NCBI GenBank assembly: GCA_015178975.1
Contig: WHVD01000145.1
Coordinates: forward strand, 1-64,000
Source of the DNA: Hysterangium stoloniferum
Taxonomy: Eukaryota > Basidiomycota > Agaricomycetes > Hysterangiales > Hysterangiaceae
Reading direction: 5' to 3'
DNA: 64,000 nucleotides
Position 1 is the stretch's first letter; each line of letters opens with the position of its first letter. Under the pieces are notes generated by a model. That model worked only from the letters and a program-made list of their open reading frames with translations. It made no database searches and was not told the origin of the DNA. The translations under genes and the position numbers were made by a program. Positions 1 through 64,000 of this stretch are shown in pieces.

Positions 1-1540
1 TGAAACGGCGATAAAAATTGGCGAAGCCTAAAAAGGATTGAATATCTTTAACCTTTCGGGGTTCCGGCCAATCTTGAATGACTTGAATTTTAGCGTCGTC
101 CATGCGGAGACCATCAGGTCCCATCATGAAGCCTAAGTATTCAACCGTGTCGACATCAAAAGAACATTTTTTACCATTCGCAAAAAGACCATGTTTTCGG
201 AGTCTTCGGAGGACTTCACGGACGTGTTCATCATGAAGTGTAGGGTCTTCGGAGAAGATGAGGATGTCGTCTAGGTACACAATGACAAAGACGTCAAGGA
301 GGTCGGAAAAGACATCATTGATAAAACGTTGAAAGACCGACGGAGCGTTGGTGAGGCCGAAAGGCATTACTAACCATTCAAAGGAGCCATAGCGAGTGCG
401 AAAAGCCGTTTTCCATTCGTCGCCTTCGGCGATCCGAACCAAATGATAGGCGTGTTTGAGATCTATCTTTGTATAAATTCGGGCCTTCCGAGGGGCGTCG
501 AGTAAATCGGAGATTAATGGTAATGGGTACTTGTCTTTTCGAGTAATCGCGTTTAGTCCTCGAAAGTCAACGCAAAGTCGAAGGGAACCGTCTTTTTTCC
601 GAACGAATAGGACAGGGGCTCCATAGGGAGACTTTGAGGGTCGGATAAAACCTATAGCCAAATGTTCATCCAAGAAATCTCGGATAGCCGATAATTCGGA
701 CTGCGAGAGAGGATAAACTGGGCCTAGGGGCGGATGTGAACCATCTTCAATATCAATTTTCAAATCGTAAGGCCTGTGAGGGGCGAGTCGATCGGCTTTT
801 TGTTTACTGAAGACATCTGCAAATTCATGGTATTTTTTAGGAACACCTTCTAAATCTGCGATCGGTTCGGTCACCGGGGATGCAAAGCGACCGGTGACTT
901 CGTCAACTTTAAGATTGACTGTAAATGCTCGGGAGCCGTCCAAATTGATGGCTCTCATAAAAGCTGCGGCGTTTATTAGAGAGACAGGTGGCGGAGAGCT
1001 CGGATTTGCCACGGGGGCCGGAGGTGCTGTAGAGGCCATATTTGCCGAAACAGGTGGAAACGGACCAGTCGTATCGGGTGCCGACGGGGTTCGGAAATGG
1101 ATACTGCTCAATACCCAATCAATCAACGGATTATAGCGGGTGAGCCAGTTATGTCCTAGAACCACGGAGCAGCTCGAGTCCAACTGTGTTACAAAAAACG
1201 TAACTGTCTGAAAGGTTCCACACGGGAACCGAAGTCGGAGTTCGCAGGCTTGCGAGATTACGGAGTTTGAGGTACCATCAAAAAGTCGGAGCGGAATCGG
1301 ATCTATTGCATAGGTTTTCAACTGATTTTTTCTGGAAAAACTTGTATCTATAAAACAATGGGTTGAACCTGAATCTATGAGAGCTCGAAAAGTGAAACTC
1401 CCGAGAGGTTCCGAAGTAAGATTTATGAACAAAGAATTAGGATCATACAATGCGGATGCGTTAAGATGACAATTTTCCGGTGTGCGAGGAGATTCAACGC
1501 AACTCTCCAACCGCACGGAATCCAGAGAGTTGCTTAATCT
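1..1540 (-). CDS. Pol of gypsy element A (protease and reverse transcriptase), 5' part
   Basis: A single open frame from the gag/pol overlap near 1540 to the left edge. The aspartic protease has its active-site segment FRALIDSGSTHCFID at about 1345-1390. A proline-rich linker follows, then the reverse transcriptase with KKDGSLRLCVDFRGLN, the catalytic VYLDDILIF box at about 260-285, and EYLGFMMGPDG before the window ends. RNase H and integrase are presumably beyond the edge. The frame is -1 relative to gag, and there is no separate start codon. I see no disabling mutation in the visible part. Confidence 0.88.
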
Positions 1541-2832
1541 TTTTTCGACTCGGCAGCCGGCTTGGCCGGTTGTGAGGTCGTGGCCGTGTTGGCCGATCGG
1601 GCTTTTGTGGCTTTTGGGCATGCAGCGACTCGGTGTCCGGGATCTGCACACAACAAACAAAGGTTGTTGTCCATTCGGCGTTGCTTTTCCTGTGGTAGGA
1701 GCTTGCCATCGGAGCCGAGTTTGCCAGTTAGGTCGGGTTTGTCTTTGTCTTGAGACTTATTCGACTGTTTGCCCTTGCCTTTTTTGTCGTTAGACCCTTT
1801 GTTTTCGGACTTCTTATCGGAAGTCGAGTTGCCAGTTATATTGGTGTTTTGGTTACCAGACTTGTTGGCATTTTTGTTGTCCGATGATTTTTTGTCCGAC
1901 GGGTTTTCGCGACTGATTTCCGAACGTCGTTCCCAGTATCGAGCGTCTGCGTTTTGGGCTTTCAGGCGCATGAGAGGGAGGGTTTTCGGCTTGCCGGTCT
2001 CTCCTTTGGAGACTTCGTCTTTGAGGCGAGACGGAAGGCCGGAGTAAAACTGGTAACGGAGGGCCGAATCGCCCCAGTCGCAACGCGCGGCGAGGTTGTT
2101 GAACTGGACGATATAATCGGTGATGCGCTGAGTGTCTTTCATTTTGAGATTAGAAAGCGCGGTTTCGGCATCGCCGGTTTGGTCGTAGGGGCCGAAGTTG
2201 GTTTCGAGTTCCTCGACAAAGGCATCCCAATCGTGGAGCCAATCGGGGTCTTCAGAGGTGAGGCCAGAAAATGCGGGTTCAAACCAGGCTGCTGCGGAAT
2301 CCTTAAGGTATGAGAGTGCGAAGTTTACCTTTCGGTCATCCGTTGCGAATGCAGCCGGGCGGTCCCGAAAGTTGAATCGACATTGCATAAGGAATGTCGG
2401 CAATTTCTTCGGGTTTGAGCCAGTAAATGGCTCGGGTTTGTTGACTCGGGTTTGCCCAGGTTCCTTTTCCTTGATATTGCTTTTAAGGAATTCATTAAGG
2501 GATCCTAGTGTACCTGAAAACAATTCCCATGTTTCTTCAGGGTCGAGAGCCGGTTTCTTCTTTGCAGACTTCTTGGAGCCACTAGCCTGAGGTTGGTCGC
2601 CATCCTCGGGTTCGTGTTCCGAAACTGGTTGATTGTTAATCTCCTCAGTTGCTTCGGGATCGGTTGCTTCAGTTACTTCTTCAGCATCGCCGGTAATCTC
2701 CACAAAGCGAGATTCTTCGGAGGTTTCTGGTAGCGGAGTTTTCTGAGTAGCTCGGGCTGTATACAGAAAAGGAGACTTGAGAGTGGAAGATTCTGCTTCG
2801 CCGCTAGGCTTGGCATTTTTCCTCGGAGGCAT
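1534..2832 (-). CDS. Gag of gypsy element A
   Basis: A 432-residue gag polyprotein that forms the retrotransposon particle. The N-terminal 110 residues are acidic and low in complexity. A retrotransposon-gag domain follows at about residues 130-270, with the AAAWFEP and FNNLAARCDW type segments. A lysine/asparagine/serine-rich linker comes next, then one CCHC zinc knuckle near residue 395 (C-LL-C-ADPG-H-RVAA-C, correct CX2CX4HX4C spacing). The ATG at 2830-2832 is the first in frame. The ORF ends at TAA 1534-1536, directly after a run of six A. The downstream pol frame overlaps this end in the -1 frame, which suggests Gag-Pol is made by ribosomal frameshifting. Confidence 0.9.
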   Translation of the reverse strand: MPPRKNAKPSGEAESSTLKSPFLYTARATQKTPLPETSEESRFVEITGDAEEVTEATDPEATEEINNQPVSEHEPEDGDQPQASGSKKSAKKKPALDPEETWELFSGTLGSLNEFLKSNIKEKEPGQTRVNKPEPFTGSNPKKLPTFLMQCRFNFRDRPAAFATDDRKVNFALSYLKDSAAAWFEPAFSGLTSEDPDWLHDWDAFVEELETNFGPYDQTGDAETALSNLKMKDTQRITDYIVQFNNLAARCDWGDSALRYQFYSGLPSRLKDEVSKGETGKPKTLPLMRLKAQNADARYWERRSEISRENPSDKKSSDNKNANKSGNQNTNITGNSTSDKKSENKGSNDKKGKGKQSNKSQDKDKPDLTGKLGSDGKLLPQEKQRRMDNNLCLLCADPGHRVAACPKATKARSANTATTSQPAKPAAESKKD

Positions 2833-3591
2833 GTTTAGACGGAAAATGCGAGTGTGAAATCAGAATATACTGTTAAGAACTGGAAACTGACTAATTGTCG
2901 GTGGCCGACAGGGACCGATCGGAAGGACTTGGCTTCAGCTTATGGGCTGCGCCCTCGCAAATATCCGCAGGATGTCCTTAAATTTCGGGCGGGCGAAGAC
3001 TGGTCCTAGTGAGTACCTTTCGGCGTGATACCGATCGGAATCGAAGGACAAGTCGAGCGTCGGGCCAAGGGGTCGGGGCCGGGAGTGGGCGAGCGCACGC
3101 GAAGGCGGATGGGGGAAGTCTTAGTATGAGACTGATACAGGTGTATGAGGGTATTCTGAGTCGATATTCTGATTGTCTAGTAACTACAATTACAGCGGGT
3201 TCATATACAAGTAACAGGCGTCTGGAAAATACTAATGGGGAGAAGGGCGGAACACGGTATTAACAATAAGCTTGACTAGGAACGGGAAGTTTATGATTAG
3301 TTCGGAGGCCGATGATAACCGAGAGCGGAATTACGATAAAAGGAAATGGTTCGAGGACTACAAATATAGATAGACATATGCGAAACATAAGATTGAACGG
3401 ATCAACATAATAAAGGGGACGTATCAAAGTTTGACCAGACAATACGAGTTATTTGACGTGGGCGTAAATGGAGTTTGATCTTCGCGAAACATTCGTCAGC
3501 TTCGGGGCCGATGGTTTCCGAGGGGACGACTTGAAACGTTGACAAGTGGCGATAACCTCGGGGCCGATAGGGTTGCGACACGGTCGTAACA
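2833..3591 (-). other. Leader and probable 5' LTR of gypsy element A
   Basis: GC- and CpG-rich noncoding sequence upstream of gag. A TGTTACGACC start on the minus strand at 3591 is a plausible LTR 5' end. The 3' end of the LTR could be at TGT 2872 or TGT 2897 (plus-strand positions), but neither is followed by an obvious TGG-type tRNA primer site. No second LTR is in the window to compare, so the boundaries are tentative. Confidence 0.35.
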
Positions 3592-3740
3592 GTTCATCAT
3601 CTTGCATTGTAGACCACAGTATTCTAGTGACTATGCTATTATTAAAAATAGTATGAGTTGACTTATTGTAATACACAATCTACAAGGGTTTAATAGACTT
3701 GCAATAGAAGTACTTGTGTCTCAATCAATGTGTCAGTTAA
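3592..3740. other. Left remnant of a CpG-depleted old sequence
   Basis: 149 bp between gypsy A and the copia LTR with no CpG dinucleotide at all. It is the left half of the copia pre-insertion site and ends with the target duplication GTTAA (3736-3740). The right half continues at 15107. No coding signal is seen. Confidence 0.6.
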
Positions 3741-3928
3741 TATTGAGATACAAGTGTCGAACTGGAGCGAGTGGAGCCGTGTATATGATGCAATAGGTGA
3801 TCCATATTATGATGTGGCTTATGATGTATCGATCCACTTAGGTGGATAAACTCTATCCACCTGTACGATATATATATACGAGAATTAGCATAACGAATAG
3901 TAACACATTTTACACTCGTTCATCTTCA
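3741..3928 (+). repeat. 5' LTR of the copia element
   Basis: 188 bp, from TATTGAGATAC to CATCTTCA. It contains a TATA-like tract (ATATATATAT near 3868-3879). Compared with the 3' LTR there are 7 substitutions, all transitions, and six of them sit in CpG on one side and TpG or CpA on the other. No indels. Confidence 0.93.
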
Positions 3929-3941
3929 GGTTATGGGCCCC
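3929..3941 (+). other. Primer-binding site matching the anticodon region of initiator tRNA-Met
   Basis: GGTTATGGGCCCC lies immediately 3' of the 5' LTR. It is complementary to the anticodon-stem/loop segment of eukaryotic initiator tRNA-Met (GGGCCCAUAACC) rather than to a tRNA 3' end. Drosophila copia uses such an internal half-tRNA primer. The last C is a small departure from the perfect match. Confidence 0.75.
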
Positions 3942-3989
3942 AGCCCTTCTTATCAGTAAAAGAACTTCGAATTGCCTAGGATTATTATC

Positions 3990-6610
3990 ATGTCTACCTT
4001 GGAGAAGATCAAGGACTACAAATTGAGTACAGGAAGTGCATATCAAGTCTTTCCGAAGTTGTGCAAAGACAACTATTTTACATGGAGTGCAAGTATGAAG
4101 ACAGTACTCGAATCCTTGAATCAGTGGAAAGTCGTAATCAGAGAATTGGCAGATCCCGCACGCGCTAAATTGGACGCCCCGACGAAAGATGAATTGGACA
4201 TCGAAGAAGCCTGGGTGCTTCGAAAGAAGAGGGCATATAGCGAAATAATGTTGTGTGTAGGAGACGAACCAAGGGTAGCTATTATGACCAATGATAATCT
4301 CGTTGATGCTTGGAATAAGCTAAAAAATACTTACGGAACATGTCTTGCTAACAGCCAGGCAATGTTACTCTCCGAACTCGTACGTATGAGGTACGATGGA
4401 ACTGGAATAATTGAGTATAAAGCCCAAATGGATTCTATCTGAATCAAGTTGTTAGAAGCAGGACACACAATTGCGGACCCTGATTACCTTAGCCTTTTTA
4501 TGAGCACACTTCCAGAAGATTTTGATATCATGTCGACAACGATCGACTACGACAAGGATACTGTCGAAGAAATTGTCAACAAGCTTCGGCAAATTGAAAT
4601 ACGAAAAGAAATACGCCCCGGGTTTGCAGACGGTTCTGCATTTCGCACTCAAGGTGATCCAATCAGGTTCTGTGGATGATCCCAGCATGGACGTGGGAAC
4701 TTGGGATGAGGTAGGCCAAATAACAGAAGTTCGCAAGGATACTACGAGTGTGGAGATTTATCCCATTGGGCACAAAACTGTCCGAAAAGGAAAAAGAAGA
4801 ATCTTCTGCAATCAAAGCAGGACAAAGGGCTGGCTAACGCACCTGATAACTCATCAACCTCAGTTTCAAGCCGAGGAATGTTTACAGCAGTGGATTCCGT
4901 ATTGTCAGGACATTATGTGCCAAAATATCCAGGACTTACATGATTTTATGGCGTATAATGTGCCGAAGAAGATTCAGATGGCGAATGGTGGTTACATTTA
5001 TGCCAAAGGTGTCGGAACGTTGAAATTGAATGTGTCGAGTTTTGGGCCGGAATTCATAGGCGAAATTCTGAATGTTGAATGGACACCCGAAGCAAAGGTA
5101 CGATTACTGAATCCTGCACAGCTCTTTAAGGATGGCTATCAAGTCGATCTTAATATAAATGGTTCAAAAATTATCGACTCGAATGGGCGAACCTTAGGTG
5201 AAGCCGTCGAAAGAGGGAATGTGTACCCATTCCAATTCATGACGATTCCAGCCTTGTCATCAATATGCAGATATACGAATTTGTCAGAAGGCGAATTACA
5301 AGAAAACTTGGACAACATACCAGTAGCGTATTCCACGAAATCACCAAGCAACTTGATGTTATGGCATCAGCGATTGGGACATCTACACACAGCCGCCATC
5401 CGAAATCTGGCACAGCATTTCGCATCTGGAATAGAAATTGACGATTATGAATAATTTGAAGCCAACTGTATTGCTTGCATCGAAGGAAAGCAGCATCAAA
5501 CCCCATTTAAGACTGGCTGAACTCGAGCGACGTGACTTGGAGAACTCCTTCACATGGATTTGGCTGGACCGATGGAGACGATAAGCTTCGATAAGAAAAA
5601 ATACTTTATAATAATCATTGACGATTACTCACGCACTGTATGGATTGACACGTTAGCAATCAAATCAGAGGCCATCCAGAAGATACGAGAATACATACAG
5701 AAACTCAAAATGCAGTTTGATGTGAAAGTCCAAGGTGTAATGGCAGACAATGGAACCGAATTCATCAATCTGGAAATCAAGAAATATTTATTGTCCAAGG
5801 GAATATCGCTGTTCACATCAGTTCCCTATACACCTCAGCAAAATGGAATTGCAGAAAGGGGCATACGCACAACTTCAGAGGGGGGTCGATCAATGTTGTA
5901 TTCATCGAAACTGCCCAAATTCCTTTGGTCAATAGCTATCAAGACGATGGCGTACCTGAAAAACCGAAGTCCGACTCGATCAAATGATGGACACATGCCA
6001 ATTGAACGAGTTACCGGAGCCAGATCTATCCCATTTGCGTATTTTTGGCAGTCCAGTTAGCGTCGCTGTCCCTAGACAAAAACGGCAGAAATTGGACCCA
6101 CGTTCTAGAATGGGCTACATGGTTGGATATGAACCATACTCCACCGGTTACTTGGTATGGTATCCTGGGTCTAGACGTATCGAAAAGGTACGAGACGCAA
6201 TATTCCACAAAAATGCAATGACATTGCCATCACCGGTCCTGTATGGAGATGAAGGGCAATTTAGGAATGTTGCAGATATGAAGGAAAATAACGAACCTCA
6301 ACTAAAGGTGATGCTGAATGAGCCGCAGCCTAGGCTCACGATACAGATTCCTCCACATCCAAGACCCACTGATGAAAAAGGAAAAGAAATCAGCAAATCA
6401 TCAGACCAGTCACAGCTAGTTTCGAATGTACCTGATATCCCACGTGGAATGTCATGATCCGGACATACAAGAGAAATAGCTGGAAGTACAATATTAGCAA
6501 ATAAGGATGAATCTGGGCACGATAACGGACTCATCATGTATTCCGTGATAGGAGATAATCCAACAATCCAAGAGGCACTTAACATGCCAGGAGAAGAAGG
6601 AGCCACCTGG
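3990..6610 (+). pseudogene. Decayed copia gag, protease and integrase
   Basis: Gag starts at ATG 3990 and runs in one frame to a degraded zinc knuckle near 4737-4782, whose first Cys is replaced by Tyr (Y-YE-C-GDLS-H-WAQN-C). Three in-frame TGA stops interrupt gag (4440, 4677, 4707). The protease region near 4888-4920 no longer shows a DSG active site. The frame then changes and integrase follows: an HHCC zinc finger (WHQRLGH to CIAC, about 5360-5480) and a catalytic core with DLAGPME, DNGTEF and an E in NGIAERGI (5554-6060). Stops lie at 5452 (TAA), 5518 and 5533 (both TGA). A further frame change near 5990 leads into the C-terminal part, which has a TGA at 6455 and runs to the gypsy insertion point at 6610. 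Confidence 0.88.
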
Positions 6611-6875
6611 TGTAAGGTACTTTGTACTGTAAGCGCAAAGTATCTTAACGGGGGAAGATGTGTACGAACTAGTTTCTTGTTTTTCAAGGACTTTTGAGAG
6701 CCTTATATACATAAAAAATAAACTGAGAGTGGTACGATCTACGCGAGTGGTACGATCTACGCGAGTGGTACGATCTACGCGAATGGTACGATCTATGCGA
6801 ATGCTTGATAATAAACACGTGACCTCTCAGTTATTGATGACAAGATCGCCGTGTAGGGAGTCTCACTCCCTTACA
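6611..6875 (-). repeat. 3' LTR of gypsy element B
   Basis: 265 bp. It differs from the other LTR at four positions, all transitions, three of them at CpG. A TATA box (TATATAAGG on the minus strand, 6701-6709) and four tandem 18-bp units (6729-6800) lie inside. Confidence 0.93.
6729..6800. repeat. Four tandem 18-bp units inside the gypsy B LTR
   Basis: The unit GTGGTACGATCTACGCGA is repeated four times. The last copy carries ATG and CTATG variants. On the element's minus strand the array lies upstream of the TATA box, so it may be an enhancer-like promoter repeat. The matching array in the other LTR is at 13244-13315, with a different mix of CG and TG variants. Confidence 0.9.
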
Positions 6876-7146
6876 CCTCCCGGGCACTCAAATATCGACT
6901 GTCCCCAGTTGATCTCCATGTTATGTTGATGTGACAATGGAACTGCTCCGATCATGCATTGAAGTGTGGAGGACGTTGATTGGAGATGCGAAGGATGTAG
7001 CGCCCAACGAGACAATAGAAGAGACACAAGTTCGCGCCCAAGTGAAGAGCTAGACATTGAAAGGGATCTCGCAGGGTAGTGGATGTTATTGCAGATGTGA
7101 TAAGTGTGCTGAGGGATGGACAGATGCGGTGAGTGTAGGGGCGAGT

Positions 7147-10100
7147 CTACTTGTCAGAGTTTGAAGGGCAAACATCATTGTACAGAATATCCTTGGGATC
7201 GACAAGCAAAGTGACTGGGATGATTGTACGAGAGCGTGGGTAGTATGGAATAAGGCGGAACACGGCATAGGGTTGTTTGCTAACTGCGCCATCCAGCTCA
7301 GCTAAGATATAGGCCCTATTTCGAGTCTGACGAACAACGATAAGTGGACCCAAGTAGCGCGGTTTTGTTTTGCGTGATAATTCTGTGTCAACACGCGAGT
7401 TCCTTACCAGCACGAGTGAGCCCTCCTTGAAATTGTAGTCAACTATGAGGTGTTCATGGTCTTTCTTGAACTGGGCGATAGATGCATAACGGGACTTCAG
7501 GACTCGTTCTTTGATAGCAGCAAGATCTACTGGTCGTTTTTCAAGTTGTCAAGCACGGAGGGCAACAAGTTCGCTGGTTGGAAGAGGGGTGTCAATTTTC
7601 GGCACGAGGTAAGTCGCTTCGACAACATCAAAAGGCAGAATTGGCTCGATGCCATGGGCTAAGTAAAATGGCGAATAACCTGTATCCTTCTTGACAGTGA
7701 CGCGATCGGCCCAAAAAACGTGAGACACAATTTCTGGCCAACGAGAGAGGTTGCCTTCGCAAGTTTTAATTAGGGATTCATGAATGGTACGATGGTTGCG
7801 TTCGACAATGCCATTAGCTTGTTTATTGTATGCAGAAATGCGAATGTGGTGGATGTGATATTTCGAGGCAAGCCAGTCCAATGCTGCAATGAAAGGAGTG
7901 CCATTGTCCGTAATGATTTCTGAAAGGGCACCCCAGCGACAGAGAATATCATTAAATATGAATTTTCCCAACGTTACTGCGGTTTCGTGTGCCAGTATCT
8001 TGAACTCCGGATACGAAGTAAGAGAACAGCGGCCCTGAACAATGTATTGTAAACCTGACACCTTTGGCATGTGCATAGTGTCGAGATGTGCACGTTGAAA
8101 GAGTGAGGCGGGGGTGGTGACCATAGGAGGAATAAAAACACGTTGTGTGCTACGGAGTTGGCATTCATGACACGTTTTGACAAACCATGCTACATCGCGG
8201 TCGAGTCCTGGCCACCAAAAGCGATCTGACAAATTTTTTCATGTCGAAAATGCCTGTTTGTGTCCCAGTTGATCATGTGCCTGCGAAATGAGAGAAAGAC
8301 GTTTGTTCAGATCAAGAATTACAAGGCGATGCATGCCTGAGTTGCTACGGTGCCAGAGTTTACTGTTTTTGACAAAAAAGCGGAGAGATCTTCGAATAAA
8401 TTGTTTTGTTCCTGCTTCAGACAGTCCAGGCGGTTTTTGAGTGGTTGAAAGAAAGTCGAAAATGAGGGGCAGTTGGGAATCCATGAAAATGTTGTCTTGA
8501 GTGCGGGGAATGTCACTTTGAAGAGAGCTGGTCGTGTCATTAAAGGAGAATGCCGAAAATGGGGAAGAAGAGGCGGAGTCGAGGGCATTGTTTGTGAAGT
8601 ATCCATTGTGATCTGTCCAACTAGTAATCCATACCCCTAAACCTAAAACATCGTCAATCCATCCATCATCCATATCCTCCACATCACCTTCCACACTTCG
8701 TCGCCTAGACAAACCATCTGGTCCTACGTGATCCTTCCCCAGGTACGTGTATGAGCTGAAATGTAAATAGCAAAATGGCTGCGATCCATCGATTCATCGC
8801 ATTGTTTGGCTGAATATCTGGGTTATTGAGCATTCCTTTAATGTACTTGGCATCAACTTCGAGATTGAAGGTAGGTAGACCAATAAGAAAAAGCCTGAGG
8901 GCTCTCAGAGCACGATAAACGCCATATAGTTCAATTTTTGGCTGTGAATAGCGAGATTCGCGATCGTTCCAAGCGATGGAGCCATATCTTGAGGGGCGTC
9001 GTTGGCCGTGTTCATCCAACTGATAGATAATCCATCCTACGGCGATATTTGACGAGTCAATGGCCACAATGATTGACCTTTTGCATGCGTAATCAAGGGG
9101 AATGAGTGCCGGTGCAGACGTTACAGCTTTTTTGAGTAAATCCATTGAATTTTGCTGAAGTGCTTCCCAAATGAAAGGTTTGTCTTTTCGTGTCAATGAA
9201 ACTAGGGGACGAGCGAGTTCAGCAAAGCGTGCAATGAAAATTCTAACCACTCCACAAGTGCCCAAGAAGCCTCGCACTTCAGTGAGATTTTCACAAGGCG
9301 GCCAGTTAAGGATTTTTGATATACGTGCTTGATCGGGGATACGGCCCTGATAGTTACATGTGTGGCCGACAATATTGACTTCCTTCATTCCAATGTAGAG
9401 TTTACTTGCTGAAAATGTCGCTCCAGCATGCTTCAAACGGTGAAATATCCTGTTAACGTCTAAAAAATGTTCCCAAACAAAACGTCGAATACCACAATTT
9501 TCGGGGATAGTTTCATAGCTGCCATCCTGCAACTCATAGCGTGTTTTGGGTCCCAAGATAGGTATATCATCGAGAAAAGGGGGGGCAATGTCAATTTCAT
9601 CCTGTAAAATAAAAGTAACGTGGCCTTGAAAGATAGAAACGGAATTGGACCATCCCATTGGCAAACATGTGAGACGATGGGGTCCAAGGGGGGTTTGGAA
9701 TGTCGTGAGGTCTCGGGATTGTTCTGCAAGTGGTGCATGATCATATCCTACATACAAGTCACCCAACGTGTAAATTGATCTTCCTGCGCAATGCTCAGCG
9801 TACGGTTCAATGTTGGGGGGAACACTGGCATCTTTGACAGTGACTGCATTCAGAGGTTGTAAGTCATGCACAATACGAAATTTCCCATTTTTCTTCGGCA
9901 CACAAAACCATCGTGATCGGTAAGAAGAGCCCGAAGGTTCGTAAACACCGCTGGAGATTTTCTGTTTGATAAACTGTATAATTTCGTCTTTGAGCCCAAG
10001 GGGAATTGGAATGTTTTTGAGGGCCCATGGTTCATGCTCAATGGTCGGAATAACTATGGGTGAAAAATAGTCAGTGCGGAACATGCCCCGCTCCAAATCA

Positions 10101-11134
10101 TTCCATGCTAGAGCTGATTCGTTGTAGAGGAGGACTTGAAAAGCTAATTTTAATTCTTCATTACTCAGAAACTCCCGATCAATCCTGAGTCCGTCCCAAC
10201 GTTCTTTTGTAAGCCGGGAACCAAACTTGACAATGTCGGGGGGGAGGGGTGAGAGGAGAGGTAAAGAATCGATAGGGTTGCTAGGGAACTGTCGCCTTGG
10301 CACTGCATCAGTAGGCATAGTCGTAGCCACAGGGCGAACTTTTCGGGAAACAGGTTTGTATTTTAGTGCAAGCGTAGGGGACTGAGAATCATAAACCGCA
10401 TGAAAATATTGCCCAGCAAAATGGGAGTGGGAAGAGAAGAAGGGTGTGTCGCTGGTTGTGGGGGGCGAAGCTAATAATGAAGCTGTTGAGCTGTTGGGGA
10501 CAAGGGCCAGAGGAAGCGGGAGGAGCCCTTCGTCAGAGAGATACAGGTTGGATGATGCATTTGGCACCCGCGGTTGTGAGTGTGGTCGCATTGGCACCCG
10601 TAGCTTGAATCCTGGCCTGGAAGGATCCTGTAGTAATAAAGTTTCACCAATATTTTCTGTGTCGGCCCTCGCTGATATTTGGAAAGGCCGGCCTAAGAGC
10701 AGACAATAAGGTGCATTCTGAATAATCCAAGCGTGAACATGGATTTCGACACCACCTATCAGAAGCTGCAGGTTCTCGATGATGCCAAATGTTGTACAAA
10801 CGCCACCATTAGCGTCACGCATGTTAAGTTTTAGGTCAGTGCTGAAAGGGAGTGCCATATCTTTTGCAGCAACTTTGCTTATGCACACAAGTTCCGAGCT
10901 GGGGTCATAAAGTCCTACTTCGGAAAATTTTCCTTGAATTTTGACATCCAATTCCATTATTGGGGCAGAATGGAGTGGCATAGCTTGCGTGAGCAGGGAA
11001 GATGCAGTGGCTGGGACAGTGGCAGGAAAAACAGGAATGCGGTTTACCTTACAACCGTCAACAAAAAGTTTTTGAACATCAGGTGATAATGCTAGAAGCT
11101 CGCCATGGGAAACTGAAACTGAAGAGTCTATCAT
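7147..11134 (-). pseudogene. Decayed Pol of gypsy element B
   Basis: It is read from ATG 11134 leftwards, in the same frame as gag and separated from it by one TGA (11150-11152). A protease-like segment (LYDPSSELVCI) stands where D-S/T-G would be expected. The reverse transcriptase has KKNGKFRIVHDLQPLN, GDLYVGYDH and the catalytic FLDD box (near 9560). RNase H has VAIDSSN near 9050. A frameshift occurs near 8720-8730, after which the frame resumes with GLSRRRSVEGD. The integrase zinc finger has GHK and CHEC, and the catalytic core has TMHMP, ITDNGTPF and VERNHR (about 7800-8090). A GPY-like YLGPLIVV segment follows near 7330. In-frame TGA stops lie at 8239-8241 and 7549-7551. It cannot encode a full polyprotein as it stands. 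Confidence 0.88.
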
Positions 11135-11149
11135 CCTTTCAAAGACCTT

Positions 11150-12547
11150 TCATGCAATGTCTGGATCCTCGATTTTTGCCTTGTATTGGAATTGGGGGGT
11201 TTTTTTTTCAGGTGATGAGGAAAAGGTGGGGAGAGGTACCTCAGCGGCTGATGTTGAGGTGGAAGGAGGACTTCTGCTAATAGGTTTACCGTTGTAGGTA
11301 GCCAAAGCAAGCTGATATGAGTGATAGGCTTTCTGAACCACATCGTAGTCTTCAGTGACGTCTTCAATAAGGCCAGTTGTAATACTCGAGGGGGTCGGCT
11401 CAGTGGGGGAGACTTCAAAAAATAGCGTGGAATGTGGAGTTGATGATGGGGGTGGGTTCCCGGAAATACGAGCCTGTTCCTGATCAATGACAAATTTCAA
11501 ACCCTGAGGATGATTGGGCAATCGCCCGCCATTGGGCCAACGCCAGAAGCCTTTGACATCTGCCACTTTTCCAGTATGTAAGTATTCCAGCCCAATCGGA
11601 CAGCGTCTGGTGCTGTGTATGTTAGTAGGATCTTTACAAAACAGACACACCGGAATTATAGATCCCACAGCTCCCTGGGATGTCGATGAAACAGAAGGTG
11701 GGGCAGGGATAAATTTTGCCACGAGTGGGTAGGTAGTGTGCAACCGAGCATAGGTTATGGCGTAATCCTTGTTTTTGACATGGAGAGACTCAAGCCGCTT
11801 TAAAAGGCTATCTAAATCGTCCGAAGGTGGGCACGAGGAAGGGGGAGAAGGGAGAGCAATGGTACGGGTTATGACCTTTGCTTCGGAAGGGGCTCCCTGG
11901 GAATTAGGCATAGGTGCCGCATATGGAGACTCGAAACCTTCTGGGGGGCTTCTGTCAAATGCATTTACATCAAAGACATACCTTCCTGCATTGAAAACAT
12001 CCTGCCAGTTATATGGCTGTGTGCGAGAGTGATTTAGATGTGTGGTTGACAGACGCTGCTCAAGTTTTTGCCTAGTGTTTTCATGGAATCCAAACCAGAA
12101 GTAATGGTCACGGTCTTCAGAAGTAATGACATTTTCGGACAGAAGGTAATGCGAAATTGCTTGAAACCCTAGCTTGTAGGTTCGAAGCCCGGCATCTGAA
12201 GTGACGGGTGATGAGGATTGTGTTCGAGTGAACTGGATGAGAGACTGTCGATTATAGCGTTTTTCCTTGAACGCCCCTTCAAAGGCATCCTCAATAGCAG
12301 CTTTGAAGGTGTTCCAGTCTGAGGGTGAATAGCCATCAAAAGTCTTGAAGATGTCACGCTGTAGTCTAGAGAGATAGCGAAACAAGAAAGGGACTCTGTC
12401 GCAACCTGTTAGTTGTGCATCATCCGCACAATTCTCAAACTGCTCCAGAAACTCCGCCACATCATCCTCATTCCCATCGAAGGTCTTTGGAGCGCGATTT
12501 GATCCTGGTGCAGGCATAGCTGCCTTTCCGGTAAGCACAGTTGCCAT
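11150..12547 (-). pseudogene. Gag part of the gypsy B gag-pol frame
   Basis: An open frame of about 465 residues from ATG 12547 (the frame is open further upstream without an ATG) to TGA 11150-11152. It has a gag-type region near residues 20-180 (FDGNEDDVAEFLEQFENCADD and following), a Ser/Pro-rich linker and a variant zinc knuckle (CLFCKDPTNIHSTRRC). The TGA is followed in the same frame by pol, so gag-pol was probably one ORF. CGA to TGA is a simple explanation, and stop readthrough is the alternative. Confidence 0.75.
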
Positions 12548-13125
12548 GTTAGATATCAAAGGTGGTAGAAAAGTCGGGGGAGGAGGCTGCACAGACAATA
12601 CGGGGGTTTGGGGTGATGGATGTTGAGGAACGGTAGCTGTAGCACGTTTACGAGGACAGAGAGTGCGCGGCGGCAGGGCGGGCTTTGTGGGCGGAATTGC
12701 TTATAGAGAATGAAAAGACGTCCTGAGGAAGGGGAGACGCGAGAAATGCGCCGAGGGAGGACCGATGACGACCGATGTGATTTTGCGCTGAAATGCAGTC
12801 GTTAAACGTTCAAAGTGATCTTGAAGGGCGGGAGACACGATGGCAAGCGCGATTGAGTGTGTTGAGGCAAGGACAGATACGACAGCTGCGATAATGCGCT
12901 GAAGTAGAACAGACGCGACGATACGCCAAAGGGTGGTTGTTGAAAGGGGTGTCGAAATGTGGCAGATGGGACTGACATGACGCTGGCGCCGATATAGAGG
13001 CAGACGATGACAGAAATAAGACGATGTGTGGCTGATAAGACTGACGCAACGCTGGCGCCGATAGGGAGCGAGAAAAAGGCTCTTAATCTTAAGTGCAGGG
13101 TTCGACAAAGAGTGGGGCTCCACTA

Positions 13126-13390
13126 TGTAAGGTACTTTGTACTGTAAGCGCAAAGTATCTTAACGGGGGAAGATGTGTACGAACTAGTTTCTTGTTTTTC
13201 GAGGACTTTTGAGAGCCTTATATACATAAAAAATAAACTGAGAGTGGTACGATCTACGCGAGTGGTACGATCTACGCGAATGGTATGATCTATGCGAATG
13301 GTACGATCTATGCGAATGCTTGATAATAAACACGTGACCTCTCAGTTATTGATGACAAGATCGCCGTGTAGGGAGTCTCACTCCCTTACA
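13126..13390 (-). repeat. 5' LTR of gypsy element B
   Basis: This is the partner of 6611-6875. On the minus strand it is followed by TAGTGGAGCCCCACTC, where TGGAGCCCC could be a tRNA primer site. I could not assign the tRNA. The 18-bp tandem array is at 13244-13315. Confidence 0.93.
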
Positions 13391-14924
13391 CTGGGAGAAG
13401 GCACGACAAGCAGAATGGCAGAATATGTTGGATCACGATGTGTTCGGACCACCTGAAGAACCGCCGCCTGGAATGCAAATTTTTAAAATGGGAACTGTAT
13501 GTCGTGGAACGTACAAGAATGGCGAACTGGTAAAACGAAAAGTTCGGATTGTTGTCAAGGGGTTCAGTCAGATTCCCGGTCTACATTTCAACGAGACGTA
13601 CGCACCTGTTATAAAATGGGAAACATTTCGAATTTTACTGGCACTGGGAGGAATAACGAATTCAGCCATTTGTCAATTCGATGTTAAATCGGCGTACTTA
13701 CATGGGACAATGAAGGAGAAGGTTTGGGTTCAGCAACTGGAAGGATTTGAAGAACCTGGAAAGGAACACCTACCATTACCGTTATTAAAGGCTCTGTATG
13801 GCACGAAACAAGGAGGCAATGAGTGGAGAAAGACGTTATACGATTTTATGGTTAAGGAACTCACCTGGTTCTGTTCCAACTTCGACAGCGCTACATTCTT
13901 CAAAATGTGGGACGATGGAAGTTGGGCCATGGTTGCTTTTTGGGTGGACAACGTGACAGCTGTGGGTGATGAAAAGTGTCTTCTAGATCTCGAAAAGGCA
14001 GTTAGCGAACGGTTTAGAATTTCAAGTGAGGGAGACGCACACTGGATTTTGGGAATAAGTATTCGTCAAAACACTGATTCGAAGTCAGTATTCATATCGC
14101 AAAAGGAATATATCGAAAATGTTGCGAAGAAATTCAACGTACAGAATTCAAGACCTGTTTGGTCCCCTATCGCACTAGGAGTTGATTTCCAATCCATTAC
14201 ACGTCCGGAAACAGAAGAAGAACGCGAGGAAATGGCGAAACTCCTGTATCACGAAATCATAGGAAGTTTGATGTTTGCTGCCACGGTATCATGTCCTGAT
14301 ATTGCATATTCTGTGAACAAATTATCGCAATATTTGACAAACCCAGCAAGAGCACATTGGAACTTAGCGAAACGAGTTCTCCAATACTTATACACCACTC
14401 GAGATCGCGACCTTCGTTTGGGAGGAGGAGCGCTTTGTTTACACGCGTATTCGGATGCAGATTTCACTGGTGATACAGAGGACAGAAAGTCGACTGGAGG
14501 ATATGTTGTATTTTTAGGATCAGGGGCCGTATCTTGGTCTTCAAGAAAACAGTCAACAGTAGCCCTGTCTTCGATGGAAGCTGAATACAATGCATTATCT
14601 GAGGCAGCACACGAAGTTATGTGGATGCGACATTTTTTGGAAGAGTTGGATATCATTTATGAAGAACCAACAACGATTTTCGAGGATAATCAAGGAATGA
14701 TTGCATTTGCTCATAATTGGCACACTCTATGATGAATGAAACACATTGAAGTCAAATATCACTTTATTCGGCATTTAATCGAGAACGGAATGATACAACT
14801 TATCTATCGACACATGAAGGAAATGATTGCGGATATTTTGACGAAATCGCTACCACCGTCAACTCATTCTTATCATACGCGCCGACTAGGTATTGGAACT
14901 TCAACACTCGAGGAGGAGTATTGA
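13391..14924 (+). pseudogene. Decayed copia reverse transcriptase and RNase H
   Basis: It continues the copia frame after the nested gypsy. The reverse transcriptase has FNETYAPVIKWETFR, QFDVKSAYLHG and ALYGTKQGG. The catalytic box reads FWVDN where copia elements carry YVDD-type residues, so the second Asp is Asn (GAC to AAC at a CpG). RNase H has YSDADFTGD, SSMEAEY and EDNQGMI, all with acidic residues in place. Two consecutive TGA stops (14730-14735) interrupt the conserved C-terminal part, after which the frame continues (KHIEVKYHFIRH) to a stop that overlaps the 3' LTR. Confidence 0.9.
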
Positions 14925-15106
14925 GATACGAGTGTTGAACTGGAGCGAGTGGAGCTGTGTATATGATGCAATAGGTGATCCATATTATGATGTGGCTTAT
15001 GATGTATTGATCCACTTAGGTAGATAAACTCTATCCACCTGTACGATATATATATACGAGAATTAGCATAATGAATAGTAACACATTTTACACTTGTTCA
15101 TCTTCA
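14919..15106 (+). repeat. 3' LTR of the copia element
   Basis: 188 bp, the same length as the 5' LTR and colinear with it. It carries TpG at five sites where the 5' LTR has CpG. It is followed by the target duplication GTTAA. Confidence 0.93.
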
Positions 15107-15892
15107 GTTAATGAATCACCTTCTGACATGATAGGTTTGGTGCTAGCTAGTTTAGGTGTACATCAGTAAAATCATGCATTAGCCTCCAAAAGCATGGTCC
15201 ACAATTAGCATTTCACATTAAAAGTTGAGGGAATAGGTGAACTACCCTAGGAGAAGGGTGTTTCATCATCATTTCCAACAGCTATTGTTGTGATTTGGGA
15301 CTTGAACCATATGCCACTCTTGCTCTCACTCATAGCATCTGTTATGAAACTCCCAATGACACACATTGTCAGTTGAATTCAACCACCAGTACTTGAAGCA
15401 CTGCCATACATCACTTGGGAGTAATTTTACTTGCATCTTGATTTCATCACTGCATTTTATTTCCTATATCAACCACGTACAAATTAAAATAGACATTTTG
15501 GGTCACCCAAGAGTGGAACTAAAGGTAACCTTGAATTTAGTTTGTAAGTAAATATTACATCTAGTTTTAATATTGAGCATGTCAAAATATACCCAAAAAA
15601 TGACCTTTTATTAGCATTTTACGACTGTATAAATGGGTCATTTTAAGACAACATTAAAGGGAAATAATAGTTGATAATGACTTAGACTTTTGCAAGGCTA
15701 AAAAAGATGACATTTTGTACCTATTTTAAGGAGTACTTAAATCCCATTCCTAAAGGTGTCCTTTGGTGAAGTGTTAAAAAATAAATTTAATAATCAGATT
15801 TTAGGGTACATCAAAATGAGCTATTTAGTAAATGAATTTAAAACAGCACAAAATGTTTCCCAAATTTAAAATCTTGCCACTACAAAATTCAT
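15107..15892. other. CpG-depleted, AT-rich noncoding sequence
   Basis: About 780 bp with only three CpG dinucleotides (near 15476, 15622 and 15894) and no convincing ORF. It is continuous with 3592-3740 once the copia insertion is removed. I read it as an old, heavily deaminated repeat that received the younger elements. No family is recognised. Confidence 0.6.
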
Positions 15893-17075
15893 CACGTTCT
15901 GGGCAGGTCGCTCTGGAGATGATCTTCGCGCGAACTCTCACAATGAAAGGTGCCTGTTACCTGTTGACCAGCAAGATGTGAGCACAAGTATGAACAAAAT
16001 AATTACTGGCAGGCAACTACGTGTGAAGTAGTAGTCATCAAATAACTTATGATATATATGGTATTAAACCCTGGGGATTCATCATCTTATCTGCACTTTA
16101 AAAATGTCTTGGGACCGCTGATGCAAGCAAAATCATCATATTCGTGTCGACAATGAGTCCCAGAATATCGACTATGAGATAGGAGAACTCAAGCTCAACG
16201 ATTGTAAGTGTCGCGATGAGGCAAAATGTGATGAATTGCGACAACCTTATTGACAGGGTGATTGCTTTACAGTACATAAACTGGCCAAACTCCAAACACA
16301 AAGTTAGATGTCCTGAAGATTCTTTGATTTGTTAGTCCAGTGATTGATGGGCACGTACACGACATACAACAGAGTGAGAGAACAACGTCGTATTGGTCCT
16401 GCCTGAAGTCAATTGGGAGCCGCGCAGTGGGATGATCTCTGATCCGGCATACAATTTCGAGACTAGATAACTGCATTTCCCATAGCTGAGCCCGAAGGGC
16501 GGGATATCGAGAGAATAGATCACAATGGAGTGTAGCTGGTTCATGACGTTGAAGCACTAGGTAAGTCTTGCTTGTCCCTGCCATTGAAGACTCAACGATG
16601 CAGCTTCAGCAGGAATGGGTATTGCGTCATTTGTTGCCTTTATCATAACACATGCATTGCCATGGTGCTTGGAAATGCCGAATATGTGAGGCCACGGATG
16701 AAGAAATTCGAGAGGAAGTAACCAGAAGGTGGTGCTTCGATCTGGCAGCACGCAGTTCTGTCGGAAGCAAACGCATAGTCCGCTTTATAGCCACCACGTG
16801 CTAAGCATCATTTTCATCCTCAACAAGCGCTTCCAGACTTTGAATGTCAGTCTGGAGCTATCACGTATTTGGGGATCAACAAGCTTGCGAAAAATAGACT
16901 CGCAGTGCCGTATGACGTCAGGACAGCCGGTTTTCAATAATATCCACAAAAAGACTCGCTGATCGTGTGTAAGCACGAGCAATCGATTCCTCAAGTTATT
17001 CTTAAGTATAGTATCAGCTCTGTCCGAAAGGACCAGTAACAACTAACTCACCCGTTTTGTTGTTATGCGGCATAT
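15893..17075 (-). other. Unrecognised stretch with minus-strand ORF fragments
   Basis: CpG content returns to normal here. Several minus-strand ORFs of 60-105 codons lie in series (about 17042-16785, 16751-16557, 16584-16267 and 16301-16098). The last one is hydrophobic. They could be exons of a divergent or decayed gene, but no ATG-led model with consistent splice sites was found and I recognise no motif. Confidence 0.3.
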
Positions 17076-17690
17076 GCTGAAGCTGCAGAACGACAATACT
17101 TCCTCACAGCACAGACATGATTGATTCGTTTCGGGTTTGCATAAGGAATCGACTTAAATAAATAGCATGTTAGGTGTAATCTACCCATTCCTCGATGTAA
17201 TAAAACCAAGAACGACCGGACAGACCTTCTCCCATTGATCCGCATCCTTTTGATGGTCCCGTTCGCACCGCTCAAACTCTGGGCACATATCCATGCATGT
17301 ATCAACAACAGTGATTGCACCTGTCAAATCTGTCTTATGTTCAGGATTTGAAATAAGCTTGTGCTTAATGGCATATGTCAATTGAGATGGATGGAGGGCT
17401 TTAAGCTACAATTCGACATTAGGGTGCATAGTGCACGGTGGCAGTGAAATGCAAGATTTACCTTTAAATGTTTATTTCTGGGAGGGCCTATATCTCGGGA
17501 AGGCGGAATCGACTACGAGAACATTACGCCGCTGCACATTCTACTAGGTCACCACAGGTACTTCCTGGCTCGACTTTTGAGGGATAATCCTAATATTAGG
17601 AATATGAAAATCTTGGAATAATCGACCTGATACGACACTGAGCTCTCTGAGTGGCTAAGTGGGTATGACATAAGCCACCCACAAGGAACA
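17076..17690 (-). pseudogene. Inverted, truncated copy of the SAC3 5' end
   Basis: The minus strand matches the promoter, exon 1, exon 2 and the beginning of exon 3 of the full SAC3 gene at 31487-32172. Shared peptides include TYAIKHKLISNPEH, TDLTGAITVV, CMDMCPEFER and NPKRI. The copy of exon 1 has a stop at codon 4 (TCATCG... region reads TCG TAG) and an internal deletion of about 45-50 bp. Homology ends after the RSAA codons. It cannot make a functional Sac3. It is a partial segmental duplication in opposite orientation to its source about 14 kb away. Confidence 0.85.
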
Positions 17691-17719
17691 CCAGATGCGT
17701 TCACTCTAGCCCCTTAATC

Positions 17720-18925
17720 ATGTCCTTCCAAGATCTCGAGTCAGGTCGACAACCAGCACGAAATGCTCTCTTGGGTGGACCTCAGTCGCCCCAAGATGCA
17801 TCATTTTTGCAATTACAGTCAAGTCTCAGCTTGCAGGTGCTCAAGATAAACGCCAATGTGCAAGGTATATTGAAGCTCGTGGATCAGGTGCGCCACTTAT
17901 GCCTCACATTTTCACATTGAGCTGAGAGAGAGTGATGATACTAGTTAGGTACAGAAAGGGATACTGGCTCCGTTCGCAAGTCTTTGTTAGTAGACTTACT
18001 TCATAATTCATAACGCGATAAAAACGACTTACGGGTGTTATCAGGCATGATATCACGGAGACTACACGTGAAATGGCGAAACGCGGAACAGAGGATCTGA
18101 AAAGGCTTACTACTCTCCAAGCAGACGTAGTATGTGTTTATTTTTCGTTGTAGAATGATAATATAATCATTCCCATTTCTTCAGCCGCATCGGAAAACGA
18201 CCTTGCAAAAGACGTCACATGACTTTCAATTGTCTCTCGTAGCATTTCAGCGAGCCCAACAGGCCAGCGCGGAGCGTCAACGCACGGTAGTAGAAGACGT
18301 GAAGCTGGCTGTAGATGAGGAAGAAGCAAGGTTGCTCATTTATACAGACTTTTTCTATTTGGTTATACTTATGCATATTGTAGCAGAGAAGATATACCTC
18401 ACTCTCACTCTCCTGGACAACGACAAGCCCAAGTATTCCAACAGTAAGCTTGATCTGATATTTTCTCATTGTGAATTCTTGTGAAGTCGTTTTCTCAGGC
18501 AATTGTCGCCTGCTGAGCTTTCGCACCAAGAATCACTCATTCAGGAGCGTGAACAAGAAATCCGCGAAATTGAAGCTGGCATTCATGAGCTATCCGAAAT
18601 ATTCCGTGATATAGGAACACTGGTTACTGAGCAAGGCGTGATGGTAGGCAAGTGTTCCACTTTGATTAATTATGTGATGTGCATTGCGGCTGACATGAGG
18701 CAGACAACATCGAGACAAACATCCGCTCTGTGAATGACCATACTGCTGCCGCTGCGAGAGAGTTGACTGTAGCCGGTGAACACCAACGAAAGGCGGGGAG
18801 ACGTGCAGCTTGTCTTATGATTGTTCTGGTGATTGTCATCTGTATAGTACTGCTTGCAGTGAGTTTGGTGCACCTTATATCAAGATACATGTGTTGATAT
18901 GTTTATTTATCAGGTGCTTTCTTGA
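17720..18925 (+). CDS. Syntaxin-type Q-SNARE (endosomal/vacuolar Pep12-like)
   Basis: A t-SNARE for membrane fusion, probably in the endosome-vacuole route. Seven exons join in frame: 17720-17887, 17945-17985, 18045-18129, 18185-18330, 18499-18643, 18700-18858 and 18914-18925, giving 251 residues. The N-terminal half has a helical regulatory region with the LGTERDTGSVRK and SHDFQ segments. The SNARE helix spans about residues 160-225, with EIFRDIGTLVTEQG around the central Gln layer. A C-terminal membrane anchor (about 230-248, CLMIVLVIVICIVLLAV) ends right at the terminus. Length and layout fit Pep12/STX7 proteins. The exact paralogue (Pep12 versus Vam3) is not settled. Confidence 0.9.
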
Positions 18926-19468
18926 GTATAACCCAGATGCCCATTGCATATTCCAGTGCATATTATTATCGTCGGACATAGGTAACTCTTAGTACTGAGC
19001 TGGATTAGGGTAGTTATGAGGATATATATCTCCACCATATGGATAATCTATCAATATTTTAATAATTATCTTCGATGGGTCGTTGATGCCAGTTGGACTG
19101 CCCACCACCATCCACGCAGTCATGTGAGTATTAAGCCAAATTGGGCGGTTTACTCACCGTTGTCGGCATGCTGATGTACATTTGATTATCGTAGCATGGG
19201 AACAGAATCGGCGCAAGTACACTTCCGGGTTGGATTACTATTAACATACAGGTCACGTGAGGTACTAAATCGGTTGCTACAGTTGCCGGCACGAGGTAAA
19301 AGATGTCGAAAATAATGAACACTTGTACCGTCTCCCAAGCTTCGTCTCCAGCTCATCCGTCATGCCTAACGTCAACTGGAAGCCTGCTCGTTCCCTCCAA
19401 GCATGTAAGTCCTTATTTCTTTTGGCATTACCTTAATTCTCTAATATACTACCTCAGGCGTAGAGATC
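18926..19468. other. Intergenic spacer with probable 5' UTR of the acyl-CoA synthetase gene
   Basis: No gene recognised. An upstream ATG (19303) opens 34 codons ending at a perfect splice donor (19405), but the following acceptor (CTCAG at 19458) leads to a stop in that frame. I treat this as a 5' UTR exon or short upstream ORF. Confidence 0.4.
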
Positions 19469-22252
19469 ATGACAGCACCTGGTCAATTCCATGAAATGGA
19501 ACATGCTATCATTGATGGCCGCGTTTACAGAGTCTATAAGAACCTCTGGCCCTCCATTCGTGAATTCTGGCGCACTACCGTTACAGAAAATACACTCGTT
19601 CATGACCTAGACTATCTTGTGTTCGAGGATACTCGAATTACTTATGGCCAGGCCGATCAGATGGTTCAACGTGCCGCCAGTGTGCTGCGCGAAGTATGTC
19701 AAATATCCCGTTCTTCACTGATAAGGCGTCCTGATGAATTTTATTTCGAGGTCTACGGCGTCCGCAAGGGTGACAGAATCGCCATTGCCATGCGCAATTA
19801 TCCTGAATGGGTCATCGTATTTTGGGCAGCTGCCATTTTAGTGAGTGTCTTGAGTGTCTCTTCGCCTCCAATAGCTATCACAGAATGTCAGCTAACGACT
19901 CATTAGGGTGCAGTGCCTACAGCAATCAATGCTTGGTTGCCCATCGATGCTCTTTTACATTGCATCACACTCACCAGTCCAAAGGTCATCGTCCTGGATA
20001 GTGAGAGACTAAGTGTCCTATCATCCAAGCTACCCACTCTACATCTGTCGGTGCTTCTTGTCAGGCCCGATGGCTCCTATAAGCCTGTTTCGGGTGTCCG
20101 TGTCAAGGAGTGGAACCAAGCGTTGTCCTCGTATACCGGACCCATCGATGCGTGGAAGAAAGAGCCCCAAATTCTTCCAGACGATGATGCTTGTGTGAGC
20201 AGACACAGTTCTGTATTTTGCCTAATATACTCATTATATACACAGATTTACTTTACTTCTGGCACCACTGGACTTCCAAAGGGTGTTCTTTCGACGCATC
20301 GCAATTGGCTTGGTAATGCGTTCAATGCTTTGGCCGGTCAGCGCCGAGGAGAGCTTAGAGATGGCAAAGACTGTGAGTATCTTTACTCGCCTCACTATAA
20401 TTATCCCATCCAATTTCTCGCAGTACCCCCGCCGGTCGGCCAAGGCGTCACTCCATCACCGACAGAGACAAACAGGCCTTCGGCTCTTGTTGTCGTCCCT
20501 CTGTTTCATGTGACTGCTTCTACGAGTCAAATGGTGACACGATTGTCGTTTTGTATACCTAGATATTTTTCTGACTCTTATCAACTACTATTATCCCAGT
20601 TGACTACAACAGGCATAGGTGGCAAACTTGTCCTTATGCGCAAGGTATGTGTTATATTATGTAATATTTATTAATAGTCTTAATTAGTGTTATAGTGGGA
20701 CAAAGAGCTGGGTATATATATCCCCAACAGCCATTTGCGCAATTTTTAAATAGTTTCCCTTTAGCGGCCAAACTCCTCGTCGATGAAGTCGTCACAAGTA
20801 CAGTCGGAGTGCCAAGTATCGTGTACGACCTCTTCGAAAGCACTGCTGTAGGCGAGTGGGCTTCTACTTATCCTTGTAGTCCCTCAATATTCGTATATAC
20901 ATTCCAAACGTCCCTCTTATAATCCTTAACCGTACAATCCCCCAGCGTTACTGATCTTATCTTACAGGAAACACCACTCTAGAGGGCCTTGGAACAGGTG
21001 GCGCCCCTGCTGCCGATTCTCTGCCGTCTGAAGTTGCCGCGAAGTTCCCGAATGCCATAGTGTGCGTCCATTTCCCCCCGCACTGCCCCCATGTAGCGGT
21101 TTTTCTAACTTTCTATAATAGTCAGCAAGGGTACGGCCTGTCTGAGACAAATTCAATCGCAGTTCACAGTGTTGGTGAGTGCAAATTCGTATGGTCCATA
21201 ACAGATTGTTTACCACGGTACGGCGGATAGGCAAAGACTACCTACTTCGGCCGGGCAGCACGTACGTCGCTCCGTACTCGATTTACTCGTAGTTGCTTGC
21301 TCATTATATTTTATTAACATGCTATAGTGGTCTTCCTCCTCCAGTTGTCGACCTCCTCGTTGTTGACCCCAACACAAACAAAGTCCTGCCTCCCGATACG
21401 ATCGGGGAGTTATGGATGTAAGTGGAATACTGTTTCATGTGGCAAGGTGCTCAAAATATTTTTAGTCGTGGACCAAATGTCATGCGCGGATACTACAAAA
21501 ATCCGAAAGCGACAGCAGAAAGTATCACCCGGGATGGCTGGCTCAAAACGGGAGATTTGGCCACTATTGATGAGGAAGGATTTGTATACATCAAAGACCG
21601 AGGTCCGTGTCATGGCTATAGCAATAGATCCATTGCTTACTGGTCTCACCCTTGCTAACAGTAAAGGATATGATTATAAGGTATGCCATAACGATATTTT
21701 CAATAATAATAATGTTCCTCATTTGTCATTCTTAACTTAAGAGGCGGTGAAAATATTGTGAGTCCACCTACCTCGTTCCTCTCATATGTTCATTACTGAT
21801 CTCATTTGCATAGCACTCGGTCACCGTAGAGAACGCGTTGTTTGCCGATAAACGCGTTCACGACTGCGCCGTTGTCGGCATTCCCGATAAACGTCTGGGC
21901 GAGCTCGTAGGTGCCGTTGTTGTTTTACGACCTGAATATATTGGCAAAGTGAGCGAAGCGGACCTTTTGGAGAAGGTTCGCCCAATGTAAGTTGGCCTTG
22001 CTGCGCTCTTCTACGAACGATTTGACTTTACTCCCATTTAGACTTCCCGCCTTTGCTGTACCGTCCATGATCACCATTAAGACGGAGACAATAGGTGAGT
22101 CTACTCTCCTTACCTGCAACGAAGGAAAAAAACATCGAACCTTCATTCCAGACCGTAACGCGGCGGGTAAAACCTTGAAGAAAGAAATCCGCAAACAACT
22201 CGCCAGAGACTGGGAACGGCGGAACAAGGCAATTTCGAATGCGAAGTTGTAA
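19469..22252 (+). CDS. Peroxisomal-type acyl-CoA synthetase (ANL superfamily AMP-dependent ligase)
   Basis: It activates a carboxylic acid with ATP and then CoA. I resolved 18 exons that join in frame to 584 residues. The phosphate-binding loop [12 protein letters not shown] is at about 203-213, GYGLSE at about 366, LKTGD and KDRVKDMIIRGGENI lie around 450-475, and the C-terminal catalytic-lysine segment AGKTLKKE is near 555. The protein ends in AKL, a type-1 peroxisomal targeting signal. One intron appears to use a GC donor (20852), since no GT site keeps the frame. The substrate cannot be read from sequence. The layout resembles the Pcs60/4-coumarate-CoA-ligase-like group. The start chosen is ATG 19469 because the upstream ATG does not splice in frame. 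Confidence 0.9.
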
Positions 22253-22350
22253 AGAGCGTTCTATTTGAGATCTATTTCATTGATCTATCTACGATGACGT
22301 ATTATCTAGACTCAATATCCATGTAACCTGTAGAACAATATGTTCGCTGT

Positions 22351-24332
22351 CTAAATGTCCAGAGGTTTCTCCTGTGAGATAGTCGATAAAGCCTTCTGTA
22401 CGGAAAGCGCAGTAAATTGAGGTACTACTTCCGTTCCAACAATTCCGGATTCAATCGCAATACACTTCACCCCTATTGCCTGAAACAAGATTGCATCGTT
22501 AGGCACAACACTAAATACCGTAACGTAATAAATATGACGCACATGGATTTTCTCAACATCGACAGGTACCATGGAACCTCGGAGATATGCAAGGTGCGTG
22601 ATAAATGCAGAATGTGGGTATTCCTCAGTTTTCGAGACGACGGCTAAATCCCCGCGAGCATCACGAGGCAGGCATTGCCTCCGCAGTGTGCCTACTATGG
22701 CCCTATACAATCGTTCGTTGCTGGAAAGTAGTAAACGGGAAATAAAGTTTCATCTACGCACTGTATATAGCCCAAACCGTCCAAACCGTGGGTTTCTCGA
22801 TCATTCTTCGAGTTTACTAAGTCCTGCGGTCAGTACGAGACCCACTAAGAATGTGTGGCGAGTATGAAAGGCACACCCACGAAGTAGAACTTTGGCTCTC
22901 AGAGACTTCGACCGAGCAATCGCCGCACCAACTCCACGTAGTGCTAAACAGGGCATTACGCTAGGCCAGAGATATCAGGGAGGGTGAGTGAATATCTAAC
23001 AAACTTCACACCTTGTCCATAACGAACCGCAGGAGTAGACCAAGACATCTCTTGAAGATAATTGAGCCAAGAACTCAGGATTGGGGTATGGCTGGATTTC
23101 GTGTCCGTATGGGTTGATGTAATACAAACCTAAACCAAATCTTCTAAGGAAGCAATACTCATAATTGTAATGAAAACACCCTACGGGATATTGGAGAGGG
23201 TAATGGTTCGTATTCATTATCAGTCCCAGAAAGCTTTGCGTAGCTGCGATTGCGAACGGGCAGAAGTCGTTCGTCGTCTAAAACATCTGGGTCGAATGAT
23301 GCGTCCATCTCTCCGTCCAGGTGTTCGTTCGCGCTCATAGGGTGAGAGATACTGCATTGACCGACTATCGTAGACGAATCCTCCTGAAAATTGGTCAAAT
23401 GTGAATATAGCCTTTATCTACAGGCTTAATTGACCACGACTAACCAGCTCAGCTGCAATAGTTACGGTATGATTAGTTATGAGAACGGGCAAAATATTGG
23501 CCTGGCTATTGGTGATGGAAGAAAAGAGAAAAATTGCCGAAGGGAGGGAGCGAAAAAAATCCTGTGCAGCTGCTAATAGATAATTCCCTACACTGCCATT
23601 CTGAAATGAGAAATTCTTTTGTGCCCGTTTCAACACCAGGCTTTCGAAATGGACTAGAAATCCTGATAAATCGGCAAATTATTAGATCGCTTTCACCTGG
23701 GTATTATAACAACAGTACCGCGTATAGTTTCTTTTCTATCGGGGGGAATGCCCTGCCACAACTTGCTGTTGCCTTCGACGATGCTGCGCCACTCGTCCCT
23801 GGCTTCGTGTTGAGACGAATTACCAGACAATCTATGGGATAGAAGCGCTCGTATTGCAGCAAGTGGAGAGTTCTCAGGAGCTTGAGGAATAAGACGAATA
23901 AGCCGTGAGCGAACATCCCCTAATAGAAAATGGCTACATGAGGGAAAGGAAGACGCCGTATAAACGAAGCGTATTTACCCACGGAAGGGCCACCTATAGT
24001 TAGATAATTGAGAATCGTGTAAAGCTAAAGAAGCCATGTATGAAGTACTTGCCAATGACACGAATGATTTCGCTGCTGGAGCCGCCATCATCGGAGACAG
24101 GCAAGACGTAGCACGTACTCTGACCAAACGCAGAACATAACGAATTGCAGCCTGTGCCTCCAGATATGACGATGAATGCTGCATTTCCATTGTCCGTCAG
24201 TCGCGCAGATGAACCCTCGTCATCATTCCGTCGAAGGGGTGAGTGGTTTTGAATTGGTAGATCGAACACCGACGAAGTTGGACTACTGCCCGTAGTATGA
24301 AATTGATTCGGACTGAGATAGCTTTTTTCCAT
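22351..24332 (-). CDS. CofD/UPF0052-family protein
   Basis: A member of the family that includes the 2-phospho-L-lactate transferase CofD and bacterial YvcK. The role in fungi is not established. Ten exons join in frame to 490 residues: 24332-24053, 23993-23979, 23919-23719, 23662-23445, 23383-23185, 23129-23012, 22960-22881, 22816-22762, 22720-22543 and 22479-22351. Visible family motifs are VISGGTG at residues 56-61, VSDDGGSSSEI at 79-89, GGPSVGDVRSRL, LKRAQKNFSFQNGSVGNY and FSSITNSQANILPV. The second exon is only 15 nt, and intron 1 has a GC-AG pair. It is convergent with the acyl-CoA synthetase (98 bp apart). All motifs are intact, so it is probably functional. Confidence 0.9.
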
Positions 24333-24396
24333 ATGAATAATAATACTAAATTTTTCATTAACATTGAATATATCCTGATGCGGTGACGTACATGCA

Positions 24397-24435
24397 ATGT
24401 GACAAGCGAATGTGACAAGTTACTGTGACAAGTCA
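24397..24435. repeat. Three 13-bp direct repeats upstream of the CofD-family gene
   Basis: Three consecutive 13-mers share the core TGTGACAAG, 65-103 bp upstream of the ATG at 24332. The position suits a regulatory element, but that is inference only. Confidence 0.55.
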
Positions 24436-25939
24436 ATTTTACACAGGGCTCCTAGATGGCTCTAGACAATATAGACGCACTTTTTTTTTTTTTTAAAAGT
24501 TCAAATGTCTAAACAGTGGAGGATGAAGGATATGTTGACTTTTCGGCGAAATATGACCAGACAGACCTCTAGAGGACGGGCGCAATACTGTCTGAGTGAT
24601 ATTGTTGGTTATAAATGCATAGGGGGTCTCATGCGTAACTACGTAACTACGGGGATTATGTACTCAGAACAAGAGCGGTAATGAATGTGGGTAATATATT
24701 CTAAACGTCAGAATTGAATTAGCCAGGTGACCATGACAACGCAATGGTCACCAGCGTCCACCAGAGCGCCGCTGGGCGGACCACCACCTTATCACTCGCC
24801 GCAAACAGTTGTCTCCGAAGATAGAACTTTGTCAGCTAGTGTAGAGGGTGGCTAGGGGAAACGGGATAGTAACGGTTTCGAGCCGACGAGAGCTCTCATC
24901 AGGGGGATACCGCTACCCCGACCGTTTCGCCCATCCAGAATTACTGATTAGGAGTCTACTACTGAGCCTGGTCCAAAGGGAGTGATAAGATAGACGATTC
25001 GTGCCGACCTACGCGTGCATCGAACTCTGAGAATCTTGGTGACCCAGTGGTGGGTAGTATACGGTTGGGAGCGAGTACCGAGGCCAGCAAGTTTCCTTGC
25101 TGGATCGGATTTGTCGATGTCCATACAGCAAGACGATGGTGGACTATGTTGAAATAGACTCGTGCGCCCAAGCTTAAGTTAAACTTACACAACAACACTA
25201 AACAACACCGTCCATCCCGTATCAAGCTTATATGACAGTACTCAGCCATACCGTACCTTAGAACACATGTATTGCCATCTCAGCCGCACGTTAACCGAAG
25301 AGTATTTAACTACGACAGTTACACACCCATACCTTAGTCGAATCACCCTTACGTGTCGACTGAGGTATGTTATTATCTTCCTGATTATGGTCACAATAGC
25401 TTAACAAGAACATGTCATAGTATATTTGTTATAGGTAACAAATATAGTTGAATCACCCTTATGTGTTGACTGAGTATATTTGTTATAAACTACATATCTA
25501 TTGGAAAATCACAGACAATTTGGATTTGAGCTCAGCGCTGTGTTATTTGTTCTGTTTACCCAGAATGAGCCGTACAATATCATGCGCCATATGTTCTCTC
25601 TGGCTTTGAGTTTTAGGTTATTCTGCTGATTACTTGTGAGTCAGCCCAAAGTTCCATGCTTTATATGACAAAGCCAAATGGTTTTTCATTCCTGAAGTAC
25701 ATATTATATGCATATGTCATAGCTGGATCAGAAAGAGAGAATTTTCCTGTGGTAAAGGTATAATTTTTATGATATCGATTATTCATCCTTAACCCTACTA
25801 CTCCAGGATGGCAGCTTCAAATACCGTCTTGTTGCCACTCGTAAAATGATTCCTGTGTCTATTCGTCGACAAAGTGACCTTGTTCCGCCAAGATTTAACC
25901 CATAAGCGAAATTGCTGTAGAAATAAAACCGAAATTGTG
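24436..25939. other. Intergenic region with small repeats
   Basis: No gene recognised. It contains a 12-14 base T tract near 24480 and a pair of 29-bp direct repeats (25336-25364 and 25445-25473). The two copies differ only at three positions, each CG in the first copy and TG in the second. Confidence 0.5.
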
Positions 25940-26562
25940 TTTGTGTGGGGGTCGACAACGAGAAGGTCAACAATTGGAGGAGGAGAAAGACCACTATAAT
26001 ATACCAGTAAAATATAATGAGCAAGCAATTGTGAGTAAATCGAGTACAAAGTTATTTACTTGCTGCCCGGCCGACCTAGGTAGTCTTTGCCTATCCGTCG
26101 TACTGTGGTAAACAATCTGTTATGGACCATACGAATTTTCACTTACCATGTAAGCCTGGCGCCCCAGTCTTACACATTTTCCTTTTGTTCCATTCTTATT
26201 GTCCCGTCCTTATTGTTCTGTCCTTTTTGTTCATAGCACATATATATAGTCTAGGTAGTTTTCCATCTCTTTAGACTTACTGTACGCTGCCTGCATGTAT
26301 ACTGCCTGCTAGTTCATCGAGCAATACACCGTGGTCCTATCAACCCGTGTGAGCTGGACCCAGTGATCCCATTTGACGACGGGATTACATACCAACAGTG
26401 TACACTGCTATTGAATTTGTTTCAGACAGGCCGTATCCTTGCTGACTACTACGAAAGTTTTAAGGAAGTCCATTACATCGGAGTAATGAGGAGAGCAATG
26501 GACGCATACTACGGCATTCGGAAAGTTCGCGCAACTTCAGACGGCAGAGAATCGGCAGCAAC
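25940..26562 (-). pseudogene. Inverted fragment of the acyl-CoA synthetase gene
   Basis: Read on the minus strand it matches bases 21009-21380 of the intact gene, including intron sequence: the end of exon I, exon J with the GYGLSE region, the following intron, the exon that starts GKDYL, and the start of the VVDLLVVDP exon. Homology stops abruptly at both ends. A solo LTR with its target duplication splits the copy. Without those 246 bp the copy is about 377 bp, close to the 372 bp of the source. It is a DNA-level duplication, not a processed copy, because introns are retained. Confidence 0.85.
26149..26389. repeat. Solo LTR with 5-bp target duplication
   Basis: 241 bp beginning TGTAAGCC and ending GGATTACA, flanked on both sides by TACCA (26144-26148 and 26390-26394). 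It contains a TATA-like ATATATATAG. The TG...CA ends and the perfect duplication indicate an LTR retrotransposon reduced to one LTR by recombination. It does not resemble the LTRs of the three elements at the left of the window. Confidence 0.85.
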
Positions 26563-26585
26563 CCCCTTGAAGTTGTAAACCTTCC

Positions 26586-26988
26586 CGATTAGCATCTGCG
26601 CCTCCGAGATCATCGAAAAAAAAGAAGTCACTGATATTTCCGTTTGACTCTACGTCTGGACTGTATAAGCGTGAAGGCGACGGCGCGGGGGAGGAGGTCG
26701 AAGCTGTAAGCGATCCGCCTCCTGCTCCCATCGTCGTCGAGGATAGCCTCCCCATGCCTGCGACTGAGGGTGGAAACCTTGATCCTATTGCGAAGAAGAT
26801 TTGTAATTTAAACAAAAAGGTGCACATCCCTCTCTTGTTTTCTTTTTGTGTCATCTTTATCCTGATATCACACCGTCTAGAAAGACCTGAAGAAGACCCA
26901 GCGTGGGGAGCGGCTCGAGGCTACGCAGCTCAAGAAGATGGACACAGAGGCGGAGATCAGGAAGGAGTTGACACAGTGGGTGGCCTAA
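26586..26988 (+). pseudogene. 3' fragment of a gene with an eIF2A/PYM-like C-terminal coil
   Basis: An open segment with an acidic and proline-rich stretch leads into DPIAKKICNLNKK. A canonical intron follows (after 26818, ending CTAG near 26880), and then KDLKKTQRGERLEATQLKK...EIRKEL and a stop at 26986-26988. This lysine-rich helical ending resembles the C-terminus of translation factor eIF2A, and the Mago-binding protein PYM has a similar tail. No 5' part or start codon is present nearby, so this is a truncated fragment beside the acyl-CoA synthetase fragment. Confidence 0.5.
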
Positions 26989-28408
26989 AGACGTTTTGAA
27001 TATCTCAGCGTAAAACGTTCGCTGAGAGACATTCGTGCTTCAGAATTTTTCCCAGACTGTGAAAGGCAGAAAGTCATTGTCTTCTTCTGTGGTTGTTATT
27101 GGTGATGGACTGGGTCACAGCAGGAAATACAGTTACTCTTCGTTGAAGCCTGTTAGGTTCACAAGACAGTACTGTGTACTTGGCTCGTATCAACGGCCAA
27201 CCATTGCTCGGGCAGTAAATCACTGATTAGGCCATACTACTTACTCAGACTACAGAACTAGGTCACAGGACAGGGGCAGGTTTCCGCATCATGGAGCCAG
27301 ACACCAACCTGCCCCAACCCCATGCCCCGTGCCTCGAAGGAATGCTGGTTGGGATCGTGAACCTGCATTCTTAGACTTTCGAGGTTGTTGGGAGACTAGA
27401 TACAGAAAGTCCCCTGTGTTAATCAACCTTACAAAACGTTTAGCCCCGGGGTAGTGTGCATAGTGTCAATTGAAGATGTATGCAGTGTATGCAGTGTCCA
27501 AAACGATACTTGCCAACGAATCATAGAAGCGCGATATGTACCACTATCCTGTCTGGTACCCATGAAGTGAGGTTGATACAACTGTTGAAATTTTGGCCGT
27601 TCGGCAATAATCTCAACATGATGACACTTGTGGGTCTTAATATATTTCGCGATAACACTACATAGTCCTGTATAGTAGCTTAGTAATATTAACGCTTTTT
27701 GCTCGCGTCCACGGTGTATACCCCCCACCCTTTCATTGAGCCGGAGATGCACGGAACCCATGGATGGCTTTTCTAAATGCCGCCAGGGCAATGAAAATGT
27801 TCCACGTCGATACGAAAGACGGCCTTTTCGATTAGCAAATCACATTCGTCGCTAGAAATCAAAGCGTGTCCATGTTTTGGATGCAGCGGATTAATCTAGT
27901 GACTCTGTCGAGGCACATAGCTCAGAAAATAAAATCCATAAACAAGGTGCCAATAAACTATGGCAGGAGACAGACAGGTTGGATATATCAGAGGAATTCG
28001 AGAGCTGAGAAAAAATCTAGAAATAAAAGGAGCCTGATTCAGACAGCGTTTTTGGATGGGGTCAAATCGAAACAATTTTGTTCTGGGACCGATGTCTCAG
28101 ATAAATGGGCATGTTGTCGAGCCTGAAGAACTTCGAGGAGTGATGGCTTGTAGTCTATGAATGATACGAACAATGGGTATTCAAGTAGTATAATATCACT
28201 CTAATAAGTTCGGTTCAAGCTTAAAACCTCACACATTGAATTCCCATTGATAGGGCCCCGGATTCGGCTATACGGAAGTATGGGCTGGAGATTGGAAGAC
28301 AAGTGGTCAAAATGTTGTATTTTAGTCATCCCATGCTACTATCCCAAGTACAACCCTACCATCAGTATTTCTAGTATTAGCAACAGGGAGATTCCAGATG
28401 GTTAACAG
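26989..28408. other. Intergenic region, no gene recognised
   Basis: Only short random-looking ORFs. A small perfect stem (CTCAGCG/CGCTGAG, 27004-27026) follows the eIF2A-like fragment. On the minus strand, 27690-27730 shares about 30 bp (GTATAC...GTGGACGCGA-CAAAAAGCG) with the region upstream of the histidine phosphatase pair near 30265-30305. Confidence 0.4.
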
Positions 28409-29259
28409 TCAAATCTTATTAACGGTCAAGTCTAAACCAAAAGTCTTTTGATAGTATCCCTGTGGGCTCTCCAAAGGACGATCTCCTAGGCGAACAATGA
28501 ATCTTTCCCTGAGGATATATTAACCTCGCAAAAATGGCTCAATAAGGACAACTATTACCAGTGTGTATTGCCATATTCAATCTCCGAATAACAATGTTGT
28601 TCTGCATTCCAAGACAATAGCGCCTCATAGAGCTCTGAAAGAAAAAGGTTGTGACTGACAACGACGATATGCGGGACATCATCAGGAAATGGGTTAGCGG
28701 ACTGAATCGGACGGTCTTCAAGCAACTCCGTGGGCGGTGAGGGAAGATAACGACCGTATCTATGAATCAGGTACTGCAGCACCAAGACACCTCTCTCAAC
28801 AACATCAGTCGCAGATTCTCCGCCAGGTGGACGATGCAACCGCCCTTCCTGACTGCTGGGTGCGTAGCCACCAGTGCGCAACTGCCGTGCTTTGGAATAG
28901 TCACTGCGTCGCATACACTTTTCAACTTCAGGCCCATGTCCTTGCTCTCTAAGAAGCGAAAGTGTCTTCAATTCCAGCGTGCTGGAATGAACATCCACAA
29001 TGGCCTGGGCAGTCGTCTTTGCTCTTGCCATGTCAGAGGAATAAATGCTGTCGGTTCGAATGTTGGCCCAGTTTTGCCCAAGTCTTCTAGCCTGATCATG
29101 GCCTCTTGTCGTCAGTTCGTCTCCCAAACCACTGTCCACACAACTGTCCACGTTTGACTCGCTCTATTAAGCAAGATATGTGAGTAGACATTAAAAGAGG
29201 AATTAGGCAGTGCTGACTTGTGCATGGCGGATGAAGGAGAATACGGCGTATTTATACAT
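28409..29259 (-). CDS. Histidine phosphatase (phosphoglycerate-mutase-like), proximal copy
   Basis: A branch of the histidine phosphatase superfamily that transfers phosphate through a catalytic His. Exons 29259-29218, 29163-28559 and 28508-28409 join in frame to 248 residues from ATG 29259. The catalytic motif reads FIRHAQ|SESN across the first intron (usual form RHGE/RHAES). LTTRGHDQARRLG, an RPPGGES segment and the second active-site His in VVVSHNLFLSE follow. The key residues look intact. The ATG used by the other copy is GTG here, and the frame is open upstream into the last exon of the distal copy, so this unit may instead be the second half of a fused protein. Confidence 0.75.
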
Positions 29260-30168
29260 TGTATCCTTATCCTCAGAATTGGATTGTGTCCCCAATCCAT
29301 CTGGAGACACTTCAACTTCGCCTTTTTCGGGGACATTGCATGTTCCTTGCTGAACATATGATAAGTCCAAACCGAAAGTCATTTGATAGTATCCGTGTGG
29401 GCTCTCCAAAGGACGATCTCCCAGGCGAACGACAAAACGAATCCTGTGGATATATTAACAACCAAAAAAGGCCTAATAAGAGCACAACTATTACCATTGT
29501 GTATTACCGTATTCAATCGCCAAATGTTGTTCTGCGTTCCAAGACAATAGTGCTTCATAGAGCTCTGAAAGAAAAAGGTTGTGACCGACAACGACGATAT
29601 GCGGGACACCATCAGGAAATGGGTTAGCAGACTGAATCGGACGGTCTTCAAGCAACTCCGTGGGCGATGAGGGAAGATAACGACCGTATCTATGGATCAG
29701 GTACTGAAGCACCAAGACACCTCTCTCAGCAACATCAGTTGCAGATTCTCCGCCAGGTGGACGATGCAACCGCGCTTCCTGACTGCTAGGTGCGTAGCCA
29801 CCAGTGCGCAAGGCCCATGCTACGGAATAGTGACCATATCCCATATGCTCTTCAAATTCAGGCCCATGTCCTTGCTCTCTAAGAAGCGAAAGTGTCTTCA
29901 ATTCCAGCGTGCTGGAATGAACATCTACAATGGCCTGGGCAGTCGGGTTAACTTCTCCCGTGTCAGAGGAATAGATAGCGTCGATGCGGACATTGGCCCA
30001 ATCTTGGCCAAGTTGTCTAGCCTGATCTTGACTTAATGCCGTTAATTTATTTTCCAAAATAGGCACACTGCCGACTTGTGCATCGCAGACGAAGGAGAAT
30101 ACGGCGTATTTATACTTTGTATCTTGAGCCTCAGAATGGGACTGTGTCCTCGAACCACCTGGAGACAT
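29218..30168 (-). CDS. Histidine phosphatase-like protein, distal copy, catalytic motif lost
   Basis: A tandem duplicate of the downstream unit with high DNA similarity over the whole length. Exon 30168-29495 is followed by an intron (29494-29444) and an exon starting at 29443. The frame does not stop where the other copy ends. It continues through a linker into the RHAQ-containing first exon of the proximal copy at 29218. At the active site FIRHAQ is FVCDAQ: both catalytic Arg and His are replaced (Arg to Cys fits CGC to TGC). The second-site His is kept in VVVGHN. If translated, this half is likely catalytically dead. Confidence 0.65.
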
Positions 30169-31486
30169 TTCAACTTCTTCTATTTCGGGGACTTTGGATA
30201 TTCGTTGTTAAATATCTGACTAGTCAAAACGTGTCAATGAGGAAATAGAGGTAAGAGCTGTTGGCGCAGGAGGGAGGTATACGCCGGTACACGGTGGACG
30301 CGAACAAAAAGCGCACCTAGCACGTCAATACTTATAAGAAATTAGCCTGAGTAGACATATGGAGTAGAGTAGACGTCGACGTAAATAAGCTGGCAGTTGG
30401 GTGTGGAAGGGCCGAGGATACACAGTAATGAGTCAGTAATGAGTCGATTGTTTGTCTGCCATGAGATCTGGTCGTTTGCTTCCTGCCTTTTTTTTCAACT
30501 ACACGTGTATTTTGTAAGGGTTGGTGTCGTAATGCTGAAGAGCCGAGTGAAGGAATCTGGCTCGGTGGCATTGGTTTGAGTCAGTCACTACACGGAGATC
30601 TCATTAACAACACGATGGAGATAAAGGTGAGATTGTACTATGCATCTCATATTTGTGCGCCGGCTGATTTTCTTCATCACAGTTTTCCGCTCATATTCGG
30701 GGTACAGTACATATGACTGTCGTGGATCTATAGGTGTCGAAAGAAATTCGTAAAATTACTCAGTGTTGTCTAACTGATATGTAAAGAGACGTAGATTTCA
30801 ACTCCCGACCACTTGACCACCTCTGCGTGCGACCGGAACCCATACGCGAGCAGTCAGCGGAATAGTCGTTGGTCCAAGTCACAGTCGTTGCTCAGCCGCG
30901 GCTTACCCTCCTATACTCGTTTTTTATTATCGTTCTAATTTTCTTTTAATAAGATCGTAAAGTACATATATTTCAATGCTACGAGATCGGGCTAGACTGT
31001 GCATATTTATAAGTGACTACATAGAATTACAAGCAACCTGGCGTCTTTGACAAATAAGAAATGGCTGGGGCCTTACAGTCGACCTCATTTGATTTCACAT
31101 CGACCTTATAACTCGTGGATACAGGGAATGAAAAGCCTACCACCCACATGTCGATTAAGCGGGCACTCAGAATACCCTAAATAGGACCAAAATGGCACAT
31201 CCTAATCCAATACCTCGCCATAATTCACATAGACCATCGTCCTCTAATATCTCATTATGTTTACAGTGGCCTCACGTCTCCAATTTGCTTCCCTGACTCA
31301 ACTTACGCCTTCCTATTCACACTACTCCCAACCGAATCCATTTAATTCATTAGCAAAGTCACAATAAGATGTCTGCACATAAATGTGGGGTCCATAAAGT
31401 ATGATACTTTGGATCATAACGAAATATGCTAGATAATTACGTCACAAGTGTATAAGAAACGTTAGCGCTGAAAAGGCCTCAATTTG
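30169..31486. other. Intergenic region, no gene recognised
   Basis: No coding region supported. It is the upstream region of the histidine phosphatase pair on the left and leads to the SAC3 promoter on the right. The last part (from about 31487) is the segment duplicated in inverted form at 17690. Confidence 0.5.
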
Positions 31487-31681
31487 TTGGTGTGGGTGGC
31501 TTATGTCATTCCCACTAAGCCACTTGCGCAAAGAGCTCAGCTCCTGGTCGACTCGCTTAATCTACAAGTATCAGGTCAATTAATCCAAGGTTTTCAGATT
31601 CCCAAGATCGGGCTTATTCCACCTTCAAAAGCCTGAGCCAGGAAGCACCTGTCGTGGCCTTGTAGAAGGTGCAGCGGCATA

Positions 31682-34600
31682 ATGTTCTCAGAGTCGATTC
31701 CGCCCTACCGCGTCCCTCCCGCGATTCAACGCGAAATCGAGCAGGGAAAATATGCGGGAGATCACAGGCTTCCCGGAAATAAATATTTAGAGGTAAATCT
31801 CGCACTTCACTGCCACCGTCTGCATGCTAATGTCCAATTGTAGCTCAAAGCCCTTCGTCCATCTCAACGGACATATGCCATCAAGCATAAGCTTATTTCA
31901 AATCCTGAACATAGGACAGATTTGACAGGTGCAATCACTGTCGTTGGTACATGCATGGATATGTGCCCAGAGTTTGAGCGGCACGAACGGGAGTATCAAA
32001 AGGATGTGGATGAATGGGAGAAGGTCTGTGCGGTCCTTCCTGATTTATTATATCCAGGAATGGGTAGGTTACACCTAACGTGCTATTTATTTGAGTAGAT
32101 TCCCAATACGAACCCTAAACGAATCGATCATGTCCGTGCCGTCAAGAAGTATCGTCGTTCTGCAGCCGGGAACGACGATCCTCTCCCAAGCGATTTGCGT
32201 CCACCCGCAGTTCTTAAGGTATATCATGTACCATGTTGTAGTTCTTGTCTGATTCTATCCCTGCCTTCGAAGAAAACTCTGGATTACTTGCTTCATACAC
32301 TCCTTCCTACGTATGGCCTCGCGGCGACGTACGCTTTCATCCGGGACCGTACAAGATCCATCAGAACAGATTTTGTCATACAACATGTCAAGGACGCAGT
32401 GGCGATAGAGTGTTTCGAGCGCATTGCTAGGTTTCACATATTGGCTGTACATGTTTTTTGCGAACCAGAAGAGCGCACTGGGGAAACAGATGATCCCGTC
32501 AAAGGATTTGATTATCGGTTGGAAGTAGAACAAATGATGAAGAGTAAGCTTTTCTTGCTGAATCTTGACTGTTTCAAACGAACTAGCCTCGTATCCACTC
32601 AGCTCTACAAAGTCTTATACAATTTTACGACGATCGACCGCTTTCTGCGCCACCTTCGCCTAATGAAGCAGAGTTCAGAGCATACTACTTGCTTGCCCAT
32701 ATCCGCTCTACTTCGTCCCTGCGACGGCTTCACTCCCTGCCTGGTCATATATTTAATTCACCAATTCTTCAAGCTGCACTGGAATTTCAATCGTATTCCC
32801 AGGCGCTGTCACTGACTGCGCCTTCTACTGCGACACACAAATCTCGTACTAAGACGGCTACATCCTCTCTCCCACTCCAAAACTTCTTCAGCCGCTTTTT
32901 CAAACGCGTATCTAATCCCGTAACGTCCTATCTCATGGCGTGTTTGCTGGAATTCCACTTTGGAGGTGTTAGGAGGAGTGCAATACATGCGCTATGGAAG
33001 GCGTACAGCACAAGGCATAGAGGGGTACCTATCGGAGAGGTCGGAGTGCTGTTGGGTATGGCATTGAGTGCTGAGCATGTAGATGAAGAGGCTGTCGCAG
33101 ATGTTGTGCGAACTTTTGGTATCCGAGTTGAAGAGGATGATGGAGATGGGTTTGGGAAAAGGGTGTTGCTGAGTCGCGTTAGTCGATTTGACTGTGAGTG
33201 CAACTAACGCTTTCGTTCCTTTTAATCTCAATTTATCCGGCAGTTACCGCCCAGATGGCACAACGACATTCCGCAAAACTTGTTGAAGCAAAACGAGCCG
33301 GATTGACCGACGTCGATATTGTCGATGGGAGGTTTGACAAGGCTCAGGAAACCTGGTCGGCAGACTGGCAGGGTATTGGAGCAATAAAGCCTCAAAATCG
33401 CCCTTCTGTGTCGGTGCCAGCGGTCCATTTTCCTGTCGCAAAGTCTCTCTTCAGCTCGACTGCAACGTGGCCGTCCCATTCATCAACAAAAACCCCATGG
33501 CCGTCGTTTCAAACACAGACAACCGTTACCGCTACCGCTGCCCCGCCTGCCTTTACCCAACCGTCACCATCACCACCACCAGTCCCATCTTCATTTATCG
33601 CACCTGCACGTTTTTCATTCCCTGTATCCACTGCCCCTCCACACCCAGCCGCCAGCTTATTTACTTCGACATCTACTCTACGGAAAGAAACTATCTTCAC
33701 ACCGCCCTCTGCATCCCCTGTCTCCCTTTCTCCCTCCCAGTCACAGCCGTTAGTCGTGCAGGCACAATCACCAGTTCCCACCTCTTCTGTGTTCCCCATT
33801 GTATCATCCACTTCTCAATTGTCACAAGAGAAGACTGAAACACAGGAAGAAGAAAAGGACGAAAAACAGGCTTGGACGCGAAAAGAGGAAGGACAGCGGA
33901 AGTTGAAAGAACAGCGGGAAAGGGAGGAAGAGCTACGTCTTCAAAAGCAACTTTTGCAACGCAAGCAGGAGAAGGAGCGGGAGCGGGAACGAAAACGTCG
34001 TAAAGAGGAGGAGGAACGAAAGCAAAAGGAAGAGCAGGAGGAGCTTGAACGTCAAAGACGGCGAACATTACGTCTGTTACGTCAAGAACGTGCTGATTCG
34101 CTCTATATTTCGAATATCTTTAGACGATGGAAGCGAGTGGTTATCTGGAGAGGGCAGTCGAGAGAGCGATTTCGGAGTAGTATTAAAGGTATGGGGCTTA
34201 GTAATGGAGGCGGAGATGCGACTGCAAGGCCACAGCCTACTCGGAAAGGAAAGGAGAGAGAATGGAGTGTCGAGGAAGATGTGATTTCATGGGAAGATAT
34301 GTCGCAGGTATCAGTGTCGGTGTCGAGAAGAAGGTCACGCAGAAATATGAGAAGAGCAGATGACGATGTAACACTGGCTGCAATCAGGGAGGTAGGTAAT
34401 CTTCTTTGAATGTTTGCATATCTTATCATATTTTACCGGGATGTAGGCGGAAACGACCCGCTTAAAACTATGGGAGCACGGAACGTTTGCAAATGCCGTC
34501 AAAAAGAGTGGATGTGTCGGGGATATCTGGCTTTCTGCCACTCCTGAAAATGCGAGCACAGGCGAATGGTTGCGCACAAAGTTCGGTACAGACCAAATCG

Positions 34601-36577
34601 AGGGTGATTTTGTCAACAAAGTTCGACTTGGTGACGGGGCCGATCATGGCCCAGGGCTTATTGTAATTGATTTGAGTGCCGTTGATGACGAGAGGTATTC
34701 TCTTTCTTATATTTACTGTGTCGATTTGATCTGATCCTACCTGGTTTGTTTTCAGTGCAAGTGAATCCGATTTGTCTCGCATACAACGGTGCATATCCGA
34801 CCTTCCCCCTGACCGCTATTACGTCCCCTCTCTCCTGCTTCTACAGTGGACGGGGTCAGCAGCGCCACGTATAACATCTGAATTAGACCGTCTCATGGAG
34901 GCAGGGACAATCGGTTCCTGGCATACACTCACATTCGTAAATGATGGGACTCATTTTGACGACCAATTCTGTAAGATTCTGGAGAAGATTGTCTTTGATA
35001 CCGTCGGTAGGCTTGTGGAGAGATGGAAACTTGACGGTAAGCATTCGCGCTGAACTTGACCGATTATAATCTGATATGTATCACAGACCTTTACAAGACG
35101 TTCTATGACATCTGGGAACTCTCACTAAGGGAAACGATATCCAGTTATCGAGCGAAGCCAGATGCAGTTTGTATGTGGTCTGTATGTTCTGGCATGTTGT
35201 TCTGGACCTGAATGTGATTACAGTCGAATGGAAATTATACGGCGACGTCCTTAGTGTGATGGTCGGGCTACTCAACCACTTGGCCAGGGAGATTCTTCGA
35301 CTGTGCCAAATCAATGAGATGCCCAAACGGTTGCCCTTGCTTGATGCATCCACCATCACTAGCGAACAGTGAGCTGATTTATATTGCTACTTTTCCAATC
35401 TAATTTCTGTAGATCTGCCTTTGTGACAATAATAAACTATCTGACGAAGGACTGGCTTCCTTCGGACCCATCCGCGCTGCTGTTGAGGTCGGAACTCATT
35501 ACGGATTTGAACAGTGGTCGAGGTAAAGCACTCCATACTTTTATTAGACGAATTCTAAATCGACTTCTCGTAGAGTTTCTCGTGCGAGCTATCCCGGAAC
35601 GTATAGCTCAGTTGATATTATATCAGCTCCGCTCAATAGTGGCGCCCGACGCGATATTCTTTTTAGATACCGAGAGCAATTCGAGCTCGGTTGTGGCGTT
35701 CGCAAACCTCCTACACTCATCTTTAAGTCATTTAGACCAGCTCGTCCAGATGCCTACGACACCGACTAAAAAACGTGGTGCATGTGATGATGTTGCTGGT
35801 TCAGCAACTGTTAACGGGTAATTTGGCTATTTGCCACTATTGTACCATGACTTGACACACTCATCTACAGGTTTCCCGAGAAAAGCGCCAAAAGGCGTAA
35901 ACAAGATATGCCGTCCCATACCCCTCAACCACAGCCCGCAGTCAATGGCATTCACACTAAACAAGATGTTCTGTCGAGGTTGAAAATGTCCGTTGCGAAG
36001 GCCCGGCGATCCGTTGACGACCTCCGGTCCCTGAGAGAGTCGACGGAGCGAAGGTGTGTTTTTGTGTACCCACCGCGCGTTACCAGTTGGTTACTTACCT
36101 TCATTCTATTAAAGTATGTCTGCTACGGATGAGGGTTCCGAATCTTGGGATTTCATGTCAGACATAGGAGATAGCCCGCAACGGGTGACGGTACGGGCAT
36201 CACCTCAGACAAATGGTTATCGGCGAGATGAGTTACCGCCAACCCTTTTCAACCCGAAGGAGGACATCCTTCCTCTTATTCCCCGTAGCGAGATACAACT
36301 CATACCCGCCAGAGCTATTGAAGATCTCCGTACCCCAGCGCGCCAATCTAGATCCACCAGTCGTGCGAAGGCTCACGCGCCGACGTCGTGTTCATCGTTC
36401 ACCAATGGGAATGGCCTCGCTAATGGGCTGGGTAACTCGAGTTCGGTATCGCATATACCGTCGGTGTCTGATACCTCAAACGGGATGAGATGGAGTAGAT
36501 TGAAAGGAAGTGTTGAACGAGCAAGGAAGGCCGTCGAGCAGTCTCGCTCGGAACGAGAGGCTCGCAATAGTGGATGA
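31682..36577 (+). CDS. SAC3: SAC3/GANP-type nuclear mRNA export factor
   Basis: The scaffold of the TREX-2 complex, which links transcribed genes to the nuclear pore and promotes mRNA export. Thirteen exons join in frame to 1409 residues (31682-31792, 31844-32023, 32099-32218, 32273-32543, 32603-33193, 33244-34391, 34447-34694, 34756-35036, 35087-35170, 35224-35368, 35413-35817, 35871-36053, 36115-36577). The SAC3/GANP domain covers roughly residues 38-420 and includes GTCMDMCPEFER, RRSAAG, DYLL...TYAFIRDRTRSIRTDF, FYDD and PNEAEFRAYYLL. A Ser/Pro-rich stretch and a long charged coiled coil (about 600-690, mainly E/R/K/Q) follow. The intron at 32219-32272 is 54 nt, in frame and stop-free, so its retention would not break the protein. 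Confidence 0.93.
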
Positions 36578-37198
36578 AGATGGAACAGCTTGGAGAGGAT
36601 TGGATAAATCATTGGATCGTTTGCTCGTATTTGTACCGATGTAGCTGGGTTATATACACTGTAATGTCAGGACAGATTTTTTTTTAACATCACTTTCGAC
36701 CGTGCTCTGTACCCGGCGCCACCATGCCAGTGGTACTGGTAGTGGTCCAATACATATCGTTGTTGGGGACCAATCCATCGAGCTAGCTACAGCCTGCCGA
36801 CTTGCAATACTTACTCTGTACTGCACTTTGCCACACGATGATCAAAGAGTCGGTCTACAAGCATCACCTCAAGCGCTTGTCGTATCAGGCATTTGGGAAT
36901 ATCTACACCCATTATATAGACTCCCTAGCCTCCCTAGATCTATAGTAAGCTTTTATACCGACTAGTAAATAGGGATCTCGCGAAAGTAGTGTGTCTAGCC
37001 GAGCTAGCTAGCTCTCCTAGATGACTCTAGACAATATAGACGGCATACTTACTGATCTTCCCATTTTCCTGATGCGTTCGGATCCCCAATGCCTGGGGTT
37101 TGACGTAGTAAAGGAACATTCTGTGAGGGAGTGTGCTCCCTACACTGTGATCTGGTAATATTTAGTCCCATTATTATTCATATCCCGTTGTTGTTCAC
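36578..37198. other. Intergenic region downstream of SAC3
   Basis: No gene recognised. A stretch at about 37010-37043 (CCTAGATGACTCTAGACAAT and neighbours) is nearly the same as 24449-24480, which suggests a dispersed repeat remnant. Confidence 0.45.
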
Positions 37199-37395
37199 AT
37201 TCCATTGCTCTCGTTTTCCATTGTTCTCCACTAGTATACATTATGTACGTGTATATTTTGAATAGAGTAGCGGTTTGTTCCCCCCCCCCAACCACACATT
37301 CCATTGCTCTCGTTTTCCATTGTTCTCCACTAGTATACATTATGTACGTGTATATTTTGAATAGAGTAGCGGTTTGTTCCCCCCCCCCCAACCAT
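37199..37395. repeat. Two tandem copies of a 99-bp unit
   Basis: Bases 37199-37297 are repeated from 37298 almost without change. Each unit ends in a C tract of 9-10 bases after GGTTTGTT. The near-identity indicates a recent duplication or a recombination-prone array. Confidence 0.9.
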
Positions 37396-37494
37396 TTATG
37401 TTAGTAACTGTTTGGGTCTGTGGCAGATATTAGTCTTACACTTTGCCACACTGAGGTTATGTGCCTATATAACTCATCCCTTCACTAGAATGAG

Positions 37495-37935
37495 TTGTCC
37501 AGTCATGAGGTAGTGCCACTTAGAGAGTATATTAAGTACTTTCCACTTGTGAGTGAGGCAGTTGTTTCTTGCATAGTAACACTGCCCTGTCTCCACAGTC
37601 ATACATCATAAAGTACTTCTCTTCATCTTTGATGCCAAAACAGACTACATTCATCTAATATAACAATCAATGCGGCCATCCTACGTCCTCAACAATCAAT
37701 ATCAGGCGATAATAATAAAAAATTGGTCTATCTGTGGCAAGGTGGTGAATGTACCACTGTGGAACTGGGACCAGTCCTTCCCCAACCCCCGTATTTCTGG
37801 CATGTCTTCTGCTACTCCCGCTGTTGTAATTGTATAAGTTTTCTTGGATGAAGACCTAGTCGAATACATCCCACCGGCCTAGGGATCTTATTATTGTATT
37901 TATAGAGTTGCCTCATAGTGGCTCACATATTTTTC
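37495..37935 (+). repeat. Left arm of a long imperfect inverted repeat
   Basis: It matches the reverse complement of 38225-38640 across several hundred bases, with one insertion of about 110 bp in this arm (near 37620-37735). The arms are separated by about 290 bp. Short ORFs in the arms look like degraded coding sequence, but I do not recognise a family. Confidence 0.75.
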
Positions 37936-38224
37936 GTGGGGTACATGATACCAGAGTGGGCTCTTCATTAATTTCTCGCCTAATTTCAGGGCTGCGTAGG
38001 GGGTAAGTTATTCACAGAAGATCACTGACGTTGCTGGCATGAAAACCATGGGTAGTGGCCACCAAATTAAGATTAATGCACTACCGAATGTGATTACACT
38101 GCAAATCGATTTATATGACGCATAGGATAATTATGAATTTGGAGTGGATCCAAACGCATACTTTGTTCCATCTCAAGATTCTTTTATTCCCGGGGACTGA
38201 TCTATTGACAGAACAATGACCACA

Positions 38225-38640
38225 TCACTGCATTAGTGAATATGTGAGCCACTTTGAGGCAAATGTATTATATACACATGTGTTTGTAAAGCTGGTGATG
38301 AGACATATCTCATCTCTGGCACGTCCATAAATACAATAATTAGATTCCTTTGGGCCGGTGGGATGGATTTAGCTGGGTCTTCCTCAAGGAAGACTTGTAA
38401 TTTAATCGCACCAGTGGGACTAACAGAAGAGATGCCAGGAACGCGGTAATGGGGGAAGGGCTGACCCCAGTTCCACACCAATACATTCACCACCAGATGT
38501 ACTTTTACGATATGACTGTGAGACAGGCCGTGTTACTATGCTAAAGGAAACAACTGTCTCACTCACAAGTGGGAAGTACTTAATATACTCTTCGAGTGGC
38601 ACTTCCTCAGGACTGGACGGACACTTTAGGCCACGTTGGT
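38225..38640 (-). repeat. Right arm of the long imperfect inverted repeat
   Basis: It is the reverse-complement partner of 37495-37935. On the minus strand it keeps two overlapping ORFs of 74 and 86 codons, which may be relics of a gene of unknown family (EEYIKYFPLVSE and FLEEDPAKSIPPAQRN segments). Several differences between the arms fall at CpG sites. Confidence 0.75.
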
Positions 38641-38846
38641 CCACACCTACATAGTTATCGATAAAAATGTAATTAGAGGAAAGTGAACCATAAGCGAGCG
38701 CACTAGCGCTTCAAGCAGTTTAATTGAATTTCTCCTAGGTGACCGTGACAGCATACTGAATACCTTTCATTTCTAAAGTACCTACCTATACCTTCTTCGG
38801 TTATATCTACATACTATTTTGTCTTAGGAATTGGGTTTTCCTGTGC

Positions 38847-46193
<7,347 letters not shown>

Positions 46194-46422
46194 CCATAAT
46201 ATGTTACGGACATCTGATACCCATGTGACAGTTTTTTGTTCTATAGCTATACCTGTATGACGGACAATTTGCTGCATTGTACTATTTCGGGATTTCGTTG
46301 TATGTGACATGTGATGCGTGACCAACCAATTTTCGAATTTCCGTTCCGTACTTTGGATTTCAAGATTTGCTCAAACCCGACTGGGAGAAAGGAGCGTCGC
46401 CTGCATTGACAGTGCTCTTGTT

Positions 46423-49417
<2,995 letters not shown>

Positions 49418-50776
49418 TCAACAAGGCATCTATCTCCTATACTATATGTTGCCCTAGTTCTAGATGATCAATATTCGATCGATCCCCCCATTTGGTTCCG
49501 AGCATTTACAAGCTTTGCTTTGCTGTAGCTCACAACATTGCAATTTCCAAATCCATTGTTAACTAAAGCATAGCTGTATTTCTAATGCTTATTGTAAAGG
49601 ATGTATGCAGTGTATATACTCCACGCAAGTAAACTAACGAATATAGCTAGTTCGTACATAATTATGGTGTAGGTATAAATAGTAGTTAAGGAGCCTCAAC
49701 TGCTGTTAGCTCATCATCTCTTCCACTCTCATTGTCAGATATAAGACTCAGACGGCACAAGTAGTATTATACGTATTTCACGGGAGTAAATAATTAATAG
49801 TTAGCTTGATTTAAATGATTAATTACTACAATGTCCAGTAACCAATACCTACATGATGATATAAGCTACAATGGGTTCATTTTCATCCCATGGTAGTTAT
49901 CAGGTTATCAGAAAAACAACTGGGGAAAAAATGACACCTCGTGACAGGAGGTGTCTGCTCTCCGTCCTCATTTTGACAACTTATTCACCATGCGCGACAA
50001 TGCAGTGAAAAATGGGGGTGGTTCCAACCATTAGTGGTAGAGTTGATACATTATTTCATTGATTTGAGGTGTTGCACCTCCCGAGACCAATAACCGTAAT
50101 ACACAATGCTTCACTGTATGTATACTACTTCTGCATACAAGTGTGGCTTTCCCATGTGATCCGTTATTAAAGCCTGCACTCTTTTCAGACACTCACACAG
50201 TACATGTATTATTATTTAGACCGAACTTTAAACCCAAAAGTGTATAATTGTAGCGGGGAAGCTGATTCTTTCTCGGAGCTCTGGATTTTAAATAACAGGT
50301 AATAAGGCATTCTAACTATAGTGATAGCTTTCCCTACATATTGAAATATAATGAATATGCCATATCCTCCTTTCCCTCTCATTTTAACGAAGATCCCGGA
50401 ATCCAAGGAATTTTTGGATCCTTTGTAGAGGCTGTGCATGATATAAACCCCGCCAATCATAATTCGGATTTTGTATTTGTACCGCCTTTACGGAATCCAC
50501 AAATCCCTGAGATCCGGGGCTTTGTCCGAGCCCGGTTAATCAGCTGCGGGAACCAAAGCAGAAATTCCATCGACCCCACGAACTCCGCACTATGTACCCG
50601 GAACAGTTGTAATCACTTCGGAATAACACGAACTATAATACTTCATAAATGGGGATTTCATCCTCCACTTCAATTAACCTATGCATAAATGACAGTTTAC
50701 ACATTTGTTTTGTATAACCAATTGACTGTCAATATCTCTTCCATGTTGAATATTAATTGCGGATACCAGTCGCCGA
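49418..50776. other. Intergenic region, no gene recognised
   Basis: Only weak ORFs. Two small perfect hairpins share the GAGGTG core: GACACCTC/GAGGTGTC at 49933-49955 and GAGGTG/CACCTC at 50066-50080. Downstream ends of MEF1 (left) and the P450 gene (right) face each other here. Confidence 0.45.
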
Positions 50777-53018
50777 CTACTCCTCTGAAAACGATAGAAC
50801 GGCATCTTTCATATCATTAGAACGAGGCCTTATGGTGCATCTCAGGTCCTTTGGTCGACTGTCAAAGGGATCAGTTTTGGAAACTCATACAGGGGTAAAA
50901 TTTTAATACCTGACAAGACCTGTGGTAAATTCCAAAGAAGGTTCGATTTCCTGTCCAGAGGGATCTGTGGCCTTCGAGATATTGAAAGTAGCAAGAATAT
51001 TAGCAACTGTAGTCCACACGGCAGACTCTCCAAGAAAGCGTCCCGGGCACCGTCTTGACAAAATGAATTACCTAATCTTATCGCTCAATATTTAAAAGTT
51101 TTCTCGTACCGTCTCCCAAAGCCAAATGTGACCGTCCGCGGGTCAAGAATATTTGGATCAAGTGCACCATTATCGTCCAAATAACGTCCCGGATTGAATT
51201 TATAAGGCTCAGGGTATACCACTGGGTCGTGGCATATCGACCTAGAAATAAGGCAGGTAAGCGTGGATCATTGAATCGGGGCTGAAGAAGTTACCAGATA
51301 TTGGCCATCACTGTGCTGCCTTTGGGGATGAACAAACCTCCATAAACGTCATTTTCAGAGACACTATGGGGAACTCCTGCCGAGTCGCTTCACATGGTAT
51401 CCGGAAAAGTATATCATAACTTATATTTACCTAATGGCGTCGTCGGATTCCATCTGAACAACTCCCGCATCAAACCGTCGAGGTATGGCATCAAGTCTCG
51501 ATCCGTGATCTCAGGTAGGCGTTTTTTCAAACAGATAGTATCAATCTCTTCTTGAGCTTGTTTCTGTACTTCAGGATACACAGACATTCTGTTTATACTT
51601 AATATTAGTGATACGACTCCTAAAAACAGTACTCACGCGAGGAAAAATGTATACAGAGCGGATAAGGTCTATCCAAATTTTATTCGGTACAGGTATTAGA
51701 ACTTGGGTTAAAATAGGGAGCTCTACATACCGTGTCTGCGCCACCTAAAAGCAATAGCAATCTATATTGTTTCTATTAAGAGTATGGTGGTTGTGCTTAC
51801 CTAGGTAAATAACACCGGCCGTGCTTTTAATGAGATAGTCAGTCATATCGGGATCTTCACCGTTGGCTTGGATTCCGAGGAGTCTGCTGACAAGACAATT
51901 GGGAGGAGATCCGGCCACCTGGAGACACACCTGTGAGCAACAATACAGTGCATTTTCGAAGGTTGTTAACTTACAAATTGCCTTTTTACCATCTCAAATG
52001 GCAAATTTACCATATTATCGCACAGTATTCTCCATTCTTTAGCTTGCTTCTGAAATCCAGCTCCAGGGACCCATTCAGGAACATGTCGTACTTTTAGACC
52101 CATCAGCTACATCCTTGCTATAACTGTCGAACATAGTGACGAACAGATTGGGAAGAAGTCCACTAAATGGTCTCCAAAATTACCAGCAGCGACAAGACTG
52201 TTGGTAGCCTCATCGGCGATATGAATAATTGAGGATCTTTCGCTACCTCTACGAAGGCCATATAACATCGTTATCGTCATTCCGGCCGCCGCGCTGTAAA
52301 AGAAATAACTCAATGTGATCAAAACGCTGTAGAAACAAACCATCTAACTGTTCGATATGCTTCACGAAATCTTCTGGTCGTCTAATCAAATCCTTTAACA
52401 AGAGACGCACTTCTGTACGCTGAATGGGCCAGTAAGCAGACACGCTGGACTGGGCCAAATGCATTTGCAAAGGCTTCCGATGTCTTCGAAATTTCTCTCC
52501 GTAACCCATAAATTGCACAGCCCAACTCCATCCCATCCTATAGTTGGTTATACGGTATGTAAGCAGATATCATATCTATGTCGATTTACATACAAGTCAA
52601 AGAACGGAAAGCAAGGACGGTCTGAATACAGCGAGCCACGTTTGTCAAGGAGATCTCTTGCAGCTTGGGCCGTGTCCAATATAACGATCGGAAAACCTAG
52701 GACATTCAGATAGAGTACTTCGGCTTATTATGATTTAATGTCAAAAGATGTCCGAAGTTTACAAAGCAAAGACAGGGTTGACTTACTATTGAGTTCCTTA
52801 GCCCATCGGGAATATGTCTCCCAAGGACGGACTGTTGGCATCTGCAAAACATTACCGATGACTGGAAGCCGCCTAGGTCCGGGTGGAAGCCGTTTAATAG
52901 TGCTTATAAGGCGTCCCAAGAAAAATAGAGCAATGAGCAATCCTACCACGGGGTAGAAGACAGTGTTGGTGGTGTTGTTACGACAAAAACTTATCAAAGT
53001 AGACAAATAGGCTTCCAT
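50777..53018 (-). CDS. Cytochrome P450 monooxygenase 1
   Basis: A membrane-anchored haem monooxygenase, probably of secondary metabolism. Read from ATG 53018 it has a hydrophobic anchor (VFYPVVGLLIALFFLG), the proline hinge LPPGPRRLPVIGN, a C-helix MGYGEKFRRHRK, an I-helix AGVIYLGGADT (split by an intron), a K-helix MRELFRW (ExxR) and the haem loop FGFGRRRCPGRFLG (split by an intron near 51100-51055). The C-terminus is at TAG 50777-50779. Most exon junctions are in frame. The one after VDFFPI near 52120 could not be resolved without a one-base problem, so a small lesion or unusual splice is possible. An alternative upstream ATG lies at 53114. Confidence 0.8.
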
Positions 53019-53743
53019 TCTTGGTATATGCATGACGTTGTGAGCAACAAGTATTTTGGAAGCCGAAGAAAATCGAATGATAGTTCGTTCAAGTACTAAT
53101 AAAATATGTAGCAACCGATATGGTGCTCAACTGAAGGTACGACATGCCGTTTTGACTCATCCAAGATTCCCTGAAGTACAGCCTTGGATACCTAGGTAAG
53201 TATATGGTTTTAAGATTCAATTGCCACAGACCTTTTTCTCATGGTAATAGGGCCCCTTGATATTTCGAATCAACGGGACAACTGCAACCTTTTTGGCTTC
53301 GCTTCAGATTCGGATTCGCATAAGTCAGAGATCTGGGTAACTATGGAGTTCAACTTCTAGTAAGCACCAATTATTTATACAATTTTCATATTATATAAAA
53401 ATCTATATAATTTGTGTTAAGCGATGCAGAATCAAGAGACAGCCAGCAGTTGCCTGGCACCTGACCAGTATACAGTACCGAAAGAGATCTGGATTCAGAT
53501 TACTCCATTAGGAAGGATTTCGGGATCTACATGAAATTGACATTCTCACAGGTGATGGCATCTTCGAATGTGTAAACAAGACAGCACTAATCCTAAGCCT
53601 TGGTATGACACTATTTCTGCGATATTACTGGCCTCGCCTGGGCATGCCACTATGCCCCATCAGGAATGTTGAACCCAATTGTCGCGGTATCATCCGATTG
53701 TCCCAATTGAATGAAAGTAGAATATCTAACTAGAAAGTATTAC
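53019..53743. other. Spacer between P450 1 and an SDR remnant
   Basis: No ORF of interest and no recognised repeat. It is probably the promoter region of P450 1 plus decayed sequence. Confidence 0.4.
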
Positions 53744-54170
53744 GATGCAGTGGCTCCGGCATCTTCGTGTCTCCGACAAACCCAGATGCATAGGCATTCA
53801 CCGTGATGCCTGAAGGACCAAGCTCAGCGGCTGAGTATCTTCACATATCGGCGAATAAATCACCTTGAGAGGGTAATGCTGTACTTGTGACTCGAGTCAA
53901 CCCGGCACCGCGAATTTCGACGCAGCGTATGCTCCACACAAACGTGCTCTGTCAGACCTGCAACGGAGCAGCCACCCCTTGAAGGACTTATTGATAAGGT
54001 GCTATTTTAAGAGATGGACGATTACAAAGCAATTATTCGATGGGGAGCTTTGCCCTCTTTATCCTCACTCTGTTGCTTGAGCATTTGGTTTGTGACCGTC
54101 TTATAGCATAGCATCATGCTTTTCACGTTTACTTGGCACCTGACGAACTTTCCGACATTAGAAACTATCT
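53744..54170 (-). pseudogene. Decayed short-chain dehydrogenase/reductase copy
   Basis: The minus strand carries pieces that match the intact SDR at 62151-63294: SNVGKFV, VNVKSMMLCYKT, KQQ, CGAYAASKFAV (the catalytic YxxxK box) and AELGPSGITVNAYA. The N-terminal NAD-binding half is missing, the part between SNVGKFV and VNVKSMM is deleted, and a stop follows the YxxxK box. A relic of a duplicated SDR gene. Confidence 0.8.
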
Positions 54171-55025
54171 TAAGGAGGATAATCTCGTCAAATGTCGTGG
54201 GTGAACAATTCAAAAAGAGTCAACCGACCACATCAAGTCGTTTCGGAGATACGGTGCCCAGATCCCTCGCGCACCAATGACAATAGCTATGCGCTCCAAA
54301 CTCGCAGGATGAGCTATAAATGGATCCAAGCAACGGAGGAGAAATATTTTCAGCTGATGGATGTTAACCATGGAGTAGTAGTGAGGCGACTGTAAGCGAC
54401 AAAGCATCAGTAATGTAAAGCCTCAGTAGTATCGGCAAGAAGCATGGACTTAGTGCTTCACCGTCATGAGTGATGTGTAAGGTAGACTCCGCGTGCCAGT
54501 GGTTCATTGGAACCTCATCGAATACAGCATATTTTTCAATCACGATCACTTCCTGGAAGTTACCGTCAAACCTCAGTACATGCATGTTACACATGTATTG
54601 AGAATTAACCATTTAGTACATAATGCAATCAAGGGCATCCTTAGTTTGACAGGGCCATCTAACTAGAGGTGCTCCATAGTGCCCTTACTGATGGGGATCG
54701 GACTTGATATAATGACCCTCACAACAACAAGGTCGGTCAGATAAGGTTTGACGGTGTGACATATCTCCAAATATTTCCTTACTAAGTATCTTTGTGAAAA
54801 CCCAGTATGCTGAAAAAAAACTGTTTGACCCGAATTACTCTGGCACAGCCCTGTCCACGTGCCCACCATTACGTCATGACCCGATGGTCATCCCAAAAAG
54901 ATCCTGGGAACTGATTATTGTGTTCCCGGGTTTGGACACAAGGATGTGATTGATATATGGTACAAGTATGTATTAGCTAGTTGTTTTGAACGCTCTCTGT
55001 CCGCCATATCTTTACACAAGCGGCA
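54171..55025. other. Intergenic region upstream of P450 2
   Basis: No gene recognised. Small ORFs on both strands lack motifs and codon structure. Confidence 0.45.
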
Positions 55026-57035
55026 ATGTTAAATATTCTTACATTTGCATCTGCTCTCTTGTTTGGATATTTTCTTTGGCAGCGCTATTTTATTCAGACA
55101 ATACGATCACCTCCTGGACCTAAGCCCGCATTCCTATTTGGGCATACGTTTCAAATACCTAAGACGAAGACTTGGCGATACTTTGAGCAACTCGGATTTA
55201 AATACGGTTGGTCACTTGCCCTGTAGCGATTGAAGTCTCAATAATGTTCTCCGTAGGACCGATTGTTAAACTTTCACTTGCTGGCGATGATATTGTAATT
55301 CTAAATGACCCGAAGGACGCCGAAGAACTTGTGGGTCCCTTCTGGTGTGCTAGTTTATAGTATTTTTACTGAAAGGCGTCGTGGGTAAATGTTTCAAAGC
55401 TGGCGCGTAGATCACACAATTACTCTTCTAGAAAGCCTTTAGTCTACGCCGGAAGGCATCTATCTCACAACAAAGTGTGTCCCTCAGACAGGATGAAGAA
55501 TAATGCAACTGATACCGGGATTACCCATAGAGATTGGTGCTCCTTCCATACGGTCCCTTGCTTAAAAAGCAGCGTCTAGCATTCCACCAAATGCTGCAGC
55601 CAAGAGGTAAATTGGTTCTTGCTGTCAAGATATACTCAGCGAAACATTATATTTGAAGTTATGGATGGATACCAACCCATGCAACTTACTGAGTGCTCAA
55701 AATTACTATTTGATACGTTAACGGCTCCCCAAGAAAGCTTCCTCAATGTCAAGCGGTTTTCTGCTTCGCTGGTTTTCACGTTGGCATACGGAAGACGACT
55801 TTCGCCAAACGATGAGGACTTGAAAGAAGTACTGGATATTTTAGACAATTTCATTGACGATTGCTATCCCGGAAGACATCTTGTAGATACTTTCCCTATT
55901 TTGGATAGCCCCTGGGTTCCCGACTTCGTAGCTACTTGGCGAGCCAAGGCCAAAAAGAAACACGAAAGAGAAATCGGCGTTCGTTTATTTTCCCTTCCTT
56001 TTGCTTTAATTCCAATGACGAGCTGACTCAATCATATCTCGCAGTTCTATCTTCGTCTACTAAACGAGGTGAAATATCGCATGGATTCGGGTGAAACCCA
56101 ACTAGAATGTTTCTCAGCACGTCTTTGGAGCGAACAGCCAAAACACGGTCTTGATGCAGAATCTATGGCATATGTTGCAGGTTCTGCGTTCGAAGCTGGC
56201 ACAGGCACAACTTCAGGAACCATGTTATTCTTCTTCATGGCGATGATCTTGTACCCACAAGTACTAAAAAAGGCTCAAAAAGAAATCGACGATGCTCTGG
56301 GGGATGCAGACGGTCCACCCACCTTTTCCCATATGCAAAATTTGCCATACTCCATCGCTTTGTGCAAAGAAGTGTTTAGGTAGGTCAGCTGTCCATTCGT
56401 TCTGTTTCTCTCTAATGTACAATCGTTATTAGGTGGATTCCTGCTGCACCTGGCGGTTTTCCACATTACTCAGACAATGAGGACATCTATAAAGGATATG
56501 ACATCAGAGCGCATACTATGATCATACCTAACATTTGGGCAATGCAGCACAATCCCTCAATCTTCGAAAATCCGATGACATTCAAGCCCGAACGTTTCTT
56601 GAGAGACGGGGGGGTCCAACTAAGTGATTTGACAGAAGGACACTACGCATTTGGGTTTGGACGACGGTGGGTTACGTTACACAGGCCTAACACGTTGGCT
56701 TTAGCTCATTTTTCAAGGACCCAGGATATGTCCAGGTCAGCATTTGGGAGCCAGAAGCGTATGGATAGGCATTGTACAGCTTATATGGGGGTTTAATATG
56801 ACCCGCGCCGTCGACAGAGATGGACACGATATCCCTATAAGCACAGACGCTGTTACCTCGGGTATAAATATGTGAGTTTCATTTACAGACACGCAAGAGG
56901 ACTCCCTTATGTCTTATTCACAGAGAGCCTGAACCTTTCGAGATGAAGATAACACCGCGATCTGAGCAACATGCCCTTCGAATAAAAGATCTATGGAAAG
57001 AGCACGAATCAACAATCATGGCGGGATCTGGTTAG
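55026..57035 (+). CDS. Cytochrome P450 monooxygenase 2
   Basis: A second P450, on the opposite strand to P450 1. Exons join from ATG 55026 to TAG 57033-57035. Visible parts: an N-terminal anchor (MLNILTFASALLFGYF), SPPGPKPAFLFGH, ELLARRSHNYSSRKPL across an intron, a C-helix YGPLLKKQRLAFHQ, an I-helix AFEAGTGTTSGT, a K-helix CKEVFRW (ExxR), a PERF segment FKPERFL and the haem loop FGFGRRICPGQ, reconstructed across the intron at about 56668-56727. I saw no broken junction. It is probably active. The substrate is unknown. It shares a family feel with P450 1 but differs clearly in sequence. Confidence 0.88.
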
Positions 57036-57178
57036 ACCTTTGAATTTAGATTTTTATGTGAAGGGCAGAGGGCTAGTCTGGTTATCCGCACGAAGTAGCA
57101 AAAGCCACCTTTCAAATATATTTAACTATATCGTTGAACGACTGTTGATCATAAGTTGCACTTGATGCATCTGCGTAA

Positions 57179-59070
57179 TTACATAAGAGGGCGAGCGATG
57201 ACTTTGGGCAGATAATACTCGGGCCCTGCAACTAAATCTCGAGATAACGTAATAGCTTCCCACCCAGAACTCTTCAGGAGATCAAAGATATGCTCTTTCG
57301 TTCGTTCTTGAGAGTTAAAGTGGACTAACATCTAAAAAAATCGATTATCAATCTTAAGCTGCGGAAAGCCGAACAGAACAACCAACACTTAGGTCCGTAA
57401 CATAGGGCATCGGGTTAGCTGGCCCCATATTTGCCAACAATGGTGCCGGCGGATATACTTCATTATCACCAGCAACCGCGCATGAATATGGCGTCATATG
57501 ATCGACCACTACAAGGCTCGTCATTGAAGTCGACGCCTCCCTGAGCCGCGCAACAATCTGTTGAGCATATTTATCCGACCAGTCATGTAATATCTGCTTC
57601 AATATAAATACAGCTGCATTTTTGACAGGCTGTTCAGTGAAGAAGTCGTGTGCTTTATATGCTGTGCTCAATGGCAGTGTCTCCCTAGAGATAGCACGAA
57701 AACTCACTTTGAAAAATTACTTGGCCGCAAGAAATAGCCTCTGGGAAAACGCTATTCCAATGCTAGAAGCGCTTATTTAGAATATGGTTACACTTAGACA
57801 TATAATGCATACTTTATAAGCATTTTCAAGGACAGGAGCTCTGTCTTGAATGACGAATTTGAGATGGGGAAAAGCCCGAGCCAGAACCAGACACGAGACG
57901 CCTATCCCCCCGCCTACGTCCACAACAATGCTTCCAGGGGTTAAACTGCCCCAATCGAAGTCTAAAGCAACACCACTATTATTCCCTCTTCTCATCTTGT
58001 CAAAGCGCCTACTTACCTTGCAACAGTGAATTCTCAGATTGCGTGCTGTTCACACCGGCCATGGCCACGCCAAAACGACGAAGTCTCAACGCATTGTGAG
58101 ATTCTTCAAACCAAGACCAAATTGTTTTATCTGTATTAAAAGCTCGACACATCGGACTCGCATTGGGTTCCTCGGAATGAGCGGTAGTTTGGTCAGAGAG
58201 CGTCTCCCATATATAGGCAGCCCCTTTCGCATCTTCATCTGCACTGATTAATAAATAAGTCAGTACGCGCATAGATAATCGCTGAGCATTAACCTACCAG
58301 TGTGTAACAAGAGCAGCCATTCCAGTTGTTCCATCATATTTTTCTAGTGGGCTTTAGTTGATTAATATATTCAGTACAACTACGCAATATCATTGGAGAA
58401 CATGAGCCTACTTCTTCAGAATTTCGTCGGGTGCCTTCATGGTGTCCACCAAACTAGAGAGTCGATTATTGGTGAAGACGTCAGGAGATAACTCTCTAAA
58501 AATATGATGTGTGCATAAGAATCGCAAGATACGTGCTGAACACCCATAAGATGATTTACACAGAATCAAACTGGATAAAGCATGCCTAGTTTTCCCGAAT
58601 CAATTCCATTTTTCTCAGATATTTGTTTCGTGTGTAAGCCCTGCCGCCATAAAGTCGATATGATTTCTTGCGTATATGGCAACATATCAATAAACATACC
58701 TCTGGCCCAGCAGTACGAAGGATTTCTGGAACGTTGGCTTCAATAGCGACTCGTAAAGCTGCGGATAGATAGTACTATTAACAGAATTAATTTACTATCA
58801 CAGATGTATTGTAATGCGTATTAGTACCGAAGTGCCTGCTGTAGCAATAGTGATGGATGGCGGTCTGACGAGAGCAACAAGGTGCAAAGCTGCAGCAAGC
58901 AAAGTCGAGGAAGCCTCAGAAATAACAGGGTCTGCCCTAATCTGTTCAGATTCGGGGGTGAAAGGGTCTTCTAGCGAGGGAAAGTCAACACCACGAGCTG
59001 CGCAAACCCCTTCAATGCGTTTGACAGAGGCTACGAGCAGGTCCGTGAGTTGGTTCATAGGCGAAGTCAT
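57179..59070 (-). CDS. SAM-dependent O-methyltransferase
   Basis: A small-molecule O-methyltransferase of the COMT-like fungal type. Read from ATG 59070 (MTSPMNQLTDLL) to TAA 57179-57181, it has an N-terminal helical dimerisation part, the SAM-binding glycine loop VVDVGGGIGVSCLVLAR near 57900-57945 and the LHDWSDKYAQQIV segment near 57570-57600 that carries the usual catalytic His. It ends ...PKVIARPLM. Several short introns. It is convergent with P450 2 (143 bp between the ends), which supports a shared pathway. The methyl acceptor cannot be inferred. Confidence 0.88.
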
Positions 59071-59638
59071 CTGTGGGCCTGAGAGGTATAGTAGCCAAAG
59101 GAAGGAATAGTCCAAATATATATACTTCAAGGTCATCCGCCTGTATCGGAATGCCGGAGGGAACATTAAGTCCACAGGTACCACAGTTATATTTAACTGT
59201 TATTTTCCAAATGATATTTATTGTAACCATAGAGAGGTCTACTGCAACGAACCCCATCGGGAACGTGGAATATAGCATGTCGCTCCGCTGCTGGGTGTCC
59301 GCCATTTCAAAACAAGCAAGTATCATAAAATGCCCGGAGTAAATGAACCAGTGTACAAATAAATAAAGGCCATGTACACATGTATGTAACAACAGACATT
59401 AGACCTCGCTACCTTGGTGACAGACCTCGGTCGAAACATAAATACCATCAATATTACGCTTGAAACCATTCTTTGAAATGTCAAGCTCATAGCTATCTCG
59501 ATCCATAGTCTGCAGAAATCGTTTAGGTTCAGATATCGTAGTTGACAACTTGAAGAGGAGGTCTCACCGAATCACCGGCTGCAGCCAATATGGTCTGGGT
59601 AATGGGTTATTTAGGAAGATGGACAGCATAAATGATGG
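59071..59638. other. Spacer upstream of the O-methyltransferase
   Basis: Promoter region of the O-methyltransferase and 3' end of the next minus-strand gene. No separate gene is supported. Confidence 0.45.
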
Positions 59639-61092
59639 TTATCCTACAGATTTGTGTTGGTTTGAGATAGCAGTTTGTGAGGCGTTCGGTGCAGTAAATC
59701 GGCCCATAGATGGGAACGTATCTTTGCCAGTGGGTCCACTGGCAGGTAGCTTTAGCGTACTCAAACCACTATTGTTCCAGCCTTGACGCATGTTTAAGGT
59801 TGACATGAGAGAGTTCGTGTAGAGTTTAGAAAGGGGGACGCCAAACGCCAAGTGCCTATGTAAAAAGGGTTGTCAACATTGAAAGAACAACAATGAGAAA
59901 ACTGACATTGAGGTATTTGACACTAAGTATGCGATTACGACAGCTAGCGCACATGCGCTAGTTAAAAGACCAGTCTGAACCGTTGCTAAAGATGACTTAG
60001 TATCTCCCAGGGGCTCTGGCGCAAAGAGAAGATACCTCGTATAATCTTACTGACAATATCGTCTGTTGAGGAGAACCCTGTCTTACGCCTTCGCTGTGTG
60101 TCTGTTAAAATGGTATATACTTCCATAAGTTGCATTACTAACCAGGTAAACCACGAGAATGATGGTAATTCCTAGATCGGTGGCCACGCTGCCTACTAGC
60201 CAAATCAAGGCCGCCGATTTCACCTTGGTAAGTTCGGCAAGTTGGTGAACAATCTCTCCCCAAACGGCAGTGGCTATGCTCGCGACTATAAAAACCATGA
60301 GGGCTGATTATTTCACGAGAATAAGAACGTACGCATTTGGACGACGGATAAAAAGAAGATCCCAGCGGAGAACCACACGGTGTTTGTTAGGACAGAAATA
60401 CGCCACGCGAAGAAACTTTGCACGATCCAACTCGTAATGCCCTGAATTGCACATTCAGGCCAACTTGAACGAATAATATGAAGAGTGGGGGTTAATTACA
60501 GTTAGCAGAGGATCTATGGTGGGAGAAGCCTAATTAGCCAATTCCTTTAGAAGCATGGTAGTGGTCAACTGACAGGGAGCAATGCCGACATTGACTATGC
60601 CGATCGCAATAAAATTACCTAGTGTAGGAAATGTCATGAAAGAACATGATAAATTTATATGAGGCACATACCGAACGACAAAACAAGATAGTCGTAAGTC
60701 ATCAAAATATCGAAGATAGTACTGAGAGTATCCAAAAACAAAAGAAGCAACACCTAAGTGGATTCAGTAAACTCAAAGGCGCTTAGTATCAACGCATTCA
60801 CCACAGCTTTAATCCAATTTCGATCTCTAACAGTACCTGATGTCAATCCTGTAAATGGAAAATGTTTGAACACGAACTTTTTGTACCACAAAAAGTATAG
60901 ATAGCATTGGACCACCATGATGCCATAAAAGAACACGTTGATGATTGTGCCCATGAGTATCGGCCCGAGGCTGTTGAGGCATGTTAATATTAATTAAAGG
61001 GAGTTCCTTTCATCGCATTAAACTTACATTAAACCTAGCGGTGGGGGGGCGGGTGCCGGGTCGGGGAGGCTTCCTGTGGTCGGTGATGACAT
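59639..61092 (-). CDS. Seven-helix membrane protein, DUF6534-like
   Basis: A multi-pass membrane protein of a family expanded in mushroom-forming fungi, function unknown. Exon 1 (61092-61028) encodes a Pro-rich start, MSSPTTGSLPDPAPAPPPLG. Later exons give ILGPILMGTIINVFFYGIMVVQCYLYF, DTLSTIFDILMTYDYLVLSFG, GITSWIVQSFFAWRI, SAALIWLVGSVATDLGIT, TGFSSTDDIVSKIIR, ATVQTGLLTSACALAVVIAYL and a cytoplasmic tail with PLSKLYTNSLMSTLN. Stop at 59639-59641. Most junctions are in frame. The one near 60500-60600, between IAIGIVN and GITSW, is uncertain and may lose part of a helix. Confidence 0.75.
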
Positions 61093-62150
61093 CTTTGCCA
61101 ATTCGCTATTGTGAATAGTCGAGGGAGATGATTGAGTGCACGGAGCGAAGTCAGCAAAACTAGTTCTTATATGCACGGTTCCCCATTAGGTATCTTTATA
61201 TGGATGTCCACGGGATGTGTAATACATCTGTACGTTGTGCTCGGTTCCAAATGAATAAGTTTGCTGCATTTTCCCGGATATGGAAAAGAAATAGAACAGT
61301 GACTTTTGGAAGTTATATTTGGATAAGCGTGACAATCAGAAGATTAGGCACTCACGAGCGGAAGGCCTATCAAATCAAACTGTATTGAGCAGTTCGCTTA
61401 CACAGCATCAAATTTTCACCGCCTCCAAAAATAAACTCGATTTTTGTGAAAAGCTTCCTTACAAGCATTTCCTAAGTCAACAATGATGTTGGTAACACCT
61501 GCGTTGAGTAAGCTGTACGATTCGATCTAGTTAAACTAACATATATTGATCCCAAAAAGACAAAGCCCTAACCTCTAAATACTAAGAAACAGACAAACCC
61601 TGACTTTCAATATGATCCAAGTAAGATAGTTTGTACTGATCAGGTGGCGTAGTGGTGCCGCCGAGTAGTCCGTCGGTTCAACTCTCAGTGACACACAGTC
61701 TTTCTCATGATCTTGCGTTCATCCAACCACGGGAATGATCGTACATTGGTGTACCTGTTCAACTTTGGTGATATTCGGTTGAATCTAACGTTTCGGGCTC
61801 GGTCTGATTTTAACCTTGCTGCCCTCGAGACAACACCAAATCTGGTAAGATACAGATCATGTGATTCACGGATAGATCTCGGCTGTGCTGTAGGCGCCCG
61901 GTTGGAGATTTAACATGTCCCCCTCGGAGGTCATTATTCAATACATGATGATGATTCCTTCGCTCGAAGATGATGGTGTGAATAATGTTTGTATTCATAG
62001 AACCCTCAATTCTTTAAGGGCTGTTCCCCACATGGTCCCATCAGTTGCAGCCTCAATAGCTTCGCCTAAAGTAGCCCCGATTTGGTAACACTCCTAACCA
62101 CCTACATACCTACATATTACTCCTTGTACTCCCAGTTTGCATCTATCTCA
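61093..62150. other. Divergent intergenic region
   Basis: It separates the DUF6534-like gene (leftward) from the SDR gene (rightward) and should contain both promoters. No other gene is recognised. Confidence 0.5.
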
Positions 62151-63294
62151 ATGTCCAACCCAGCAAACACCACCCGTGTGGTCATCGTGACAGGTGCCGC
62201 TGGTGACCTGGGCTCCGCTATCGCTCAGCGCCTTGCCGGCGAAGGCTACAAGCTCTCCTTATCAGACCTTCCTTCGAGGAAGACGGAACTTCAGGCCGTG
62301 GCTGATGCTATCACCTCAGCTGGTGGGACCTCTTTCATTGTCACTGGCGACGTCACCAAAGAGGAGCAAGTCCAACATATTGTGGCCGAAACGGTGAAGC
62401 ACTTTAAACGACTAGACGTTGTAAGCTTCTTTGCTACGACTCTCGAAGATATTTGATTTCTGATTTTTTATGTAGATGGTATCAAATGTAGGCAAATTCG
62501 TTGGTGCTCCTGTGCAGGCTTGTACGAATTAATGTATCCCCTTCTCCTTCTCGGAGTCTTATCCTATCTATTTCAGTCGATGTCAACGTCTGGGATGACG
62601 TTATGAATGTTAATGTTAAGAGCATGATGCTCTGCTACAAGACGGCCGCTAACCAAATGGTTAAGCAACAAGAGACTGATAAGGCCAACAATATCAAAGC
62701 CAACTACCGTATAATTGGTTTGTCACTCTCATTACCTAACAGATATGTACTTTATGCATTTACCGCAGGAGGCTGCTCTGTCGCTGGTCTCACTGGTGCG
62801 CCACTGTGTGGCGCTTACGCTGCGTCCAAATTTGCCGTCCGAGGGCTAACTCAAGTAACTGGTAGCTGATTTCTTCATATTTGCATTTTGTTGCCCAAAT
62901 AACCATTTTAGCTGCCGAATTGGGCCCTCTAGGAATCACCGTTAATTCCTATGCCCCTGGATTCGTTGGGGGTACGAAGATGGGTAAGACCATTTAGATA
63001 CCATATATTGTGATCCGTTCATCAAGCTTGCACTTAGTGGACACCCTCGATGACACTATAACCAATACCTTCCAAATTCCTCAGGGCGCGTGGCGCGTCG
63101 CTGCCGTCGATTCGATCAAGTTGAAGCGCATGGGCGAAACCAAAAACATCGCTGCAATTGTCTCATATTTGGCTTCTCCGGATGCAGATTGGACTACCGG
63201 TAAGTAGAATAGAAGCGACGCATTAAATGACCAATTGATCGCCTTTTTGTGCAGGTCAAACTATCGCTGTCGATGGTGGTATGCATCTGGCGTG
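62151..63294 (+). CDS. Short-chain dehydrogenase/reductase (diacetyl-reductase/butanediol-dehydrogenase-like)
   Basis: A classical SDR, an NAD(P)-dependent alcohol/ketone oxidoreductase, substrate unknown. The Rossmann motif VTGAAGDLGSAIA is at about residues 14-26, followed by GDVTKEEQV, SNVGKF in place of the usual NNAG, NVNVKSMMLCYK, a Ser in GGCSVAG, the catalytic YAASK box, GPLGITVNSYAPGFV and the C-terminal TIAVDGGMHLA. Introns split the frame and can be joined (for example after KRLDV, and after GAPVQA to join FDVNVW). ATG 62151, TGA 63292-63294. It is the intact relative of the SDR remnant at 53744. Confidence 0.88.
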
Positions 63295-64000
63295 AAAATT
63301 TCCTGATGTAGCAATGTGGAACTATAGATTTAGTGAATCTTTGTTCTCGTAGCTAAGCATCTATTCGTATCTCAGGGCTCTTGCTTACATGTCCTTGAAT
63401 TTTGTGTGAAGTTGTCTCACTACATAAGTATCGGGTAAATTTACCATGAGACGGATTAGCGTTTTACTGGTATTTTGAGTAACACAGCACGTTGAGGCAG
63501 CCTGCCTTTTCTCACGTAAATCACTAAGCATCTGTAGGATCGATCGATCAGTTAATCTGCTTTATTATCCAACAAGTCGTAGGCAAATGAATCAAACATT
63601 CTGTGAGCCCATTGGACTCATCATGGCAGGTTTCAGCCGGTTGGTACGACTAGGCATCTCAGATCCGTATGCTCACAAGCGATGTGACCCAACCCTGAAC
63701 TCCAGTCAGTCAGTTCAATAATGATCACATCAGATCTTCTGAAGAACCGATATGCTTGATCGCTTAATCGTAACCCTCGACCTCGAAGCTAGCTCGGGAG
63801 ACTTAGGAAGAGCCCGTATGTTTGATCGCTTAATCGTGACCCTCGACCCCGCAGCCTGCCCCGGAGACCTAGGAAGTGAAATTTATTTGTAAGTACCGGA
63901 GCAATAAAACCGGCAATCACAAGTCGAATGTGAATCGCCTTTTAGTGCATGCGGCTACCCCCGATCTCGCATACAGTGTATACTCCGTATTTCAAGTTTT
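63295..64000. other. Intergenic region at the right edge
   Basis: No gene recognised. It contains the tandem repeat at 63751-63881. Confidence 0.5.
63751..63881. repeat. Two tandem copies of a 66-bp unit
   Basis: The unit begins TATG(C/T)TTGATCGCTTAATCG and repeats from 63817. The copies differ by several substitutions, so the duplication is not very recent. Confidence 0.75.

Follow-up and report, generated by a model that had tools for sequence, protein, structure and literature searches.

A probable two-domain histidine phosphatase gene with a dead first domain, present as two fused copies in Hysterangium stoloniferum

The window (the whole 64 000 nucleotide stretch of Hysterangium stoloniferum DNA that was analysed) carries on its reverse strand a gene model of four exons, the three introns of which all have GT..AG ends (Table 1). 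A preliminary description of this DNA had proposed the same four exons, adding to 534 residues, together with a stop-free, in-frame passage from a first phosphatase unit (unit 1) into a second (unit 2). Both were reproduced upon splicing of the frame, in which all 534 codons were open. The joined 534 amino acid protein gave two His_Phos_1 stretches in Pfam (2.5e-37); scored separately, unit 1 reached 50.9 bits and unit 2 (exon 3 only) 68.9 bits against the Pfam cut-off of 21.7 bits, which places both in His_Phos_1 (PF00300). Single-sequence structure prediction of unit 1 returned a mean pLDDT of 35. When intron 2 was kept in the gene, the frame stopped at a TAA right after HAQVSTA. Judged from its sequence, the locus is probably one gene coding for two tandem branch-1 histidine phosphatase domains.

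Table 1. Features of the fused gene and its surroundings (window coordinates).
Feature	Position	Strand	Basis or remark
Exon 1, dead histidine phosphatase domain (unit 1), new start ATG 30168	29495..30168	-	open frame, His_Phos_1 2e-13; lacks the catalytic Arg and His, SxxN and the second Arg
Intron 1, 51 nt, GTAATAG...CAG; retention gives an immediate in-frame TAA	29444..29494	-	46 nt on C112
Exon 2: unit 1 C-terminal tail, junction at ~29359-29362, former unit 2 N-terminal segment, RHAQ motif	29218..29443	-	226 nt in both fused genes
Intron 2, 54 nt, GTCAGC...TAG	29164..29217	-	GTGAG in five single genes
Exon 3: body of intact phosphatase domain (unit 2)	28559..29163	-	His_Phos_1 6.1e-19; 7/7 checked unit 2 residues present (two lie in exon 2)
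Intron 3, 50 nt	28509..28558	-	49 nt on C112
Exon 4: unit 2 C-terminal tail, stop TGA	28409..28508	-	splicing of frame
Unit 2 part of tract with 94% identity to unit 1 (29523-29822), interpreted as gene conversion	28593..28892	-	identity, trees
In-frame ATG in unit 2, proposed alternative start, window-only	29257..29259	-	Lys 6, Arg 1, Val 1 among 8 other units
Former N-terminus of unit 1 (31 codons), cut off and now upstream of present start; in-frame TAG 30222-30220 and TAA 30210-30208	30169..30261	-	open in C112 gene
End of abundant dispersed repeat (52 bp) where ancestral start region would be; other repeats beyond	30262..30313	-	repeat matches
Whole block homologous to C112 fused gene	28159..30259	-	83.8% over 2111 aligned columns

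Relatives were searched for in the 111-Mb assembly (554 contigs). The unit 1 query gave at least 14 matches in nine places, namely the window tandem, a second tandem on contig C112, five single-domain genes (on C540, C212, C542, C24 and C146) and two incomplete or degraded copies on C74; a Pfam scan of the whole genome counted 19 His_Phos_1 matches. Nine units were aligned (two from the window, two from C112 and five from the single genes), the two C74 copies being left out. The single-domain paralogues resemble the tandem units in amino acid identity (51-64%), in the motif RHAQSESNV and in their introns, which match window introns 2 and 3, but they have one domain with a start and a stop of its own. 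They begin MADxEALL...GLDQSxxQQGxSN and end ...YQKTFDxDxxVNCL.... Two of them (L012 on C542 and L013 on C24) are 98% identical in protein, a recent duplication. The C74 copies (L015 and L016) are degraded family members, one without its first half and the other with a shortened exon 1 and frame breaks.

The closest solved protein by sequence was zebrafish Zgc:56074 (PDB 3e9c; 4.2e-11 for unit 2 and 0.0023 for unit 1), which we take to be TIGAR; a putative assignment to the TIGAR type follows from this closest structure, by sequence. TIGAR aligns with unit 2 at the RHG/RHA motif, at SxxN, at the downstream Arg, at the Glu and at the C-terminal His; it differs in having a single domain where there are two here, the first of them dead. 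Seven residues, whose catalytic roles we presume from the histidine phosphatase family, were checked in each unit. Window unit 2 has all of them: R and H in RHAQ, S and N in SxxN, the second R, then E and the C-terminal H. C112 unit 2 and the five single genes likewise keep all seven. Unit 1, said in the preliminary description to have lost its catalytic Arg–His pair, indeed has Cys–Asp at these positions in the window and His–Pro on C112. Altogether five of the seven residues are lost in window unit 1 and six of the seven in C112 unit 1, the Ser and Asn places being less sure because they lie at alignment gaps. The second Arg is replaced by Glu (AGA-to-GAA) in unit 1 of both fused genes. Two fixed points lie 90 nt apart in either unit 1 and 162 and 164 nt apart in the two second units, counting introns of 54 and 56 nt. 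A net in-frame deletion, shared by the first units, took away the 3′ end of the intron and the SxxN segment, and former intron sequence is, by eye, partly coding there now. Since the deletion and the Arg-to-Glu exchange are common to both, unit 1 was crippled before the fused genes split.

The dispersed paralogue on C112 has the same fusion with four exons and three introns and codes for 567 amino acids, starting at an ATG that matches the ATG of the five single genes. In the window and C112 genes, respectively, introns 1 to 3 measure 51/46, 54/56 and 50/49 nt (differences of 5, 2 and 1 nt), exon 1 measures 674 vs. 650 nt when counted from the codon matching ATG 30168 (a difference of 24 nt), exons 2 and 3 measure 226/226 and 605/605 nt, and exon 4 measures 100 vs. 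118 nt with stops at different places. This pattern of lengths supports splicing and a translated fused frame. Because the fused frame is present again on C112, the fusion was copied as a whole. Amino acid identity between the two genes is 69% for the dead domains and 82% for the active pair. The possibility that the window contig (C52) is the other haplotype of C112 was rejected: the matches end at the shared block, beyond which 5.5 kb of the window and 5 kb of C112 gave no match (blastn). A 2.4 kb piece at the adjacent SAC3/GANP gene is matched over its full length nowhere in the assembly but at its own place, and the 936 bp upstream on C112 have, besides themselves, only two short matches. 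Upstream of the C112 ATG, the match to the single genes extends over at most ~25 nt.

Within the window gene the two units share a highly similar tract of 300 nt (Table 1). Trees built outside the tract grouped each unit with its counterpart across the genes (support 100 and 88), whereas inside the tract window unit 1 joined window unit 2 (77), beside C112 unit 2 (80). The sequences lend moderate support to conversion of unit 1 by unit 2 as the best reading. Towards the end of the tract, four sites set the window units, both alike, apart from the two C112 units, and there some conversion may have run in the opposite direction.

In both fused genes ...TFGLDL runs directly into SY-x-QQGT, so the end of one copy has been joined in frame inside the N-terminus of the next. 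Neither the 3′ nor the 5′ flank of the single genes was found between the units, where the unit 1 stop and the unit 2 start are also absent. As these alignments show, a head-to-tail duplication put the C-terminal exon of unit 1 in frame with the interior of the unit 2 N-terminal segment; the stop of the former unit and the start of the latter were removed. The view that GTG was the ancestral start of unit 2 had to be abandoned: the codon is an internal Val in seven of the nine units and Ile in an eighth, and window unit 1 alone has Met there. The five single genes and the C112 fusion start farther upstream, at MADxEALL or MAGEEALT, the ancestral ATG lying ~35 codons upstream of the Val codon; C112 still has it, whereas repeats have cut it off in the window. 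Neither ATG 30168 nor ATG 29259 is shared with any unit outside the window.

The severed 31-codon N-terminus contains two stops, the next 534 codons from ATG 30168 none. Dispersed repeats account for most of the 539 bp (30262-30800) that precede the window gene, and the upstream region of the single genes was not found there (blastn). Given these repeats and the missing region, the window copy may be silent, and it may be decaying. Positions 27582-27718 and 30262-30313 are copies of a dispersed repeat of ~137 bp, the 26-nt end of which had 56 forward and 80 reverse matches in the assembly (≤3 mismatches; control 0 and 0). Elsewhere this repeat forms several direct pairs ~1.3-1.5 kb apart. A transposon bearing the phosphatase gene between terminal inverted repeats was considered and rejected: the 26-nt inverted pair (27693-27718/30288-30313) belongs to the common repeat, so that chance flanking suffices.

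Selection was estimated with a branch codon model. Over all columns, ω was 1.10 for unit 1 (2ΔlnL vs. 1: 0.26), 0.55 for unit 2 (7.7) and 0.94 for the other, single-gene branches (0.26), and unit 1 and unit 2 differed with 2ΔlnL=5.9. The 120 columns outside the converted tract gave 1.21, 0.44 and 0.74, respectively (2ΔlnL vs. 1: 0.49, 6.2 and 2.2; unit 1 vs. unit 2: 5.7). When unit 2 was split, the window branch gave 0.50 (2ΔlnL=3.6) and the C112 branch with the stem 0.60 (3.2), neither part being significant alone. Pairwise ω was 1.10 for the unit 1 pair and 0.53 for the unit 2 pair. On these codon comparisons unit 2 is judged to be under purifying selection. As ω is 0.94 in the single-copy relatives, a value near 1 does not set the dead domain apart. 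Unit 1 of the fused genes has neither a stop nor a frameshift. In simple neutral simulations the unit 1 pair stayed stop-free with a probability of 0.0015-0.008, or of 0.078 when only the columns outside the converted tract were used; the C112 unit 1 branch did so with 0.003-0.018 for an assumed 90-140 changes. The lack of stops despite an ω of about 1.1 indicates that the frame of unit 1 was kept while its residues drifted. Combined with the constraint on unit 2, it favours a passenger domain over a conserved regulatory pseudoenzyme.

The best explanation, which we hold to be probable from the sequence comparisons, is a frame-locked passenger domain ahead of an active phosphatase, the first domain being dead, the fused frame duplicated and the window start replaced. 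A head-to-tail duplication locked two phosphatase copies in one frame; unit 1 has lost its nucleophile region and unit 2 has retained the seven checked residues. Without a start and an upstream region of its own, unit 2 could be translated solely as a continuation of unit 1, and selection would, owing to this dependence, keep unit 1 open and spliced with its amino acids little constrained. In the window copy, repeats would have replaced the original start, the orphaned N-terminus would have acquired its two stops, and the Val codon would have mutated to the ATG that is the present start of the 534-residue frame. A stricter version is offered tentatively: that the duplicated domain is held purely as an obligatory open leader, its catalysis lost, drifting, part-patched by conversion and barred from stops and frameshifts, and that a new start within the dead unit saved the gene once the original one was destroyed. 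Weighing against the passenger explanation are the repeats before the window gene and the missing upstream region of the single genes there, the short match of C112 to those genes ahead of its ATG, the simulated no-stop probability outside the converted tract, the lack of significance of either part of unit 2 by itself, the GTCAGC of intron 2 against the GTGAG of the single genes, and the ω of the single-copy relatives, which is also near 1.

That the window copy is a young pseudogene, which lost its upstream region and start to the repeats and is intact only by recency while the C112 copy works, has perhaps one chance in three. The upstream repeats, the lost ATG and the two stops in the old N-terminus fit such a course, as do the two degraded family members on C74; against it stand 534 codons open at ~16% divergence from C112, an ATG placed downstream of the stops, the preserved GT..AG ends and the low, though not significant, ω of the window unit 2 branch. 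This reading concerns the window copy only and is compatible with a passenger domain in the fused family, so that the odds of the two overlap.

The preliminary description had further suggested that the fusion of a dead to an active domain could be regulatory. Its single frame of two domains, the first dead and the second intact by its looks, is supported; a conserved regulatory role is not supported, in view of an ω of 1.1 that does not differ statistically from 1 and of the lower identity of the dead than of the active domains. A true pseudoenzyme with a selected role (binding of a substrate or partner, regulation, or dimerisation with the active domain), in which changes were favoured, is accordingly considered improbable. 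It would account for the frame being kept in both fused genes and for an ω slightly above 1 outside the converted tract, but that ω is not statistically above 1, and the dead domains differ in 31% of their residues and carry different replacements of the Arg–His pair. A precedent for binding is provided by flea salivary acid-phosphatase-like proteins, in the description of which the term histidine phosphatase superfamily is used and which lack catalytic residues and bind small ligands, namely amines and leukotrienes (PMC10728186); the abstract of that paper mentions no fused active domain.

Two separate genes, unit 1 ending after NTQW by keeping intron 1 (TGG-TAA at once, a TAA into which the C112 unit 1 match also ran in the genome-wide Pfam scan) and unit 2 starting at the ATG 29259 present in the window, are very improbable, and separate transcripts starting there are unlikely on the alignments, given that the flanks of the single genes are absent between the units, that this ATG is missing from all eight other units and that in C112 unit 2 the stretch from the junction to RHAQ contains no Met.

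The domains of receptor tyrosine phosphatases have a fold unrelated to that of the histidine phosphatases. In the tandem D1/D2 arrangement described for these receptors, active and inactive domains occur in one protein (PMC7320164); the inactive domain is second there and first here, and a regulatory role here is putative. Among the literature matches listed, none was by its title or the opening of its abstract a tandem histidine phosphatase with a dead domain, which is no proof of absence in print. The locus would be a clean case of the birth of a pseudoenzyme–enzyme fusion, in which a single in-frame duplication ties two domains to each other before the first loses its function. As one genome offers two fused copies that have diverged and five relatives that are not fused, much of the sequence of events can be read, and the question of passenger versus regulator becomes testable.

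Elsewhere in the window, a stretch of the SAC3/GANP region is repeated in inverse orientation 15 kb apart (17082-17249 vs. 32000-32166, 86% identity). Long open frames at 1534-14732 resemble, by eye, pieces of nested retroelement gag/pol on both strands. At higher coordinates than SAC3/GANP, a long open frame contains an Ion_trans ion-channel domain (42495-43703, 2.8e-30).
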